Assembly: GCA_934636865.1 (NCBI GenBank)
Contig: CAKUBI010000003.1
Location: forward strand, 59,496 to 123,495
Length of the DNA: 64,000 bases
Direction of reading: 5' to 3'
From: an uncultured Oscillospiraceae bacterium
GTDB taxonomy: Bacteria; Bacillota; Clostridia; Oscillospirales; Oscillospiraceae
The position numbers and the translations under genes are program-made. Shown here in pieces: positions 1 to 64,000 of this stretch. Every line of letters starts with the position of its first letter. Position 1 is the stretch's first letter. A model generated the notes under the pieces. It worked only from the letters and a program-made list of their open reading frames with translations, did not search any database and was not told where the DNA came from.

Positions 1-241
1 GCGCATAGGTCTGCACGTGCTCGTGGTCGTCGATCAGGCCCGGCAGCACGCATTTTCCGTGCAGATCGACGATCTCGGCGTCCGGCCAGATACCGCTCTC
101 CCTTCCCGCGCGGATGAGGCGTATCGCTTCGCCGCTGCTGCCGCAGTAGAAGAACCTTCCGTTTTCAATAATGAAAGCTTCGACCGTGTCCTTTTCATTT
201 TTCATTGTATAAACCTTCGCATTGACGTACGCTTTTGCCAT
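1..241 (-). CDS. YtcJ-type amidohydrolase, N-terminal part only (runs off left edge)
   Basis: Only the first 80 codons are present; the rest lies left of the window. The start is the ATG at 241, preceded by a GGGAGG ribosome binding site. The readable part is the N-terminal beta-sandwich strand and first metal-binding strand of an Amidohydro_3/YtcJ hydrolase: YVNAKVYTM near the start, then DLHGKCVLPGLIDDHEHV, where HEH is the HxH metal pair. It is a paralogue of the divergent gene at 555, which begins with the same YVN..VYTM pattern and VLPG(M/L)ID block. Family members hydrolyse amide or cyclic imide bonds using a mononuclear or binuclear metal site. The substrate is unknown; shared promoter repeats with the TRAP and gcvP transcripts suggest the same pathway. 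Confidence 0.85.
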   Translation of the reverse strand, partial: MAKAYVNAKVYTMKNEKDTVEAFIIENGRFFYCGSSGEAIRLIRAGRESGIWPDAEIVDLHGKCVLPGLIDDHEHVQTYA

Positions 242-321
242 GGGATCCTCCCTTCCTGCTCTGACCCGCCAGGCTGTGTCCGACCGGACACAGTCCGGTG
301 GGTCTTCTGCTTTTTTGTGTA

Positions 322-382
322 ATTATACCAGCAAAAGCGGATAGCTTCCACAACCAAGCCGGCCGCAATGCCCCAACCAACC
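322..382 (-). promoter_or_regulatory. Candidate activator-dependent promoter of the left amidohydrolase gene
   Basis: Read on the minus strand: repeat GTTGGTTGG (380-372), then CTTGGTTGT (358-350) 22 bp later, directly followed by a poor -35 (GGAAGC, 349-344), a 16-bp spacer and a perfect TATAAT (327-322). The same layout occurs at 407-466 and 10490-10549. A good -10 with a weak -35 abutted by a repeat is what a class II activator site looks like. The assignment is inference from sequence only. Confidence 0.6.
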
Positions 383-406
383 ATCCATTTACTCCACTGT
401 GCTAAA

Positions 407-466
407 TTTGGTTGGCATCAATTAACTCGTTTGGTTGTGTTCATTTTCTCAATTACGCATTAACAT
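407..466 (+). promoter_or_regulatory. Candidate activator-dependent promoter of the amidohydrolase-TRAP operon
   Basis: Two direct repeats, TTTGGTTGG (407-415) and TTTGGTTGT (430-438), lie 23 bp apart. The inner copy abuts a weak -35 (GTTCAT, 439-444), followed by a 16-bp spacer and TAACAT (461-466). This is the same geometry as the other two promoters of the region. An alternative -10 (TATAAT, 514-519) lies nearer the gene but has no good -35 at 16-18 bp (TTGTCA is 21 bp upstream). Confidence 0.55.
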
Positions 467-554
467 AAGTGACACAAAAAGTTGAATTGTCAAAGAACCA
501 ATGAGTTAAAATGTATAATTTCTGAACATCCGTAAAAAAGGAGGATGATCGAAA

Positions 555-2153
555 ATGTTCCACTCGACAGCCTATGTGAACGGTACTGTTTATACAATGG
601 AGCGCGAGGGCGATAAGTGCTCGGCCTTCGTTGTGCAGGACGGCAAATTCGTTTACTGCGGCAGTGACGAGGAAGCGAAGAAGCTCGCCGACGAAGTGAT
701 CGATCTGCATGGCGCGGCAGTGCTGCCCGGCATGATCGATACGCATCAGCATCTTCTGGCTTATGCAAGCGGCCTCACCAAGCTCAATCTGAAGGCAGCG
801 GCCTCGCTCGAGCAGCTCAAGCAGATGCTGCACGACTACGCAAAAGACGTGCCCGCGGGCGAATGGATCCTCGGCGTCGGATTCGACAACGAGAAGTTTG
901 AGGGCAGCAAGGCCATGCCGACCCGCTGGGATCTGGACGAGGCCTGCGCCGACCATCCGGTGCTCCTCTCCCGTTACTGCCTGCACTTTTTCTCCGCCAA
1001 CTCCATGGCGCTGAAGCTCGGCGGCATCGACCGCAGCTACCGGCCTCCTGTTGAGGGCAACGTCAAGTACGACGAGAACGGCGAACCGAACGGCATCATC
1101 TGCGACGGCGCAGGGACCCACGTGCTCTCCATCGTGCCGGACAAGCTTGCTTCCTTTGAAGCGAAGAAGGATATCATCGTCAAGGCCCTCGGCCAGCTCA
1201 ACTCCTACGGGCTGACGGGCGTGCATCCCATCCAGGGCAAGCACTGCGACCTGATGGAGTACACCGACATCTATCAGGCGCTCAAGGACGAAGGCCGCCT
1301 GACGGCGCGCATCTACATCAACTACGATGTACTGCCCAATTGCAGCATCCGCACAGGTCTCGGCGACGAGATGCTGAAGTTCGGCTTCTACAAGTCCTAC
1401 ATGGACGGCAACCTCAGCGGCCGCACCGCTTTCATGCTGGAGCCCTACAGCGACGACCCGAGCACCTGCGGCGTCTGCAACTACGAGAGCCAGGAGGCCA
1501 TCACCGAGCGTCTGCGCGAGGGCTATCAGCGCGGAATGCAGATCGGCGTGCACGCCATCGGCGACCGTGCGGCCGACATGCTCATCACCGCGATCGAGAC
1601 CATCTACCGCGAGGATCCGCGCCCCGACCCGCGCTTCCGTCTCATCCATATGACCACGCTCAACGCTTCTCTTGTCGAGCGCATGAGCAGGCTCCCCGTC
1701 ATCGTGGATGTCCAGCCCGTGTTCATCCCCATCAACGTCCGCAGCGCGGACAGCCGCATGGGCGACACCGAGCGCGGCGCCTACACCTTCGCTTACAAAA
1801 AGATGCTGGACGCGGGCCTGATGCTCACCGGCGGCTCGGACAGCCCCTGCGACTCGTTCAACCCGCTCGACGGCGTTTACGCGATGGTCAACCGCAAGGA
1901 TTACACCGGCTATCCCGAAGGCGGCTGGCACCCGCAGGAGTGCATCGGCGTTTATGACGCGCTGCGGATGTACACCTACAACGCCGCCTACTCCTCCTAC
2001 GAGGAAAACATCAAGGGCACCATCAGGGAAGGCAAGCTCGCCGACTTTGTCATCCTCGACGCCGACGTGTTCAAGGTCGACCCGATGAAGATCAAGGACG
2101 TCAAGGTCGAAAAGACCTACCTCGGCGGCAGACTCGTTTACTCCCGCGATTAA
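555..2153 (+). CDS. YtcJ-type amidohydrolase (Amidohydro_3 family)
   Basis: This 532-residue protein belongs to the YtcJ/Amidohydro_3 branch of the amidohydrolase superfamily, TIM-barrel metal hydrolases acting on amide, N-formyl or cyclic-imide bonds. Visible motifs in order are the HxH metal pair at residues 64-66 (IDTHQH), the YMDGNLSGRTA block matching the family FADGSLGSRTA strand, VHAIGDRA with a metal-ligand histidine, RLIHMT, and the C-terminal LTGGSDSPCDSFNPL containing the conserved Asp. There is no signal peptide, so it is cytoplasmic. The ATG start follows AAAGGAGGATG. It heads a unit with the TRAP genes 72 bp downstream, so it probably acts on the imported compound. The substrate cannot be read from sequence. 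Confidence 0.9.
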   Translation: MFHSTAYVNGTVYTMEREGDKCSAFVVQDGKFVYCGSDEEAKKLADEVIDLHGAAVLPGMIDTHQHLLAYASGLTKLNLKAAASLEQLKQMLHDYAKDVPAGEWILGVGFDNEKFEGSKAMPTRWDLDEACADHPVLLSRYCLHFFSANSMALKLGGIDRSYRPPVEGNVKYDENGEPNGIICDGAGTHVLSIVPDKLASFEAKKDIIVKALGQLNSYGLTGVHPIQGKHCDLMEYTDIYQALKDEGRLTARIYINYDVLPNCSIRTGLGDEMLKFGFYKSYMDGNLSGRTAFMLEPYSDDPSTCGVCNYESQEAITERLREGYQRGMQIGVHAIGDRAADMLITAIETIYREDPRPDPRFRLIHMTTLNASLVERMSRLPVIVDVQPVFIPINVRSADSRMGDTERGAYTFAYKKMLDAGLMLTGGSDSPCDSFNPLDGVYAMVNRKDYTGYPEGGWHPQECIGVYDALRMYTYNAAYSSYEENIKGTIREGKLADFVILDADVFKVDPMKIKDVKVEKTYLGGRLVYSRD

Positions 2154-2225
2154 TTTTATCTGTTATATGCGGCAGCATATTTCATAGAAGAAACAGAACT
2201 AAAAATGAAGAATGGAGAAAATATC

Positions 2226-3311
2226 ATGAAGAAATTTGTAGCCCTGCTTCTTGCGCTCGTCATGTCTCTGTCTCTCGCCGCCTGCGGCGATAAGACCGAC
2301 GACAGCGGCAATAACAACAACACCGCCGACACCCCGCAGATCGACTCCAGCGAGTATGCGCTCAAGACCCAGATCACCTCTACCGACAAGATCACCATCC
2401 GCATCGCGGAGGACGCTTCCGAGATTCATCCCTCCCACATCGCGCTGGTGAACTGCTTCAAAGAGCCCCTTGAGGCTGCCTCCAACGGCAACATCACCGT
2501 TGAGATCTATCCCAACGGCATGCTCGGCTCTCTGACCGAGAACGTCAACTCCATGCAGATGGGCGACCTTGAGATGGCCTACCTGAACGACTCCATCCTC
2601 TCCGGCTTCATCCCCGAGTTCGCCGTGATCGGCCTGCCCTACCTCTTCACCTCCGTTGACGCCGTCCACAGCGCGATGAACGGCGCATTCGGCGACGAGA
2701 TGAGCGCCCGCCTGCAGGACCAGCTCGGCATCGTCAACCTCGGCTGGTGCGACGTCGGCTTCCGCAACATCACCAACTCCAAGAAGCCCATCACCTGCGT
2801 GGATGACCTCAAGGGCATGAAGATCCGCACCATGACCAACGACCTGCACGTCGCTTACTTCCAGTATCTCGGCGCTCTGCCCACTCCGATGGCCTTCAAC
2901 GAACTCTATACCGCCATGCAGCAGGGCACGGTCGACGGCCAGGAGAACCCCACCGCGATGATCTGGAACAACAACATCTATGAAGTCCAGAAGTACATGA
3001 CCGTTTCCGAGCACATCTGGACCTCCACCGCTCTGTGCGTCGCCGAGAACTTCCTCGAGAGCCTGCCCCAGGACTATCAGGACGCCATCCGCGAGGCCGG
3101 TGCCAACACCACCGCCCTGCAGGCCGAAATGATCACCGAGCAGAACACCGACCTGCTGAGCAACATCGAGGCCGCCGGCGTTGAGGTCACCACCCTCTCC
3201 GACGAGGCCAAGGCCGAGTTCCAGCAGAAGGCCAAGGAATCCGTCTGGGTCACCGCCGCCGACCTCTATGGTCAGGACCTGATCGACCTCGCCGACTCCT
3301 TCAACAAGTAA
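2226..3311 (+). CDS. dctP: TRAP transporter substrate-binding lipoprotein (DctP family)
   Basis: This 361-residue extracytoplasmic receptor delivers a substrate, usually an organic acid, to a DctQM permease driven by a Na+ gradient. It starts with a lipoprotein signal (MKKFVALLLALVMSLSLAAC, lipid-modified Cys20). The start at 2226 was chosen over an in-frame ATG at 2205 because GGAG sits 8 bases upstream and the signal sequence then begins correctly. The DctP core follows: DDLKGMKIRTM with the Arg that usually pairs with the substrate carboxylate, then PTPMAFNELYTAMQQG and VDGQENP. It sits between an amidohydrolase and dctQM, pointing to uptake of that enzyme's substrate. An intercistronic hairpin follows. 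Confidence 0.95.
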   Translation: MKKFVALLLALVMSLSLAACGDKTDDSGNNNNTADTPQIDSSEYALKTQITSTDKITIRIAEDASEIHPSHIALVNCFKEPLEAASNGNITVEIYPNGMLGSLTENVNSMQMGDLEMAYLNDSILSGFIPEFAVIGLPYLFTSVDAVHSAMNGAFGDEMSARLQDQLGIVNLGWCDVGFRNITNSKKPITCVDDLKGMKIRTMTNDLHVAYFQYLGALPTPMAFNELYTAMQQGTVDGQENPTAMIWNNNIYEVQKYMTVSEHIWTSTALCVAENFLESLPQDYQDAIREAGANTTALQAEMITEQNTDLLSNIEAAGVEVTTLSDEAKAEFQQKAKESVWVTAADLYGQDLIDLADSFNK

Positions 3312-3390
3312 GCATCTCTTATTGATCCAGCTTTTGAACCGATCGTTTCTTAGCAGCTGCCGCATAATCGCCTGCTGAAACGGTTGCCGC

Positions 3391-3423
3391 GGGGAAGGCT
3401 GCGGGAGCTCCTCAGCCTTCCCC
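3391..3423 (+). terminator. Intercistronic stem-loop between dctP and dctQ
   Basis: An 11-bp perfect stem (GGGGAAGGCTG paired with CAGCCTTCCCC) with an 11-nt loop lies in the 191-bp gap after dctP. It is followed by CCCTCATC rather than a U-tract, so it is more likely an mRNA-stabilising or partial-termination element that raises receptor over permease levels than a full terminator. Confidence 0.6.
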
Positions 3424-3502
3424 CCTCATCATTACAGCCCTGTCAAATATTGTCGATCCCCCTATCAAAACACGCCGCTATCAAAGGATGTGAACAAAAA
3501 AC

Positions 3503-3994
3503 ATGAAATTTCTGAAAATGCTGAACAACCACTTTGAGGAATATCTTCTGGTGCTTCTAATGGCCGCCGAAGTTATCATTGTTTTTGCGCAGGTCGTCAC
3601 GCGCTTTATCCTCAAATCCCCCCTCGCGTGGAGCGAGGAGATCGCCCGTTACATGTTTATCTGGCTCGTCTGGATCGGTGCAGCCTATGCAACGAAGGAA
3701 AACAAGAACATCAAGATCGATATTCTTTCCAGCAAGTTCACCGGTGCGATGAAGGTCTTTGCCGACATCTTCGTTGCCATTCTGTTCATCGGCCTGATGA
3801 TATTCATGCTTTACACCTCCGGTAAAGTCACCTACACCGTTTACCAGAGCAAATCCATCGCCACCGGCAGCCACATGCCGATGTGGATCGCATGGTTCTC
3901 CCTTCCGCTGAGCATGGCCCTGATGACCTTCCGCTTTATCCAGAACAGCGTCCGCAGCATCAAGGACAAGAAGAAAGGAGAATTTGACGCATGA
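3503..3994 (+). CDS. dctQ: TRAP transporter small permease subunit (DctQ)
   Basis: This 163-residue membrane protein has four hydrophobic segments, the usual DctQ size and topology. The family signature WSEEIARYMFIWLVWIGAA follows the second segment. DctQ is an integral part of the TRAP permease and helps the DctM transport domain assemble and contact the receptor. The gene overlaps dctM by four bases (ATGA), so the two are translationally coupled. It forms one tripartite transporter with the neighbouring dctP and dctM. Confidence 0.93.
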   Translation: MKFLKMLNNHFEEYLLVLLMAAEVIIVFAQVVTRFILKSPLAWSEEIARYMFIWLVWIGAAYATKENKNIKIDILSSKFTGAMKVFADIFVAILFIGLMIFMLYTSGKVTYTVYQSKSIATGSHMPMWIAWFSLPLSMALMTFRFIQNSVRSIKDKKKGEFDA

Positions 3995-5271
3995 TCTTCA
4001 AAGCTATTCTGATTTTCGCGCTCCTCTTCCTCTTTATGATGATGGGCGCGCCGATGGCCGTCGCGCTGGGCGCTTCCACGGTCATCACACTGGTCTGCAC
4101 CACCAGCCTCGGCATCACCACCATCGCGACCGCCTGCTTCAGCGGCCTTGACTCGTTCCCTCTGCTGGCCGTTCCGTTCTTTATTCTGGCGGGCAACCTG
4201 ATGAAATTCGGCGGTCTGTCAAATAAGATCCTCGAGTTCGCCGACGCGCTCGTCGGCCACATCAAGGGCTCTCTCGGTATGGTCGCGGTCGTCGCCTCCA
4301 TGTTCTTTGCCGCCCTGTCCGGCTCTTCCCCCGCTACCGTCAGCGCCATCGGCTCTCTGACCATCCCCAAGATGGAAGAGGAAGGCTATGACCGCGCTTA
4401 TTCCACCGCGCTGAACGCGGCCGCCGGCACCATCGGCGTCATCATTCCCCCCAGCATTCCGTTCGTCATCTACGGCGTCGTGGCCAACGCCTCCATCGCC
4501 GATATGTTCAAGGCCGGCATCCTTCCCGGACTCATGATCGGCGTCGTGCTGATGATCGTCAACTACATCGCCGTCACGAAAAACGGCTATGGCATGAAGA
4601 ACTATGCCGGCAAGCACTTCTCCTTCAGAAAACTTTGGAAGGCCCTCAAGGATACTTGGCTCGCCCTGATGGTCCCCATCATCATTCTCGGCGGTATCTA
4701 TGCCGGTATCTTCACCCCGACCGAATCCGCTGTTGTCGGTATCGTCTATACCCTGATTGTCGGCGTCTTCGTTTATAAGGAACTGACCCCCGCCACCATC
4801 TATGATGCGCTGCGCGAGTCCGTTCTGGTCAACGGCCAGACGATGTTCCTCGTCGGCTTCTCCATGGGCTTTGCCCGCTTCCTGACGATGTCCCAGATCC
4901 CCGCCTCCATCGCCATGAAGATCGGCGCGATCGACAGCAAGGTCGTCGTTCTCCTGATGATCAACCTGTTCCTGCTCATCGTCGGCTGCTTCATCGACAG
5001 CATCTCCTCCATGCTCATCCTCACGCCGATCTTCCTGCCCATCGTGCAGAGCTACGGCATGAGCGCCGTCCAGTTCGGCATCGTGATGACCGTCAACCTC
5101 TGCATCGGCTTCATCACCCCGCCCTACGGCGCAAACCTCTTCATTGCAAGCGCGATCTCCGATGTCCCCATCATGAACATCGCCAAGAAGATCATGCCGA
5201 TGATCGGCGCGATGCTTGTTGTGCTGATGCTCCTGACCTTCATCCCCGCGCTCAGCACCTTCGCTCTCTAA
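3991..5271 (+). CDS. dctM: TRAP transporter large permease subunit (DctM)
   Basis: This 426-residue protein is hydrophobic throughout, with about 12 membrane segments, the normal DctM length. It is the Na+-coupled transport channel of the TRAP system. Family hallmarks include GSSPATVSAIGSLTIPKM, AAGTIGVIIPPSIPFVIYG and CIGFITPPYGANLFIAS, which hold the hairpin loops of the two half-transporters. It starts within the dctQ stop codon after AAAGGAG. It is the last gene of the operon, with a strong terminator 23 bp downstream. Confidence 0.96.
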   Translation: MIFKAILIFALLFLFMMMGAPMAVALGASTVITLVCTTSLGITTIATACFSGLDSFPLLAVPFFILAGNLMKFGGLSNKILEFADALVGHIKGSLGMVAVVASMFFAALSGSSPATVSAIGSLTIPKMEEEGYDRAYSTALNAAAGTIGVIIPPSIPFVIYGVVANASIADMFKAGILPGLMIGVVLMIVNYIAVTKNGYGMKNYAGKHFSFRKLWKALKDTWLALMVPIIILGGIYAGIFTPTESAVVGIVYTLIVGVFVYKELTPATIYDALRESVLVNGQTMFLVGFSMGFARFLTMSQIPASIAMKIGAIDSKVVVLLMINLFLLIVGCFIDSISSMLILTPIFLPIVQSYGMSAVQFGIVMTVNLCIGFITPPYGANLFIASAISDVPIMNIAKKIMPMIGAMLVVLMLLTFIPALSTFAL

Positions 5272-5293
5272 GCTTTATCCTGTCCTTTTCAAT

Positions 5294-5339
5294 AACGGGA
5301 ACGGCCCTCCGGCGTAAAGCCGAAGGGCCGTTCCCGTTT
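5294..5339 (+). terminator. Terminator of the amidohydrolase-TRAP operon
   Basis: A nearly perfect 19-bp stem, AACGGGAACGGCCCT... pairing with ...AGGGCCGTTCCCGTT, with one mismatch and a short loop. It lies 23 bp after dctM, and its 3' end is GTTTATC. It can act on both strands. Confidence 0.85.
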
Positions 5340-5400
5340 ATCTCTCAGTATGCGTCTCTTTTCTTCCGAAAGCAAACCGCCACAAACCGCCAGGGCGCTG

Positions 5401-5433
5401 AAAAGACCGCCGGCAGCCTGCCGGCGGTCTTTT
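5401..5433 (-). terminator. Terminator of the ucpA-like/gcvPA/gcvPB/NAD-kinase-like operon
   Basis: The stem AAAAGACCGCCGGCAG pairs with CTGCCGGCGGTCTTTT, a symmetric hairpin with A/T tracts on both sides, located 35 bp past the last gene on the minus strand. Confidence 0.85.
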
Positions 5434-5467
5434 CCATTTCAACAACACACAAACAGCTCTGAAACTT

Positions 5468-6592
5468 TTACTTGCAGCACATCTGTGCAAAATACCCATA
5501 CCCGCACAGGACGCTGTAGTAGCCGCGGAGGGATTCGTTAACGGCGGCGTCGCCGCAGTCGATGTGCAGCGTGTGGTCATGGATGGAGAGGAGCTTTGCC
5601 TCCGGGGAGATGATCTGGATGTTCTTCTTTCCCACGGCCTTTAAAATGCGGGCGCTGAACTGGTGGTTGCCGCGCCCGAACACGAAGCCCTGCCCGCCGA
5701 TGGGCGAGACGATGATCTTCATGCTGCCGCCCCTGGCGTACTCCCAGAGCTGCCGCTCGGTCACGTCCTTGGCGATAAGCTTCTTGTCCTTCACAATGTC
5801 CACGCCCAGCAGCTCATAGTCGATGCCGAGCCGCCTGGAAATGCACTTCGCGGAGGATCCGGAGCCGACGGCGTAATAAACGCCCGGCTCCATGTGCTCT
5901 TCAAGGTACGCCGCGATGACGTTCATCTGGTCTGCCTCGGTCGAAAAGCCGCTCTGCTTCATCGACTGCAGACGCTCCGGCTGGTCAGGCACGCGCATCA
6001 CACCGTAGAGCTTGGCAGAGACATGGCCCGTGCGGTACGCGTCCTCGTCGAGGTCAACGACCTCGCGCTGCGCGCTCGTCATCACCGTGCCCTGCGCGAT
6101 CGCCGCGGCGATCATGCCCGCGGACTCGGGGTCGAGCGCGAACACGGCGGACTGGATCTTCACGCCCGCCGGGATGCCGAGCACCGGCACGCGCTCGCCG
6201 ATGGCCTCGCAGATGTTGCGGGCCGTGCCGTCGCCGCCTGCAAAGAGCAGAAGATCGACGGTGGCTGCGGCGATATTCTTCGCCGCAGCCACCGTGTCGA
6301 GAGGAGACGTCTCATCGTGAGACTGTGTATGAACCACTGTGTAGGGGAGCCCCAGCTTCCGGCACAGGCTCTCGCCCATGTCACCGGAGGCGGTATAGAC
6401 CATGATCTGCTCGCGGTGGGGCATCAGCAGGCGCATGGCGCGCTCTGCCTTGCTGTTCGCTTCGGGCACGGCGCCCTTTTCGCGCGCCGCGGCCAGCACG
6501 GCCTGCCCGTCGGTGCCCTTGAGGGCGACCTTACCGCCCATGCCCGCGATGGGATTGACGATAAGGCCGAGCTTGATCTTAGACGAGGCCAT
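5468..6592 (-). CDS. ATP-NAD kinase family protein (AcoX-like)
   Basis: This 374-residue protein has the NAD kinase fold: LIVNPIAGMGG at residues 10-20 and the nucleotide loop FAGGDGTARN at 117-126. It belongs to the AcoX-like group (COG3199) rather than housekeeping NadK, and such proteins are often encoded inside catabolic operons next to dehydrogenases. Its start overlaps the end of gcvPB by 14 bases with little upstream SD, so translation is probably coupled to gcvPB. In this operon it could supply NADP or phosphorylate a related ligand for the dehydrogenase. That role is inference, since the activity of this subgroup is poorly defined. Confidence 0.85.
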   Translation of the reverse strand: MASSKIKLGLIVNPIAGMGGKVALKGTDGQAVLAAAREKGAVPEANSKAERAMRLLMPHREQIMVYTASGDMGESLCRKLGLPYTVVHTQSHDETSPLDTVAAAKNIAAATVDLLLFAGGDGTARNICEAIGERVPVLGIPAGVKIQSAVFALDPESAGMIAAAIAQGTVMTSAQREVVDLDEDAYRTGHVSAKLYGVMRVPDQPERLQSMKQSGFSTEADQMNVIAAYLEEHMEPGVYYAVGSGSSAKCISRRLGIDYELLGVDIVKDKKLIAKDVTERQLWEYARGGSMKIIVSPIGGQGFVFGRGNHQFSARILKAVGKKNIQIISPEAKLLSIHDHTLHIDCGDAAVNESLRGYYSVLCGYGYFAQMCCK

Positions 6593-8138
6593 TCTGCTTC
6601 TTGTAGGCGCGCCAGGTCACGCACAGCTCGCGCCAATCCTTGATGTGGTCGTTCTCCAGCTTGGAGATGGGACCGGCATACGGCGCGTTGAGCACGACCT
6701 CGGGCGTGGTGTAGGCTTCATTGCTGATCTGCACGAGCGCGTCGACATACTCGTCGATATCCGCCTTGGAGTAGGACTCGGTCGGCTCCGGCGTAAACGG
6801 CTCGGGCACGATGAGCGGGTGATGGCTCGCGAAGAAGCGCTGGAAGCCGAAGTCGAGCAGGTGACGGTTGACGTCCTCGGCGCTCACGCCGGTATCCTTG
6901 TAGAGCTTTTCAAAGCTGTAGCGCACCTGCTCAAGGCGGTGGGGCGCTTCCTCGGCCCAGGACATCGAAACGCCCTTGACCTCGGTGAGCATGCGCTTCA
7001 TCATGTAGTTGTTGTTCAGAATGGCGGTCTCGGCCACGGTTTTGAGACCGTCCTTGCCGAGGCTCATGATCCACGCATAGGCACGCAGGACCGCGGCGAG
7101 AGAGCCGTGGAACTGACGGACCTTGCCGATGGAATACTCGCCGTCGTAATCGGTATAGTACTTCTTGCCGTCGAAGCGGACGCGGGGACGGGGCAGATAC
7201 TTTTCAAGCTCCGCGCTCACGCACTGCGCCGCGCAGCCGGGGCCCATGCAGCCGTGGGGAGAGGAGAAGGCCTTGTGCAGGTTGAAGTGGCACAGGTCCG
7301 CGCCGAGCTCCTTGGCGCGCACAATGCCGAACAGGCCGTTGTAGTCCGCCATATCGCACACGCACAGGCCGCCCGCCTCATGCACGACATCGACGAACTC
7401 GCGGATGATGGGGTTGAACACGCCCGTATCCTCGGGGTTCGTGATGAAGATACCGGCGGTTTTCTCGCTCACAGCGGCCTTGAGCGCTTCGATGCTGGGA
7501 TAGCCGTTGGCCTCGGGATAAAGGCTGATGACCTCAAAGCCCTTGGTGGCGGGCGCGGCGGAGTCGATGGGGTGGGAGAGGATCGTGGTGATGATCTGGG
7601 TGCGCTGGTTCTCTTCACCGCGGTCGCGGAAATACTGCTTCAGAACAGCGGCGTTGGCATAGATGCCCTGACCGCCGCCGCCGGGCTGGAAGGAAACGGC
7701 GTCAAGGCCGGAGATCTCCTTCATGATCTGCTCGAAATCATAGATGAGCTTGAGCACGCCCTGGCTGGTCTCGTCGTCCTGATAGGGGTGCATCTCGGTG
7801 AACTTATGGGAGCGGACGAACTGCTCGTTGATCTTGGGGCTGTACTTCATCGTGCAGGTGCCAAGGCCGATATCGACGTTCAGGTCCTGGCCGATGGTCT
7901 CCTGCGACAGGCGCAGGAAGTGACGCAGCACCTGGGGCTGGGCCAGCTCCGGAAGGTCGGGCTTCTGCCTGCGCTTGAGGGACGCGGGCATGAGCGCGGA
8001 GACGTCGCCGATGACCTTGGCGGCCTCCCCGGACACGTCGGGCACCAGCACGCCGCGGCTGCCGGGCACGCTCTGCTCATAGATGATGGCTTCGTCCCAC
8101 TGTGCTTCGTGGAAATTTCTCTTCTTCAGTTCAGACAT
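6579..8138 (-). CDS. gcvPB: Glycine dehydrogenase-like P-protein, subunit 2 (GcvPB family), divergent
   Basis: This 519-residue fold-type I PLP enzyme subunit carries the GcvPB landmarks LGTCTMKYSPKINE (residues 92-105) and HPYQDDETSQG (117-127). The cofactor lysine is Lys289 in HFNLHKAF. In glycine cleavage this subunit pairs with GcvPA to decarboxylate glycine onto the lipoyl arm of GcvH. The loop after the lysine departs from the family: the usual KTF..PHGGGGPG is here KAFSSPHGCMGPGC, and the C-terminal region has FASHHPLIVPEP. No gcvH or gcvT lies in the window. It follows gcvPA by 17 bp with a strong SD. A different amino acid substrate is plausible; plain glycine decarboxylase is the alternative. 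Confidence 0.88.
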   Translation of the reverse strand: MSELKKRNFHEAQWDEAIIYEQSVPGSRGVLVPDVSGEAAKVIGDVSALMPASLKRRQKPDLPELAQPQVLRHFLRLSQETIGQDLNVDIGLGTCTMKYSPKINEQFVRSHKFTEMHPYQDDETSQGVLKLIYDFEQIMKEISGLDAVSFQPGGGGQGIYANAAVLKQYFRDRGEENQRTQIITTILSHPIDSAAPATKGFEVISLYPEANGYPSIEALKAAVSEKTAGIFITNPEDTGVFNPIIREFVDVVHEAGGLCVCDMADYNGLFGIVRAKELGADLCHFNLHKAFSSPHGCMGPGCAAQCVSAELEKYLPRPRVRFDGKKYYTDYDGEYSIGKVRQFHGSLAAVLRAYAWIMSLGKDGLKTVAETAILNNNYMMKRMLTEVKGVSMSWAEEAPHRLEQVRYSFEKLYKDTGVSAEDVNRHLLDFGFQRFFASHHPLIVPEPFTPEPTESYSKADIDEYVDALVQISNEAYTTPEVVLNAPYAGPISKLENDHIKDWRELCVTWRAYKKQNGLV

Positions 8139-8155
8139 GGTTTCTTCCCCCTCCC

Positions 8156-9523
8156 TTACAGGATCTCAGCGAGCGCATCGGCCAGCTTGTCGATATCGCT
8201 CAGCGCGGTCTTTTCGGTGACGCAGACCAGCATGGACTGGCCGAGCTGCGGCATCTCGCGGCTGAGATCATAGCCGCCGAAGATGTGCTTGGCGAGCAGC
8301 GCCTTGTTGACCTCGGCAACGGTCTTGCCCGTGCCGTCGAAGTTCAGCACGAACTCCATGAAGCTGTGGCTGCCGGCATACGGCATCGTCACGCCCTTGA
8401 GCCCGGCAAGCTTCTTCTGCGCGTAGTTACTCTTGTAGAGGATGTTCTCGCCCAGCTCGCGCATGCCCTCGGGGCCCATCAGGGCGAGGTACACGGCGGC
8501 GGTGACGGTCCACAGGCCCACGCAGGTGCCGAGGTACTCAACACCCTTGTCGCGGACGTAGTAGCTCGTGCGCTCGGGCAGGGCGCGGGAGTAGCCGAAC
8601 TGGCCCTTGGAGTTCTTGAAGATGTTATGCAGGTGATGCGGATAGTTCATCACGTACTTTTCTTCCTGGCGGGTGGCGAGATAGCCGCCGAGCCCCGCGC
8701 CGAAGCTCATGTGGATGCCGAGGGGCTGGATCTCGCCGCAGGAGATGTCCGCGCCGTAGTCGGCGGGCGGCTCGGCGATGCCGAGGGAGGACGGATCGGC
8801 GTAAACGACATATTCCGCGCCGGCGGCGTGCGCCAGCTCGCCGATCTCCTTGCCCTGCTCTTCAAAAAAGCCGAGGAAGCAGGGGTTCTGGATGAAGACG
8901 GCGGCGACGTCGGAGTCGAGCTTTGCCTTGAGGTCCTCAAGGTCCAGCTGGCCGTTTTCCTTGGCCTTGACGCCGATGAGCTGCATGCCTTCGCAGTAGC
9001 ACTTCATCTGGGAGAGCAGGCTGGGGTTCATGTTCTCGGGCACGAGCGCTTTGCCGCGGCCGTTGATGCGGCGGGACATCATCAGTGCCGTGGACGCGGC
9101 CTGACCGCCGTCGTAGGTCGGGAAGCTGACGACGTCGAGGTCCAAAAGCTCGCCCATCATGCTGGAGAACTCGAAAAACGCCTGGCACTTGCCGTGGTCG
9201 GCGTAGGTATCGCCGCTGTAGGCGGTCAGGAACTCGCTGCGGCCGTTGATCTCATCGCAGATGGCGGGAACATAGTGGTCATAGCAGCCCGCGCCGAGGA
9301 AGCTGATGTTCTCTTCGCAGGTGGAGTCCTCAGCGAGGATGGAATTCATGTGCTTGCTCAGCTCCTGCTCGGTGGTGAGGGGAGCAGGAATGTCGAGCGG
9401 CTTTTTCATGCGGACCTCATCGGGAATGAAGGCGTAGATCTCCTCCACGCTCTTGGCCCCGATGAAATCCAGCATCTCTTTGCGGACAGCTTCATTGCTG
9501 TTCGGAATATAAGGATACTGCAT
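8156..9523 (-). CDS. gcvPA: Glycine dehydrogenase-like P-protein, subunit 1 (GcvPA family), divergent
   Basis: This 455-residue partner of GcvPB has the opening PYIPNSNEAVRKEML, the FLGAGCYDHYVPA block (residues 75-87) and YDGGQAASTALMM. GcvPA and GcvPB together form the glycine decarboxylase heterotetramer of Firmicutes. The strongly conserved family block TPYQPE(I/V)SQG is replaced here by SGDTYADHGK at residues 103-112, an unusual change close to the active site. The gene lies 42 bp after the UcpA-like dehydrogenase gene with an AGGAGG site. No glycine riboswitch precedes the operon. Family membership is secure; the substrate is open. Confidence 0.88.
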   Translation of the reverse strand: MQYPYIPNSNEAVRKEMLDFIGAKSVEEIYAFIPDEVRMKKPLDIPAPLTTEQELSKHMNSILAEDSTCEENISFLGAGCYDHYVPAICDEINGRSEFLTAYSGDTYADHGKCQAFFEFSSMMGELLDLDVVSFPTYDGGQAASTALMMSRRINGRGKALVPENMNPSLLSQMKCYCEGMQLIGVKAKENGQLDLEDLKAKLDSDVAAVFIQNPCFLGFFEEQGKEIGELAHAAGAEYVVYADPSSLGIAEPPADYGADISCGEIQPLGIHMSFGAGLGGYLATRQEEKYVMNYPHHLHNIFKNSKGQFGYSRALPERTSYYVRDKGVEYLGTCVGLWTVTAAVYLALMGPEGMRELGENILYKSNYAQKKLAGLKGVTMPYAGSHSFMEFVLNFDGTGKTVAEVNKALLAKHIFGGYDLSREMPQLGQSMLVCVTEKTALSDIDKLADALAEIL

Positions 9524-9565
9524 ATCTGTTGCCTCCTGTTGTGTCGTAATATGATCGTCCGCGCT

Positions 9566-10360
9566 TTAAGCGTGGAGAATATCGAAGGTCTCAGGCAGGG
9601 TGCTGCCGCCGTCGATCACCTGCTCGGTGCCGGTGATATACTTGGAATCGTCGGAAGCGAGGAATGCGACCAGATCGCCGATCTCTTCGATGTTGCACAG
9701 GCGCTTGAGCGGGATAAACGCGGCCATATCGCGCATCGCGCTCTCGGGGTCCTCCGGACGGCTGTCGCGGCAGACCTGCTCAACCTTCGGAGTGCGGACC
9801 CAGCCGGGAAGAACGGCGTTGACGGTGATGCCGTGGGGGCCGCCCTCATAGGCGAGCGCCTTCGTAAAGCCGAGGACCGCGCCCTTGGTCAGCGCGTAGG
9901 TGCTCTGGCCCTCGTCAACGACCTTCACGCCGGTGACAGAGGAGGTGTTGATGATGCGGCCGTAGTTCGCCTTGAGCATGTAGGGCCACACGGCTCTCGC
10001 CACGTTCCACACGCCGAGGATGTTGACACCGATGATGAAGTCGCGGGTCTTCGTGTCCATGTCCTCGAACTTGACGCGGCGGTTGACGCCGGCGTTGTTG
10101 TGCAGGATGTCGATCTTGCCGTAGGTCTTGACCACATCATCGACCATCTGCTGCACCTGCTCAAGATTGCTGACGTCGCACTTGCGGTAGTCGGTTTTCA
10201 GCCCGGCCTTCTTGAGCTCTTCGGCAGAAGCGGCGACGGCGTCCGTCAGGTCAACGAGGACAACGGTGGCCCCATGCTGGGCCAGCACCTTTGCGCAGCC
10301 AAAGCCAATGCCCTGCGCCGCACCGGTGACGATCGCGATTTTCCCATCAAGATTTCCCAT
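9566..10360 (-). CDS. UcpA-like short-chain dehydrogenase/reductase
   Basis: This 264-residue classical SDR has the cofactor motif TGAAQGIG (residues 12-19), Asp37 at the end of the second strand (favouring NAD over NADP), NNAG at 88-91, and the catalytic Ser141, Tyr155 and Lys159 (YALTK). The overall match, ending in VIDGGSTLPE, is to the UcpA subgroup. The start at 10360 was chosen because AAGGAG lies 9 bases upstream and the ORF before it does not look coding. It is the first gene of the operon with gcvPA, gcvPB and the NAD-kinase-like gene and is driven by a promoter sharing repeats with the amidohydrolase promoters. It probably oxidises or reduces an alcohol or carbonyl intermediate. Confidence 0.9.
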   Translation of the reverse strand: MGNLDGKIAIVTGAAQGIGFGCAKVLAQHGATVVLVDLTDAVAASAEELKKAGLKTDYRKCDVSNLEQVQQMVDDVVKTYGKIDILHNNAGVNRRVKFEDMDTKTRDFIIGVNILGVWNVARAVWPYMLKANYGRIINTSSVTGVKVVDEGQSTYALTKGAVLGFTKALAYEGGPHGITVNAVLPGWVRTPKVEQVCRDSRPEDPESAMRDMAAFIPLKRLCNIEEIGDLVAFLASDDSKYITGTEQVIDGGSTLPETFDILHA

Positions 10361-10489
10361 AGTCTTATTCTCCTTATACTGTATAAATTGATCGTTTATC
10401 TCTCTGTCGAGAGCATCAGCCTTACGAAGGGACACTTTTTTAGCCTGCTTGCATTCTCCGGTTTAAAAGTATCGCTCTTAACAGTATGG

Positions 10490-10549
10490 ATTATATAAGG
10501 ACATTTCGGAATTGTAACCGACCAATCATAGAAAAACTAAACAACCAAA
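10490..10549 (-). promoter_or_regulatory. Candidate activator-dependent promoter of the SDR-gcvP operon
   Basis: On the minus strand, TTTGGTTGT (10549-10541) and ATTGGTCGG (10526-10518) are 23 bp apart. The inner copy touches the -35 (TTACAA, 10517-10512), followed by a 16-bp spacer and TATAAT (10495-10490). This copies the arrangement at 322-382 and 407-466. The gene-free gap 10361-10697 otherwise holds only the tRNA terminator and a leader of about 120 nt. Confidence 0.65.
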
Positions 10550-10662
10550 TCAGCTTTTCCTGCCGCTGTCAGCATTGCTGCAACAGCCCTTATAGGTTCT
10601 CTGACAGCGCGGCCTTTGGGATTCTCCGCGCACGGCTGTTTCAATGCCTGTCAATAGGTTAA

Positions 10663-10696
10663 AAAAGTCCTGAAACCAACTGGTTTCAGGACTTTT
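10663..10696 (-). terminator. Terminator after the tRNA-Met/tRNA-Leu pair
   Basis: The stem AAAAGTCCTGAAACCA pairs with TGGTTTCAGGACTTTT, lying directly beyond the tRNA-Met CCA end on the minus strand with an A/T tract on each side. Confidence 0.85.
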
Positions 10697-10697
10697 C

Positions 10698-10773
10698 TGG
10701 TTGCGGAGGCAGGACTCGAACCTACGGCCTCCGGGTTATGAGCCCGACGAGCTACCAACTGCTCCACTCCGCG
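10698..10773 (-). tRNA. Initiator tRNA-fMet (CAT)
   Basis: The cloverleaf has anticodon CAT and an encoded CCA end (10700-10698). Three features mark it as the initiator rather than an elongator: position 1 is C facing A72 (unpaired acceptor top), the anticodon stem ends in three G-C pairs (GGG/CCC), and the D-arm reads GGAGCAGTTGGTAGCTCGTCGG. It is cotranscribed with tRNA-Leu 19 bp upstream. Confidence 0.95.
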
Positions 10774-10792
10774 ATATCGAATTTTGAAATAC

Positions 10793-10879
10793 TGGTGCCG
10801 GTGACCGGACTCGAACCGGTACAGTATCGCTACCGGGGGATTTTAAGTCCCCTGTGTCTACCAATTCCACCACACCGGC
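10793..10879 (-). tRNA. tRNA-Leu (TAA)
   Basis: An 87-nt type II tRNA with long variable arm. The acceptor stem is GCCGGTG/CACCGGC, the anticodon loop ACTTAAAAT holds TAA, the T-arm is GGTTCGAGTCC, and CCA is encoded. It reads UUA leucine codons. Confidence 0.95.
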
Positions 10880-10965
10880 AGATATCGGCAATGGTTAATA
10901 TACCATACCCCCACCCTAATGTCAACCCCCGATCTGAAAAAACTTTTTCCCGCCGCTTTGTTCCT

Positions 10966-10994
10966 TTGACTTGTCTGTGCGGCTATGCTATACT
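10966..10994 (+). promoter_or_regulatory. Sigma-A promoter of dusB
   Basis: TTGACT, 17-bp spacer, TATACT, with a TGC extension before the -10. It lies about 33 bp upstream of the dusB start and probably drives the dusB-sigma-anti-sigma-lspA-rluD chain. Confidence 0.85.
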
Positions 10995-11026
10995 ATGCTT
11001 GTATTGTTATCGAAAAGAGGCACATT

Positions 11027-11995
11027 ATGCAGATCGGAACGGTAAAAATTGAATCAAAGCTCGCGCTCGCGCCCATGGCCGGCGTGACGGACGCGGCGTT
11101 CCGCCAGATCTGCTCGGAAAAGGGCGCGGGCTACACGGTCACGGAGCTTGTAAGCGCCAGGGCCCTGTGCTATCACGACGCCAAGACCGCGCAGCTGCTG
11201 CGCCCGTTCCCGGGCGAGCACCCGTTCGCCGCGCAGATCTTCGGCAGCGACGAGGTCTGCATGGCCGAAGCCGCGCAGATGGCCATTGAGATCTCGGGCG
11301 CGGACATTTTAGATATCAACATGGGCTGCCCCGTGGGCAAGGTCGTGAAAAACGGCGACGGCAGCGCGCTGATGCGCGACCCGGAGAAGGCCGCGCGCAT
11401 CGCCGAGGCGGTCGTTCGCGCCGTTAAAGTCCCCGTCACGGTGAAGATGCGCCGCGGCTGGGACAAGGGCAGCATCAACGCCGTCGAGCTTGCGCAGCTG
11501 CTCGAGCAGGCAGGCGTCAGCGCCGTCGCGGTGCACGGGCGCACGCGCGTGCAGATGTACGGCGGCGAGGCCGACTGGAACACCATCCGCGACGTAAAGC
11601 ACTCCGTGCACATCCCCGTCATCGCCAACGGCGACGTTTTTTCGCCCGAGGCCGCCGTGCGCATCCTCAAATTCACCGGGGCCGACATGGCCATGATCGG
11701 CCGCGGGAGCTTCGGCAATCCCTGGCTCTTCGAGCAGGCGGCCGCCGCGCTCGACGGGCGCAGCATCCCGCCGCTGCCGCCCTTTGCCAAGCGCTGGGAC
11801 ACCGCCGTGCGGCAGGTGGAGCTTTCCGCGCAGTACGGCACCGAGCGCGGCGCCATGCTCGAGGCGCGCCACCACCTGTGCTGGTACTTAAAGGGCGTGA
11901 GCCACGCCAACTACTATAAGGAAAAGATCGTGCAGTTGAGCACGCTGGACGAACTGCATGCGCTCAGTCCCGCCATCAAGCGCGATCTGCACTGA
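11027..11995 (+). CDS. dusB: tRNA-dihydrouridine synthase (DusB family)
   Basis: This 322-residue FMN enzyme reduces uridines in tRNA D-loops to dihydrouridine using NADPH. It has the family start LALAPMAGVTD, the catalytic Cys101 in INMGCPV, VTVKMRRGWD, VHGRTR and the phosphate-binding IGRGSFGNPW. The ATG at 11027 follows an AAAGAGG site; an upstream in-frame ATG at 10985 overlaps the promoter and was rejected. Length and motif spacing are normal. It lies 9 bp before an ECF sigma gene, apparently in the same transcript. Confidence 0.95.
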   Translation: MQIGTVKIESKLALAPMAGVTDAAFRQICSEKGAGYTVTELVSARALCYHDAKTAQLLRPFPGEHPFAAQIFGSDEVCMAEAAQMAIEISGADILDINMGCPVGKVVKNGDGSALMRDPEKAARIAEAVVRAVKVPVTVKMRRGWDKGSINAVELAQLLEQAGVSAVAVHGRTRVQMYGGEADWNTIRDVKHSVHIPVIANGDVFSPEAAVRILKFTGADMAMIGRGSFGNPWLFEQAAAALDGRSIPPLPPFAKRWDTAVRQVELSAQYGTERGAMLEARHHLCWYLKGVSHANYYKEKIVQLSTLDELHALSPAIKRDLH

Positions 11996-12004
11996 GGAAA
12001 GGTC

Positions 12005-12616
12005 ATGAACGAAAAGGAACTCATCGCACGCCTTCAATCGCGGGATGAAGCCGCCTTTGAAGAGCTGATCCGCCTTTACGAAAAGAAAGTCTATACGCTC
12101 TGTGTGCGCATGTGCGGCAATACGGAGGACGCCGAGGAGGCCGCGCAGGACGCCTTTCTCGCGCTCTGGCGCGGGATCGACCGCTTCCGGCAGGAATCCT
12201 CGCTCTCCACGTGGATCTACCGCCTTGCCGCCAACGCCTGCATCGACCTGCTCCGCCGCCGCAAAAAGAGCGCGGGCAGCATTTCTCTCGACGACGAGGA
12301 ACTGTTCGTCGATGCGCAGGACCCTTCGCCGCAGCCGCATGAGCTGGCCGAGCAGCGCGAGACGCAGCGAGCGCTGCGCGAGGGGCTCATGTCCCTGCCG
12401 CCGGAATACCGCAGCATCCTCATCCTGCGCGAGATCGAGGGACTCAGCTATTCCGAGATCGCCGCGGCGCAGGAGCTGGAGCTCGGCACCGTCAAATCGC
12501 GCATCAGCCGCGGGCGAACACTTTTGCGCAATTTTTTATCCGTCAGCGGGAACTTTTTTGAAAATGCTGCGTCAAAAGTTACAGAATGTAACCGAGAGGG
12601 GATGAGCGCCAAATGA
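12005..12616 (+). CDS. ECF-type RNA polymerase sigma factor
   Basis: This 203-residue sigma-70-family factor has region 2 (FEELIRLYEKKVYTLCVRM, then AEEAAQDAFLALWRGIDRF) and region 4 (LPPEYRSILILREIEGLSY followed by the helix-turn-helix SEIAAAQELELGTVKSRISRG). Region 3 is absent, as in ECF factors of the RpoE/SigW group. Its last codons overlap the start of the next gene, a zinc-finger anti-sigma factor, so the pair is a typical membrane-stress switch. The inverted repeat GTTACA-N3-TGTAAC at 12578-12592 lies inside its 3' end and recurs upstream of the M23 peptidase gene. Confidence 0.92.
   Translation: MNEKELIARLQSRDEAAFEELIRLYEKKVYTLCVRMCGNTEDAEEAAQDAFLALWRGIDRFRQESSLSTWIYRLAANACIDLLRRRKKSAGSISLDDEELFVDAQDPSPQPHELAEQRETQRALREGLMSLPPEYRSILILREIEGLSYSEIAAAQELELGTVKSRISRGRTLLRNFLSVSGNFFENAASKVTECNREGMSAK
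12578..12592. promoter_or_regulatory. Inverted repeat GTTACA-N3-TGTAAC between sigma and anti-sigma genes
   Basis: A 6-3-6 perfect dyad sits within the last codons of the sigma gene, 20 bp before the anti-sigma start. The same dyad with a different spacer occurs at 18122-18136. TGTAAC also resembles a -35 element of some ECF promoters, but no matching -10 was found here. Confidence 0.4.
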
Positions 12617-13419
12617 AATGCTGTGAAAAATACACCGCCGCGCTCTCTGCCTTTGCAGACGGAGAACTGAATGAAACCGAACGCGATGCGCTGCTTGAGC
12701 ATCTGGAGCACTGCGAGGGCTGCCGCGAGCATCTCTCCGAGCTGATGATCCTGCACACGATGTTCGAAGAGCTGCCGGAGCTTGACGCGCCGCAGGGCTT
12801 TTCCGAGCGCGTGCTTGACCGGATGCACGCGGAGGGACGCGCGAAAAAGCGCCATCGCCGCGCATGGCCGCGCGTGCTGGCAGCCTGCTTTGCGTTGGTG
12901 CTGATCTCCGCCGCGGCGTGGAAGCTGCTGCCCGTGCGCGGGAACGACTGCGCCGCCAGCGACGGCATTGGGAACGCCGAAGCCGCCCCCAGCGGCATTG
13001 CCGCCGCGCCCGCGCCGGACGAGGACAGCTACTCCTACACCTATACCACCGTGCAGAAGGACAGCGCGCAGGAGGATGAAGAGGACAAGAAAGCCGATAG
13101 CTACAGCGCGGAGGCTGGCGACCGCAGCGCGGACACAGCCGGCGATTATGCGATCATCGCGCTCGATACGCCTGACGCGGCGGAATTCCTCTCCGCGCGC
13201 GGCATGGCCGTATACGACGAGACGGAGGACTATGTGAGCTACCTTGTCGTGCCGGAGGCGGCGCGCGAGCTCGCGGAGCTGCCGGACGTGCCCGAGACCG
13301 AGCGCGCGGCGCTGCGCGAGGCAAGCGATCTTCTGATCGTGGAGGTCACAAAGTCCGCGGCGGACGAGACCGCTGAGAGCGCGGAAGAGCCGGGCGTGGA
13401 GGAAGAGGTGAACGGATGA
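12613..13419 (+). CDS. Zinc-finger (zf-HC2) transmembrane anti-sigma factor
   Basis: This 268-residue protein starts with a zinc-binding anti-sigma domain (H30-x3-C34-x2-C37 plus Cys3/Cys4) that would hold the preceding ECF sigma at the membrane. One membrane helix follows at about residues 83-98 (RVLAACFALVLISAAAW). The remaining extracytoplasmic part is rich in Asp, Glu, Ser and Ala, with a Tyr/Ser patch (SYSYTYTT) and a folded C-terminal stretch containing DTPDAAEFLSARGM. The gene overlaps its neighbours on both sides by four bases. The signal that releases the sigma factor is not evident; DUF4349-like or other sensor domains could not be assigned. Confidence 0.88.
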   Translation: MKCCEKYTAALSAFADGELNETERDALLEHLEHCEGCREHLSELMILHTMFEELPELDAPQGFSERVLDRMHAEGRAKKRHRRAWPRVLAACFALVLISAAAWKLLPVRGNDCAASDGIGNAEAAPSGIAAAPAPDEDSYSYTYTTVQKDSAQEDEEDKKADSYSAEAGDRSADTAGDYAIIALDTPDAAEFLSARGMAVYDETEDYVSYLVVPEAARELAELPDVPETERAALREASDLLIVEVTKSAADETAESAEEPGVEEEVNG

Positions 13420-14069
13420 GCGATATCGGTGTGATCGGCAGCGCGGACGGGGAAACGGTCGTCGTGGTCTCCGGCAGCATCGCAGGGCCGATCCTGTGGA
13501 GCTTTTTCGGCGCGCTGGCGCTGATGATGATCTTATATCTGTGCTTTTACCGGCGCGGCAAGGGCAAGGCGGTCTGCCTTGCCCTCGCGTCGCTTGCGAG
13601 CATCGTCTCCGACCAGATCGTTAAGGCGCTGGTCGTAAGCACGATGCAGCTCAGGGAGACGGCGCCCTTCCTGCCGCCGCTTTTGCAGCTCACGCGCGTG
13701 CACAACTACGGCGCGGCGTGGTCGAGCTTTTCGGGCGCAAGGTTGCTGCTCATCGTCCTGACGGCCGCGGGCATGGGCCTTCTCATCTGGCTGCTCGTCA
13801 GGGTCGTGCGGCATCCGCTGGGCCAGTGGGCGCTCGCGTGCGTCATCGGCGGCGGCGTCGGCAACCTCATCGACCGCGTGCGCCTTGGGTACGTGGTGGA
13901 CATGCTGGACACGATGTTCATGGACTTTCCCGTGTTCAACGTGGCGGATGTGTTCGTCGTGTGCGGCACGGTCCTTGCCATGATCTATTACCTCGCCTTT
14001 TACAGCAAGTACGACGAGAAAAAACAGGAGACGAAACGCGATGGAGCCGATCCTGCTGCGGACAAGTGA
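13416..14069 (+). CDS. lspA: Lipoprotein signal peptidase (LspA) with N-terminal extension
   Basis: This 217-residue membrane aspartyl protease removes signal peptides from prolipoproteins. Conserved boxes are SDQIVKALV (65-73), NYGAAWSSF (97-105), GNLIDR with catalytic Asp153 and FNVAD with catalytic Asp178, and four core membrane segments. It is about 60 residues longer than usual. The extension begins SDIGVIGSADGETVVVVSG and has one more membrane helix (residues 22-45). That motif resembles IGIIGGADGPT of Na+-pumping decarboxylase beta subunits and related small peptides. It lies in a translationally coupled chain after the anti-sigma gene and overlaps rluD by 29 bp. Confidence 0.9.
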   Translation: MSDIGVIGSADGETVVVVSGSIAGPILWSFFGALALMMILYLCFYRRGKGKAVCLALASLASIVSDQIVKALVVSTMQLRETAPFLPPLLQLTRVHNYGAAWSSFSGARLLLIVLTAAGMGLLIWLLVRVVRHPLGQWALACVIGGGVGNLIDRVRLGYVVDMLDTMFMDFPVFNVADVFVVCGTVLAMIYYLAFYSKYDEKKQETKRDGADPAADK

Positions 14070-14952
14070 AGAAGACCGCGGGACGCGGCTCGACGCGTAC
14101 CTTGCCCGCGCGCTCGAGGACGTGACGCGCTCCGCCGCCGCGAGGGCCATCGAAGAGGGCCGCGTGCTGGTGGACGGAACATCCGCGGGGAAGAGCTGCA
14201 AGCTCGCGGGCGGTGAGACGGTCGAATTCACGCCCGAGGAGCCCGCGCCCATCGACGCCATCCCGCAGGACATCCCGCTGGACGTTGTGTACGAGGACGG
14301 CGACGTGATCGTCGTCAACAAGCCGAGCGGGCTCGTGGTCCATCCCGCGCCGGGCCATCCGGACGGAACGCTCGTCAACGCCCTGCTGTATCACTGCGGC
14401 GGCAGTCTCTCCGGCGTGGGCGGGGCGCTGCGCCCCGGCATCGTGCACCGCATCGACCGCGACACGAGCGGGCTCATCATTGCGGCAAAAAACGACTATG
14501 CCCATCAGTTCCTCTCCGCCCAGCTCGCGGACCACACGCTCGCGCGCACGTATGAGTGCATCGTCACCGGCAATCTTCGCGAGGACAGCGGCACCGTGGA
14601 CGCGCCCATCGCGCGCGACAGCCGCGACCGCAAGCGCATGGCCGTCGTTCCGGGCGGGCGGCGCGCGGTGACGCACTGGGAGGTCATCGCCCGCTATCCC
14701 GGCTATACGCACGTCAGGTGCCGGCTCGAAACGGGCCGCACGCACCAGATCCGCGTACACATGGCCTATCTCGGCCATCCGATCCTCGGCGACACGGTCT
14801 ACGGCGCGAAAAAGGCCGTCCCCGGCCTCACGGGCCAGTGCCTGCACGCGGCGGGCTTGCAGTTCATCCACCCGCGCACAAAGGCGCTCGTCTCGCTCTC
14901 GTGCCCGCTGCCCGAAGAATTCACCGCCATGCTGCGGAAAATCGACCGATAA
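14041..14952 (+). CDS. rluD: RluA-family 23S rRNA/tRNA pseudouridine synthase (RluD-like)
   Basis: This 303-residue enzyme isomerises specific uridines to pseudouridine. An N-terminal S4 RNA-binding domain (about residues 12-62) is followed by the catalytic domain with VVNKPSGLVVHPAPGH (91-106) and the active-site Asp139 in HRIDRDTSG. TGRTHQIRVHMAYLGHPILG marks the C-terminal half. It overlaps lspA by 29 bp, an arrangement common in Firmicutes. Length is normal. A hairpin terminator follows 13 bp after the stop. Confidence 0.93.
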   Translation: MEPILLRTSEEDRGTRLDAYLARALEDVTRSAAARAIEEGRVLVDGTSAGKSCKLAGGETVEFTPEEPAPIDAIPQDIPLDVVYEDGDVIVVNKPSGLVVHPAPGHPDGTLVNALLYHCGGSLSGVGGALRPGIVHRIDRDTSGLIIAAKNDYAHQFLSAQLADHTLARTYECIVTGNLREDSGTVDAPIARDSRDRKRMAVVPGGRRAVTHWEVIARYPGYTHVRCRLETGRTHQIRVHMAYLGHPILGDTVYGAKKAVPGLTGQCLHAAGLQFIHPRTKALVSLSCPLPEEFTAMLRKIDR

Positions 14953-14965
14953 GCACGTCACTCAT

Positions 14966-14997
14966 GGCGGAAGCCCCCGCTTCCGCCTTATTTTTTT
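14966..14997 (+). terminator. Terminator after rluD
   Basis: A 9-bp stem GGCGGAAGC/GCTTCCGCC with a CCCC loop followed by TTATTTTTTT, ending the dusB-to-rluD transcript. Confidence 0.9.
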
Positions 14998-15018
14998 AAG
15001 AAACACAGGTGATCCATT

Positions 15019-16302
15019 GTGAAAGCGCTTGAGACCATTGAGGAGACCCTCCAGTACCTGCAATTCGACAATTGGGCGCAGAGCGCGCCAGGCCTTGCGC
15101 GCTCGCGCGAGCTGCTGGGCCTGCTCGGCGACCCGCAGAAAAAGCTCAAATTCGTCCACATCGCCGGGACGAACGGCAAGGGCAGTACCGCCGCGATGCT
15201 CGCCGCCGTGCTGCAAAGCGCGGGCTACCGCACGGGGCTCTACACCTCGCCGCACCTGCTGCGCTTCCACGAGCGCATGCGCGTGAACGGGGAAGAGATC
15301 GACGACAAGTCCCTCATCACGCTCACGAACACCGTGCGGCAGGCGGCGGCGCAGATGCGCGAGATGCCCACGGGCTTTGAGATCATGACGGCCATCGCCT
15401 TTTTGTACTTCGTGCAGGAGCGCTGCGACATCGTCTCGCTCGAGGTCGGCCTCGGCGGGCGCATGGATTCGACGAACGTCATCCCCGCGCCCGAGGTCTG
15501 CGTGGTGATGAACATCGGCCTTGAGCACACGGCCATTCTCGGCGACACGCTCGAAAAAATCGCGGCGGAAAAGTGCGGCATCATCAAGCGCGGCGCGCAT
15601 GCCGTGCTCTTCGGCCAGACTGAGGGGGTGGAAGCGGTCGCGCGCGAAAAATGCACGCAGGAGGGCGTCGCCCTCACCGTGACCGCGCAGGAAAAGCTCG
15701 AGCGCATCTCCTCCTCGCTCGACGGGCAGATTTTCAAGTACCGCGGCCGCGGGCCGTATCACCTGCGCCTTCTCGGCGAGTACCAGCTTCTGAACGCGCT
15801 CACGGTCATCGACACGTGCACGGCGTTGCGCTCGCGCGGGTGGGAGAAGCTCACGGACGAGGCCATCGACTCGGGCCTTTCCGCCGCGCGGTGGCCGGGG
15901 CGGCTCGAGCTTCTGCGCCGCAGTCCTGATTTCATCGTGGACGGCGCGCACAACCCACAGTGTGTGGACGCGCTGATGGATTCGCTCGCCGCACTTTATA
16001 GCGGCAAGAAACTCATCTTCCTCACAGGGGTGCTGCGCGACAAGGACTGGCAGCAGATGCTGCGCCGCGCGCTGCCGCTTGCGAAGGCCTTCGTGGTCAT
16101 CACGCCGCCCTCTGCCCGCGCGCTCGATGAAAACGAGCTGGCTGGTTGGCTGCGCGCCCAGGGCATAGAGGCCATCCCCGCCGCGGGCACCGATGATGGC
16201 GTGCGCCGCGCGCTCGCCATGGCGGGCAAGGACGACGCCATCTGCTCCTGGGGCTCACTCTACTTCACCGGCGAGGTCCGCAGAGCGCTGACGGAGCAGT
16301 AA
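15019..16302 (+). CDS. folC: Bifunctional folylpolyglutamate/dihydrofolate synthase
   Basis: This 427-residue Mur-ligase-like enzyme adds glutamate to dihydropteroate and to folates using ATP. The nucleotide loop HIAGTNGKGS sits at residues 47-56, followed by GLYTSPHLLRFHERM, EVGLGGRMDSTNV and the C-terminal FIVDGAHNP. The start is GTG at 15019, preceded by AGGTGATC. It lies 67 bp after rluD beyond that gene's terminator, so it probably has its own promoter, although none was clear. A strong bidirectional terminator follows. Confidence 0.95.
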   Translation: MKALETIEETLQYLQFDNWAQSAPGLARSRELLGLLGDPQKKLKFVHIAGTNGKGSTAAMLAAVLQSAGYRTGLYTSPHLLRFHERMRVNGEEIDDKSLITLTNTVRQAAAQMREMPTGFEIMTAIAFLYFVQERCDIVSLEVGLGGRMDSTNVIPAPEVCVVMNIGLEHTAILGDTLEKIAAEKCGIIKRGAHAVLFGQTEGVEAVAREKCTQEGVALTVTAQEKLERISSSLDGQIFKYRGRGPYHLRLLGEYQLLNALTVIDTCTALRSRGWEKLTDEAIDSGLSAARWPGRLELLRRSPDFIVDGAHNPQCVDALMDSLAALYSGKKLIFLTGVLRDKDWQQMLRRALPLAKAFVVITPPSARALDENELAGWLRAQGIEAIPAAGTDDGVRRALAMAGKDDAICSWGSLYFTGEVRRALTEQ

Positions 16303-16323
16303 GAACAACAGTACAGTTCTATT

Positions 16324-16367
16324 AAAAAACAAAGGACAGATGGCAAAGCCATCTGTCCTTTGTTTTT
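16324..16367. terminator. Bidirectional terminator between folC and the M23 gene
   Basis: A 19-bp uninterrupted stem (ACAAAGGACAGATGGC arm) with an AAA loop, flanked by A6 and T5 tracts, sits between convergent genes. Confidence 0.92.
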
Positions 16368-18063
16368 AACTAAGGTAGTTCAGCGGATTGACGTAGGAGC
16401 CGTTTCGCTGGATGCCGAAGTGGCAGTGGACGCCGCTGGCGACGCCGCTGCGGCCCGCCTTGGCGATCTGCTGGCCCTTGTAGACCGTCTGTCCCGCCGA
16501 GACGAGCAGCGAGGAGTTGTGCTCATAGTAGGTCACATAGCCGTTGTTGTGGTCGATGATGACCACGTAGCCCATCGCGCCCTTATAGCCCGAGTAGGTC
16601 ACGCGGCCGCCGTCGGCTGCGTAGATGGGCGTGCCGTAGGAGCAGGCGATGTCGATGCCCTTGTGGTTGCTCGTCGCGCCGCGGATGCCGGTGCTGCGAT
16701 AGCCGAAGTACGAGGTGATGCGGCCCGAGCACGGCCAACGGAAGCTGCCGGTGGGGTACCAGGTGGGGCGAACCTTCGTGCCGCGCGCGCGCGTCTCTGC
16801 CACGGGGTCGGAGAGCGTGACGGATGAGATGACCGTGCGCTCCTGCTCCTCGCCGTTGACGTAGGTCACGTCGGCCACGATGTCGGCCTTGCCGAACGCG
16901 CCCTTGGAGATCACGCGCTCGTCGCCCTGCCACATGGACGAATCGTTGACGTAGTTCACGTCGTAGTTGACGTCCTCAATATAGTTCTGCCGCTCGGTGA
17001 CCTTAACGGTCAGGTACGGCACGGCGTTGGAGAGCGTGAGCGCGTCGCCGATGTGGATGCGGTTGATGTCATAGCCGGGGTTCAGGGCCTCGAGCTCGGC
17101 GGCGGTCATGCCGTTGCTGTTCGCGATCTGGCCCCAGGTGTCGCCCTTGACGACGGTATAGGTCACCTCGCCCGACTTTGTGGAATTCAGAAGCTCCGCG
17201 ATCGTACCGAGGTTCATCACGCTCTCAGTCGGGACATAGCCCTCCGCGATGCGCACGTTTTCCACAAAATCAACACTCAGCGTATCCGCCGAGATGTAGA
17301 TCTGCTTGATCTGGTCGAGCAGATCGTCGAGCGCGTCGGCGTACTGCGTCGAGCCGATCAGCTCATCGTTCACATAGAGCGAGTAGCCGTAGGTCACCTT
17401 GCCGAGCTCGTCGGCAAGGTCCTGCTCGAACTGCGCGCTGTCCGTCACGTCACTGCGGCGGACAAGGGCGGTCGCATAGTGGATGGCGCCGTCCTCGATC
17501 TTATAGCTCTCGCCGAGCGTTTCGGTCGTGATGCTCTCGAGCTTGGCCGCGGCCTTGCGCGCCTGCGCGGCGCTGCCCACGGTATCGACCACATTGCCGT
17601 TATACTCCACGGTCGTTCCCAGCGTGTAGAGCGAGAAGAACAGCGCGAGCGCCGCCACGGCCGCCGCGCCGCCGATGAAGCAGAGCGGGTTCACGCGCCG
17701 GGCGTGCCAGTGATGCTCATGCGCGCCGGCGGCATGGTTGCGCTGGCGGCGCAGGGTCTGGAGCCTTTCATGCAGCAGCGAGCGCCACATGGGGATCATC
17801 CCGCCGATGACGAGAAACACCTGCACGAGGAAGCGGTTGGACTCGGGGAAGTTGCGCGCCCTGCTCTCGCGCATGACGGTGCGGGCGCGCGGGCCGATGC
17901 GCCGGATGCGCGCGCCAAGCGTTGAGAAAAAGATTGCGATATGTGCAAGGAACGAGCGCAGCCACTCCGGCATGCCGCGCCCCGGTTTTTTCGCCGGGCG
18001 GCGGGAGGAGGGACGCTGCGTCCGCTCGCCGCGGCGCTTTGCCGATTGGTTCTGTTCTGTCAT
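16366..18063 (-). CDS. Membrane-anchored M23 peptidase with LysM and G5 domains
   Basis: This 565-residue cell-wall hydrolase has a basic cytoplasmic N-terminus and one membrane helix at about 127-148. A spacer region (150-295) and a LysM peptidoglycan-binding domain (301-344, YTVVKGDTWGQIANSNGM) follow, then a G5 domain (about 350-428) and a C-terminal M23/LytM domain. Zinc ligands His467 and Asp471 (NHKGIDIA) and His546/His548 (HCHFGI) are all present, so it should be active, cutting cross-bridge peptides. The start at 18063 has AAGGAG 8 bases upstream. Similar proteins act in cell-wall growth or engulfment. The dyad at 18122-18136 lies 59 bp upstream and may be its operator. Confidence 0.92.
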   Translation of the reverse strand: MTEQNQSAKRRGERTQRPSSRRPAKKPGRGMPEWLRSFLAHIAIFFSTLGARIRRIGPRARTVMRESRARNFPESNRFLVQVFLVIGGMIPMWRSLLHERLQTLRRQRNHAAGAHEHHWHARRVNPLCFIGGAAAVAALALFFSLYTLGTTVEYNGNVVDTVGSAAQARKAAAKLESITTETLGESYKIEDGAIHYATALVRRSDVTDSAQFEQDLADELGKVTYGYSLYVNDELIGSTQYADALDDLLDQIKQIYISADTLSVDFVENVRIAEGYVPTESVMNLGTIAELLNSTKSGEVTYTVVKGDTWGQIANSNGMTAAELEALNPGYDINRIHIGDALTLSNAVPYLTVKVTERQNYIEDVNYDVNYVNDSSMWQGDERVISKGAFGKADIVADVTYVNGEEQERTVISSVTLSDPVAETRARGTKVRPTWYPTGSFRWPCSGRITSYFGYRSTGIRGATSNHKGIDIACSYGTPIYAADGGRVTYSGYKGAMGYVVIIDHNNGYVTYYEHNSSLLVSAGQTVYKGQQIAKAGRSGVASGVHCHFGIQRNGSYVNPLNYLS

Positions 18064-18121
18064 TATCAAAACTCCTTAGAGAATACAGCGGTGCATATAA
18101 AACAACAGTGAACATAAAAAA

Positions 18122-18136
18122 GTTACAAATTGTAAC
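18122..18136. promoter_or_regulatory. Inverted repeat GTTACA-N3-TGTAAC upstream of the M23 gene
   Basis: A 6-3-6 dyad (7-bp arms if the flanking A/T is counted) lies 59 bp before the M23 start, in the divergent region with pta. It is identical in arms to the dyad at 12578-12592. It is a candidate operator; the regulator is unknown. Confidence 0.45.
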
Positions 18137-18247
18137 AACTGCTATCATACCGATTTTTTGTCCCTGCGTCAAGCCTTTTTAGGGAAAAGATACGGTGAAG
18201 ATGTTTCAAGAGTGTGGAAAATTTGTAAACTTTTGCGGGATTTCTCC

Positions 18248-18276
18248 TTGTGACAGCTGAAAATTAGGTGTATACT
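18248..18276 (+). promoter_or_regulatory. Sigma-A promoter of pta
   Basis: TTGTGA, 17-bp spacer, TATACT, about 50 bp upstream of the pta start. Confidence 0.8.
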
Positions 18277-18332
18277 ACTTGCGTTAATTTGCACCTTAAC
18301 ATCAGGTGCATTCTAATAAGAGGAGGAACACT

Positions 18333-19307
18333 ATGTTCGCACAACTGATCGCAACCCTGAAAAAGTCCCCGAAGACCATCGTTTTCACCGAGGGCACCGA
18401 CCCCCGTATTCTGGAAGCAAGCGCGCGCCTGCTGTCCGGTAACTTCTTAAAGCCCGTGCTCGTCGGCAACCCCAATGAAATCGCCGCTGCTGCCGAGGAA
18501 GTCGGCTTCAACATCCGCGGCGCCGAGATCATCGACCCCGAGAATTACGAGGGCATGGACGAGATGGTCGAGAAGATGGTCGAGCTGCGCAAGGGCAAGA
18601 TGACCGCAGAGCAGTGCCGCGACGCGCTCAAGAAGAGCAACTACTTCGGCACCATGCTCGTCAAGATGGGCAAGGCCGACTGCCTGCTCGGCGGCGCGAC
18701 CTACTCCACGGCCGACACGGTCCGTCCCGCGCTCCAGCTCATCAAGACCAAGCCCGGCAACAAGATCGTCTCTTCCTGCTTCATCATGGTCCGTCCCGCC
18801 GCTTCCGGCGAGAACGAAGTGCTCGCCATGGCCGACTGCGCCATCAACATCAAGCCCAACGAGGACGAGCTCGTCGAGATCTGCAAGGAGACCGTCTCCT
18901 GCGCCAAGATCTTCGGCGTTGACCCGAAGGTCGCCTTCCTGAGCTACTCCACCCTCGGCTCCGGCAAGGGCGAGGACGTCGACAAGATGCGCAATGCCTG
19001 CGAGAAGGCCAAGGCCCTCATGCCCGACACCCCGATCGGCGGCGAGTTCCAGTTCGACGCGGCGGTCTCTCCGGCTGTCGCCAAGACCAAGCACATCTCC
19101 GACGCGGTCGGCGGCCACGCCAATACCTTTATCTTCCCCGACATCAACGCCGGCAACATCGGCTACAAGATCGCCCAGCGCCTGGGCTCTTTTGATGCCT
19201 ACGGCCCGATCCTGCTCGGCCTGAACGCGCCGATCAACGACCTCTCCCGCGGCTGCAACGCCCAGGAGGTCTACTCCATGGCCATCATCACCGCGGCGCT
19301 TGCCTAA
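18333..19307 (+). CDS. pta: Phosphate acetyltransferase
   Basis: This 324-residue enzyme interconverts acetyl-CoA and acetyl phosphate, linking pyruvate fermentation to acetate and ATP. It is the short form of the PTA_PTB family, with KTIVFTEGTDPRILEAS near the start, GNPNEI, GGATYSTADTVRPALQ and, near the C-terminus, FPDINAGNIGYKIAQRLG followed by GPILLGLNAPINDLSRGC. The start at 18333 (MFAQLIATLKK) has an AGGAGG site; an in-frame ATG at 18306 is earlier but lacks one. No ackA follows in the window, as a terminator comes directly after. The gene lies between cell-wall and glycolytic genes. Confidence 0.96.
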   Translation: MFAQLIATLKKSPKTIVFTEGTDPRILEASARLLSGNFLKPVLVGNPNEIAAAAEEVGFNIRGAEIIDPENYEGMDEMVEKMVELRKGKMTAEQCRDALKKSNYFGTMLVKMGKADCLLGGATYSTADTVRPALQLIKTKPGNKIVSSCFIMVRPAASGENEVLAMADCAINIKPNEDELVEICKETVSCAKIFGVDPKVAFLSYSTLGSGKGEDVDKMRNACEKAKALMPDTPIGGEFQFDAAVSPAVAKTKHISDAVGGHANTFIFPDINAGNIGYKIAQRLGSFDAYGPILLGLNAPINDLSRGCNAQEVYSMAIITAALA

Positions 19308-19335
19308 GGCATTCGCCCCAAAGCATCCGCAAAGT

Positions 19336-19370
19336 AAAAAAAGAGGACGGCTCCGCCGTCCTCTTTTTTT
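19336..19370 (+). terminator. Terminator of pta
   Basis: The stem AAGAGGACGGC/GCCGTCCTCTT with loop TCC is bracketed by A7 and T7 tracts. Confidence 0.93.
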
Positions 19371-19461
19371 GCTTTTTTCCCGCTGCGGCGGGCTGAAAGC
19401 ATCCTGCAGGATGGCCGTCATTTTTTATAAATACCCGCTCAAAATTTGCAGAATCGGATGC

Positions 19462-19479
19462 TTCAAATGTTTCAAATGT
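19462..19479. repeat. Tandem 9-mer TTCAAATGT x2 upstream of gap
   Basis: Two adjoining copies of TTCAAATGT (19462-19470 and 19471-19479) lie in an AT-rich stretch about 125 bp upstream of the gap -10. The gene-free interval 19371-19602 otherwise shows only two short GC-rich palindromes. It is a possible operator; function unknown. Confidence 0.4.
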
Positions 19480-19579
19480 ATGGAATATTTGGAGAAGTTA
19501 AACAAATGTTTTCTGCTATTTTTGGATGCTTTGCACATATTTGCACGACAAAGTTCAGCTACCTTTTTCCCGAAAAGGG

Positions 19580-19608
19580 GCAGACAAAAAATCCCTGCAT
19601 GCTATAAT
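19580..19608 (+). promoter_or_regulatory. Extended -10 promoter of gap
   Basis: TATAAT at 19603-19608 with the TGC extension; the -35 at 17 bp is weak (GCAGAC). It gives a leader of about 60 nt before the gap start. Confidence 0.7.
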
Positions 19609-19675
19609 GAGCTTGCGATCGCGGGGAACTCACCCCGCGAAAAATATGAACACATATTCGTGGAGGGTAATCATT

Positions 19676-20690
<1,015 letters not shown>

Positions 20691-20692
<2 letters not shown>

Positions 20693-20727
20693 AAAGAAAA
20701 GGGATGCAAAGCATCCCTTTTCTTTTT
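20691..20727. terminator. Bidirectional terminator between gap and the AAA ATPase gene
   Basis: The stem AAAAGGGATGC/GCATCCCTTTT extends into flanking A and T tracts with an AAA loop, between convergent genes. Confidence 0.93.
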
Positions 20728-21838
20728 ATTCTTTTTTCTCTTCTGCCGCCCTGGCTTCTATCTCTTCGGCCGTCACATCGTCCTCCATGCCGCGGGCGTG
20801 GAGCACGTCGTCGCGCGTAATGGTCATCAGATCGTCCTTTGTGAAGCTCTTCATCTTGGCAAGGCGGTTGGCCTGCGCGGTCAGGATCTGCTCAAAGAGG
20901 TTGCGCACGCCGCGCGCGTTGCCGAACGTCACGCCGTCGGCGTTCTCATCATAGAGGAAATCCTTCACGTCCTGCCCGGCGTCGGGGGAGAGGACATACT
21001 GCGACTTGCGGCACTGCATCTTGAAAATTTCAAGCATTTCGTCAAGCGAATAATCGTCAAAGTGCAGGTAGCGGTTGAAGCGTGATTCAAGGCCGGGATT
21101 CGAGTGGATGAATTTCTCCATCAGGCCGTCGTAGCCCGCCACGATGACGACGAGATCGTCGCGGTGGTCCTCCATCGCCTTGAGCAGCGTGTCGATGGCC
21201 TCCTGACCGAAGTCGTTGTCGCCCTTGCCGTTGAGGGCGTAGGCCTCGTCGATGAACAGCACGCCGCCGAGCGCCTTTTCAATGACCTTGCCCGTCTTGA
21301 TGGCCGTCTGTCCGACGTAGCCCGCGACCAGCCCGCTGCGGTCCACCTCGACGAGCTGGCCCTTCGACAAAATGCCGAGCGAGCGGTAGATGCGCGCCAT
21401 CAGCCGCGCGATCATCGTCTTGCCCGTGCCGGGGTTGCCGGTAAAGACCATGTGGAGCGAGAAGTCCGCGTTCGGCAGTCCCGCTTCCTCGCGCCGCTTG
21501 AACACCGTCGCCATGCTGATGAGGTTGTTCACCTCGCGCTTGACCTCGGCAAGGCCGATATAGCCGTCAAGCTCCTTCTTGAGGTCCTCGATCTTCTCCG
21601 GTGGGGGAAGGGGCGCTTCCTCGTCCTTCTTTTCATCTCCGCCCGTGGACGCGGCGCTCTTCTGCGGCTTTGCGCCGTCCGCGCTTTTGGGCGCGGCATT
21701 TTTGGGCGCGTCCTGCTTCGGCGCGGCGGGGGCGGCGGGCGCGCCCCAGAAATCGCTGCCCATGCGGTTTAGATTGTTCTGCGTCATCGTGCGGATGACG
21801 TCGAGCTGCTGGAGGATGATCTCGTCTTTTTTGTCCAT
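20726..21838 (-). CDS. CbbX/SpoVK-type AAA ATPase
   Basis: This 370-residue AAA+ ATPase has Walker A GNPGTGKT (134-141) and Walker B VLFIDEAYAL (193-202). After Walker A it carries the CbbX/SpoVK-type block VDRSGLVAGYVGQTA. Residues 30-80 form an Ala/Pro/Lys-rich linker after an N-terminal helix, followed by the small helical domain (EKIEDLKKELDGYIGL). Relatives remodel protein complexes such as Rubisco, or act in sporulation; the target here is unknown. The start at 21838 has AAGGAG and lies one base after the upstream stop, in an operon with apbE, a NusG II gene and a Gx transporter gene. Confidence 0.9.
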   Translation of the reverse strand: MDKKDEIILQQLDVIRTMTQNNLNRMGSDFWGAPAAPAAPKQDAPKNAAPKSADGAKPQKSAASTGGDEKKDEEAPLPPPEKIEDLKKELDGYIGLAEVKREVNNLISMATVFKRREEAGLPNADFSLHMVFTGNPGTGKTMIARLMARIYRSLGILSKGQLVEVDRSGLVAGYVGQTAIKTGKVIEKALGGVLFIDEAYALNGKGDNDFGQEAIDTLLKAMEDHRDDLVVIVAGYDGLMEKFIHSNPGLESRFNRYLHFDDYSLDEMLEIFKMQCRKSQYVLSPDAGQDVKDFLYDENADGVTFGNARGVRNLFEQILTAQANRLAKMKSFTKDDLMTITRDDVLHARGMEDDVTAEEIEARAAEEKKE

Positions 21839-21839
21839 G

Positions 21840-22358
21840 TCAGTTCTCCTTCCCATAGGGCGTATGCGCCATCGCGCGGAACAAAAACGCGGTGACAAGG
21901 CCGCTGAGCGCGCCCGTGAAGAGCGACACCAGCAGCAGAAACGGCAGATAGTAGAGCGGGGCGGACGAGCCGAGCGTGATCATCGCCGCGCAGACCTGCC
22001 CGCAGTTGTGCGCCGCCGCGCCCGCGACGGATACGCCGAAGATGCTGAGCTTCTTCGCCCGGCTCAAAAGCGCCATCACGAGCAGCGCCGAAACGCCGCC
22101 GAGCAGCGAAAACAGCAGCGCGGACAGATTGCCCGCGAACAGCGCGCCGAGCGTGCAGCGTACAAGCAGAATGGAAAGCGCGCTCGGAAAGCCGAGAGCA
22201 TAGAGCGCGTAGAGCGTCACGATGTTCGCAAGCCCAAGCTTCACGCCCGGCAGGGGCACGAGCAGCGCGAGCGGGAAAAACGATTCCATATAGGAGAGCG
22301 CCAGCGCCAGCGCGGCGAGCACCGCGCAGAGCGTCAGCTGTCTTACTGTGATCTTCAT
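21840..22358 (-). CDS. Gx transporter family protein (Hpre_diP_synt_I-like)
   Basis: This 172-residue membrane protein has five or six hydrophobic segments. It shows the features of the family once called heptaprenyl diphosphate synthase component I: MESFFPLALLVPLPGVKLGLANIVTLYAL near the start and GAAAHNCGQVCAA in the middle. These ECF-S-like proteins are thought to be small-molecule carriers in quinone or flavin-linked electron-transport loci. The start at 22358 (MKITVRQLTL) was chosen because the upstream residues are Arg-rich and non-conserved. It is coupled to the NusG II gene (5 bp) and the AAA ATPase gene. Confidence 0.85.
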   Translation of the reverse strand: MKITVRQLTLCAVLAALALALSYMESFFPLALLVPLPGVKLGLANIVTLYALYALGFPSALSILLVRCTLGALFAGNLSALLFSLLGGVSALLVMALLSRAKKLSIFGVSVAGAAAHNCGQVCAAMITLGSSAPLYYLPFLLLVSLFTGALSGLVTAFLFRAMAHTPYGKEN

Positions 22359-22363
22359 GCCGC

Positions 22364-22753
22364 TCACCCCACGATCACGTCGTATCCGGCGGAAGCGCCC
22401 TCGAGCGTGACGGCCACGCGGGCGGGCAGGCACACGATGCTCTGTCCCGCGCGCGAGATCGCGCCGGTGTGGACGCAGTCCTGATTGGGGCAGTCGCTTT
22501 CGGCAACGCGTACCGCGCCGCCCTCCGCCGCGACGCGCACCGTGTAGCCGCGGCTTTCGTAGCTGCCGCCCTCATAGCGCTCCAGCGGCATGCGCTCGAC
22601 GGTCTCCCCGTCGATGGAGACAACGACTGTCAGCGCATCCGCCGTCCGCGCCGCAAGAAACGGCCGCGCGGCCAGCCCCAGCGCCAGCAGCACCACCGCG
22701 AGCACCACGAGCGCGTCCCACTTCGTCGGCTTCAGCTCAGGAAAGCGCTTCAT
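22364..22753 (-). CDS. NusG domain II-containing protein
   Basis: This 129-residue protein has one N-terminal membrane helix (about residues 12-33) and an extracytoplasmic NusG_II domain. The family pattern SDCPNQDCVHTGAI with two cysteines is followed by QSIVCLPARVAVTLEG. Such proteins are regularly encoded beside ApbE flavin transferases and Gx transporters in Clostridia. Its function is not established; a structural or redox role with a flavinylated protein is plausible. It overlaps apbE by 17 bases with a weak SD, suggesting translational coupling. Confidence 0.88.
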   Translation of the reverse strand: MKRFPELKPTKWDALVVLAVVLLALGLAARPFLAARTADALTVVVSIDGETVERMPLERYEGGSYESRGYTVRVAAEGGAVRVAESDCPNQDCVHTGAISRAGQSIVCLPARVAVTLEGASAGYDVIVG

Positions 22754-23792
22754 AGCTGTACCCGCTTTCTTCGTTCGGCGTGAAGATCGGTGCAAGACCG
22801 CCGGTATAGCGCACGCGGCCGTCATCGGTGACGAGGATCAGCTCAAAATCCGTGCCCTGCGCGGCAAGGGACGCGCGCAGATCGAGCGCGCCGTCCGTCC
22901 CGAGGACGAAGCACGCCGTGGAGAGCGCGTCGGCCCACGCGCCGTTTTCGCACACGACCGTGACGCTCACCAGCCCGCTCTCGGCAGGACAGCCGGTCGC
23001 GGGGTCGATGATATGGTGATAGCGCACGCCGTTTTCCTCAAAGTAGCGCTCGTACACGCCGGAGGTCACGATGAATTTGTCCGACGCCGTCAGAATGCCG
23101 AGGTAGCTGTCGGTGTCCGCCGGGTCCTTGACGGCGACGCGCCAGTCGCTGCCGTCGCTCTTTTTGCCCATGACGAACACATCGCCGCCGAGGTCGAGCG
23201 TCGCGGACGTGACGCCCTCCGCCGCGAGCTGCGCGCGCAGAAGGTCGGCTGCATAGCCCTTGGCGATGCCGCCGAGATCGAGCTGCGCGCCGTCCAAAAG
23301 TGTGACGGTCCAGCCGTCCGCGTCCTCCGTGAGCGTCACCTTATCGCGTCCCGTGCGGGAGAGGAGCGAGGAAAGCTCGTCCGCAGACGGGACGCGCCGC
23401 TCGTCCTTTGTAAAGCCCCATGCGTCGAGCACGGGGGCGAGCGTGGGGTCGAACGCGCCGTTCGCCGCGTCTGAGATGGCAAGCGCCGTTTGAATAAGCG
23501 CGGGGAGCGCGTCATCGGCGGCATAGTGCACCGTCTCACCGCCCGCCGCGTTGAGCGCGGCAAGCTCGCTGCCCTCCGCCGTGCGCGAGAGGACGGCTTC
23601 GTCCAGCGTGTGCAGCTCCTTTTCCGCGCCCTCCAGCGCGGAGGCGGCGTTTTCGCCGTAAACCGTCAGGTTCATGACCGTGTCCATGGCGTACACGGTG
23701 CGCGCTTCGCCCGACGGGACCGCTTCGCCGCAGCCGGGGAGGGAAAGCGCGCAGAGGATCGTCAGCAGCAGTGCTGCAAGTTGTTTTTTCAT
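22737..23792 (-). CDS. apbE: FAD:protein FMN transferase (ApbE), lipoprotein
   Basis: This 351-residue lipoprotein (MKKQLAALLL..LSLPGC, lipid-modified Cys21) transfers FMN from FAD to a Thr/Ser of target proteins outside the membrane. Typical segments are AMDTVMNLTVYG, GAFDPTLAPVLDAWGF, the metal and flavin site DLGGIAKGYAAD, LDLGGDVFVMG, HHIIDPATGCP and ADALSTACFVLG. The start at 23792 has GGAG 7 bases upstream; the much longer frame upstream runs through the divergent sigma gene and was rejected. It heads the apbE-NusG II-Gx-AAA operon. No flavinylated substrate protein (RnfG, RnfD, FMN-binding) is visible nearby. Confidence 0.94.
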   Translation of the reverse strand: MKKQLAALLLTILCALSLPGCGEAVPSGEARTVYAMDTVMNLTVYGENAASALEGAEKELHTLDEAVLSRTAEGSELAALNAAGGETVHYAADDALPALIQTALAISDAANGAFDPTLAPVLDAWGFTKDERRVPSADELSSLLSRTGRDKVTLTEDADGWTVTLLDGAQLDLGGIAKGYAADLLRAQLAAEGVTSATLDLGGDVFVMGKKSDGSDWRVAVKDPADTDSYLGILTASDKFIVTSGVYERYFEENGVRYHHIIDPATGCPAESGLVSVTVVCENGAWADALSTACFVLGTDGALDLRASLAAQGTDFELILVTDDGRVRYTGGLAPIFTPNEESGYSYEALS

Positions 23793-23889
23793 AGGTTCTC
23801 CTGCTAAAATAATATCAGGCTTATTGTACCCGCACCAGGGCGGTCTGTCAAAGCAAAAAAGAGCAGGGAACAAATTTTGCTCCCCGCGA

Positions 23890-23916
23890 TGCAACCCCTT
23901 TCTTCTTCGCCCCGTC
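23890..23916 (+). promoter_or_regulatory. Candidate ECF-type promoter of the second sigma gene
   Basis: TGCAAC, 17-bp spacer, CGTC, about 55 bp upstream of the sigma start. This pattern fits ECF promoters with an AAC -35 core and a CGTC -10, suggesting autoregulation. Confidence 0.45.
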
Positions 23917-23970
23917 TCATAGAGTGAAGACGGACCGGACTTCATGCAAGCATAAAACGAGGTGATCACC

Positions 23971-24528
23971 TTGAACGATGATGAGATCGTCGCCCTCTTT
24001 TTCGAGCGCTCGGAGGAGGGCATCGCGCAGAGCGAGCGAAAATACGGCGCGCTGTGCCGCGGCATCATCCGGCGCATCCTGCCGGACGAGCGCGACACGG
24101 AGGAGTGCCTGAACGACGTGTGGGGGCGCGTATGGGGCTCCATCCCTCCGGAAAGGCCGCGCATGCTGGGCGCGTTTCTTGCGCGTATCGCGCGCAATCT
24201 GGCGCTGGACCGCAGCGACTACAACCGCGCGGAAAAGCGCTCAAGCGCGCTGACCGAGGCGTTCGACGAGCTCGAGCCCTATCTTGTGGGCGCGGATGAC
24301 GCGCAGCGCGCAGCGGAGGCGGGGGAGCTCCGCGCGTTTCTCAGCTCCTTTCTCCGCGCACAGACGCGGGAGAACCGCTGCTTTTTCGTCCGCCGCTACT
24401 GGTACGGCGAGAGCATCGCCGAGATCGCGCAGGCCATGCACGCGAGCGAGGAGAAGGTCAAATCCTCTCTTTTCCGCACGCGCAGCCGTTTGCGCGAAGC
24501 AATGAGCAAGGAGGATATTGCAATATGA
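23971..24528 (+). CDS. ECF-type sigma factor (second)
   Basis: This sigma-70-family protein of 185 residues has region 2 (GIAQSERKYGALCRGIIRRIL, TEECLNDVWGRVWGSIPP, ARIARNLALDR) and region 4 with a helix-turn-helix (IAEIAQAMHASEEKVKSSLFRTRSRLREAM). The start is taken as TTG at 23971, which has GAGGTGATC 6 bases before it; a GTG at 23962 is in frame but overlaps that site. It is divergent from apbE and overlaps the next gene by four bases, so the two form a sigma/membrane-partner pair. Unlike the first pair, the partner lacks a zinc finger. Confidence 0.88.
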   Translation: MNDDEIVALFFERSEEGIAQSERKYGALCRGIIRRILPDERDTEECLNDVWGRVWGSIPPERPRMLGAFLARIARNLALDRSDYNRAEKRSSALTEAFDELEPYLVGADDAQRAAEAGELRAFLSSFLRAQTRENRCFFVRRYWYGESIAEIAQAMHASEEKVKSSLFRTRSRLREAMSKEDIAI

Positions 24529-25490
24529 ACGGCAGAAAATTTGAAACCTTTCAGCGCGCGGCTGACGCTTCGCTTCTGGAGGAGGCGCAACGTCCCGCGA
24601 AGAAAACGCCCGTCTGGACACGCTATGCCGCGGCCGCCGCGTGCGTCTGCATCGCCGCTGCTGCCGCCTTCACCCTGACATGGAAAAGCGGCCGGACCGA
24701 TAAGGTCCCCGGCGGCAGCCAGATCCCGGACCCGTGGAGCGGCACAACGCTTGCCGACATCCGCGCGATGGGGTATGACATGGTCCTGCCCGACGGGGCG
24801 GAAAACATCACCTTCACCGCGCTCAACGCCGGCGCGAACGGTGCGGAGATGGTCGAAGCGGACTACACGCTCGGCGGCGTGGCGTACACCTGCCGCGCGG
24901 CTAAGAGCGCGAAAAGCGAGGATATCTCCGGCCTGTATGAGACCTGGGATCAGGACCTGAGCTGGACGGTGGGCGAAACGCAGCTGCACATGTGCACCAA
25001 CAACCTCACAGGCTATGTCAGCTGGTATCTGCCCGGCGAAGGCCAGCAGTGGTGCGTGAGCAGCACGAGCAGCGACGCGCAGCTGCTGGAAAACGCCGAG
25101 ATCCTTGCCGCCGGACTTGGCCAGAGCCTTGCAACCGCACCCGATGGCGCGGAGGATGTGAGCATCCGCGTCTTTTCGCTCGACGGCCGCGCCGTGGCCG
25201 AGACCTCGTTCACGGCGGACGGCGCGCGCTGGACCTACCGCACCGCGCCGGGCGATCTCGAGCTTGTGGATATTTCCGGGCTCGGCGATCTTTCGGTCAG
25301 CGAGAGCGGCAGCGTGAGCTACTGCATCGCGCAGCTTTCCTACGATGAAGGCGGCGCGGGCAAGATCATCTGGTTCGACATCGTCCCCGGCGTTGAGTAC
25401 AGCCTGAGCGTGGAAAGCGGCGCAAGCGAAGAATCTCTCACCGCCATGGCGAACGCGCTCTTTACCCCCCTGCAGGGCGAGGTGGGCTGA
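24525..25490 (+). CDS. Membrane protein with duplicated domain, probable anti-sigma partner
   Basis: This 321-residue protein has a short cytoplasmic N-terminus, a membrane helix at about residues 34-53 and an extracytoplasmic part of two related repeats (about 82-190 and 198-312). Both repeats begin PDGAE, then share a strand pattern leading to DISGL and a closing region (LHMCTNNLTGYVSWY versus YCIAQLSY). This resembles DUF4367-type sensory domains attached to sigma operons, but the assignment is tentative. Its four-base overlap with the sigma gene is the main argument for an anti-sigma role. It has no zinc-binding motif. Confidence 0.7.
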   Translation: MNGRKFETFQRAADASLLEEAQRPAKKTPVWTRYAAAAACVCIAAAAAFTLTWKSGRTDKVPGGSQIPDPWSGTTLADIRAMGYDMVLPDGAENITFTALNAGANGAEMVEADYTLGGVAYTCRAAKSAKSEDISGLYETWDQDLSWTVGETQLHMCTNNLTGYVSWYLPGEGQQWCVSSTSSDAQLLENAEILAAGLGQSLATAPDGAEDVSIRVFSLDGRAVAETSFTADGARWTYRTAPGDLELVDISGLGDLSVSESGSVSYCIAQLSYDEGGAGKIIWFDIVPGVEYSLSVESGASEESLTAMANALFTPLQGEVG

Positions 25491-25563
25491 ACCGGGGACG
25501 GCGTGCCGCCGCATGCGCTTTCCGATCTCCGGTATCTGTTCCATTCGCCATTTTTTCAAAAAG

Positions 25564-25608
25564 CAGGAAATGCGTAAGCCCATGAGACCTGGGCTTACGC
25601 ATTTCTGC
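25564..25608 (-). terminator. Terminator between the sigma operon and the DUF2089 gene
   Basis: A long stem AAATGCGTAAGCCC/GGGCTTACGCATTT, extended by GCAG/CTGC, with a 9-nt loop. On the minus strand it is followed by CTTTTTTG, so it mainly ends the DUF2089 transcript. Confidence 0.85.
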
Positions 25609-25656
25609 TGTACGATCATGATATGAGCTTTTCCCCATTTCCGCCAAAAGGTGCCA

Positions 25657-26400
25657 TCAATTTCCGTTCTGTTCTCCGGTGAGGATCAACTCGCCGCGTC
25701 CATTCTCAGCAATCCCCGCCCACTCCAAAATTGCAGCCATCACAAACACGGGGTCAAAAACCGATTCTCCGATTGCTCGACCGCGGTGAAGCGCTATTGT
25801 ACCGACAACGGTATTTTCCTCACAGCCGGGTTCACCGAGCTTATAGTTTCTTCCATTGCCTTTCTTTGCTCTGCCGCCTTGCTTTATAAGGAGTTCCACA
25901 ATATCGTCAAATACCTTATAGTCATAGGCTGGCTTAACAGGCAGCTTATCACTTGTAAAAGTGGTTCCGTCCGGCTCCGCGTAAATCTCGCAGGGAAGGC
26001 CTCTGGCTGTGTATACGGTGACGTGACCGCCATGCGCTTTCAGCTTTGCTTTGATGATTTCGGACGCGAGTGTGCTTGTATCATCCACATCCATGCGGCT
26101 TACATCAATTTCCTTTGGCATTACCTTCTCCGTTCCACCGCCAAGATTTAAGGCGGCAAGCAATTCATCCAGTTTCTTTTTTGCGGTTGGATAAGATATT
26201 TGCATATCAGACTGTACCTCCTTCAGGTTTCCTCTGTCTTTCAAAAAAGTAATCAGGAACTCGAATTGCTCCTTGTCGAGCCGATCAAAAAGGCTAAGGT
26301 CGAACGTGTTTCTTAGCTCCATGCCACAATCAGGGCATTGCAGCGTGGTAACTCGCAGTGTCCCATGACAGGCGGGGCATTTTGAAATAAGCCGGTTCAT
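25657..26400 (-). CDS. DUF2089 family protein (zinc ribbon plus HTH)
   Basis: This 247-residue protein begins with a zinc ribbon (Cys8-x2-Cys11 and Cys21-x2-Cys24), followed by a DUF2089 helix-turn-helix region (FDRLDKEQFEFLITFLKDRGNLKEVQSDMQISYPTAKKKLDELL). Family members look like small transcription regulators. The C-terminal half (residues 110-247) is longer than most and has VDDTSTLASEIIKAKLKAHGG and RGLPCEIYAEPDGTTF, without an identifiable domain. The start at 26400 has AGAGGTGA upstream. It is a single gene; the target is unknown. Confidence 0.85.
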   Translation of the reverse strand: MNRLISKCPACHGTLRVTTLQCPDCGMELRNTFDLSLFDRLDKEQFEFLITFLKDRGNLKEVQSDMQISYPTAKKKLDELLAALNLGGGTEKVMPKEIDVSRMDVDDTSTLASEIIKAKLKAHGGHVTVYTARGLPCEIYAEPDGTTFTSDKLPVKPAYDYKVFDDIVELLIKQGGRAKKGNGRNYKLGEPGCEENTVVGTIALHRGRAIGESVFDPVFVMAAILEWAGIAENGRGELILTGEQNGN

Positions 26401-26540
26401 ATAAATCACCTCTTTGCTTACATGATACAATTAGAGAGCGGATTTGTCAGTATAGTGCTCAATTATTTTTATTACTATTTTGCAGTCGTGATGAAAGTAC
26501 CATGAATCTGCGGATACTGTACAGCAGGGAAAGCGGAATC

Positions 26541-26577
26541 AAAAAATCGGCACCTGCTTTTTGGCAGGTGCCGATTT
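26541..26577 (-). terminator. Terminator of groES-groEL
   Basis: The stem AATCGGCACCTGC/GCAGGTGCCGATT with loop TTTTTG is followed on the minus strand by TTTTTTG; it lies about 110 bp after groEL. The remainder of the gap 26401-26687 shows nothing else. Confidence 0.9.
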
Positions 26578-26687
26578 CTGTTACCCTACAATGCGCTTGA
26601 ATTTTTGGCGTAAGTGGCGTAAGGCAGGCGTAAATCCGCTTTTGCGCACTCAAAAAATCAAGCAATTTCAAGGCTTTGCGGTGTCTC

Positions 26688-28325
<1,638 letters not shown>

Positions 28326-28337
28326 TTACCTCCTCTA

Positions 28338-28622
28338 TTACTCTACGATGGCAAGGATGTCGCTCTGGCGGACAACGACGTATTCCTCGTCGTCCAGCTT
28401 GACCTCGGTGCCGGAATACTTGCTGGTGATGACCTTGTCGCCGGGCTTGACGGTCATTACAACGTCGTGACCGTCCACCATGCCGCCGGGGCCGACGGAA
28501 ATGACTTCGGCAACGGAGGGCTTCTCCTTGGCGCTGGCGGTCAGGATGATGCCGCCCTTCGTGGTCTCTTCGACCTCGACCATCTTGAGGATGACGCGGT
28601 CAGCAAGCGGTGTGAGTTTCAT
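28338..28622 (-). CDS. groES: Co-chaperonin GroES
   Basis: This 94-residue subunit forms the heptameric lid of GroEL. The family start MKLTPLADRVILKMVEVEETTKGGI contains the mobile loop that docks GroEL, and GDKVITSKYSGTEVKLDDEEYVVVRQSDILA ends the domain. The start at 28622 has AAGGAGG 9 bases before it. It is first in the groES-groEL operon, with a perfect CIRCE site 51 bp upstream. Confidence 0.98.
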   Translation of the reverse strand: MKLTPLADRVILKMVEVEETTKGGIILTASAKEKPSVAEVISVGPGGMVDGHDVVMTVKPGDKVITSKYSGTEVKLDDEEYVVVRQSDILAIVE

Positions 28623-28672
28623 GGCTTGGTGCCTCCTTGTATATTTTAAAATTTTTAACGTTCTCAGCTCGG

Positions 28673-28699
28673 TTAGCACTCAAAGTCTCTGAGTGCTAA
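28673..28699. promoter_or_regulatory. CIRCE operator (HrcA site)
   Basis: TTAGCACTC-N9-GAGTGCTAA is a perfect match to the CIRCE consensus. It lies between the promoter and groES, so HrcA binding would block the operon until heat stress. Confidence 0.98.
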
Positions 28700-28710
28700 C
28701 CGATGGTGCT

Positions 28711-28739
28711 ATCATAGCGCACCGCTACACCATTTGCAA
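28711..28739 (-). promoter_or_regulatory. Sigma-A promoter of groES-groEL
   Basis: On the minus strand TTGCAA, 17-bp spacer, TATGAT, ending 12 bp before the CIRCE element. Confidence 0.85.
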
Positions 28740-28813
28740 GGGGTATTTTGGGAATTTCTCAAAAATTCACAGCTTATTCAAAAACTCCCGCCGCCGCTTT
28801 TCACCAGAAAAAC

Positions 28814-28848
28814 GAACGGGGTCGAATGCCGGTGCATTCGACCCCGTT
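28814..28848 (-). terminator. Terminator after the lipid kinase gene
   Basis: A 14-bp stem AACGGGGTCGAATGC/GCATTCGACCCCGTT with a CGG/CCG loop; on the minus strand it is followed by CGTTTTTCTGG. Confidence 0.85.
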
Positions 28849-28877
28849 TTCCTATCTTTTGCTGCTGCGCCGCCGCG

Positions 28878-29810
28878 TTACCGCGCCGTCGCGTCCGGGC
28901 TGCACCCTGCGGGCGCAAAGAAATTGACCTTCTTATCCGCGAGCCGGAGCGTCACGGCCTGGGAGTGGATGCTTTCGCCGTCAAGGCAGGTCGTAAGGTC
29001 ATCCTCGAGCGCTTCGATGCGCACGACCTTCGCCGTGGAGACGCGGATGATGTCCTGCGGCAGCTTTTTATAGTTGCCCGCGCTGTAATCGGGGAAGAGC
29101 GCGGCAAAGCGCGCCTTGCTCACGTTTTTGACGAGCACCGTATGCAAGACGCCGTCGGTCATGCGGGCCTCGGGCACAGGGGTCGATCCGCCGCCGTAAT
29201 AGCGGCCGTTGCACATGGAAACGAGCGCATAGGTATCCTCGAGCACCTCGTCGTCGAGCGTCACGCGCCACCTGCGGCCGATCTTTTTGAAGAGAAAGTT
29301 CACCGCGACGCTCGCAAGATAGCTGCCGCGCCCCGTGAGCATCGGCGACGAGCCGAACTCGTGCACGCTCTCGGCGATGCGCGCGTCGATGCCCGTGCAG
29401 GCGATCGTCAGGCAGTACTTGCCGTTGCAGTCGATGAGGTCGAGCGGCGTCACGGGCCCGTTCCAGAGATTTTCCGCGTCGAGGAAAAGGGGCTCTGCGT
29501 CCCTGCCGAAATTTTTGAGAAAGTCGTTGCCCGTACCGACGGGGATGCAGGTCATCGCGGCGTTGTCAAAGCCCGCGATGCCGTTGGCGATCTCGTTGAT
29601 CGTGCCGTCGCCGCCGCAGGCGTAAAAGCGCACCGGCTCGCCGGTCTCGGCGATGGCGCGCGTGAGCATCGTCGCGTGTCCGCGCGACTTTGTCAGCATG
29701 CACTCCACGTCCAGATCGTGCTTTTTGCGCAGCGCCTCGGCCATCGTGTAGACGCGCTGGCGGCTGTCCTTCTTCCCGGCGGCGGGATTGATGATGAAAA
29801 TGTGCCTCAA
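28878..29810 (-). CDS. Diacylglycerol kinase family lipid kinase (DagK/YegS type)
   Basis: This 310-residue kinase has the family opening HIFIINPAAGKK, the nucleotide loop GGDGTINEIANGI and GTGNDFLKNFGRD. It phosphorylates diacylglycerol or a related lipid, often to recycle diacylglycerol left by lipoteichoic acid synthesis, and an LTA-synthase-like gene lies about 2.5 kb upstream. The start is taken as TTG at 29810 because AGGAG lies 8 bases before it; a GTG at 29819 would place that site inside the gene. It is monocistronic with its own terminator. Confidence 0.92.
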   Translation of the reverse strand: MRHIFIINPAAGKKDSRQRVYTMAEALRKKHDLDVECMLTKSRGHATMLTRAIAETGEPVRFYACGGDGTINEIANGIAGFDNAAMTCIPVGTGNDFLKNFGRDAEPLFLDAENLWNGPVTPLDLIDCNGKYCLTIACTGIDARIAESVHEFGSSPMLTGRGSYLASVAVNFLFKKIGRRWRVTLDDEVLEDTYALVSMCNGRYYGGGSTPVPEARMTDGVLHTVLVKNVSKARFAALFPDYSAGNYKKLPQDIIRVSTAKVVRIEALEDDLTTCLDGESIHSQAVTLRLADKKVNFFAPAGCSPDATAR

Positions 29811-29917
29811 ACCACTCACTCCTGCTTAAAATTCTGCTGCTTTTTCTCTACTATACCGCAGCGGGCGGGAAAAAGGAATGAACAGCATGTTAATTCTGTG
29901 TGAAGAATCTGAGCGGT

Positions 29918-31063
29918 CTATTCCGCGAAAAACGCCTCGATCGCCGCGCGCTCGCAGCTGACGCTGCCCTGCACGAAGTTCGGCTTGCCGCCGCCGCGGC
30001 CCGAAAGCGCCGCGTTCATCTTCTTCGTCAGCTCGCGCAGGTCCCCGTCCGCGCGGCCGATGGCGTACTTATACGCGCCGTCCGCCCCGGCAAAGACCGC
30101 GCAGCGGCCGCCGCAGGTGTTCGCCACCGCGTCGCAGAGCCTGCGCAGGCTGTCGCCCGAAAGCTCGTCCGCAAAGAGCAGCACGTCGCCCCGGCCCGCG
30201 TACTGCGCGGCCGTCTGGGCAAAGACGGATTCCTCGAGCTTCGCGCAGCGCAGCTTGAGCGCGCCGAGCTCGCCCTGCAGCCGCTCCACCGCCGCCGCGC
30301 TCGCAACGGGCTTGACGGAAAGCGCCTGCCCGATGCGGAGGCTCTGCTCCCAGCAGGCGGAAAGATACCGCCGCGCGCGGCCGCCGCAGAGAAGCTCGAT
30401 GCGCACGCCCTCGCGGAACTTCTGGACCGACAGGAACTTCACAAGGCCCACCTGACCGGAGCGCGCCACATGCGTGCCGCAGCAGGCGCAGCAGTCCGCG
30501 CCAGGGAAGGCGACGATGCGCACGTCGCCCTCGAGCGGCTTTTTGCTGCGGTACTCGACGGCGTCAAGCTCCGCGCCGCGGTAGAAGTGAATGTCGATGG
30601 GATGGTCCTCGCAGATGTAGCGGTTCGCCGCCTCCTCGATCTCCAAAAGCTCGTCCCACGAAATGTCGGCGTTGAAGTCGATGGTCACGCTCTCCGCGCC
30701 CATGTGGAAGCCGACGTTGTCGCAGCGGAAGCGCGCGCAGATTAGGCCCGAGCAGATGTGCTCGCCTGAATGCTGCTGCATGTGGTCGAAGCGGCGCGTC
30801 CAGTCGATCCTGCCGTCCACGCTCTCGCCCGCCGCAAGGGGCTTGTCGCAAAGGTGCGTGATAACGCCGCCCTTGTCGTGGACCTCGAGGACGTTCGCTT
30901 CCCCCAAAACGCCGGTGTCATACGGCTGGCCGCCGCCCTCGGGATAAAAGGCCGTCCTGTCCAGCGTGACAAGATATCCGCCCTTTACCTCCTCGCAGGA
31001 GATGACGGCGGCGGTGAACTCCCGCAGAAAGGGATCTTCATAATAGAGTTTTTTCGTTTCCAT
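29918..31063 (-). CDS. AlaX-like alanyl-tRNA editing protein with DHHA1 domain
   Basis: This 381-residue protein is homologous to the editing and C-Ala (DHHA1) portions of alanyl-tRNA synthetase, without the catalytic core. The zinc ligands His98 and His102 (HSGEH) and Cys194/His198 (CCGTH) are present, so hydrolysis of Ser- or Gly-tRNA(Ala) is expected. Other features are FYPEGGGQPYDTG, the C-terminal coiled region (about 240-275) and the DHHA1 glycine-rich GRGGGKPNFVQGS. This long AlaX type is common in Clostridia. It starts after an AGGAG site, 11 bp downstream of the GH3 gene, and may be cotranscribed with it. Confidence 0.92.
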   Translation of the reverse strand: METKKLYYEDPFLREFTAAVISCEEVKGGYLVTLDRTAFYPEGGGQPYDTGVLGEANVLEVHDKGGVITHLCDKPLAAGESVDGRIDWTRRFDHMQQHSGEHICSGLICARFRCDNVGFHMGAESVTIDFNADISWDELLEIEEAANRYICEDHPIDIHFYRGAELDAVEYRSKKPLEGDVRIVAFPGADCCACCGTHVARSGQVGLVKFLSVQKFREGVRIELLCGGRARRYLSACWEQSLRIGQALSVKPVASAAAVERLQGELGALKLRCAKLEESVFAQTAAQYAGRGDVLLFADELSGDSLRRLCDAVANTCGGRCAVFAGADGAYKYAIGRADGDLRELTKKMNAALSGRGGGKPNFVQGSVSCERAAIEAFFAE

Positions 31064-31074
31064 GGTATTTCTCC

Positions 31075-32256
31075 TCAGTCGATCAGGCCGAGCGCCTGTT
31101 TTTCATGCAGTACGCGGTATACGTGCGCGTCGATCTCCCGCTCGTCGATCTCGCCTGACCTCACGGCGTCGATGACCTGCGGGATCTGCGTCCGGTAGTC
31201 GGTGGTCACGATCATGTCGTTGCCCGCCTGCAGGGCGAGCACGGCGACGCGCCCGTCCTGCGCGTAGGCCTTCACCGCGTCCATGGCAAGATCGTCCGTC
31301 ACCACGACGCCGTCAAAGCCGAGCGTGCCGCGCAGGATCTCATGCACCTTCGGCGAGAGCGACGCGGGAAGGGACGCGTCCATGCAGTTTACGATATTGT
31401 GGCTCACGAGCACGAACGGCGCGCCCGCCGCGATGCCCGCCGAGAAGGGCAGAAAATCCGACGTTTCAAACGTCTCATAGCTCCGCTCATCGACGGCGAT
31501 GCCCGTGTGCGTGTCCACATTATTGCCGTAGCCGGGAAAATGCTTCAAAACGCAGGCAACACCAGCGTCCGCGTAGGCGGGAACGGCCTTTGCGATATAG
31601 TCCGCCGTGGTCTGCGCGTCCTTGCCGAACGAGCGGGCGTAGATAAAGTCGCTCTGATCGGTCGATACGTCGCACACGGGGGCAAAGTTCACGTTCACGC
31701 CGATCTCCCGGAGCGTCTGGTTATAGGAAAGTGTCGTGCTCAGAAGGCCGTCCATCCCGAGGGAGGCGTACAGCTCCTGCGGGGAGGCGAGCGGGGAGGA
31801 GAAGAGGTTCCCGTTCCGGCTCGCGCGCGTCACGGTGCCGCCCTCCTCGTCGCTGCCGATGAGAAGCGGAATATCCGCCGCGTCCTGATAGGACTGCACC
31901 GCCGCGGTGAAGGCGTCCTTCGTGAGGTAATTGCCGTTCGCATCCTTATAATCCCGGCTGAAAAGCAGCAGCCCGCCGAGGTGGTAGGACTTCACGTCCT
32001 CCGCCGCCCCCGTCTCTGGGCAGCGGACGAAGAAGAGCTGCCCGACCTTTTCTTCAAGCGTCATGCTGGCAATTCGCTCGTTCAGCCGCTCTTCGGCAAG
32101 CTCCTCGGGTGTTTTTCCCGGGGTAACGGGCGTAGGCTCGACCGCCGGGGCGTCCGGCTCATCGGGCGTGTCCGGCGCGTCCGTTTTCTGCGTGCCGCAG
32201 GCGGCCAGCAGCAGCATGCACAGCGCCGCCAGCAGCACAAGAGCATATCGTTTCAT
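31075..32256 (-). CDS. nagZ: Glycoside hydrolase family 3 lipoprotein (NagZ-like)
   Basis: This 393-residue lipoprotein (LLLAAC lipobox, Cys20) has an acidic Pro-rich linker (residues 25-50) and a GH3 N-terminal domain. Signature segments are LGGLLLFSRDYKD, GSDEEGGTVTR, KHFPGYGNNVDTHTG containing the NagZ His/Asp region, and FDGVVVTDDLAMDAV with the nucleophile Asp. NagZ-type enzymes remove N-acetylglucosamine from peptidoglycan fragments; the external location fits wall recycling. It lies 12 bp after the LTA-synthase-like gene, in one wall-polymer operon. Confidence 0.92.
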   Translation of the reverse strand: MKRYALVLLAALCMLLLAACGTQKTDAPDTPDEPDAPAVEPTPVTPGKTPEELAEERLNERIASMTLEEKVGQLFFVRCPETGAAEDVKSYHLGGLLLFSRDYKDANGNYLTKDAFTAAVQSYQDAADIPLLIGSDEEGGTVTRASRNGNLFSSPLASPQELYASLGMDGLLSTTLSYNQTLREIGVNVNFAPVCDVSTDQSDFIYARSFGKDAQTTADYIAKAVPAYADAGVACVLKHFPGYGNNVDTHTGIAVDERSYETFETSDFLPFSAGIAAGAPFVLVSHNIVNCMDASLPASLSPKVHEILRGTLGFDGVVVTDDLAMDAVKAYAQDGRVAVLALQAGNDMIVTTDYRTQIPQVIDAVRSGEIDEREIDAHVYRVLHEKQALGLID

Positions 32257-32268
32257 CGTTGATTCTCC

Positions 32269-34143
32269 TTAGCTTTCGCCGTCAAAATGCGTTTCAATGT
32301 AATACTGCGCGCGAAGATACCGGTCGTTTTCATCCTCCGCCGCGCCCTCGAGCGACGCGACGATCTGCCCGTCGCTCATGCGCCAGCCGCTCTCGCTCAT
32401 CAGCGGCGACACCGCGCGCATCTCACGCTGGAGCTGCATGAAGCCGCTGCCCTCCCAGCCGCACTCATCAAAGACCTTCGCCATCAGAAAGCACGGGGAG
32501 AAATCGCCGCCGTCGCCGGTGAAATCACCGCCGAGGACCTCCTTTGCCGCGCTGTTGGCAAAGATGACGTAGGGCGTTGCGTAGTAGTTATAAAAACCCT
32601 CCTGCGTGGAAACATCCAGATCGACGCCGATCTCGGTGTAGACGCTGCTGCCGTTGCCCATCCAGGGCTTGTGGTCGCCGAAAAACACCAGCACCACCGG
32701 CTCCTCGCGCGCCTCCAGCTCGTCGGCAAGGCGCGCCATTTCCTGCACGGTGCTGCGCACCCCGGCCAGATAGTTGTTGATGACGCAGCAGGACTCCATC
32801 GACCAGCCGTTTTTCTCGGGCGTGACGTATTCCTCCCAGTACGTTTCGGAGGGATACGGCCCGTGGTTCTGGTACGACACGGAAAACAGCAGCAGCGGAT
32901 CGTCCGTCTCCGTGCGCGAGTCGATATCATTCAGCAGATAATCCACCAGCACCGCGTCGGAGCGGTAAAGCGCGTCGTTCATCGAAATAAGGTCGCCGAA
33001 GCCCGTCTCGTTGAATACGCTCTCGTCAAAGCCAAGGTATTCGTTCACGTTGCTGCGGTTATAGAACCAGCTGTAGCCGGGGTGGCGGTAGAGCGCGTCA
33101 TAGCCCTGGCTCTTGAAGTAGCGGACAAAGGAATTCGTCGCGCTGCGGAACTCCTCGTGCTCGCTGTAGCCCGTGAGAAAGCCCCACTCGGTATCCACCG
33201 TGCCGCCGGCGAAGATATTCGTCAGGAGCCGGCCCGAAACGCTGCGCTCCTCCAGCTCGTGCAGCGGCTCATAGACCTTCTGGATGGCGGGCACGCCTGA
33301 AAGGACGGGGAAGTCCGTCAGGTCGCTGAAGGCCTCGAGCATGATGCCGACGACCGTTACCTTCTGCCCGTCCGGAATGTCCGCGTCGGTATACTGCGCG
33401 AGCGTGCCGCTCGCCTCGCTCTCGCGGTAGCCGCTCGGCGCGGCGGGGAACATGTCCTGCACGCTGTAGAGGAAGGGATAGGTCGTGCCGCGCGAGAGGT
33501 AGATCTCCACCTCCGACCAGGGGTTGATGAGGCTGGGGTTCGCCGTCTTTTCGTAGATGTCCGCGCTGGTGTAGAGCTCAAAATAGCTCGCGAGCGCCAG
33601 CGTGAGCATCGCCATGAGTCCGGCAAGGCGGCCGCGCGCGCTCATGCGCTCTTTTCGCAGCAGGACGATGGAGAGGACGAGCATCAGAAGGAAGCCGCCG
33701 AGCACGAGCCTGACCGGCTCCGTGAGCTCAAAGGTGTACTTATCCATGATGCCGCCCGCCGTGCGGATCAGGCGCAGGTCGCTTGCGAGCACGGGGTCGC
33801 CGCGCAGCTGGACCTTATAGTAGCTCGCGAGCGCCAGGCCGAGAAACGGCACCGCCGAGAGGAGGTACGCCGCCCACGGCCGCGCGAAGAGGAAAAAGCC
33901 GAGGTACACAAGAAGCAGCGGCAGCAGCAGGTTCATCGCAACAAGCAGCGGCAGCTCGAGGTACGACGCCCACAGCGCCTGCGCGTCGATGCTCGCGTAG
34001 GAGTGCGCCGTGAGATAGAGCGACAGCATGCCGATGCCGATGCCGAAGGCCGTGAGCCACAGAAAGACCCATAAGCGGTGCACGCAGCGCATCGCCCTGC
34101 CGGTCTTTTCATCCGGGCGCAGCAGAGAACGGAAAAATCGCAT
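32269..34143 (-). CDS. LTA synthase family membrane sulfatase
   Basis: This 624-residue protein has about five N-terminal membrane helices, then a large external sulfatase-fold domain. Visible elements are GVPAIQKVYEPL, AGGTVDTEWGFLTG where the Thr is the expected nucleophile, LFSVSYQNHGPYP, and the metal-binding VVLVFFGDHKPWMG. Family members transfer glycerol-phosphate from phosphatidylglycerol to build lipoteichoic acid or modify glycolipids. The start at 34143 has AAAGGTGG before it; the long upstream extension covers the promoter. It is first in an operon with the GH3 and AlaX genes. Confidence 0.9.
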   Translation of the reverse strand: MRFFRSLLRPDEKTGRAMRCVHRLWVFLWLTAFGIGIGMLSLYLTAHSYASIDAQALWASYLELPLLVAMNLLLPLLLVYLGFFLFARPWAAYLLSAVPFLGLALASYYKVQLRGDPVLASDLRLIRTAGGIMDKYTFELTEPVRLVLGGFLLMLVLSIVLLRKERMSARGRLAGLMAMLTLALASYFELYTSADIYEKTANPSLINPWSEVEIYLSRGTTYPFLYSVQDMFPAAPSGYRESEASGTLAQYTDADIPDGQKVTVVGIMLEAFSDLTDFPVLSGVPAIQKVYEPLHELEERSVSGRLLTNIFAGGTVDTEWGFLTGYSEHEEFRSATNSFVRYFKSQGYDALYRHPGYSWFYNRSNVNEYLGFDESVFNETGFGDLISMNDALYRSDAVLVDYLLNDIDSRTETDDPLLLFSVSYQNHGPYPSETYWEEYVTPEKNGWSMESCCVINNYLAGVRSTVQEMARLADELEAREEPVVLVFFGDHKPWMGNGSSVYTEIGVDLDVSTQEGFYNYYATPYVIFANSAAKEVLGGDFTGDGGDFSPCFLMAKVFDECGWEGSGFMQLQREMRAVSPLMSESGWRMSDGQIVASLEGAAEDENDRYLRAQYYIETHFDGES

Positions 34144-34192
34144 AAAAAAGGTTCCACCTTTCCTGGGGCATTGCAAAATAGAATAATTGTAA

Positions 34193-34221
34193 AGTATATC
34201 AGTTTTCTGTAAAAAACGCAA
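34193..34221 (-). promoter_or_regulatory. Sigma-A promoter of the LTA-synthase-like operon
   Basis: On the minus strand TTGCGT, 17-bp spacer, TATACT, 50 bp upstream of the start codon. Confidence 0.75.
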
Positions 34222-34260
34222 CTGGACACCTTTGCCGTCTCTGTACAGTGCGCCGCGCTC

Positions 34261-34289
34261 TTGACAAGCGGCGGCGCGCATGCTATTCT
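34261..34289 (+). promoter_or_regulatory. Sigma-A promoter of the glyS T-box leader
   Basis: TTGACA, 17-bp spacer, TATTCT with a TGC extension, directly ahead of the T-box leader. Confidence 0.88.
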
Positions 34290-34295
34290 GTAGGG

Positions 34296-34537
34296 CAAAG
34301 AAAGGCTGAGAAAAAGAAGCGTTTCTTCCCACCCGCTTTGCAGAGAGGGGACGGACGGTGCAAGTCCCCGTGGGAGAAGAAAGGCGGCGCTTTTGAGCCG
34401 TGCGGCGGAAATGCCGCGCCGGTCCCCCCCGTTACCGGGGAACGAAGTGCCCCGCATCCAGCGGGGAATTCAGGTGGAACCACGGGTTACAATGCTTAAC
34501 TCGCCCTGAGCCGAACACCGGCTCGGGGCGTTTTTTC
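34296..34537 (+). ncRNA. Glycine T-box riboswitch upstream of glyS
   Basis: The leader between promoter and glyS has a stem I with AGAGAGGGGAC, a probable GGC glycine specifier near 34383, and the T-box core AGGTGGAACCACGG at about 34470-34485. Its UGGA complements the UCCA end of uncharged tRNA-Gly (discriminator U73). It ends in a terminator hairpin (34502-34530, CGCCCTGAGCC/GGCTCGGGGCG) plus T6. Uncharged tRNA-Gly should favour the antiterminator and switch glyS on. This leader explains most of the gene-free 34144-34576 interval. Confidence 0.9.
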
Positions 34538-34576
34538 GTTCCCCGCCGGAAAAACGACGAAAAGGAGAAACCAATC

Positions 34577-36025
34577 ATGAAAAACACCGAAAAGACGATG
34601 GACAAGATCGTCGCCCTGTGCAAAAACCGCGGCTTTGTCTTTCCCGGCAGCGAGATCTACGGCGGCCTTGCGAACACCTGGGACTACGGTCCCCTCGGCG
34701 CCGAGCTCAAGAAGAACATCAAGAACGCCTGGTGGAAGAAGTTCGTGCAGGAGAACCCCTACAACGTCGGCCTTGACGCGGCCATTCTGATGAATCCGCA
34801 GACTTGGGTCGCGAGCGGCCACCTCGGCGGCTTTTCCGACCCTCTGATGGACTGCCGCGAGTGCCACGAGCGCTTCCGCGCCGACAAGGTCATCGAGGAC
34901 TGGTGCGCCGAAACGGGCTTTGAGCTTCCCAAGCCCATCGACGCCTTCTCCCAGCAGGAAATGAAGGACTTTGTCGAAGAGCACAACATTCCCTGCCCCA
35001 CCTGCGGCAAGCACAACTTCACCGATATTCGCCAGTTCAACCTCATGTTCAAGACCTTCCAGGGCGTGACCGAGGACGCGAAGAATACCGTGTATCTCCG
35101 TCCCGAGACCGCGCAGGGCATCTTCGTCAACTTCAATAATGTCCAGCGCACCACGCGCAGAAAGCTGCCGTTCGGCATCGGTCAGATCGGCAAGTCCTTC
35201 CGCAACGAGATCACGCCGGGCAACTTCATCTTCCGCGTGCGCGAGTTCGAGCAGATGGAGCTCGAGTTCTTCTGCAAGCCGGGCACCGACCTTGAGTGGT
35301 TCAACTACTGGCGCACGTTCTGCCACAACTGGCTGCTCTCCATCGGCCTGAAGGACGAGAACCTCCGCCTGCGCGACCACGATCCCGAGGAGCTGTGCTT
35401 CTACTCCAAGGCGACGACGGACTTCGAGTTCCTCTTCCCCTTCGGCTGGGGCGAACTGTGGGGCGTGGCCGACCGCACGGACTACGACCTCACACAGCAC
35501 CAGAAGGTCAGCGGCGAGAAGATGGTCTACCGCGAGGGCGAGGGCAAGGACATGGTCGAGTACGTGCCCTACGTCATCGAGCCGTCGCTCGGCGTGGAGC
35601 GCAGCGTGCTCGCGGTGCTGTGCGACGCCTACGATGAGGAGGTCGTCGGTCAGGACAAGAAGGGCAACGACGATGTGCGCGTCGTGCTGCACCTGCACCC
35701 GGCGCTCGCGCCGTTCAAGGCCGCGATCCTGCCGCTTTCGAAGAAGGAAGTGCTCGCCGCTCCCGCCATGGAGCTTTATAACGAGCTTTCCAAGGAGTTC
35801 ATGGTCGATTACGACGAGACCGGCTCGATCGGCAAGCGCTACCGCCGCGAGGACGAGATCGGCACGCCGTACTGCATCACCTTCGACTTCGACACCGTCG
35901 GCGACGAGGCCAACGGCATCGCGGCCGACCACTGCGTCACCATCCGCGAGCGCGACAGCATGGAGCAGGTCCGCATCCCCATCGATCAGGTGAAGGACTT
36001 CCTGCGCGAAAAGTGCGCGTTCTAA
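34577..36025 (+). CDS. glyS: Glycyl-tRNA synthetase (dimeric class II)
   Basis: This 482-residue enzyme charges tRNA-Gly. It is the single-chain alpha2 type, with [22 protein letters not shown] at the start, motif 2 [21 protein letters not shown], motif 3 [10 protein letters not shown], and a C-terminal anticodon-binding domain ([16 protein letters not shown]). A Cys-containing insertion ([14 protein letters not shown], then CPTCGKHNF) looks like a zinc site. The start at 34577 follows AAAGGAG, 40 bp after the T-box terminator; the longer frame runs through the T-box and was rejected. Expression should rise when glycine is short. Confidence 0.97.
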
Positions 36026-36052
36026 GCAATTTTTCCACACAAAAATCGACAA

Positions 36053-36086
36053 GAGGGGCGTTCCCGACCGGGAACGCCCCTCCTTT
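36053..36086. terminator. Terminator between glyS and the SPFH gene
   Basis: A 13-bp perfect stem GAGGGGCGTTCCC/GGGAACGCCCCTC with loop GACC followed by CTTTTC, between convergent genes. Confidence 0.9.
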
Positions 36087-36104
36087 TCTCTTCTTTGGAA
36101 TATT

Positions 36105-37043
36105 TTACTTCTTCTCGTCCTCTAATAAGCCCTTGAAGCTGGCGGCAAGACCGGCAAGGCTCTGGATCTCGCTGGGGACGATGATCTTCGTCGCCTGGCC
36201 GTCTGCGGCCTTCTCAAACGATTCGAGCGCCTTGATCTTGATGACCTGCTCGTTGGGGTTGGCGGCGTTGAGCATTTTGATGGAGTCTGCCAGCGCCTGC
36301 TGCACGTTCAGGATGGCCTGCGCTTCGCCCTCGGCCTTGAGGATGGCAGCCTGACGCTCAGCCTCGGCCTTGAGGATAGCCGCCTGCTTTTCCGCGTCCG
36401 CGCGCAGGATGGTGGACTGCTTTTCGCCCTCGGCCACGAGGATCTGGGACTGCTTCTGGCCCTCGGCCTGCAGGATGGACTCGCGGCGCTCGCGCTCGGC
36501 CTTCATCTGCTTTTCCATCGCGTTCTGGATCTCGCGCGGCGGCAGGATGTTCTTGAGCTCCACGCGGTTGACCTTGATGCCCCAGGGGTCGGTCGCTTCG
36601 TCGAGGATGGAGCGCATCTTGGCGTTGATCACATCGCGGCTCGTGAGCGACTGGTCAAGCTCCATCTCGCCGATGATGTTTCGCAGCGTCGTGGCCGTCA
36701 GGTTCTCGATGGCGTTCATCGGGTGCTCCACGCCGTAGGTGTAGAGCTTGGGGTCGGTGATCTGGAAGTAGATGACCGTGTCGATCTGCATGGTGACGTT
36801 ATCCTTCGTGATCACGGGCTGGGGATCGAAGTCGGCCACCTGCTCCTTGAGGCTGACCTTCTTCACGACGCGCTCGAAAAACGGGATCTTGAAGTGCAGG
36901 CCCACGCCCCAGGTCGCGCTGTAGGCGCCCAGGCGCTCGACGACATACGCTCTCGACTGCTGCACGATCTGGATGTTCGTCACGAGCACCAGCAGCACCA
37001 GCAGCACAAGAATGCCAACACCGATATAGCCGATCCATTCCAT
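36105..37043 (-). CDS. SPFH/Band 7 domain membrane protein (QmcA/stomatin-like)
   Basis: This 312-residue protein has one N-terminal membrane helix (residues 5-22), then an SPFH domain (IVQQSRAYVVERLGAYSATW, KDNVTMQIDTVIYFQITDP, NIIGEMELDQSLTSRD). A long Ala/Glu/Gln-rich coiled coil (about 185-260, repeats of AEGEKQ/AEAERQAAILKAE) follows. SPFH proteins oligomerise into membrane microdomain scaffolds. It lies 36 bp after the NfeD-containing gene; NfeD proteins are the usual SPFH partners, so the two probably act together. Confidence 0.93.
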   Translation of the reverse strand: MEWIGYIGVGILVLLVLLVLVTNIQIVQQSRAYVVERLGAYSATWGVGLHFKIPFFERVVKKVSLKEQVADFDPQPVITKDNVTMQIDTVIYFQITDPKLYTYGVEHPMNAIENLTATTLRNIIGEMELDQSLTSRDVINAKMRSILDEATDPWGIKVNRVELKNILPPREIQNAMEKQMKAERERRESILQAEGQKQSQILVAEGEKQSTILRADAEKQAAILKAEAERQAAILKAEGEAQAILNVQQALADSIKMLNAANPNEQVIKIKALESFEKAADGQATKIIVPSEIQSLAGLAASFKGLLEDEKK

Positions 37044-37079
37044 ACTTCTTTTCCTCCTAAAATTTGTTTTGTGTGTGGA

Positions 37080-37919
37080 TTACTCTCTTCTCTCGTTGGG
37101 TTCCTTTGCCTCGCGCACGTAGAGCTTCACGCCCTCCATGCGCACGATCTCTGCCATTTTGCCTTTTTCAATGATCGCGCCGCTGTCGCTGCGCGCGGTC
37201 CACGTTTTCCCGTCGATGTAGACGGCGCCGGCGGCGTTCTCGTTGTCCACCGTTTCGGTCACCTTGGCCTCGCGGTGCAGCACGCGGTCGGCGTTGGTGG
37301 GGACGATGGTCTTATCCAGCATTTTCTTCGCCAGCGGCCTTGTCGCGATCAGCGCGAGGATGGACACGACCAGAAACACCGCAAACTGGATCAGAAGCGA
37401 CGCGCCCAGCTCCGTCACGATCAGCGCCGCCACCGCGCCCGCGACGAACCAGATCGACACCAGCCCCGCCGTCGCCGCCTCGGCGATGCCGAAGATGATG
37501 ATCGCGGCGATCCAGATGATCGTCATCATTTCATCTGCTCCTCCTTTCAAACTGCGCATGCAGTAGACGTATGCCGGGCCCATCATGGCGATGACCGTCA
37601 GCAGCATGATACCGATGCTTTTGTTGTAGGGCGACAGGTTCGCGTACAGGCTCGCGATCTCGCTGGTAAGCGTGCGCGCCGAGAGTTTCGGCGTCTCCGC
37701 CGGCAGTTCGCCGTGGGTGGGGACCTCCTCTTCGAACAGCTCGTCCATCGTCACGCCGTAGCGGTTGCAGATGAAGATGATCTTCTCCATCTCGGGGTAG
37801 CCCCGGCTGGACTCCCAGCGCGAAACCGACTGACGCGAGACCTGCAGCTGCTCGGCAAATTCCTCCTGCGTCAGCCCGCTTCGCTTGCGGACCTCCTGGA
37901 GCCGCTCGCCAAATGCCAT
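37080..37919 (-). CDS. XRE regulator fused in frame to a membrane NfeD-like protein
   Basis: One uninterrupted 279-residue frame joins two usually separate proteins. Residues 1-60 are a Cro/CI-type helix-turn-helix (LTQEEFAEQLQVSRQSVSRWESSRGYP), followed by a membrane helix near 105-122. From residue 131 (MMTIIWIAAIIIFGIAEA) it is a complete NfeD protein with three or four helices and a C-terminal OB-fold (about 215-279). A Shine-Dalgarno (AAAGGAGG, 37547-37540) sits inside the frame 10 bases before Met131, so NfeD may also be made alone from 37529. In the +1 frame a TGA (37549-37547) lies just before that site, where a separate XRE gene would end. Confidence 0.8.
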   Translation of the reverse strand: MAFGERLQEVRKRSGLTQEEFAEQLQVSRQSVSRWESSRGYPEMEKIIFICNRYGVTMDELFEEEVPTHGELPAETPKLSARTLTSEIASLYANLSPYNKSIGIMLLTVIAMMGPAYVYCMRSLKGGADEMMTIIWIAAIIIFGIAEAATAGLVSIWFVAGAVAALIVTELGASLLIQFAVFLVVSILALIATRPLAKKMLDKTIVPTNADRVLHREAKVTETVDNENAAGAVYIDGKTWTARSDSGAIIEKGKMAEIVRMEGVKLYVREAKEPNERRE

Positions 37920-38133
37920 TGCGTTCCCTCCGTTTCTCTGTCTGAGGATAAGATAGCAAAACCGCGCGTCCGTTTCCAGCAACTTCAGTGTTGCATTCCC
38001 GCTTTTTCCCGGGCCGAGCGCGCAAGTTTGATGTTACATTGGTGTGACAGCGCGCTTTCCGCGCCGTTTTCTTCCGTTTTCTCTATTGTACCACAGGCCT
38101 TGGCGCTTTACCATGCTTATTTTGACGCGGCGA

Positions 38134-38162
38134 TTGCCTTTTTTGTTCCCGTCGGTTATACT
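38134..38162 (+). promoter_or_regulatory. Sigma-A promoter of the THUMP methyltransferase gene
   Basis: TTGCCT, 17-bp spacer, TATACT, 32 bp before the start codon. Confidence 0.8.
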
Positions 38163-38194
38163 GGGGAAAAATCCATTTGTTCAGGAGCGTTACT

Positions 38195-39313
38195 ATGCTG
38201 GAATTTGTCATTCCCTGCCTTTTGGGGCTGGAGAGCCTTGTCGGCGACGAGGTGAAAAAGCTCGGCCTTGCCGACGTGCGCGTGGAGAACGGCCGCGTCC
38301 TCTGCCGCGGCGAAGCGCGCGACATCGCGCGGCTCAACATCAACCTGCGCTGCGGCGCGCGCGTCATCCTCGTGCTGCACCGCTTCCGCGCCACAGACTT
38401 TGAAGCGCTCTTTCAGGGCGTGCGCGCGGTGCGCTGGGAGGACTGGATCCCCCGCGAGGGCGAGTTCCCCGTGGTGGGCTATTCCATCAATTCGACGCTC
38501 CACTCCGTGCCCGCCTGCCAGTCGATCGTCAAAAAAGCGGTCGTGGACCGTCTGAGCGCGGCCTACGGCATCGCCCGGCTGCCCGAGACGGGGCGGCGCT
38601 ATCAGGTGCGCTTTTCCATCATGAGAGACGAGGTCCTCGTCGGGCTCGACACCTCGGGCGAGGGGCTTTACAAGCGCGGCTACCGTGCCCACGGCGTTGC
38701 CGCCCCGCTGCGCGAAACGCTCGCTGCCGCGATGGTCAAGCTCTCGCACTACTCCGGGCGCGACCCCTTCTGCGATCCCTTCTGCGGCAGCGGCACCATC
38801 GCCATCGAGGCCGCGCTCATCGCACGCAACCGCGCGCCGGGCCTGAACCGCAGCTTTTCCGCCCAGCACTGGTCCACCATCGACCGCGACATCTGGCTCG
38901 ACGCGGCGGACGAGGCCATGGACAAGGAGTTCCACGGCAAATACGAGATCTGGGGCGGCGACATCGATCCCGACGCCGTCGAGCTCTCGCGCCACAACGC
39001 CGAGCTCGCCGAGGTGGACGATATCGTAAAGTTCGAGGTCGATGACGCCACGCGCTTCCACTGGGGCGGGCTGTACGGCCGCGTCGTGACAAATCCGCCC
39101 TACGGCGAGCGTCTGCTCGAGCGCGAGGAGGCGGGCGAGCTGTACAAAGCCTTCGGCCGCGCGATGGACAAGCTGCCCGACAGCTGGAGGGTCTACGTAC
39201 TCTCCTCACACCCCGATTTTGAGCGCTGCTACGGGAAGTTCGCGGATAAAAAGCGCAAGCTTTATAACGGCATGCTCAAGTGCGATCTCTTCATGTACGG
39301 AAAGCGGGTGTAA
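38195..39313 (+). CDS. THUMP domain class I SAM-dependent RNA methyltransferase (RlmL N-terminal type)
   Basis: This 372-residue protein has an N-terminal THUMP RNA-binding domain (about residues 45-155) and a Rossmann methyltransferase domain with the SAM loop DPFCGSGTIAIEAA (194-207) and catalytic NPPYGERLLEREEAGELY. It matches the N-terminal half of E. coli RlmKL, which makes m2G in 23S rRNA; Firmicute homologues are of this stand-alone type. The ATG at 38195 has GGAG 8 bases upstream; an ATG at 38177 lies between promoter and SD. It is monocistronic and ends before a 40-bp palindrome. Confidence 0.93.
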   Translation: MLEFVIPCLLGLESLVGDEVKKLGLADVRVENGRVLCRGEARDIARLNINLRCGARVILVLHRFRATDFEALFQGVRAVRWEDWIPREGEFPVVGYSINSTLHSVPACQSIVKKAVVDRLSAAYGIARLPETGRRYQVRFSIMRDEVLVGLDTSGEGLYKRGYRAHGVAAPLRETLAAAMVKLSHYSGRDPFCDPFCGSGTIAIEAALIARNRAPGLNRSFSAQHWSTIDRDIWLDAADEAMDKEFHGKYEIWGGDIDPDAVELSRHNAELAEVDDIVKFEVDDATRFHWGGLYGRVVTNPPYGERLLEREEAGELYKAFGRAMDKLPDSWRVYVLSSHPDFERCYGKFADKKRKLYNGMLKCDLFMYGKRV

Positions 39314-39368
39314 TCGCCGCGTTCCCGCGGCAGGGGGGGAGGGCAGCACCGATGGCGCTGCACGCAAT

Positions 39369-39408
39369 AAAGGGGGCCATTCTCTCACGTGAGAGAATGG
39401 CCCCCTTT
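39369..39408. terminator. Perfect 40-bp palindrome, probable bidirectional terminator
   Basis: Twenty bases (AAAGGGGGCCATTCTCTCAC) are followed immediately by their exact reverse complement. It has short A3 and T3 tracts at its ends and lies between the convergent methyltransferase and formimidoylglutamase genes. Confidence 0.8.
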
Positions 39409-39428
39409 CAATCCCCCAAGAGAACGCG

Positions 39429-39480
39429 AGGGGCGTCCCCCTGCATCGCAGGGGAACACCCCTCAGCCCCTGCGGGCTGA
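39429..39480. repeat. Compact hairpin cluster next to the palindrome
   Basis: AGGGG/CCCCT arms (39429-39433, 39459-39463) enclose the hairpin CCCCTGC/GCAGGGG, and the stem TCAGCCC/GGGCTGA (39463-39480) follows just 3' of hutG. This may be a transcription end for the minus strand or a relic of a repeat element. Confidence 0.5.
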
Positions 39481-39483
39481 ACC

Positions 39484-40491
39484 TTAAATGCTCAAACCGT
39501 TGAGCCGGCACAGCGTATTGACCACGGCGAAGATGATGACCGCGCCGAGGTTTGCCGTCGTATTGTCCTGATCGAAGCGCGGCGAGATCTCGCAGATGTC
39601 GAACCCGCGCACCTTGCGCGTGCGCAAAACGTGCTTGATGAGCGGCAGCACGACCTCGGGATCGAGCCCGAGCGACTGCGGCGCGCTCACGCCCGGCGCG
39701 AACGCCGACGAAAACACGTCCGTGCAGACGGTGATGTACGAATCGTCGCACTGATACAAAAACTGGTCCATGCGCTCGAGGATAGACTCTAAGTTCGAAG
39801 CGTGCAGGTCCTTGGCGAGCACATAGTCAACGCCCAGCTCCTCCGCCTTTTTGAAAAGGCTCACGGTGTTGCTGTGCTGCTGGATGCCGATGGGGAAGTA
39901 GTGGTACGGCGTGCCCTCGGCCCTGCACACGTCCGCCATCTGGCGGAACATCGTGCCCGACGAATTGCCCATGTCGTAGGGGCGCAGGTCGAAGTGCGCG
40001 TCGAAGTTCACGATGCCGAGCTCCGGCCTTTTGCCGCAGTCCTTCAAGTAGTTGTGCTGACCCTGAAAGTGACCGAAGGTCGTCTCGTGCCCGCCGCCGA
40101 GCACGATGGGGAAGAGTTTGCGGCGAAGAATTTCCTCCACGGCGCAGCCCAGCTCGCGCTGGCCCTCCTCGAGCGAGATCTCATCGCAGATGATGTCGCC
40201 CGCGTCGAAGAGCCTGACCTCCTGCGAGAACGTACAGGGAAGGCCCGACATCTGGCCGCGCACAAAGTCCGGCGCGAGCGCCGTGCCGGTGCGGCCCTTG
40301 TTGCGCGCGACGCCCTTGTCGCTGCAAAAGCCGATGAACGCGAAGCCGAGCTTCCCGGAAAACGGCGCGCCGCCGTCGTTCAAGTCGATGGGCCGCACCC
40401 ACTGGTGCCAGCGGAACGCGTCATAGTCGGTCTCACTGTCGATGCGTCCCTTCCAGCTGTCCATGGCGCTGACATAATGGTCCAAAAGCAT
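39484..40491 (-). CDS. hutG: Formimidoylglutamase-type arginase-family hydrolase
   Basis: This 335-residue ureohydrolase has the Mn ligands in LGGGHETTFGH, NFDAHFDLR and CTDVFSSAFAPGVSAP, plus SSGTMFRQ, which is typical of HutG rather than agmatinase or arginase. HutG converts formimidoylglutamate to glutamate and formamide, the last step of histidine breakdown. No other hut gene is in the window, so an independent role or remote regulon is possible. The ATG at 40491 is preferred because the in-frame GTG at 40503 overlaps the AAGGAG site. It lies 30 bp downstream of lepA. Confidence 0.88.
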   Translation of the reverse strand: MLLDHYVSAMDSWKGRIDSETDYDAFRWHQWVRPIDLNDGGAPFSGKLGFAFIGFCSDKGVARNKGRTGTALAPDFVRGQMSGLPCTFSQEVRLFDAGDIICDEISLEEGQRELGCAVEEILRRKLFPIVLGGGHETTFGHFQGQHNYLKDCGKRPELGIVNFDAHFDLRPYDMGNSSGTMFRQMADVCRAEGTPYHYFPIGIQQHSNTVSLFKKAEELGVDYVLAKDLHASNLESILERMDQFLYQCDDSYITVCTDVFSSAFAPGVSAPQSLGLDPEVVLPLIKHVLRTRKVRGFDICEISPRFDQDNTTANLGAVIIFAVVNTLCRLNGLSI

Positions 40492-40521
40492 ATCCGATCG
40501 CACTCCTTTTGATCTGTTTTC

Positions 40522-42324
40522 TTATTCATCCAGCTTGAGGACGGCAAGGAATGCCTCCGTGGGCACCTGCACGGTGCCGAGCGAGCGCATCTTCTTTTTG
40601 CCCTCCTTCTGCTTTTCAAGCAGCTTCTTCTTTCGGCTGATATCGCCGCCGTAGCACTTGGCAAGAACGTCCTTGCGCATGGCCTTGACCGTCTCGCGCG
40701 CGATGATGCGCCCGCCGATGGCGGCCTGAATGGGAATTTCGAACAGCTGGCGTGGGATGTTGTCCTTGAGCTTTTCGCAAAGGCGGCGCGCCCGTGCATA
40801 GGCCTTGTCGCGGTGTGCGATGAACGACAATGCGTCCACCTGATCGCCGTTGAGCAGGATATCGACCTTGACCAGATCGCTCGGGCGGTAGCCGGAGAGC
40901 TCATAGTCGAGCGAGGCATAGCCCTTGGTGTTGGCCTTGAGCGTATCGAAGAAATCGTAGATGATCTCGTTGAGCGGCATCTCGTAGTGCATCTCGACAA
41001 GGTAGGTGTCGAGGTACTGCATGTCCTTGAATTCGCCGCGGCGGTCCTGACACATCGGCATGATGTTGCCGACGTAGTCGGGCGGCGTGACGATCGTCAC
41101 CTTGACATAGGGCTCCTCCGCGCGCTCGATATGCGCGGGGTCGGGATAGTTGTGTGGGTTATCGACGCGCACCATCGTACCGTCGGTCTTATAGACCTCG
41201 TAGATGACGCTCGGGAGCGTGGTGACGAGGTCGAGATCGAACTCGCGCTCCAATCTCTCCTGAATGACCTCCATATGGAGCATGCCGAGGAAGCCGCAGC
41301 GGAAGCCGAAGCCCAGCGCGACGGACGATTCCGGCTCAAACGTCAGACTCGCGTCGTTGAGCTGGAGCTTTTCGAGCGCGTCGCGAAGGTCCGGGTACTT
41401 GCTGCCGTCCTCGGTGTAAATGCCGCAGTAGACCATCGAGCGCACCTTGCGGTAGCCCGGCAGCGGCTCAGACGCGGGATTCTCCGCACCCGTGACGGTA
41501 TCGCCGATCTGCGTTTCGTGCACGTCCTTGATGCTCGCGGTGAAGTAGCCGACCTGACCGGCCTCGAGCTGCTTTGCAGGCTCCAAGCCCAGCGGGCGCA
41601 TCAATCCGCACTCGAGCACCTTGAACGTCGCACCCGTGGCCATCATCTTGACCTCCATGCCGGGCTTCAGGGTGCCCTGCTTCAAGCGCATGTAGACGAT
41701 AACGCCGCGGTAGGCGTCGTAATAGCTGTCGAAGATCAGCGCCTGCAAGGGCGCGTTCGGATCGCCCTTGGGGCAGGGAAGGCTGTGCACGATGTCCTCG
41801 AGCACCGCGTCGATGTTGATGCCCTGCTTGGCGGAGATCTCGGGCGCATCCTCGGCGGGGATGGCCAGAATGTCCTCGATCTCCTGCTTGACGCGCTTGG
41901 GGTCGGCGGCGGGCAGGTCGATCTTGTTGATCACGGGACGGATCTCCAGATCGTGCTCCATGGCAAGGTAGGTGTTGGCAAGCGTCTGCGCCTCGATGCC
42001 CTGCGAGGCGTCCACGACGAGCAGCGCGCCCTCGCACGCCGCGAGCGAGCGCGAGACCTCGTAGTTGAAGTCCACGTGGCCCGGCGTGTCGATGAGGTTG
42101 AGCGTGTAGACCTCGCCGTCGGCGGCGGTGTAGTCGAATGTGACGGCGCGGGCCTTGATGGTGATGCCGCGCTCGCGCTCCAAGTCCATGTTGTCGAGGA
42201 TCTGGTCCTCCATCTCGCGCGCGGAAACGGCGTTGCACTTTTCAAGAAGCCTGTCCGCCAGTGTGGATTTGCCGTGGTCGATGTGCGCGATGATGGAAAA
42301 ATTTCGGATATTCTTTTCGTTCAT
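40522..42324 (-). CDS. lepA: Elongation factor 4 (LepA)
   Basis: This 600-residue ribosomal GTPase back-translocates stalled elongation complexes or aids ribosome assembly. It begins [24 protein letters not shown], with [14 protein letters not shown] and INKIDLP as further G motifs. Domains resembling EF-G follow, and the LepA-specific C-terminal domain ends with [23 protein letters not shown]. Length is standard. It lies between an XRE regulator gene (15 bp) and hutG (30 bp) on the same strand. Confidence 0.98.
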
Positions 42325-42339
42325 ACTGTTTTCTCTTCC

Positions 42340-43020
42340 TTATTTTCTGCCAAGCAGGGAATTGGTCTTTTCTTCGGTGCTGTGGAGCACCTGCGTCACG
42401 CTCTGCATGAGGCCGGGGTAGAGGTCGGCGAGCGTCTCATCCTCCATCGCGGGGAAGGCCCCCTCCTTTTCCGAGAGCGCCGCGAGCGAGGAAGCGTAGG
42501 CGATGTAGTCCGCGCGCATCTGCGCGTCCACCGCGCCGGACTGGTAGGCCGTGGCGTCCAGACCGAAGTAGCCCTCCTTGCCGCCGCTCGCGCGGTGCAG
42601 CGCGCGGTAGAGCTGGTAGAACGCGCCGCCGAGGTACCCGCCCGCGGACGTGATGAGCGCGCGGTCGTTCGTCTTGCCCAGCAGCTCAAAAAGTAAGCCC
42701 GCCGTGTTCACGAGCATCTTCTTCTGCAGCGTCGCGGCGATGCTGCCGCGCAGCGTGCCCTTTTCGTCGCTCGAATCGTAGAGCGATTCCGCGTCGATCA
42801 TGCCGCCGTCGCGCGAGAGCGTGCGCCCGAGCAGATAGTCCGCCGACACATGGTAATAGTCGCACGCGCGGGCGACAAAGGCAAGCCCCGGCTCGCGGAT
42901 GCCGTTTTCATAGTGGGAGAGCAGCGCCTGCGAAATGCCGAGCTCTTTCGCGGCCTTGCGCTGGGAGATCCCCTTCTCCTGCCGCAGCAGGGCAAGGGTG
43001 CGGGAAAAGTCAGCATTCAT
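42340..43020 (-). CDS. XRE family transcriptional regulator
   Basis: This 226-residue protein has an N-terminal Cro/CI helix-turn-helix (residues 5-60: LALLRQEKGISQRKAAKELGISQALLSHYENGIREPG, then YYHVSADYLLGR). The C-terminal domain (about 75-226) is mostly helical and has no known family. The start at 43020 is the second of two near ATGs, 8 bases after GAGG. It is first in a possible operon with lepA and hutG. The target is unknown. Confidence 0.88.
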   Translation of the reverse strand: MNADFSRTLALLRQEKGISQRKAAKELGISQALLSHYENGIREPGLAFVARACDYYHVSADYLLGRTLSRDGGMIDAESLYDSSDEKGTLRGSIAATLQKKMLVNTAGLLFELLGKTNDRALITSAGGYLGGAFYQLYRALHRASGGKEGYFGLDATAYQSGAVDAQMRADYIAYASSLAALSEKEGAFPAMEDETLADLYPGLMQSVTQVLHSTEEKTNSLLGRK

Positions 43021-43056
43021 GGTCATAACCTCGTCGTTCAAAATACGGTAGGTTAT

Positions 43057-43085
43057 AGTATAGCCCAATGATTACCGCTTGTAAA
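43057..43085 (-). promoter_or_regulatory. Sigma-A promoter of the XRE-lepA-hutG genes
   Basis: On the minus strand TTTACA, 17-bp spacer, TATACT, with its -10 about 36 bp before the start codon. Confidence 0.75.
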
Positions 43086-43107
43086 TTGAAATTTGCCGAA
43101 AGCGCGC

Positions 43108-43143
43108 AAAAAAAGCGGGGCGCGCGGTTCCCCGCAGCGCCCC
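43108..43143 (-). terminator. Terminator of the spoIIE transcript
   Basis: The GC-rich stem GGGGCGCTGCGGGG/...CGCGCGCCCC with one internal bulge is followed on the minus strand by GCTTTTTTTG. Confidence 0.85.
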
Positions 43144-43169
43144 AAAGAGGAGAAGAAAATGACCCTTGT

Positions 43170-43442
43170 TCAAATCAGCGCGCTCAGCAGCCACGCAAGC
43201 GCGATGCCCCCCGCGCCCACGCCGCACCACAGCGCCGGCGAGCCGCGGCGAAGCAGGCTCCTTGTGCGCGTCTGCGTGCGTCCGCAGCTGCGCGCCACGC
43301 GGCAGGCCTCGTCCACCAGCCGCTGCGCCGTCACGCCGCTGCGCGAGGACACGTCGCTGCGCACGATGAAGATCGCCTGCTCAAAAAGCTCCGTGTCCGG
43401 CGAGTCCACCACGATGACCCGTCTCGATGTTCCCCTGACCAA
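43170..43442 (-). CDS. Small conserved protein (RRVIVVDSPD..LFEQAIFIV type), one C-terminal helix
   Basis: This 90-residue protein starts with TTG at 43442, placed by a GGGAGGTG site 7 bases upstream; no ATG is available. The N-terminal half, VRGTSRRVIVVDSPDTELF then EQAIFIVRSDV, is a recurring small Clostridia family, usually found near spoIIE and sometimes mislabelled translation initiation factor 2. The middle is basic with several Arg and Cys. Unlike shorter family members it ends in a hydrophobic helix (WCGVGAGGIALAWLLSAL), suggesting a tail anchor. It lies 91 bp after spoIIE in the same transcript. Function unknown. Confidence 0.75.
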   Translation of the reverse strand: MVRGTSRRVIVVDSPDTELFEQAIFIVRSDVSSRSGVTAQRLVDEACRVARSCGRTQTRTRSLLRRGSPALWCGVGAGGIALAWLLSALI

Positions 43443-43533
43443 TGTACAGCACCTCCCGGCGGAAAACGTTCTAAGGCCAGTATGCCCCGTGCGCGGCGCG
43501 CTATACCGGGGCGCGCAGAATTTTCCGCCGCGC

Positions 43534-45561
43534 TCACACCTCCTGCAAGCCCCCGCCGTCCCGCGGAAGATACAGCGCAAGAACGCCCGCGTCGTCCGTC
43601 CCGCCGCGGCGGTCCAGGCTGTCGGCCAAAATTGCGGAGACGAGCTGCTGGGGGTCCTCCCCCTCCCAGCCCGCAAGCAGGTTTTGCAGCCACTCGTCGT
43701 CCGCGCTGTCGGCCACGCCGTCGGTCACCATGACGAGAAAACTCCCCGGTGAGAGACGCAGATGCGTCGCCTCCGGCGGGGGCGAGCCCTCCTGCAAGCC
43801 CGCCGGCAGGCACGAGCAGGTCACGCGGCGCACGCTGCCGCCGCGCTTTAAATAGCTCGGCGCCGCGCCGTACTTGTAAAGCTCGCCCTCGAGCGTGCGG
43901 AGCGACAGAGTGAGAAGGTCCACGGTCGTAAAGCTGTCGGTCGATTCGGCGCGGAGAGACAGCGCGCTGTTGAGCGTTTTGAGCGCGGGCGGCGCGTCGA
44001 TGCCCGCGCGGAGAAAGCGCTCCAAAAGGCGCGCGGCCATCGCCGATTCGCGCTGCGCCGCCTCGCCGCAGCCCATGCCGTCGGAGAGCAGCAGACACAG
44101 CGTCCCGCCGTCCGTTTCAAAGCGGCTCGCGCTGTCGCCGCTCACGCGCTCGCCGCGCTTGGGCCGCAGCGCAAGGCCGATCTCATAGGGGTGCAGGGGA
44201 GAGGCGGACGCGGCCTGCACCGCTGCGCCATCCGCCGCGCTCTGCAAAAGCTCGGAGAGCTGTGCATACTGCGAAGCGGCCTTTGCCCGGTCCTCGGCGA
44301 TGCGCCGGCGGTACTGCCGCCGCAGAAGATAGGTGCGCAGCTCCTCGTTCACGGCGGCAAGGAAGCTCGGAAATCGGATACAGCGGTCGGCAAAGTAGGA
44401 CGGGAAGTCCTCCCCGCGCCCCTGTCCGCGCTGCAAAAGCGCTGCGGTCGCGTCGTTGAGGGCGGTATAGGTCCGGTTGTACTCCTTTTCCCAGCAGAAG
44501 TCGCACAGCGCGCAGCCCCGGCAGACCTTTTCCGCCGCGCGGTCGAAGATGGCGGCGGGATTTTCCTCCGTGCGCTTCGGCGGGCGGGCGACGCTGTCGT
44601 ACAGCTCGCGCATCGCGGCGGCGGACTCGGTGAGCGTTTTGCGCAGGGCCGCGTCCCCCTGCGCGCTCTCCTCCATGGCAAGGTGCCGGCCGCGAAAGTA
44701 CCTTCGCGGGATGAGCAGAAACAGCAGCGCCGCGGCGATCGACTCATACAGCAGCACCAGTCCCGCCTGCGCGCTCATTGGCAGCGCGAAGCACAGCATG
44801 CTCAAAAGGAACCACAGCGCCGAGCCCACGCGGTTGCCCCGGCACGTCACGCTCACGAGGATCGCCGCGAAGGCATACGACGCCGCGTGCGCAAAGCCGC
44901 CGTCGCCCGCCGTCAGGTCCATCGCAAGGCCGATGCACAGCGCCGCCGGGACGGACACCGCCCCGCTGCGCTCAAAGGCGGCGAGCAGCACCACGAGCAG
45001 CGACGCGATGCGCCCGGGCGCAAAGCCGTTCGCCGTCTGATACGAGGAAAAGGCCATCAGTACGCCGAGCAGGATAAAAAGCGACGCGAACGGGTGCTCC
45101 TTTTCCGCCGGGGCGAGCAGCGCCCGGCCGCTCATCGCCGCCAGCGCCGCGAGCAGCAGGCTCACAAGGCAGGTCGCCGCCTCGCCGCCCGGGTCGCGCA
45201 GCACGTAGACGAACTCGACTGAGAGCATCATCCCCGCCGCCAGCAGCGGCAGAAACGCGCGCTTTTGATAGATTTTCAAATCGAAGAAGGCGTTGTTCGC
45301 CGTGAAGATCAGCACTGCCGCGGCGAAGGTGCGCAGCGCGTGCGAAAACGGCAGAAACACGAACGCCCCTGCCGACGCGCCGAGAAACGCGCTCAGCCCC
45401 TTTACGCCCGGCCCCGCCGCGGCCGTCAGCCCCAGCGCCAGCGGCGCGTAGCCGCCGAACACCTGCGCGCCGGACAGCACCGCCGCGAGCGCAAAGCGCA
45501 GCGTGCAGTCCACAAATTTCCCCGACCATTCCCGGCTGCGCAGCAGCTCCATCCCTTTCAC
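43534..45561 (-). CDS. spoIIE: Stage II sporulation protein E-like serine phosphatase
   Basis: This 675-residue protein has about ten N-terminal membrane helices (residues 20-290), a linker region with a Cys-rich patch (CRGCALCDFC), and a C-terminal PP2C/SpoIIE phosphatase domain with LLLSDGMGCGEAAQRES and VMVTDGVADSADDEWL metal-binding Asp residues. SpoIIE dephosphorylates SpoIIAA to free sigma-F in the forespore, so the organism probably sporulates. The start is taken as GTG at 45561, 7 bases after AAGGAGGGG; an ATG three codons later has no proper SD. Helix count and length fit the family. Confidence 0.92.
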   Translation of the reverse strand: MKGMELLRSREWSGKFVDCTLRFALAAVLSGAQVFGGYAPLALGLTAAAGPGVKGLSAFLGASAGAFVFLPFSHALRTFAAAVLIFTANNAFFDLKIYQKRAFLPLLAAGMMLSVEFVYVLRDPGGEAATCLVSLLLAALAAMSGRALLAPAEKEHPFASLFILLGVLMAFSSYQTANGFAPGRIASLLVVLLAAFERSGAVSVPAALCIGLAMDLTAGDGGFAHAASYAFAAILVSVTCRGNRVGSALWFLLSMLCFALPMSAQAGLVLLYESIAAALLFLLIPRRYFRGRHLAMEESAQGDAALRKTLTESAAAMRELYDSVARPPKRTEENPAAIFDRAAEKVCRGCALCDFCWEKEYNRTYTALNDATAALLQRGQGRGEDFPSYFADRCIRFPSFLAAVNEELRTYLLRRQYRRRIAEDRAKAASQYAQLSELLQSAADGAAVQAASASPLHPYEIGLALRPKRGERVSGDSASRFETDGGTLCLLLSDGMGCGEAAQRESAMAARLLERFLRAGIDAPPALKTLNSALSLRAESTDSFTTVDLLTLSLRTLEGELYKYGAAPSYLKRGGSVRRVTCSCLPAGLQEGSPPPEATHLRLSPGSFLVMVTDGVADSADDEWLQNLLAGWEGEDPQQLVSAILADSLDRRGGTDDAGVLALYLPRDGGGLQEV

Positions 45562-45640
45562 AGCTCGTCCCCTCCTTGTGCGTTGTGGCATTATTGTAAA
45601 CGCACGGGAAGAAAAAGCCTGTCGGGAAATAAGGATGCAA

Positions 45641-45675
45641 AAAAAGAACGTCTGCGAGAGCAGACGTTCTTTTTT
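45641..45675. terminator. Terminator of the nusA-ribF operon
   Basis: The stem AAGAACGTCTGC/GCAGACGTTCTT with A and T tracts lies just past ribF on the minus strand and also shields spoIIE. Confidence 0.92.
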
Positions 45676-45680
45676 GCCGC

Positions 45681-46574
45681 TTATTTGACAATTTCTATCG
45701 CCTCGCGGGCGTTTTGCGCGATCATGTCGTGCAGCTCCTGCGTGGAGGAGAACCTGCGCTCGGGCCGCAGATACGTGCAGAAGTCCAGCCGCAGCGTCCT
45801 GCCGTACAGGTCGCCCTCGTAATCCACAAGGTACGTCTCCACGCTCACGCGGTTCGCTTCGCTCACCGTCGGCCTGACGCCGACGTTCGTCACGCCGACG
45901 CAGCGCTTCCCGTCCGGCAGATACGCGCGCGTTGCGTACACGCCGCGCGCCGGGACGAGCAGGTGCTCCTCGGGGATGAGGTTCGCCGTCGGGAAAAGGC
46001 GCTTTCTGCCGATGCCGTCGCCATGTCGTACCGTGCCCTCCATTGAGAAGGGGTGGCCCAGGAATTCCGCCGCGCGGGCGGCGTCGCCCGCCTCCAGCAG
46101 CGCGCGGATATAGCTCGAGGAGACGGTCACGCCGTCCTTTTCCACGCGGGGGATGATGTCGCAGCCAAGGCCGTGAGACGCGCAGTAGCTTTTAAGCTTT
46201 TCCACGTCGCCCTCGTTTTTGTGGCCGAAGCGGAAGTCGTGCCCCGCGACGAGATGGGCTGCATGGTACTTTCCCACCAGCAGGTCCGCGATAAAGCTCT
46301 CCCACGGCATCGTCATCATGGCCCGGTCGAACGGCTCGACATACACATCCGCCACGCCGTACTGCGTGCGGATGATCTCCGCGCGCTCAGCGGGCGTTGT
46401 GAGCAGCGGGACGGGCGTTCCCGTCACGAACTCGCGCGGCGAGCGGTCGAACGTGAAGGCCGCCGAGCGGCAGCCCGTCTCCTCCGCGCGGCGCACCGCC
46501 ATTTTGAGCAGCGCGCCGTGCCCCAAATGCACCCCGTCGAAAAAGCCGAGGGCGATCACAGTTTTCGTTTCCAT
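45681..46574 (-). CDS. ribF: Bifunctional riboflavin kinase/FAD synthetase (RibF)
   Basis: This 297-residue enzyme makes FMN and then FAD from riboflavin. The adenylyltransferase half begins VIALGFFDGVHLGHGALL (HxGH motif) and has VAGHDFRFGHKNEGD; the kinase half has GIGRKRLFPTANLIPEEHLLVPARGVYA and the C-terminal LYGRTLRLDFCTYLRPE. Length is normal. It is the last gene of the nusA-infB operon, 27 bp after truB, a common Firmicute order. Its product could supply FAD to the ApbE system at 22.7-23.8 kb. Confidence 0.96.
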   Translation of the reverse strand: METKTVIALGFFDGVHLGHGALLKMAVRRAEETGCRSAAFTFDRSPREFVTGTPVPLLTTPAERAEIIRTQYGVADVYVEPFDRAMMTMPWESFIADLLVGKYHAAHLVAGHDFRFGHKNEGDVEKLKSYCASHGLGCDIIPRVEKDGVTVSSSYIRALLEAGDAARAAEFLGHPFSMEGTVRHGDGIGRKRLFPTANLIPEEHLLVPARGVYATRAYLPDGKRCVGVTNVGVRPTVSEANRVSVETYLVDYEGDLYGRTLRLDFCTYLRPERRFSSTQELHDMIAQNAREAIEIVK

Positions 46575-46601
46575 AGTGAAGTGGTCCTTTTTGCGTCAGC
46601 G

Positions 46602-47465
46602 TCACACGCTGAAAAAATTTCGTTTCGAGGTGAGAAGGCCGTCCTTCGCCTCCGAGAGCGCGAGGAACGTCCCATCGCGTCCGTACACGCGGTACAGCCC
46701 GTCCGGAAGCCCTGCGCGAAGCGGATTGCCGCACAGGCACCGCCGCTCCTGCTCCTCCGACGGGATGGTGTAGGCCGGGTGATCGCGGAACAGGCTGTCG
46801 ATCGGGCGGAGGAGGGCTTCGCCCTCGCGCTGCACATCCTCGAGCGTCACGGCTTCGCCGATGCGAAAGCCCGACGCCTCGGTGCGCCGCAGCGCCGCCA
46901 TGCAGCCGCCGCAGCCGAGCGCCCGCCCTAAGTCATGGCAGAGCGTGCGGATGTACGTTCCCTTCGAGCACACGACGCGCAGGGCGTATTGGTCATTCCC
47001 CAGCTCCTCCGTCAGCGCAAGGTCATAGACGGTGATCCTGCGCGGCCTGCGCGCGACCTCCTTGCCCTGGCGGGCAAGGTCGTAGAGCTTCTGTCCGTTG
47101 ATCTTGATGGCCGAGTACATCGGCGGGATCTGCTCGATCTCGCCGAGAAAGCGCGGCAGCGCCGCGCGCACCCCGTCCGCCGTAACGGCCACGGGATTTT
47201 CTTCGAGCGTTTCGCCGGTCGTATCCTGCGTGTCGGTCACTCTGCCGAGCTGCAAAACGGCCTCGTAGACCTTTTTTCCCCCCTCGGCGAAGGAAACCGC
47301 CTTGGTCGCCTGCCCGACAAACACGGGCAGCACGCCCGTCGCCATGGGGTCGAGCGTCCCGGCGTGGCCGACGCGCTTTTCGTGCAGCATACTCCGCAGC
47401 CTGGCGCACACGTCCATGCTCGTCCAATCCTGCGGCTTGTCGATGATAATGATGCCGTTGGGCAT
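46602..47465 (-). CDS. truB: tRNA pseudouridine(55) synthase
   Basis: This 287-residue enzyme makes pseudouridine 55 in the T-arm of tRNAs. It begins NGIIIIDKPQDWTSMDVC and has the catalytic GTLDPMATGVLP, YEAVLQLGRVTDTQD, PPMYSAIKINGQKLYDLARQG and KGTYIRTLCHDLG. The start at 47465 has AAGGAGG 6 bases upstream. It lies 32 bp after nrnA in the nusA operon. Confidence 0.97.
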   Translation of the reverse strand: MPNGIIIIDKPQDWTSMDVCARLRSMLHEKRVGHAGTLDPMATGVLPVFVGQATKAVSFAEGGKKVYEAVLQLGRVTDTQDTTGETLEENPVAVTADGVRAALPRFLGEIEQIPPMYSAIKINGQKLYDLARQGKEVARRPRRITVYDLALTEELGNDQYALRVVCSKGTYIRTLCHDLGRALGCGGCMAALRRTEASGFRIGEAVTLEDVQREGEALLRPIDSLFRDHPAYTIPSEEQERRCLCGNPLRAGLPDGLYRVYGRDGTFLALSEAKDGLLTSKRNFFSV

Positions 47466-47497
47466 AAGCAGCCTCCTTTGCGCCAAGCTTTCGGCGC

Positions 47498-48460
47498 TTA
47501 CGCGCCCCTGTGTTCTTCCGCCGCCGCTTCGGCGATGGCATTCAGGATCATCGCGCGGGCCTGCTCATACCCCGCGTGCTCGATGAGACAGCCCGAGGCC
47601 GCGCGGTGTCCTCCGCCGCCGAGCTTCGAGCAGGCGAGCGTCGCGTTGACGCGCGCGCCCGTGCGCACGCTGACCTTCCACGCGCCGTCTCTTGTCTCCT
47701 TCATCGTCACAGCGCAGTCCGTGCCCTCGACGAGCCCGCCGAGGGACGCAAGATCCTCCATGTCCGCCTCGGAAAGCTGCATGCGCTGCTGAAGCGACTG
47801 CGGCACCGCGACGATGACAACGCGGTCCTCGTCGTAAAACTCCATCGTGCGCAGAAGCTCGCCCTCAAGGGCAAGACGCTTTCTGCTCTTCGTGCGGAAG
47901 TGGAGCTTGTTGGCGGCTTTATAGTCGATGCCCATCTCCATCAACACCGCGGCCACACGGTGCGTGTTCGCCGTGACGTTGGAGTAGACAAAGCAGCCCG
48001 TGTCGGTGCTGACGGCCACGTAGAGCGGCAGCGCGACCGCGGGCGTCAGCTGCCCCAGATCCTGCGCGAGCGCGCAGAGGATCTCGCCGCAGGCGGCGCA
48101 CTCAGGGTGCACGCAGCTCTCCCTGCCGAAGCCCTCGTAGCTCGGGTGATGGTCGATGGCGAGGTCCACGCGCGTTTTGAACAGCTCGGCGTTGTCCGGG
48201 AACAGGCTCAGCGCCGCAAGATCGACGGAAACGACGGTCTCATAGTCAAAATCGTCCGCGACCCAGTACTTCTCGACGTACCGCTCGAAATGCTCGGTCG
48301 TCTCGCGGTTGTAGAGAACGCCCGCGCTTTTCCCCATCTGGCGCAGCATGGCGCACAGCGCCGCCGCGCAGCCGAGGGTGTCGCCGTCGGGGCGGCGGTG
48401 AGTGAGGATAAGGTATTTGTCATGCGCGCGGAGGTACGCCGCGACTTCGGAAACGGTCAT
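47498..48460 (-). CDS. nrnA: DHH/DHHA1 phosphoesterase (NrnA type)
   Basis: This 320-residue protein hydrolyses nanoRNA (short oligoribonucleotides) and 3'-phosphoadenosine phosphate. The DHH motifs are THRRPDGDTLGCAAAL near residue 20 and AIDHHPSYEGFG, and the DHHA1 domain ends in GGGGHRAASGCLI. It overlaps rbfA by four bases (ATGA), so translation is coupled. The rbfA-nrnA-truB-ribF order is typical of Clostridia. Full length, with all visible metal ligands. Confidence 0.94.
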   Translation of the reverse strand: MTVSEVAAYLRAHDKYLILTHRRPDGDTLGCAAALCAMLRQMGKSAGVLYNRETTEHFERYVEKYWVADDFDYETVVSVDLAALSLFPDNAELFKTRVDLAIDHHPSYEGFGRESCVHPECAACGEILCALAQDLGQLTPAVALPLYVAVSTDTGCFVYSNVTANTHRVAAVLMEMGIDYKAANKLHFRTKSRKRLALEGELLRTMEFYDEDRVVIVAVPQSLQQRMQLSEADMEDLASLGGLVEGTDCAVTMKETRDGAWKVSVRTGARVNATLACSKLGGGGHRAASGCLIEHAGYEQARAMILNAIAEAAAEEHRGA

Positions 48461-48852
48461 TCCTGCTCATCCTCCGCGTTCAGCTTTTCGTTTTCAGGGT
48501 TTGCGGGCTTCACCACGCGCGGGTCGCGCAGAAGCTCGAGGATGTGCGCGCCGTACTCGATGGAATCGTCCGCGATGAACTGCAGCTCCGGCGTGTAGCG
48601 CAGCGACATGTTCGCCCCCAGCTCGCGGCGAAGATAGCCTGCCGCGCTCTTGAGGCCGCGGATCACGTCCTTTTCAAGCGACTTTTCCAAAACGCTCACA
48701 TAGATGCGCGAATAGCGCAGGTCGCTTGTCGTGTCCACATGCGTGATGGTCACCATGCCGCCCTGCACGCGCGGGTCCTTGAGCGTGCGCATGAGCGCGC
48801 TCAGCTCGCGCTGGATCTCTTCATTGATGCGTCCAATGCGATTGCTTGCCAT
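48457..48852 (-). CDS. rbfA: 30S ribosome-binding factor A
   Basis: This 131-residue KH-like factor helps mature the 16S rRNA 5' end. It reads RIGRINEEIQRELSALMRTLKDPRV, SDLRYSRIYVSVL and LRYTPELQFIADDSIEYGAHI. An acidic tail (NEKLNAEDEQE) ends it. AAAGGAGG precedes the start. It follows infB after a 73-bp gap that holds a strong hairpin. Confidence 0.96.
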   Translation of the reverse strand: MASNRIGRINEEIQRELSALMRTLKDPRVQGGMVTITHVDTTSDLRYSRIYVSVLEKSLEKDVIRGLKSAAGYLRRELGANMSLRYTPELQFIADDSIEYGAHILELLRDPRVVKPANPENEKLNAEDEQE

Positions 48853-48872
48853 TTAAATTCCTCCTTTGAAAA

Positions 48873-48902
48873 GGCAGGGGCGGGCGTTCGCCCGCCCCTG
48901 CC
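48873..48902 (-). terminator. Strong hairpin between infB and rbfA
   Basis: A 13-bp, all-matched GC-rich stem (GGCAGGGGCGGGC/GCCCGCCCCTGCC) with a 4-nt loop, followed on the minus strand by TTTTC. It may attenuate or process the operon mRNA between infB and rbfA. Confidence 0.65.
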
Positions 48903-48925
48903 GAAAGGCTCATTTTTGAAGTTTC

Positions 48926-51295
48926 TTACTGTTCGATCTGCTCCATGACGTATGCCTCGACGATGTCGCCGACCTTGATGTCGTTGTACTTCTCGAAGCT
49001 CAGACCGCACTCGTAGCCGCTCGCGACCTCCTTGACGGAGTCCTTGAAGCGCTGGAGCGAGGCGAGGTGGCCTTCGTGGACGACGATGCCGTCGCGCACG
49101 ATGCGCACGTCGCACGCGCGCTGGATCTTGCCGTCCTGCACGTAGCAGCCCGCAACGGTGCCGACGGACGAGACCTTGTAGGTCTGGCGGATCTCGGCAT
49201 GGCCGATGACGGCCTCGCGGAACTTCGGCGCGAGCATGCCCTTCATGGCGGCCTCGATCTCGTCGATGGCGTCGTAAATGACGCGGTACATGCGCATATC
49301 GACGTGGTTGCGGGCCGCGCTGTCGCGCGCCGCAGCGTCGGGACGGACGTTGAAGCCGACGATGATGGCGTTCGACGTGGCGGCGAGCATCACGTCGCTC
49401 TCGTTGATCGCGCCGACCGCGCCGTGGATGACGCGCACGCGGACCTCGTCGTTGGAGATCTTCTCAAGCGACGCCTTGACGGCCTCGACCGAGCCCATGA
49501 CGTCCGCCTTGACGATGATGTTGAGGTTCTTCATCTCGCCCGCCTGGATCTGGCTGAACAGATCCTCGAGCGAGACCTTCGTGATGGGGGCGTTGGCCTT
49601 GCGCTTTTCCTCTTCCTTGCGCTGCTCGACAAGCTCGCGGGCAAGGCGCTCGTCGGCGACGGCATTGAAGTGCGCGCCGGCCTCGGGCACTTCGCCAAGG
49701 CCCGTGATCTCGACAGGGACGCTGGGGCCGGCGGAGGTGAGCTTCTGGCCCTTGTCGCTCATCATCGCACGCACGCGGCCCACGGCCGTACCGGCGATGA
49801 TGATATCGCCCTGATGGAGCGTGCCGTTCTGGACGAGGAGCGTCGCGATGGGGCCGCGGCCCTTGTCAAGGCGCGCTTCCACCACAGCGCCGGACGCGGC
49901 GCGGTTGGGATTGGCCTTGAGCTCTGCGACCTCGGCGGTGAGCGCGACCATCTCGAGCAGGTTGTCGATGCCCATGCCGGTCTTGGCGGAAATGGGACAG
50001 ACGATGGTGTCGCCGCCCCAGTCCTCGGCCACAAGGCCGTACTCGGTCAGCTGCTGCTTGATGCGCTCGGGGTTGGCGTCGGGCTTATCCATCTTGTTGA
50101 TGGCAACGATGATGGGGATCTCGGCGGCCTTGGCGTGGTTGATGGACTCGATGGTCTGGGGCTTGATGCCGTCCTCGGCGGCGACGACGAGGATAGCGAT
50201 ATCCGTGATCATCGCGCCGCGGGCACGCATGGAGGTGAACGCCTCGTGGCCCGGCGTATCAAGGAAGGTGATGGGCTTGCCCTTGATCTGCACCTGATAG
50301 GCGCCGATGTGCTGCGTAATGCCGCCGGCCTCACCGGAGGCGACGTGGGCGTTGCGGATATAGTCGAGAAGGGAGGTCTTGCCGTGGTCCACGTGGCCCA
50401 TAACGACCACGACCGGGGCGCGCGGCTCGAGCTCGTCGGCGCTGTCCTCATGATCGTCGATGAGCTTTTCCTCGATCGTCACAACGACCTCCTTTTCGAC
50501 CTTGCAGCCGAGCTCCTCGGCGACAAAGGACGCGGTGTCGAAGTCGATCATCTGGGAAAGGGAAGCCATCACGCCGTTTTTCATCAGGCATTTGACGACC
50601 TCCGCGCCGGTCTTTTTCATGCGGGAGGCCAGCTCGCCGACGGAGATCTCATCGGGGATCTTGACGGTCAGCGGGGTTTTTTTGGCGATCTCCAGCTGCA
50701 GGCGGCGCATCTTCTCGGCCTCCTCCTGCTTGCGCTTGCCGGAGAACGGCTGCTGGCGGTTATTGCGGTTCTTGTTATTGCGGAACTTTTCCTTCGTGCC
50801 GCGCTCCAAGTCGCGGCGGTCTCCGGAGCGCTCGGCCATGTCCTGCAGCTTCTCGTCGTACTTGTCAAGGTTGACGTTCGTCACCTTGCGGGTATCGACG
50901 ATCTTCTTTTCCGGCACGCGGGTCGCGGGCTTCTGCGTGGCGGTGGACTTGTTCTGCTGGGGCTGGGGCTGGGCGCTCTGCTGCACCCTGGGCTGACTGC
51001 CGCCGCGCTGCGGCTGGGCAGACTGTCCCTTCGCCGCGCCCTGCTGCTGGGCAGGCTGTGCCTTGGGCTCGGGCTTTTTCTGGGGAGCGGTCTCGGCATA
51101 GATCGTCTCGATCTTGACCTGATGCTTCTGCGTCAGGTGCTCAAAGATCAGGTTGACCTCCTCTTCCGACAACACCTGCGAAGGCTTTTTGCTCCCGTCC
51201 TCATAGGTATTCAGGACGGCCTGGATGTCCTTCGACGACATGCCGAAGTCCTTTGCCATGTCGGATACCTTGTTCTTGTTCATTGTAGTAGCCAA
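48926..51295 (-). CDS. infB: Translation initiation factor IF-2
   Basis: This 789-residue GTPase brings fMet-tRNA to the ribosome. An N-terminal IF2_N motif ([19 protein letters not shown]), a Gln/Pro/Ala-rich linker (about residues 70-150) and a second IF2_N helix lead into the G domain ([33 protein letters not shown]), followed by domains II to IV. The start is TTG at 51295, 7 bases after GGAGGTG; an ATG four codons later is possible. The ylxQ stop lies one base before. Confidence 0.97.
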
Positions 51296-51296
51296 A

Positions 51297-51968
51297 TTAT
51301 TGCACCTCCGTGTGTTGTGATGTCTGCTGACTTACTTTCTTAAAGCTGCCCTTGCCCTTTTTCACGGGGCGGGCGTGGGCAAAGCGCTTCGACGCGCGCT
51401 GCTTTTCCGCTTCGCGGTGCGCCCTCTCGCGCTCGGCGCGCGTGCGCCCGTGCTTCACGGTGCGCCGCGGCGCTTTTTTCTCCTCTGATGCAAGGGGCTT
51501 TTTCTTTCCCTCCGCCGCGGCGGGCTTTGCTTCCGTCGCCTTATGCGGCTTTTTCCTGCCCTCGCGCAGGTTCTTCTCGTGCTGCCTGAGCTCAGCTCGG
51601 CGTTCGGCGGCGCGCTGGGCCTTGATCGCAAGCCGCCGTGCCGCTTCGCCGTAGTGCGCTTCGTCGGCCTCGGCCAGCTTTTTGGCCGCAGCCTCAGCAA
51701 AGCCGACGTCCGTCAGCGCGGCCATCGCGCAGGACGTGCGGCCCAGGGCCCTTCCCAGCTCGTCCTTCGTCGCGGGGATCTCAAGGCAGATGCACTCGCC
51801 CGTGTCGCCGAAGTGCTTGGCCCGGCGGCGGGTGTTATCCGCGGCGTCGGAGGCGATGAGGATGAGCCGCGCGTGCCTTGCTCTCGCCGCCGCGCCGACC
51901 GGCTCCTCGCCGGCCTCGAGCTTTCCGGCCTTTTTGGCAAGGCCGATAAGATTGAGCAGTTTATCCAC
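51297..51968 (-). CDS. ylxQ: L7Ae-family ribosomal protein (YlxQ) with long basic tail
   Basis: Residues 1-100 are an L7Ae/L30e RNA-binding domain ([41 protein letters not shown]). YlxQ binds kink-turn RNA and is often linked to RNase P regulation together with RnpM. Residues about 105-223 form an unusual Lys/Arg/Ala/Glu-rich extension ([38 protein letters not shown]) that doubles the usual length. The GTG start at 51968 overlaps the rnpM end by 8 bases, after GGAGATGG. It is coupled to infB downstream. Confidence 0.87.
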
Positions 51969-52233
51969 CGTTTGCCATCTCCTTTTCCATTTCTTCATAA
52001 ACGCTCTCGGGGATGGCCGTGTCCAGCGCGCGCTCGAGCGCGCGGGACTTGCGCGCCCGCTTGAGGCATTCGCTGTTCGGGCAGACATAAGCGCCGCGCC
52101 CGGGCTTCCTTCCCGTAAAATCGAGCGATACCTCGCCCTGCGGCGACTTGACGGCGCGGATGAGCGCGCGTTTGTCCTTCATCTCGCGGCAGCCCACACA
52201 TTGCCGCTGCGGGATCTTCTTCACTTTCTGCAT
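51961..52233 (-). CDS. rnpM: RNase P modulator RnpM (YlxR)
   Basis: This 90-residue basic protein of the YlxR/DUF448 family reads QRQCVGCREMKDKRALIRAV and GRGAYVCPNSECLKRARKS, with paired cysteines. It binds RNase P RNA in Bacillus and modulates its activity. AAAGGAGG precedes the ATG. It lies between nusA and ylxQ as in most Firmicutes. Confidence 0.95.
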   Translation of the reverse strand: MQKVKKIPQRQCVGCREMKDKRALIRAVKSPQGEVSLDFTGRKPGRGAYVCPNSECLKRARKSRALERALDTAIPESVYEEMEKEMANGG

Positions 52234-52251
52234 GAGCCGCCCTCCTTTGCT

Positions 52252-53319
52252 TTATTCCTGCGTTTCTTCTTTGTAGCTCGCGGGCTTGATGTCGATCTTG
52301 TAGCCGACAAGGCGCGCGGCAAGGCGCGCGTTCTGCCCCTCCTTGCCGATGGCAAGGGAGAGCTGATCGTCGGGCACGATCACGCGGCAGGCCTTGCCCT
52401 CCTCGGCAAGGCGGACCTCGACCACGTCCGCGGGCGCAAGCGCCGCGGCGATGTACTCCGCCGGGTCGTCGCTGTACTTGATGATGTCGATCTTCTCGCC
52501 GCGCAGCTCCTCAACGATGCTGTTCACGCGCTGGCCGTGGGGGCCGACGCACGCGCCGATGGGATCGACGTTGGGGTCGTTGCTCCACACCGCCATCTTC
52601 GTGCGGGAGCCCGCCTCGCGGGCGATGGAGCGGATCTCGACGGTGCCGTCGTAAATTTCGGGGACCTCGAGTTCAAAAAGGCGCTTGACCAAACCCGGAT
52701 GCGTGCGGGAGATGACGACCTGCGGTCCTCTCGACTGGCGGCGCACATCGACAAGGTAGACCTTGATGCGCTGGCCCTCGACAAGCGTTTCGCCCTTGAC
52801 CTGCTCGCCGGAGAGAAGGATGGCGTCCGTCGCCTCCGTGCCGGTGCCGATGCGAAGCGACGCGTTGCCCGTGCGGGGATCGATGCGTGTGACGACGCCG
52901 GTTAAGATCTCGTGCTGCTTGGAGTTATACTCGTCGTAGACCATGCCGCTCTCGGCCTCGCGCAGGCCCTGGATGATGACCTGCTTGCCGTTGCCCGCGG
53001 CGATGCGGCCGAACTCGATGTTATCCACAGGGATGTTGACGATGTCGCCGACGTTGTACTTGGCGGAGATGGCCTTGGCTTCGTCCAGGCTCATCTGCGT
53101 GCCGGGATTTTCGACCTCCCCGGCCACTTCCTTCTGCACGAACATCTTAAGCTCGCGCTTGCCCTCGTCCACATCGACCACCACGTTTTCCACGCCCTCG
53201 TGGTCGCGCTTGTAGGCGGTGGTGAGCGCCTGCACGATCTTTTCCATCATAAAGCTCTGGGAGATGCCGCGTTCCTTTTCCAGCATCGCAAGAGCTGCGA
53301 AGATCTCATCACATTTCAT
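52252..53319 (-). CDS. nusA: Transcription termination/antitermination factor NusA
   Basis: This 355-residue protein binds RNA polymerase and nascent RNA to control pausing and termination. It has the N-terminal polymerase-binding domain (residues 1-125), an S1 domain (GVVTRIDPRTGNASLRIGTG) and two KH domains (AVWSNDPNVDPIGACVGPHG with RVNSIVEELRGEKIDI, then LAIGKEGQNARLAARL). The C-terminal acidic repeats of proteobacterial NusA are absent, as usual in Firmicutes. The start at 53319 has AAGGAG; the upstream frame overlaps rimP. Confidence 0.97.
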   Translation of the reverse strand: MKCDEIFAALAMLEKERGISQSFMMEKIVQALTTAYKRDHEGVENVVVDVDEGKRELKMFVQKEVAGEVENPGTQMSLDEAKAISAKYNVGDIVNIPVDNIEFGRIAAGNGKQVIIQGLREAESGMVYDEYNSKQHEILTGVVTRIDPRTGNASLRIGTGTEATDAILLSGEQVKGETLVEGQRIKVYLVDVRRQSRGPQVVISRTHPGLVKRLFELEVPEIYDGTVEIRSIAREAGSRTKMAVWSNDPNVDPIGACVGPHGQRVNSIVEELRGEKIDIIKYSDDPAEYIAAALAPADVVEVRLAEEGKACRVIVPDDQLSLAIGKEGQNARLAARLVGYKIDIKPASYKEETQE

Positions 53320-53371
53320 GAGTAGTTGCTCCTTATTTCGTATTCTGTATGATAAAGTAATTGGTATTCCC

Positions 53372-53827
53372 TTAAAAATCGCAGCGCAGGCGCACGAGCG
53401 CGACCGTATCCCTGGCAAAGCGCATTTCCTCTTCGCCGATCCTGAGCGTCACGTCGCCGTTTTCATAGCCCGCAAGGTCGCCGGAGAATTCCTTGCGCCC
53501 GTCTACGGGCTTGTAGGTCTTCAAGAGCACGGGCGAGCCCATGAACTGCTCAAAGTCGCCCGGACGCTTGAGCGGACGCTCCGCGCCGGCGGACGCGACC
53601 TCGAAGATATAGCTCGACTCGATGGGGTCCGCCTCGTCGAGAATATCGCTCATCCGGCGCGAAATGGCCTCGCAGTCGAGGATGTTCACCCCGCCGTCCT
53701 TATCGATATACAGCCGCAGATACCACTGCCCGGCCTCGCGGACGTATTCCACGTCCCACAGCTTGCAGCCGTTCTCCTCCACAACGGGGAGGGCCAGCTC
53801 GCGCACGACCTCGGTCACCTTTTTCAT
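53372..53827 (-). CDS. rimP: Ribosome maturation factor RimP
   Basis: This 151-residue factor assists 30S assembly. It has the N-terminal domain ending in LRLYIDKDGGVNILDCEAISRRMSDILDEADPI, then YIFEVASAGAERPLKRPGDFEQF and the C-terminal SH3-like domain with EFSGDLAGYENGDVTLRI. The ATG at 53827 is the only one that fits the family; the upstream part of the frame is not conserved. It is first in the nusA-infB operon. Confidence 0.95.
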   Translation of the reverse strand: MKKVTEVVRELALPVVEENGCKLWDVEYVREAGQWYLRLYIDKDGGVNILDCEAISRRMSDILDEADPIESSYIFEVASAGAERPLKRPGDFEQFMGSPVLLKTYKPVDGRKEFSGDLAGYENGDVTLRIGEEEMRFARDTVALVRLRCDF

Positions 53828-53922
53828 TGTATCCCTCGCAGTCTGTGTTTTTTCCAAAATTTGCAAAAGAAAGAGCGGGCCAAACGGTCCACTCTTGCGT
53901 TTCCTGCATCCATAACATAGGT

Positions 53923-53951
53923 ATATTACCACAGCAAAACGCCGAATGCAA
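53923..53951 (-). promoter_or_regulatory. Sigma-A promoter of the rimP-nusA-infB operon
   Basis: On the minus strand TTGCAT, 17-bp spacer, TAATAT, giving a leader of about 90 nt before rimP. Confidence 0.7.
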
Positions 53952-54035
53952 GCGTTTTTGCGCGCGATCAGCCGCTTTTCCGAAAAATTTTCCGACATTT
54001 TTCATGATTTTTTCCTTTCCCCGCGGCAAAGGCGC

Positions 54036-54064
54036 TTGCAAAGAAATGGAAAGTATGCTATAAG
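54036..54064 (+). promoter_or_regulatory. Sigma-A promoter of the MATE gene
   Basis: TTGCAA, 17-bp spacer, TATAAG with a TGC extension, 40 bp before the start. Confidence 0.8.
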
Positions 54065-54104
54065 AGTAGGACTTTACATTGCAGATGAGAGAGAGGGATA
54101 TCCT

Positions 54105-55469
54105 ATGGCGCGTTCCGCCACGCTTGATATGACGCAGGGCAGCCTCAGCCGCCAGATCATCAGCTTTTCCATGCCGCTGATGTTCACAAACCTGCTTCAA
54201 ATGCTGTTCAGCATGGTCGACCTTGCGGTCGTGGGCCGCTTTTCAAGCGCCGCGGCCATGGGCTCGGTCGGCTCGACGACCACGCTCATCTTCCTGTTCA
54301 CGGGCTTTCTGATGGGCCTTGGCAGCGGCGTGAACGTGCTTGTGGCCACGCACTTCGGCGCGCGGAGTGAGAAGAACGTGCGCGAGTCGGTGCACACATC
54401 CTTCATCGTGTGCCTGGCCGCGGGCTTTCTGATGCTGGCGCTGGGGCTGATTTTCGCCCGGCCGCTGCTCGAGCTGCTCGGCACGCGCGACGATCTGATC
54501 GACGGCGCGGAGCTCTACCTGCGCATTTACTTCCTCGGCATGCCCGCCGCCGCGCTCTATAACTACGGCAACGGCGTTTTAAACGCCATCGGCGACACGA
54601 AGTCGCCGCTCATCTTCCTCTCCACGGCCGGCGTGCTCAACGTCATCCTTGACCTTGCGTTCGTCATCGGCCTCGGCATGGCGACCGACGGCGTGGCGCT
54701 TGCGAGCGTTCTTTCCCAGTGCGTTTCGGCGGGGCTGATCGTCCGCTCGCTCATGCGCAGCAGGGATATTTACCGTCTGAGCCCGCGCGAGCTGCGCTTC
54801 CACAAGGACAAGGCCGTGCACGTGCTCACCATCGGCGTACCGGCAGGCTTGCAGAACGCCATCTTCTCGGTGGCAAATCTCTTCATTCAGGCGGGCGTCA
54901 ACTCCTTCAGCACCGTCGTGGTCGAGGGCAACTCCGCCGCGGGCAACGTCGATAACCTCGTTTACGCGGTGATGAACGCCTTCTACATCGCCTGCTCGAG
55001 CTTCGTCGGGCAGAACTACGGCGCGGGCAAGATGGAGCGCGTGCGCAAAAGCTATCTTCTTACGCTCGGCTTTGCCGCGCTGACCGCGGCGGTGTTCGGT
55101 GGACTGTTCCTGCTGTTTGGGCGGCAGTTTCTCTCACTCTTCACGCCGGAGGCGGACGTCATCGACGCGGGCCTTGAGCGCATCGCGGTCATGTGCTTCT
55201 CGTTCCCCATCTCCGCGCTGATGGACTGCACCACCGCCGCCTCGCGCGGCCTTGGCAAGGGCCTTGTGCCGATGGTTTTTGTCTTTCTCGGCTCGTGCGT
55301 GTTCCGCGTGGTCTGGATCTACACGATCTTCGCCCATTTCCACACGATCGGCTCGCTGTACCTGCTCTACCCCTTCTCCTGGCTGCTCACCGGCTCGGCG
55401 GAGATCGTCTATTTTATTCTCTGCTACCGCAAAATATCCAAACGCCTGCACGCCGCGCAGGCGCAGTAA
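54105..55469 (+). CDS. MATE family efflux transporter
   Basis: This 454-residue membrane protein has 12 hydrophobic segments. It exports cationic compounds or drugs using Na+ or H+. Family sequence is clear: LPLMFTNLL-type SMPLMFTNLLQMLFSMVDLAVVG near the start, ANNYGNG-type LYNYGNGVLNAIGDTKSPL, and QNYGAGKMERVRKSY. The ATG at 54105 follows AGAGGGATATCC; earlier in-frame ATGs lie upstream of the promoter. It is monocistronic, divergent from rimP. The substrate is unknown. Confidence 0.94.
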   Translation: MARSATLDMTQGSLSRQIISFSMPLMFTNLLQMLFSMVDLAVVGRFSSAAAMGSVGSTTTLIFLFTGFLMGLGSGVNVLVATHFGARSEKNVRESVHTSFIVCLAAGFLMLALGLIFARPLLELLGTRDDLIDGAELYLRIYFLGMPAAALYNYGNGVLNAIGDTKSPLIFLSTAGVLNVILDLAFVIGLGMATDGVALASVLSQCVSAGLIVRSLMRSRDIYRLSPRELRFHKDKAVHVLTIGVPAGLQNAIFSVANLFIQAGVNSFSTVVVEGNSAAGNVDNLVYAVMNAFYIACSSFVGQNYGAGKMERVRKSYLLTLGFAALTAAVFGGLFLLFGRQFLSLFTPEADVIDAGLERIAVMCFSFPISALMDCTTAASRGLGKGLVPMVFVFLGSCVFRVVWIYTIFAHFHTIGSLYLLYPFSWLLTGSAEIVYFILCYRKISKRLHAAQAQ

Positions 55470-55477
55470 AAACGCAG

Positions 55478-55512
55478 GAGGGACGCTTTTTAAAAGCGTC
55501 CCTCTTTTTTTA
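55478..55512. terminator. Bidirectional terminator after the MATE gene
   Basis: The stem GAGGGACGCTTTT/AAAGCGTCCCTC with loop TA is followed by T8; it lies between convergent genes. Confidence 0.9.
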
Positions 55513-56619
55513 AAGCTTCTGCGAGGCGGCCAGCGCGCGGTTTTTGTATTCGCGCCGGGACGTCACCTCTTCCAGCACCGTGATCTCCGGCGGCAGGGCC
55601 GCGCCGTCCTCGCCGTACTGGAAGAGCACAGCCTTTTCGCCGCTGAAGGGGTAAACGTCGATCTCGCAGCGGCGGTCGGCATAGACGAAGCGGTACTTCG
55701 TCTTGCGCACGGGGGAGAGCGCCGTGTCGCGCTCGAGCAGATACTGCTCGTACTGCTTGCGCGAGATGGGACGCTCGGTGTCCCATTTTTCACCGTTTTC
55801 CATGCGGTGCTTTTCAGTGTAGAAGTACAGCGTCTCCGCGCCGTTTTCCTGCATGCGCACGCGCCGCTCGATGCTTGGGTTCGTCAGGGCGAGGTAGGTC
55901 TGCGTCATGTCGATGGCGGCGGCGCGGTGCGCGCGGACGAACGCCGCCATGTCCGGCAGGGCGATGAGGTACTTGCGCTTTTTCGCCATCGGCTCCACCT
56001 CGCCCACGGCGCGGTAGATCTCGCGCAGGGCGCGCTCGATCTTGTTGTTGAAGTCCACGTCGTTGCCGATGATGCGCAGGTTCGGGTGCGCGCTCCACGC
56101 GCGCAGCGTGCGCTCGTCCATCTCGCGGGCGTACTCGATGGATTCCGTGCGCGCGGCGTTGCCGAGGTCGTAGGCAAACTCCGCACCCTTGGCGCAGGTG
56201 ATGAGGTGCAGCACAAGGTCGTAGTTTTTGAGCACGCGCTCCTCGGTGCGCCCGTCAAAGCGCGCGATGACCTGCGCGAACTCCTCGTCCGAAACGTAGG
56301 CCTTGTCATCCATCAGCGCGCGGTCGTAGAGGATAAGGATGTTGTCCTCCGGCACGAGCTGCGCCGCGGCGAGAGCCAGCTGCTCCTTGTGGATCTGGTC
56401 GGCGACGACGAAATCCTGAAATTGCAGCATCGACATGCAGTTTCCGAACGGCTTGATGCCAAAGCCCGAGATGAGCTCCGTCGCCGTTTCGGGGATGGTG
56501 ATGACGCGCCAGCCGTCTTCCTGCTTGAATTCCTTGAGAATGCGGCTGACGAGCGTCGTCTTGCCCGCCGCCGGGCCGCCCGTGAGGACGATCTTCGTGA
56601 TGCGCTTGGCCATGCTCAT
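55510..56619 (-). CDS. AAA ATPase/CYTH (triphosphate tunnel) fusion protein
   Basis: This 369-residue protein has an N-terminal P-loop (LTGGPAAGKTTLVSRI) of the AAA_28/NadR-like type, with PETATELISGF and ILYDRALMDDKAYVSDEEF. A C-terminal CYTH-like tunnel domain (about 195-369) carries alternating charged strands such as TNPSIERRVRMQENGAETLYF and TKYRFVYADRRCEIDVY. The eukaryotic protein TTD14 has the same order. CYTH domains bind triphosphates, so a nucleotide or phospholipid-linked role is possible but unknown. The ATG at 56619 overlaps the HAD stop (ATGA); an ATG two codons later has better SD spacing. Confidence 0.85.
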   Translation of the reverse strand: MSMAKRITKIVLTGGPAAGKTTLVSRILKEFKQEDGWRVITIPETATELISGFGIKPFGNCMSMLQFQDFVVADQIHKEQLALAAAQLVPEDNILILYDRALMDDKAYVSDEEFAQVIARFDGRTEERVLKNYDLVLHLITCAKGAEFAYDLGNAARTESIEYAREMDERTLRAWSAHPNLRIIGNDVDFNNKIERALREIYRAVGEVEPMAKKRKYLIALPDMAAFVRAHRAAAIDMTQTYLALTNPSIERRVRMQENGAETLYFYTEKHRMENGEKWDTERPISRKQYEQYLLERDTALSPVRKTKYRFVYADRRCEIDVYPFSGEKAVLFQYGEDGAALPPEITVLEEVTSRREYKNRALAASQKL

Positions 56620-57284
56620 TCTTCCTTTCCGCTCAGAAGGTATTCGCCGAAAGCCTCGACGGTTTTAAAATAGAGATCGCAGTTTTGCCGCATGAAGCGC
56701 TCGATCTCGGGGATATCGTTCGACCAGCCCGCGGCGGCAAAGCGCACGTGCGCGGCTCTCGCCATGTCATAGCCGGGCTTCAGATCGTCGAGCACGAGCA
56801 GCTCGTCCGGCTGAAATTTCAGCTTCTCCATGATGTCGAACAGGCAGTGGGGCTGGGGCTTGCGCCGGTCCTTCGGCACCTCCCAGCCGTAGACGAGCTT
56901 CGGCTCGGGGAGCTTATTTTCGCGGTAATCGCGCAGGATGTTCGGCGAGAGCGAGTGCGACACCACGCAGATCGTGCCGCCCGCGTTCACGTACTCCCAC
57001 AGGATATCGCGCATGCCGTCGTAGACCTGCGGCACGTGATGCTGGACGTACTCGTGCCAGTAGGCCTGCTCGTGCTTCATGTCCTCCTCGCTCATGCCGA
57101 CCTCGCCGTGGAAAAAGTCGTAAACGCCGGGGTCGAAGTTTTTCAGGAGATATTCCTCCAGCGTGTAGCGCTTCGCTTTTGGGAAAAACTTCGCCGTGTA
57201 CTCGGCAAAGCAGGGATAGTGCACCGTCGCGGTGGAGTTGACCACGGTGTCGTCATGGTCGAGCACAAGGCAGGGAAAGGTCAT
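56616..57284 (-). CDS. HAD family hydrolase
   Basis: This 222-residue phosphatase has the HAD motifs LVLDHDDTVVNS (the nucleophile Asp is in DHDDT), CVVSHS, a Lys in the PKDRRKPQPH region, and VLDDLKPGYDMA. The cap region is helical. It acts on a small phosphorylated molecule that cannot be inferred. It is translationally coupled to the AAA-CYTH gene, which suggests a joint role. The start at 57284 has AAAGGAG 7 bases upstream. Confidence 0.9.
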   Translation of the reverse strand: MTFPCLVLDHDDTVVNSTATVHYPCFAEYTAKFFPKAKRYTLEEYLLKNFDPGVYDFFHGEVGMSEEDMKHEQAYWHEYVQHHVPQVYDGMRDILWEYVNAGGTICVVSHSLSPNILRDYRENKLPEPKLVYGWEVPKDRRKPQPHCLFDIMEKLKFQPDELLVLDDLKPGYDMARAAHVRFAAAGWSNDIPEIERFMRQNCDLYFKTVEAFGEYLLSGKEE

Positions 57285-57384
57285 AAAGCGGCTCCTTTTG
57301 ATGCTTTTTTCAAAGTATAGCATATCGGACGGGTCCCGCGCAAGTGCGGGGAAATGCCGCGCTCCGCGCGGTGCGGAGAATACG

Positions 57385-57415
57385 AAAAAAGAGCCGTCCA
57401 GAAGGACGGCTCTTT
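57385..57415. terminator. Terminator of rpsF-ssb-rpsR
   Basis: The stem GAGCCGTCC/GGACGGCTC with loop AGAA is followed on the minus strand by TTTTTT; it lies 18 bp past rpsR. Confidence 0.92.
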
Positions 57416-57432
57416 CATCAAAATTTCGTTCC

Positions 57433-57690
57433 TTATTCGGTGACGAAGGGGAGCAGAGCGATCTGACGGGCGCGCTTGATCGCCTCGGTCAGCTGACGCT
57501 GATGCATCGCGCAGGTACCGGTGGTTCTGCGGGGCAGGATCTTCGAACGCTCGGAGATGAAGCGGCGCAGCTTGGCGGCGTCCTTATAGTCGATATACTC
57601 GCACTTGTCAACGCAGAACTGGCACACCTTTTTGCGCTTGCGGTTGGGGCCGCCGGCGCGAGGGGCTCTGTTTTCGCGTTCCATAGCCAT
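57433..57690 (-). CDS. rpsR: 30S ribosomal protein S18
   Basis: This 85-residue ribosomal protein reads [19 protein letters not shown] and [21 protein letters not shown], then [20 protein letters not shown]. It retains a Cys pair (CQFCVDKC), as in zinc-binding (C+) S18. It pairs with S6 on the 30S platform. AGGAGG precedes the ATG. It is the last gene of rpsF-ssb-rpsR. Confidence 0.98.
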
Positions 57691-57732
57691 GGATAATTCC
57701 TCCTTATCAGAATTGGGGCTTACGTACCCACA

Positions 57733-58176
57733 TCAGAACGGCAGTTCGCCGTCCTCTTCAATTTCGGCAAAGCCGCCGCCCGCAGGGGCGGTGTAGCTGT
57801 CGGCGGGAGAGCCGTAAGCGGGGGGAGCGTAATCGCCGCCCTGCTGGCTGTCGCGCTTGCTGTCGCCGAAATAAATGTTGTCGGCAACCACTTCCGCGCT
57901 GCGGCGGTTGTTGCCATCCTTGTCTTTCCAGTCGCGGATCTGAAGCCTGCCCTCGACCACGGCCATGCGGCCCTTGGTGAAGTACTGGCAGACAAATTCA
58001 GCGGTCTGGCGCCAGGCGACTACGTCGATGAAATCGGTGGCCTTCTCGCCGCTCTCGCGGCTCTTGAAGTCGCGGTCCACCGCGACGGAGAAGGACGTCA
58101 CCGCCGTGCCGTTCTGCGTGCGGCGCAGCTCGGGGTCACGGGTCAGCCGACCCATGATGACGATACGGTTCAACAT
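57733..58176 (-). CDS. ssb: Single-stranded DNA-binding protein
   Basis: This 147-residue OB-fold protein starts MLNRIVIMGRLTRDPELRRT and has DFIDVVAWRQTAEFV, followed by a flexible Gly/Asp/Ala-rich tail. The acidic C-terminal tip EIEEDGELPF recruits replication and repair partners. It lies between rpsF and rpsR, the usual Firmicute order. Confidence 0.97.
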   Translation of the reverse strand: MLNRIVIMGRLTRDPELRRTQNGTAVTSFSVAVDRDFKSRESGEKATDFIDVVAWRQTAEFVCQYFTKGRMAVVEGRLQIRDWKDKDGNNRRSAEVVADNIYFGDSKRDSQQGGDYAPPAYGSPADSYTAPAGGGFAEIEEDGELPF

Positions 58177-58189
58177 AGCGCGGTCCTCC

Positions 58190-58486
58190 TTACTCGCCCT
58201 TGCAGACGATCATGGAGCGGATGATACCATCGGTAATGCCGAGGATACGGTCCAATTCCTTGGGGAAATCGGGCGCGCTCGTGAAGGAGATCAGAACATA
58301 GTAGCCTTCGGTGATGTAGTTGATGGCGTAGGCCAGCTTGCGCTTGCCCCACTCCTCAACCTCCATAGCCGTGCTGTTCTGCTCCACGAGGGTCTTGAAC
58401 TTTTCGGTCAGAGCGGCGACCTGCTCTTCGGGCAGTCTGCCGTCCATGATGAAAACGACCTCATAGTTTGCGGAAATCTTAGCCAT
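58190..58486 (-). CDS. rpsF: 30S ribosomal protein S6
   Basis: This 98-residue protein reads ANYEVVFIMDGRLPEEQVAAL, then EEWGKRKLAYAINYITEGYYVL and the C-terminal RILGITDGIIRSMI. The start at 58486 has AAAGGAGG. It is first in the operon with ssb and rpsR. The leader hairpin at 58511-58540 may be its autoregulatory site. Confidence 0.97.
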   Translation of the reverse strand: MAKISANYEVVFIMDGRLPEEQVAALTEKFKTLVEQNSTAMEVEEWGKRKLAYAINYITEGYYVLISFTSAPDFPKELDRILGITDGIIRSMIVCKGE

Positions 58487-58510
58487 TCTTGGTTGCACCT
58501 CCTTTTGGAC

Positions 58511-58540
58511 TGATGGCCCACACATCAGACGGTGTGAGCA
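58511..58540 (-). promoter_or_regulatory. Candidate S6:S18 autoregulatory leader hairpin
   Basis: On the minus strand the rpsF leader has CACACCG...GTGTGGG, a short stem with a conserved-looking CACCG strand opposite GTGTGG. This resembles the S6:S18 mRNA-binding motif known upstream of rpsF in other bacteria. The match is by eye only. Confidence 0.45.
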
Positions 58541-58572
58541 AGGATTCGCCTGCGCATAACGCAAGCCATATT

Positions 58573-58600
58573 ATTATATAAAAAAGTCCCGGAAAGTCAA
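58573..58600 (-). promoter_or_regulatory. Sigma-A promoter of rpsF-ssb-rpsR
   Basis: On the minus strand TTGACT, 16-bp spacer, TATAAT, with a leader of about 80 nt. Confidence 0.85.
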
Positions 58601-58680
58601 GCATTTTTCCAAAAAAGTTCGTCCCGTCCGCAATTTTGTCAGCTTTTTAATCTTTTTTGCGGCCAAAGGCCGCGCTTTGC

Positions 58681-58709
58681 TTGCAATTTGGCAAAAATTC
58701 ATGTAAAAT
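58681..58709 (+). promoter_or_regulatory. Sigma-A promoter of the stalk-type lipoprotein gene
   Basis: TTGCAA, 17-bp spacer, TAAAAT, 35 bp upstream of the start codon. Confidence 0.8.
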
Positions 58710-58744
58710 TAAGACATTCATTGAATAAAAAGGAGCGATGCAAG

Positions 58745-59863
58745 ATGAAAAAGATCCTGTCCTTGGTGCTCACGCTCACCCTTCTGGCCGCGCTGCTCAG
58801 CGGCTGCATGTGCGAGGTCGCCGAAACGACGCTCAAGGCCGGCGGCAGCGGTCAGGTCTCGGTCAAGTTCGGCTTCACCGAGGAGCTGGTCGATGCGCTC
58901 GATATGCGAGCCGATCTCACGTCCAAGGGCTTCACCCGCTTTGTCTATCAGGGCCGCGCCTACTACGGCGACCAGGCCACGGAGAGCTTTGCCGACCCTG
59001 ACGAGTTCAACGCGATCTTTTCCGACGTGTCCGACGAGGTCTCCGAGGTCGATGACGCCGCCAGCGCCGGCTCCGTCACGCTCGCTCTTGCATCGGACGG
59101 CGGCCTGACGGTCAGCGTGCGCAACACGCAGAGCGACCGCCGCAATGCGATTGCCGCAGCTCTGGCCGAGTCCTATCCCGAGCTCACCGCACAGGAGATC
59201 GACGCACTGCTCGACGGCATGGTGATGACCTACCGCTTCACCTTCCCCGAAGCGCCGCACCAGTACAGCGAGGCGGCCGGCATCACGCTGGAGAAGAACA
59301 CCGTCACGCTCGACTTCCTCACGCTCCCCGCGGGCTTCTATCAGTTCTCCACGTCTGACGAGCCGCTGACCAAGCAGCGCGTGCTCGGCACCGTGACGCA
59401 GGAGAATATCCCCGCGAGCGGCACAGCGCGCGTGCGCCGCCAGACCATCGACGTGGATGGCAAGGCCGTCACGTTCCAGACCTACGCGCTCGTTGAGGCC
59501 AACGGCGGCGAGACGAACTATGTCCGCCTGCGCGACATTGCCTCCGTGCTGAACGGCACCGCCGCACAGTTCGCCGTGGATTGGGACGGCAGCGTGGTCA
59601 TCACGCCGGACCAGCCCTATGTTCCCAACGGCACGGAGATGAAGGCGCCCTTCTCCGCCGACCGCCGCTACCAGAAGGCGGACGCCGCCACGAAGATCTA
59701 CGGCGAATCCATCCCCTTTGCCGCGATCCTGCTGACGGACGATCAGGGCGGCGGCTACACCTATTATAAGCTCCGCGACCTCGGCAAGGTGCTGAACTTC
59801 AACGTGGACTGGTCCGCCAGCCGCGGCATCTATATCGAGAGCAGCCTTCCCTATTCGGGCTAA
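58745..59863 (+). CDS. Lipoprotein with copper-amine-oxidase-N/stalk-type repeats
   Basis: This 372-residue lipoprotein has signal MKKILSLVLTLTLLAALLSGC (Cys21). Residues 30-200 form an uncharacterised domain, and two stalk-type repeats of the kind called copper amine oxidase N-terminal domain follow: YVRLRDIASVLN..FAVDWDGSVVITPDQPY and YYKLRDLGKVLNFNVDWSASRGIYIESSLPY. Such repeats are widespread on Clostridia surfaces and do not imply copper chemistry. The start at 58745 follows AAAAGGAG. It is monocistronic with a strong terminator. Its role is unknown. Confidence 0.8.
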   Translation: MKKILSLVLTLTLLAALLSGCMCEVAETTLKAGGSGQVSVKFGFTEELVDALDMRADLTSKGFTRFVYQGRAYYGDQATESFADPDEFNAIFSDVSDEVSEVDDAASAGSVTLALASDGGLTVSVRNTQSDRRNAIAAALAESYPELTAQEIDALLDGMVMTYRFTFPEAPHQYSEAAGITLEKNTVTLDFLTLPAGFYQFSTSDEPLTKQRVLGTVTQENIPASGTARVRRQTIDVDGKAVTFQTYALVEANGGETNYVRLRDIASVLNGTAAQFAVDWDGSVVITPDQPYVPNGTEMKAPFSADRRYQKADAATKIYGESIPFAAILLTDDQGGGYTYYKLRDLGKVLNFNVDWSASRGIYIESSLPYSG

Positions 59864-59873
59864 TACAACAAGT

Positions 59874-59911
59874 AAAAAAAGAGGACTTCCGGTCGGAAGT
59901 CCTCTTTTTTT
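59874..59911. terminator. Terminator between the lipoprotein gene and queT
   Basis: The stem AAGAGGACTTCC/GGAAGTCCTCTT with loop GGTC is flanked by A7 and T7; it resembles the pta terminator. Confidence 0.93.
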
Positions 59912-59914
59912 GAC

Positions 59915-60403
59915 TCAGTTCAGCTTCAGCCGCTTCTGCATCACGCCGAGAAGGGGGATGCCGAGCACGTAGCAGGCGACGGCCTCGCCGAGGCCGACGG
60001 TCAGCGCGTTATAGAAGAACGCGGGCGGGAAGCCTGCGCCGACGCCCGCTTCCTCCCACGCGATGAGCGCGCCGATGAGGATGGCGTTGCACAGCACCGG
60101 CGGCAGCGCAGCGGTCCACTTATTGCGGCAGCGGGCGGTGAGGAGCGCCGCGAGCAGCGTGGCGGCGGAGCCGACGATCATATCGAGGGGGCCGTAGGGG
60201 CTCAGGATGTTCGAGAGCACGCAGCCGATAAATAAGCCCCAGCTGGCCTCGGGCATCAGGAACGGCAGGACCGTCATCGCCTCGGAAAAGCGGAGCTGGA
60301 TGGGGCCGTAGGCAAGGTTCAGGGCGTTGGAGAGCATCGTCAGCGCGACGTAGACAGCCGCGATGAGCGCGCAGCGGGTGAGCTTTTTGGTGTCAAAGTG
60401 CAT
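59915..60403 (-). CDS. queT: QueT-type transporter (ECF S-component-like)
   Basis: This 162-residue membrane protein has five or six helices. It reads LTRCALIAAVYVALTML, YGPIQLRFSEAMTVLPFL and ILSPYGPLDMIVGSAATLLAA, which are QueT family features. QueT brings in queuosine precursors such as preQ1. A preQ1 riboswitch often precedes queT, but the 84-bp gap to ileS shows none. It probably shares the ileS transcript. The start at 60403 (MHFDTKKLTR) has AAAGGAAAT upstream. Confidence 0.88.
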   Translation of the reverse strand: MHFDTKKLTRCALIAAVYVALTMLSNALNLAYGPIQLRFSEAMTVLPFLMPEASWGLFIGCVLSNILSPYGPLDMIVGSAATLLAALLTARCRNKWTAALPPVLCNAILIGALIAWEEAGVGAGFPPAFFYNALTVGLGEAVACYVLGIPLLGVMQKRLKLN

Positions 60404-60455
60404 GGGGAGATTTCCTTTCTGAAATAAGCGGGAGCGGTTTGGATGAAAACAGCGC

Positions 60456-60479
60456 GCGGGCGGCCAAAGGGCCGCCCGC
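60456..60479 (-). terminator. GC-rich hairpin between ileS and queT
   Basis: The stem GCGGGCGGCC/GGCCGCCCGC with a 4-nt loop lies 9 bp after ileS. The minus-strand downstream sequence GCGCTGTTTTC gives only a weak U-tract, so read-through into queT is likely. Confidence 0.6.
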
Positions 60480-60487
60480 ACTGATTC

Positions 60488-63253
60488 TTACAGCAGCTCG
60501 GTCAGGTGCAGGTGCCTGACGACGGCGGCGCAGCGGGGGCAGAGGCCCTCGGCGTCGGCATCGACGGAATGCTTCCAGCAGCGCGGGCACTTCGTCCCGG
60601 CGGCGTTATCGACCCTGACGGCGAGCGCGTCGCCCACGGCCAACTCGACCTTGGAGACGATGAAGATGTCGGCCAGCGCCGCGGCGCTCTCGTCGGCGAG
60701 GAAGCGGTCGCTCTCGGGCACGGTCAGGTGCACGTCGGCCTCCAGGCTCTTGCCGATGACCTTGGCAGCGCGCGCCTCCTCGAGCGCGCCGTTGACGACG
60801 GTGCGCACCGCGATGATGCGCTCCCAGCGCGCCATGGTCTCGTCGTCGAGAGCGTAGGCGGTGAAGGGCTTGTTCATCTCGTTGAGCACGACGTTGCGCG
60901 CGTCGTCCTCGCCGGTGTGCGGCATGGCGAGCCAGATCTCGTCGCAGGTGAAGGCGAGGATCGGTGCAAAGAGCTTTGCGAGCGTGTGGAGCGTGAGGTA
61001 GAGGGCGCTCTGCGCGCTGCGGCGGGAGGCGCTCTCCGCGCCCTCGCAGTACAGGCGGTCCTTCACGATGTCGAGATAGAAGCTCGAGAGCGTGTTCACG
61101 CAGAAATCGTTCACCGCGTGGGTGATGATGTGGAACTCATAGTCGCAGTAGGACTGCTCGGCCTTGACCATCAGCTCGTTGAGCTTGGTGATGAGCCAGC
61201 GGTCGAGCACCGGCATATCCTCGGGCTTCGTCAGCTTCGCGGGATCGAAGTCCACAAGGTTATCGAGCATGAACTTGCAGGTGTTGCGGAACTTGAGGTA
61301 GTTCTGGCTGAGCTGCTTGAAGATCTCCTTCGAGCAGCGAACGTCCGCGTGATAGTCGGCGGAAGCAGCCCACAGACGCAGGATGTCCGCGCCGTTCTCG
61401 TTGAACACGTCCGCCGGGTCGACGCCGTTGCCAAGGCTCTTGTGCATGGCCTTGCCCTCACCGTCGACCGTCCAGCCGTGGGTGACGCACTCCTTGAACG
61501 GCGCGCCCTGGCCGAAGGCGCCGACAGCGGTCAGCAGCGAAGACTGGAACCAGCCGCGGTACTGGTCGAGACCCTCGAGGTACATCGTGGCGGGCCAGAA
61601 GCCCTGATCCTTCTTCATGGAGGCAAAGTGCGTGGAGCCGGAGTCGAACCAGCCGTCGAGCGTATCCTCCTCCTTGGTAAAGCCCGCGTTCTTGCCGCAG
61701 TGCGGGCAGGTGAAGCCCTTGGGCAGGATATCGGCGGCGTCCATATCGAACCAGGCGTTCGAGCCCTTTTCGGCAAAGAGATCGGAAATGGCCTGGATCG
61801 TCTCGTCGGTGCAGATGGGCTTGCCGCAGTCCTTGCAGTAGAACACGGGGATGGGCAGGCCCCAGCGGCGCTGACGGGAGATGCACCAGTCGGCGCGTTC
61901 GCGGATCATGCTCTTCATGCGGTCGATGCCCCAGCCCGGCACCCAGCGCACATCGTCGCACGCGGCGCAGGCCTCGTCCTTGAAGGAATCGACGGAGCAG
62001 AACCACTGCGGCGTGGCGCGGAAGATGATGGGGTGCTTGCAGCGCCAGCAGTGCGGGTAGCTGTGCACGATCTCCTCGGAGGCGAAGAGGGAGCCGTCCT
62101 TCTTCATATCCTCCAGAATGACGGGGTTGGACTCCTCCACGCGCATGCCCTCGTACTTGCCGGCATAATCGGTGTGGCGGCCCTGATCGTTGACGGGCAC
62201 GACCATGTCCATGCCGTAGCGGCGGCAGGTCTGATAGTCGTCCGCGCCGAAGCCGGGCGCGGTGTGGACGCAGCCCGTACCGGAATCCATCGTGACATAG
62301 TCGGCGAGGACCAGACGAGAGGTCTTGGGCAGGAAGGGATGCTGGGCGAGCATATTTTCATAGAAGCTGCCCGGATGGGTCTCGACGATGGCGTAATGCT
62401 CGACATTGCCGACCTTCATGACCTTCTCCACGAGCGCCTCGGCGACGATGTACATCTCGCCATTGTCCTCGTTCTTCACGACCGCATAGCTCTCGGCGGG
62501 GTGCAGGGCAATGGCAAGGTTGCCGGGCAGCGTCCAGATCGTCGTGGTCCAGATGATGAAGCTGAGCTTGCTCTTGTCGAGGTGGCTGAGCTTGCCGAGA
62601 TCGTCGTTCATCGGGAACTTGACGTACACGGTCGTGCAGGGATCGTCCTGATACTCGATCTCCGCCTCGGCCAGCGCCGTCTCGTCGTGGTAGCACCAGT
62701 AAACGGGCTTGAGGCCCTTGTAGATGTAGCCCTTCTTATACATCTCGCCGAAAACCTTGACCTCCTCGGCCTCAAAGCCGGGGTCCATGGTCTTGTAGGG
62801 ATGCTCCCAGTCGCCCAGCACGCCGATGCGCTTGAAGCCCTCCATCTGGATGCCGATGTACTTGTCGGCAAAGGCATGGCAGGCGGAGCGGAACTCGGAA
62901 ACGGGCATGGCCTTGTGGTTGAGCTTGTTCTGCTTGATGATGGCGCTCTCGATGGGCATGCCGTGGTTATCCCAGCCGGGGATATAAGGGGTGTAGTAGC
63001 CGCGCATCGCGTAGGAGCGGGTGATGAAGTCCTTTAAGGACTTGTTGAGCGCGTGGCCCATGTGCAGGCCGCCGTTGGAGAACGGAGGGCCGTCGTGCAG
63101 GGCGAAGCGGGGCTTGCCCTCGTTCTTTTTGAGCAGTTCGTGATAGAGGTCCATTTCCTCCCAATGCTTGAGCATCTCCGGCTCACGCTTGGGCAGACCC
63201 GCGCGCATGGGGAAGCCGGATTTCGGCATATTCAGCGTGCTTTTGTAATCCAT
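60488..63253 (-). CDS. ileS: Isoleucyl-tRNA synthetase
   Basis: This 921-residue class I enzyme charges tRNA-Ile and edits valine. It has GPPFSNGGLHMGHALNK (HIGH region), the editing-domain Thr-rich and TAPGFGADDY sequences, and AMHKSLGNGVDP, a variant of KMSKS. A C-terminal zinc finger reads CPRCWKHSVDADAEGLCPRC. The ATG at 63253 follows AGGAGAGACGAC; the longer frame overlaps the T-box terminator. It is controlled by an upstream isoleucine T-box. Confidence 0.98.
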   Translation of the reverse strand: MDYKSTLNMPKSGFPMRAGLPKREPEMLKHWEEMDLYHELLKKNEGKPRFALHDGPPFSNGGLHMGHALNKSLKDFITRSYAMRGYYTPYIPGWDNHGMPIESAIIKQNKLNHKAMPVSEFRSACHAFADKYIGIQMEGFKRIGVLGDWEHPYKTMDPGFEAEEVKVFGEMYKKGYIYKGLKPVYWCYHDETALAEAEIEYQDDPCTTVYVKFPMNDDLGKLSHLDKSKLSFIIWTTTIWTLPGNLAIALHPAESYAVVKNEDNGEMYIVAEALVEKVMKVGNVEHYAIVETHPGSFYENMLAQHPFLPKTSRLVLADYVTMDSGTGCVHTAPGFGADDYQTCRRYGMDMVVPVNDQGRHTDYAGKYEGMRVEESNPVILEDMKKDGSLFASEEIVHSYPHCWRCKHPIIFRATPQWFCSVDSFKDEACAACDDVRWVPGWGIDRMKSMIRERADWCISRQRRWGLPIPVFYCKDCGKPICTDETIQAISDLFAEKGSNAWFDMDAADILPKGFTCPHCGKNAGFTKEEDTLDGWFDSGSTHFASMKKDQGFWPATMYLEGLDQYRGWFQSSLLTAVGAFGQGAPFKECVTHGWTVDGEGKAMHKSLGNGVDPADVFNENGADILRLWAASADYHADVRCSKEIFKQLSQNYLKFRNTCKFMLDNLVDFDPAKLTKPEDMPVLDRWLITKLNELMVKAEQSYCDYEFHIITHAVNDFCVNTLSSFYLDIVKDRLYCEGAESASRRSAQSALYLTLHTLAKLFAPILAFTCDEIWLAMPHTGEDDARNVVLNEMNKPFTAYALDDETMARWERIIAVRTVVNGALEEARAAKVIGKSLEADVHLTVPESDRFLADESAAALADIFIVSKVELAVGDALAVRVDNAAGTKCPRCWKHSVDADAEGLCPRCAAVVRHLHLTELL

Positions 63254-63309
63254 GTCGTCTCTCCTTTGTTTATGTGAATTTTGATGTTTCCAATTATTGT
63301 TCCGCAAAT

Positions 63310-63571
63310 GGTAAAAATAGAAGCGCCCTGTCCCATAAAGAGACAAAGGCGCTGACCTCTGCGGTACCACTCTTCTTGCTGTTTTTCACAGCCGCTCAAA
63401 TGACGCGATGTAACGGTCGCACCCGTCCGGTCTTACTGAAAAAATGTTCAGCCCGGCTGCTCCGAGGTGATATTCAGCCCTGCCGCGCCCCGCCTTTCAC
63501 CAAAATAGCGGTTCTCTTTGCCGCGGGGGAGGGGCTTACTTGTCCTCATCCACGCAATATTTCATGATAGC
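63310..63571 (-). ncRNA. Isoleucine T-box riboswitch upstream of ileS
   Basis: The minus-strand leader has a stem I with an AGTAAGCC segment, a probable AUC specifier (63471-63469, in GAATATCACC), and the T-box core AGAGTGGTACCGCAG (63366-63352 region). Its UGGU complements the ACCA end of tRNA-Ile. The leader ends in a terminator (GCGCCTTTGTC/GACAGGGCGC, about 63351-63322) followed by TTCTATTTTTA. Uncharged tRNA-Ile should turn ileS on. Confidence 0.9.
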
Positions 63572-63577
63572 AGTAGT

Positions 63578-63606
63578 AATATATCGGCTTTTTCCGCCTT
63601 TGTCAA
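63578..63606 (-). promoter_or_regulatory. Sigma-A promoter of the ileS T-box leader
   Basis: On the minus strand TTGACA, 17-bp spacer, TATATT, immediately upstream of the T-box. Confidence 0.9.
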
Positions 63607-63691
63607 GAGCGCGGAGCGCTTCCCGCGGCAGAAAAACGCGTAAATTCGGAGTAAAAAGTTGTGCTTCCCGGCAAAATATGGCAGAGAGCGC

Positions 63692-63720
63692 TTGACAGCG
63701 CAGGGAAAATATGATACGGT
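63692..63720 (+). promoter_or_regulatory. Promoter of the Mn2+ riboswitch/decarboxylase transcript
   Basis: TTGACA, 17-bp spacer, TACGGT with a TGA extension before the -10; transcription would start near 63727, at the riboswitch. Confidence 0.7.
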
Positions 63721-63729
63721 TTGCAGCAC

Positions 63730-63857
63730 GGAAAAAGGGAGTAGCCGGCGCCCTCGGGCGTTGGGCAGGTCGTCATCGCGGGAGCTTTTCCCCGGCCTGT
63801 TCGCGAAATGGCAAGACTTTTACCCAGGCGATCGTCTGCGGTAAAGGTCTTTTTTCT
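63730..63857 (+). ncRNA. yybP-ykoY (Mn2+) riboswitch with terminator
   Basis: The aptamer begins AAAAAGGGAGTAGCC and contains GTCGTCATCGCGGGAG. It closes with TGGCAAGACTTTTACC, matching the yybP-ykoY pattern (GGGGAGUAGC ... GUCGUCA ... GCAAGACCUUU). The closing strand GACTTTTACC (63815-63824) is also the 5' arm of a terminator pairing with GGTAAAGGTC (63840-63849) followed by T6, so ligand binding should prevent termination. Family assignment is by remembered consensus and needs a covariance search. Confidence 0.8.
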
Positions 63858-63896
63858 TTTATCCGCACATCCAAAAAACTGAAGGAGTGTTTCAGC

Positions 63897-64000
63897 ATGG
63901 ATTTCCTGCTTGACGGCATTCGCGCCGTGACCTGGCAGCAGTGCGTGATGTATGTGATCGGCGCGCTGCTCATCTACCTTGCGATCAAAAAGGACTACGA
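63897..64000 (+). CDS. Sodium ion-translocating decarboxylase subunit beta, N-terminus (runs off right edge)
   Basis: Only 34 codons are present, starting with ATG at 63897 after GAAGGAG. The sequence reads MDFLLDGIRAVTWQQCVMYV then IGALLIYLAIKKDYE. The TWQQ..MY..G..LIYLAIKK(D/E)YE pattern is the conserved start of OadB/GcdB/MmdB-type beta subunits, the membrane part that couples carboxybiotin decarboxylation to Na+ export. The partner subunits must lie beyond the window. It is preceded by a putative Mn2+ riboswitch, an unusual setting for this family. Confidence 0.75.
   Translation, partial: MDFLLDGIRAVTWQQCVMYVIGALLIYLAIKKDY

What the first reader, a model, noticed from the sequence alone, without database searches (positions are those of the whole stretch)
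322..10549. Three promoters with identical repeat architecture define a local regulon
The promoters of both divergent amidohydrolase genes and of the SDR-gcvPA-gcvPB-NADK-like operon each carry two 9-bp direct repeats related to TTTGGTTGT. The copies are 22-23 bp apart (380/358, 407/430, 10549/10526). In each case the inner repeat touches the -35 position, the -35 is weak, and a 16-bp spacer leads to a -10 (TATAAT, TAACAT, TATAAT). This fits a class II activator binding tandem half-sites, as AraC/XylS-type proteins do. No regulator gene of that kind is in the window. The repeats and spacings are read directly; the activator is inference.
Basis: partly seen in the sequence, partly recalled or inferred. 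Interest (0 to 1): 0.85.

Follow-up and report, generated by a model that had tools for sequence, protein, structure and literature searches.

The report
Tandem-box promoters of a MocR-type regulon
Three neighbouring promoters in a gut-type Clostridia genome carry the same pair of DNA boxes, and relatives show that these boxes are very likely the docking sites of a vitamin-B6-dependent (MocR/GabR-type) gene switch: a real and conserved local regulon, but a new example of a known kind of system.

Summary
Each of the three promoters carries two TTGGTTG-type boxes exactly 23 bp apart, and a -10 hexamer starts 23 nt after the inner box. The pair occurs nowhere else in the window and in 0 of 100 shuffles.

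The same architecture stands in all eight loci with a GcvPB-like protein at least 76% identical, and in none of the 51 more distant ones; counting the window and one further genome there are 20 sites.

The regulator is most likely not AraC/XylS-like. In 8 of 8 related loci a MocR/GabR-type protein is encoded next to the SDR promoter, the only DNA-binding gene they share. In 391 Clostridia genomes the strict pattern TTGGWTG-N15-17-TTGGWTG-N23-TATAAT matches 7 places, all beside MocR genes; the pattern was written from those loci, so this shows specificity, not discovery.

Box spacing is uniform within a genome but is 22, 23 or 24 bp between lineages; the distance to the -10 stays 23.

The window's own regulator gene was not seen and no genome is held. 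Activation is inferred. Direct-repeat operators are documented for MocR factors (PMC5320631): a new member of a known kind.

The parts
1..241 (-). 5' part of amidohydrolase AH1 (start codon 241-239; gene runs off the left edge)
   Evidence: the 80-aa fragment is 59% identical to AH1 of L106 and 46% to AH2 of the window; weak Amidohydro_3 match below cut-off
322..327 (-). -10 hexamer TATAAT of the AH1 promoter, 23 nt after the inner box
351..357 (-). inner (proximal) box TTGGTTG, AH1 promoter
374..380 (-). outer (distal) box TTGGTTG, AH1 promoter
408..414 (+). outer box TTGGTTG, AH2 promoter
431..437 (+). inner box TTGGTTG, AH2 promoter
461..466 (+). -10 hexamer TAACAT of the AH2 promoter, 23 nt after the inner box
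555..2153 (+). amidohydrolase AH2 (PF07969)
2205..3311 (+). TRAP transporter solute-binding protein, DctP-like (PF03480)
3503..3994 (+). TRAP small membrane subunit, DctQ-like (PF04290)
3991..5271 (+). TRAP large membrane subunit, DctM-like (PF06808)
5468..6592 (-). NAD-kinase-like protein (PF01513, PF20143)
6579..8138 (-). GcvPB-like protein
8156..9523 (-). GcvPA-like protein
9566..10360 (-). short-chain dehydrogenase (264 aa from ATG 10360-10358)
   Evidence: 264-aa relatives
10490..10495 (-). -10 hexamer TATAAT of the SDR operon promoter, 23 nt after the inner box
10519..10525 (-). inner box TTGGTCG, SDR operon promoter
10542..10548 (-). outer box TTGGTTG, SDR operon promoter

Best explanation
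The three promoters are operators of one dedicated MocR/GabR-type transcription factor (N-terminal GntR winged helix, C-terminal PLP-binding aminotransferase-like domain) encoded outside the window. A dimer with two DNA-reading heads contacts two TTGGTTG boxes about two helical turns apart on one DNA face. The inner box abuts a weak -35, so the bound factor probably recruits RNA polymerase (class II activation) when an amino-group-bearing inducer forms an adduct with its PLP. This would co-express amidohydrolase AH1, the AH2-TRAP operon and the SDR-GcvPA-GcvPB-NADK-like operon. Shown: boxes, spacing, -10 distance, conservation, genomic restriction, and linkage to MocR genes in relatives. Inferred: binding, the sign (activation), the inducer, and the presence of the regulator in this genome.
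For: (1) 3 pairs in the window against 0 in 100 shuffles. (2) Each of the eight loci whose GcvPB is at least 76% identical carries the pair (L001, L002, L003, L004, L010, L024, L054, L057). With L106 and the window that makes 20 sites, each with a -10-like hexamer 23 nt after the inner box. Mean TATAAT match at offset 23 is 5.15 of 6 against 1.87 (sd 0.46, largest 3.2) at the 49 other offsets; 23 is best or tied-best in 17 of 20 sites and sole best in 12 of 20. (3) A MocR gene lies next to the SDR promoter in 8 of 8 loci that include that side: 7 of 7 found through GcvPB, plus L106, which was found through the regulator and the pattern and so is not an unbiased count. None of the other 51 loci has the pair or a MocR ortholog; the best match is 21-24% in L050. 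Among genes shared by these loci MocR is the only DNA-binding one. (4) In seven whole genomes the pattern hits 13 places, 12 in this cluster, reversed control 0. In eight genomes all 16 exact pairs at 22-24 bp lie in the cluster. (5) In 391 Clostridia genomes the strict composite hits 7 places, reversed control 0; each lies 33-125 bp from a MocR match. (6) The composite is found at 15 of 33 MocR loci (8 of 14 closer, 7 of 19 at 27-36% identity to L113), against 0 in 51 loci without the regulator (861 kb) and 0.05 expected from shuffles. (7) -35 hexamers are weak in 20 of 20 sites, 2-4 of 6 matches. (8) The PLP-lysine motif S-x-S-K is kept in 8 of 8; the aminotransferase part matches PDB GabR at 3e-26. 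(9) Direct-repeat operators one or several helical turns apart and a TGG/TGT group are reported for MocR factors (PMC5320631, section 9 read).
Against: The regulator gene of this genome was not seen; no genome is held, and the position it holds in relatives is occupied here by tRNA-Met and tRNA-Leu. 18 of 33 MocR loci lack the composite promoter, among them the 48% identical MocR of G213 (L104). One exact G004 site (25 bp, upstream of an HTH_3 gene) lies outside the cluster. One-mismatch pairs outside the cluster number 1, 2 and 2 at 23, 24 and 22 bp, and the reversed control gives 4, 2 and 4, so they look like background. The bare pair without the -10 is at background in the wider family: 29 of 300 genomes, reversed control about 45 by my count. 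The 7 of 7 test used a pattern written after seeing those same loci. MocR factors can also be repressors (EnuR, PMC8739950, abstract and passages seen).
Confidence: 0.8

Rival explanations
1. A MocR-type factor binds the boxes but represses these promoters (or represses without inducer and activates with it).
For: MocR repressors exist: EnuR operators overlap promoter core elements (PMC8739950, abstract and passages seen). In six loci of other lineages (L140, L142, L143, L144, L149, L150) the composite points into mocR itself, which suits autoregulation.
Against: Boxes lie upstream of, not over, the -35/-10; -35 hexamers are weak in 20 of 20 sites; the distance to the -10 is fixed at 23 nt, as expected if the factor contacts polymerase.
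Confidence: 0.13
2. An AraC/XylS-type activator binds tandem half-sites.
For: Tandem sites about two turns apart next to the -35 also suit AraC-type class II activation (recalled).
Against: Among genes shared by the related loci MocR is the only DNA-binding one; the strict composite promoter in 391 genomes stands only beside MocR genes. Unlinked AraC genes were not searched for.
Confidence: 0.03
3. A LytTR-type response regulator binds two 9-bp direct repeats about 12-13 bp apart next to the -35.
For: Box length and spacing resemble LytTR sites as recalled.
Against: No LytTR gene among the shared genes; tracking with MocR genes; the core does not fit the LytTR consensus as recalled. Unlinked LytTR genes were not searched for.
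Confidence: 0.02
4. Chance, or recent duplication of one promoter without shared regulation.
For: In L002, L004, L024 and G007 the spacers between the boxes of the two sites are 53-59% alike.
Against: 0 of 100 shuffles. Over all 16 within-genome pairs of sites the spacers are 36% alike, against 35% between genomes, and the 23 nt after the inner box 31% against 27%.
Confidence: 0.01

Closest known systems
GabR of Bacillus subtilis and the MocR/GabR subfamily of GntR factors
   Same: GntR winged helix plus PLP-type aminotransferase domain, PLP-lysine motif kept, direct-repeat operators, target genes next to the regulator gene (PMC5320631 sections 5 and 9).
   Different: Box TTGG(T/A)TG rather than the GabR box (ATACCA, recalled); spacing 22-24 bp; other target genes; the regulator gene is upstream of the SDR operon on the same strand. 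No named MocR model of NCBIfam reaches its cut-off for the L106 regulator: PdxR is best with 298.9 of 320 bits, GabR 121.7 of 600.
TauR/TauR2 regulons in Proteobacteria
   Same: Direct repeats with a TGG core (CTGGACYTAA for TauR); TauR2 regulons include COG1574 proteins and TRAP transporters (PMC5320631 section 14). That AH1/AH2 belong to COG1574 is recalled; only PF07969 was tested.
   Different: SDR, GcvPA/PB-like and NADK-like genes here; Clostridia. Taurine genes were not looked for.
PdxR
   Same: MocR-type activators of nearby genes; direct or mixed repeats (PMC5320631 section 5). Closest named NCBIfam model of the L106 regulator, below cut-off.
   Different: The genes under these promoters are not PLP biosynthesis genes. 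Inverted repeats were not searched for.
AraC/XylS activators
   Same: Tandem sites abutting the -35, class II geometry (recalled).
   Different: No AraC-type gene among the genes shared by the loci; a MocR gene is linked instead.

Membership tests
MocR/GabR-type regulon | Regulator with GntR winged helix fused to aminotransferase-like domain | tested here: met
   PF00392 + PF00155 in L001, L024, L054 and L106; orthologs in 8 of 8 loci. In the window's own genome: not seen.
MocR/GabR-type regulon | Operators of repeated boxes, distance one or several helical turns | tested here: met
   22-24 bp in 20 of 20 sites; criterion from PMC5320631 section 9.
MocR/GabR-type regulon | Conserved TGG or TGT group in the box | tested here: met
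   TTGG in 40 of 40 boxes of the 20 sites.
MocR/GabR-type regulon | Regulator gene close to its targets | tested here: inconclusive
   Met in 8 of 8 related loci; in the window the equivalent place holds tRNA genes and the left flank is unknown.
MocR/GabR-type regulon | PLP-binding lysine | tested here: met
   S-x-S-K motif in 8 of 8 orthologs; binding itself not testable.
MocR/GabR-type regulon | Direct binding and response to PLP or inducer | not testable with these tools
   needs binding and expression assays
Named MocR subfamilies (PdxR, YczR, EhuR, MocR, GabR, PtsJ) | NCBIfam model at or above its cut-off | tested here: not met
   None of the models shown for the L106 regulator reaches its cut-off; best PdxR, 298.9 of 320 bits (the best 25 of 83 shown).
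Class II activator promoter | Site abuts a weak -35 at fixed distance from the -10 | tested here: met
   23 nt in 20 of 20; -35 has 2-4 of 6 matches. Transcription starts not testable.
AraC/XylS regulon | AraC-type regulator gene linked to the sites | tested here: not met
   Genes shared by at least 4 of the 8 loci include no DNA-binding protein other than MocR; unlinked AraC genes were not searched.

The most novel reading that the evidence does not exclude
Clostridia use a strict promoter grammar for MocR factors: two TTGG(T/A)TG boxes, the inner one locked 23 nt before the -10. In it the spacing between boxes drifts by single base pairs (24, 23, 22) between lineages but moves in step at every operator found in a genome (4 of 4 sites in G298, 3 of 3 in the window and in L001), implying that regulator dimer geometry and the whole regulon co-evolve one base pair at a time. 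The grammar could be used to assign regulons to orphan MocR genes across gut Clostridia.
Probability: 0.45. Interest if true: 0.6.

Novelty: new member of a known kind. Interest (0 to 1): 0.5.

Why it matters
It corrects the predicted regulator class, gives a testable operator-promoter rule whose strict form matches only MocR-linked promoters in 391 genomes (7 of 7, though it misses many MocR loci), and ties an uncharacterised amidohydrolase/TRAP/SDR/GcvP-like/NADK-like gene set of gut and rumen Clostridia to a PLP-dependent sensor, which points to an amino-group-bearing substrate. The uniform-within-genome but lineage-specific spacing is a natural test of how operator spacing and regulator co-evolve.

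Tried and rejected
AraC/XylS and LytTR: no gene of either kind among the genes shared by the related loci. RNA elements: only two tRNAs and two T-boxes reach the Rfam gathering score in the window, none at these promoters. Using 27-36% identical MocR loci as a negative control failed in an informative way: 10 of 19 had box pairs within 2 mismatches and 7 of 19 the full composite, so they share the architecture; the negative set was then 51 GcvPB loci without the regulator (0 hits). The bare pair without the -10 is not specific in the wider family: 29 of 300 genomes, reversed control in about 45 by my count of the table; four further genomes had two or more hits (G043, G162, G235, G286) and were not examined. 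Orthologs of the regulator are rare: 4 of 300 genomes of G001's family at E 1e-80, two of them (G213, G278) only 45-48% identical; 1 of 86 of G298's genus; 4 of 299 of G006's family, two of them 45% identical. Linker length as cause of the spacing change: no indel behind the winged helix among orthologs with 22, 23 and 24 bp in the part shown, so unexplained. On the MocR tree the spacings are only partly clustered: 5 changes, shuffled mean 6.7, as low in 7 of 200 shuffles (the L105 spacing was read by eye). Promoter duplication: not supported over all pairs, some likeness in four genomes. Finding the window's own regulator: no genome is held. Contig lengths listed for MocR orthologs recur among SDR and GcvPB homologs, for example 35452, 24872, 18919 and 592514; suggestive of linkage only. 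Literature: searches listed no paper on this regulon (two listed none at all). PMC5320631: outline with abstract, sections 5, 8, 9, 10, 14 and passages read; its supplementary regulon tables were not seen, so a Clostridia regulog of this kind could be in them. PMC8739950 and PMC4944035: passages only (with the abstract of the former). No structure was predicted. On checking, the confidence of the best explanation was lowered from 0.85 to 0.8, because the 391-genome test was first described as blind and is not.
Full report
Observation. The three promoters were read directly. Each has two copies of a 7-bp box, TTGGTTG (one copy is TTGGTCG), exactly 23 bp apart: 380-374/357-351 on the minus strand (amidohydrolase AH1), 408-414/431-437 on the plus strand (amidohydrolase AH2, followed by TRAP transporter genes), and 10548-10542/10525-10519 on the minus strand (SDR, GcvPA-like, GcvPB-like, NADK-like). 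The pattern TTGGTTGN{13,17}TTGGTYG hits these three places only, with 0 in 100 shuffles. Of 6 exact TTGGTTG copies in the window, 5 are here. The -10 hexamers start 23 nt after the inner box in all three.

Conservation. A scan of the genome collection with an alignment of 17 GcvPB-like proteins (two peptide patterns) gave 59 loci. The box pair with at most one mismatch is present in the eight loci whose GcvPB is at least 76% identical to the window's (L001, L002, L003, L004, L010, L024, L054, L057; L010 and L057 are two contigs of one genome) and in none of the other 51, whose GcvPB is at most 67% identical. A further genome, G298, came from searches of 300 genomes with the pattern and with the regulator; its contig is 3,156,307 bases, the length listed for Oscillibacter sp. 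MSJ-2. Its stretch L106 has the window's arrangement with four sites: AH1 and AH2 (divergent), the SDR operon, and a fourth gene that NCBIfam names a nickel pincer cofactor-dependent isomerase, group 22. In all 20 sites a -10-like hexamer starts 23 nt after the inner box; the weakest is TACTCT (L001 AH1). The mean match to TATAAT at that offset is 5.15 of 6, against 1.87 (sd 0.46, largest 3.2) at the other 49 offsets tried; it is the best or tied-best offset in 17 of 20 sites and the sole best in 12 of 20. The -35 hexamers have only 2-4 of 6 matches to TTGACA. L003 and L054 have one site only: no pair was found before AH2, which follows the NADK-like gene within about 50 bp (sequence read by eye; L054 gene list), as in one operon.

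The regulator. In L001, L002, L003, L004, L024, L054, L057 and L106 the gene next to the SDR promoter encodes a protein of about 490 aa of the MocR/GabR type: GntR winged helix (PF00392) and aminotransferase domain (PF00155) by Pfam on L001, L024, L054 and L106, orthologs in the others by sequence. Seven of these loci were found without reference to the regulator; L106 was not. Among genes shared by at least four of the eight loci MocR is the only DNA-binding one; genes far from the cluster were not compared. The S-x-S-K motif of the PLP lysine is kept in 8 of 8, and the aminotransferase part matches PDB GabR at 3e-26. NCBIfam's best named model is PdxR, below its cut-off (298.9 of 320 bits), so the factor is MocR-like without a named subfamily. 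In L106 a strong terminator-like hairpin follows mocR before the SDR promoter (-38.7 kcal/mol, z -4.8, 1 of 200 shuffles as low), so the SDR operon seems to have its own promoter. The window itself encodes no such protein; its equivalent place holds tRNA-Met and tRNA-Leu, and no genome is held for it.

Genome-wide restriction. In the seven whole genomes behind the loci, TTGGTTGN{14,18}TTGGTYG hits 13 places: 12 in this cluster and 1 elsewhere (G004, 25 bp, upstream of an HTH_3 gene); the reversed-pattern control gives 0. Scans of eight genomes at fixed spacing with one mismatch show that each genome uses one spacing for its cluster sites: 23 in G001 (3 sites, one with a mismatch), G004 (2) and G298 (4); 24 in G002, G005 and G007 (2 each); 22 in G003 and G006 (1 each); the window has 23 three times. 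All 16 exact pairs lie in the cluster. One-mismatch hits outside the cluster: one at 23 bp (G005), two at 24 bp (G003, G298), two at 22 bp (G006, G004); the reversed control gives 4, 2 and 4, so these are background. Without the -10 the pair is at background in the wider family: 29 of 300 genomes, reversed control about 45 by my count.

Wider MocR test. MocR proteins of other clusters, 46-50% identical to that of L106, also sit beside TTGGTTG-type repeats 24 bp apart in L112 and L113 (degenerate boxes in L105 read by eye; none in L104). The downstream gene is a LysE-type translocator (PF01810) in L112, L134 and L135, an aminotransferase in L131 and a serine beta-lactamase-like protein in L136. 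A search of 391 Clostridia genomes gave more MocR relatives. Of 33 MocR loci tested, 15 carry the composite (boxes with at most one mismatch in total to TTGGWTG, 22-24 bp apart, -10 at 22-24 nt): 8 of 14 in the closer group (44-62% identical to L113, and L113 itself; the L130 hit is doubtful) and 7 of 19 at 27-36% identity. In 14 of the 15 the -10 is at 23 nt, in L138 at 22. Shuffles gave 0.02 and 0.03 expected loci, and 51 loci (861,464 bases) without the regulator gave 0. The 18 MocR loci without the composite are L104, L105, L127, L128, L129, L132 and twelve of L137-L155. The strict composite TTGGWTG-N15-17-TTGGWTG-N23-TATAAT, sought in the same 391 genomes, hit 7 places with a reversed control of 0. 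Each lies 33-125 bp from a MocR match (G1004, G1039, G1031, G755, G986, G834, G969). These seven had already been seen and shaped the pattern; what is new is that nothing else in the 391 genomes matched. The strict form misses the other composites and most MocR genes.

Mechanism. The most likely reading is a MocR dimer on two boxes about two helical turns apart, touching polymerase through the inner box at a weak -35, with PLP plus an amino-bearing ligand as the switch. MocR factors are reported to bind direct repeats separated by one or several helical turns, with a TGG/TGT group, and the spacing may vary slightly within a regulog (PMC5320631, section 9). Activation is inferred, not shown; repression remains possible.

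Spacing. Within genomes the sites share the spacing although the spacer letters do not match more than between genomes (36% against 35%), which argues against simple promoter copying; in L002, L004, L024 and G007 the two spacers are 53-59% alike, so copying cannot be excluded there.

Function of the regulon. AH1/AH2, TRAP transporter, SDR, GcvPA/PB-like and NADK-like genes suggest uptake and breakdown of an amino-containing compound (inference). GcvT and strong GcvH matches were found in G001, G002, G003, G005 and G298; G004, G006 and G007 gave no GcvT match and no strong GcvH match (completeness unknown), so the GcvP-like pair may not serve glycine cleavage in all of them.

Verdict. Observation confirmed; AraC/XylS reading replaced by MocR/GabR; new member of a known kind, with an unusually crisp promoter rule.

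Noticed in passing
window 5468-9523 and G004, G006, G007: GcvPA/GcvPB-like pair with an NADK-like gene; three of eight related genomes give no GcvT match and no strong GcvH match, so the pair may have a role other than glycine cleavage (completeness unknown).
   Followed up: partly
L106:9952-11229 (-): A fourth unit with the same promoter in G298 encodes a nickel pincer cofactor-dependent isomerase, group 22 (NF052515); not found in the window or the other seven related loci at 1e-15.
   Followed up: partly
L106:6774-7400 and 7397-7876 (+): The dctP gene appears as two overlapping ORFs in G298, an apparent frameshift or sequence error.
   Followed up: no
L001:5429-6352, L024:7666-8586, L057:3973-4896, L106:15655-16575, also in L002: A transporter gene (PF03547 in L001 and L106) lies by the SDR gene in 5 of 8 related loci and was not found in the window.
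   Followed up: partly
window 34299-34511 (+) and 63336-63561 (-): Two T-box leaders above the Rfam gathering score.
   Followed up: no
G004:C14:9880-9911 (-): Exact box pair with 25-bp spacing upstream of an HTH_3 regulator gene, outside the cluster; chance or a further target.
   Followed up: partly
L107 (G213), MocR at 8369-9826: A 48% identical MocR lies in the same stretch as a BKACE gene (PF05853) among what look like lysine-fermentation genes (recalled); no box pair found (L104).
   Followed up: partly
L140, L142, L143, L144, L149, L150: In a distant MocR group the composite promoter points into the mocR gene itself, suggesting autoregulation.
   Followed up: partly
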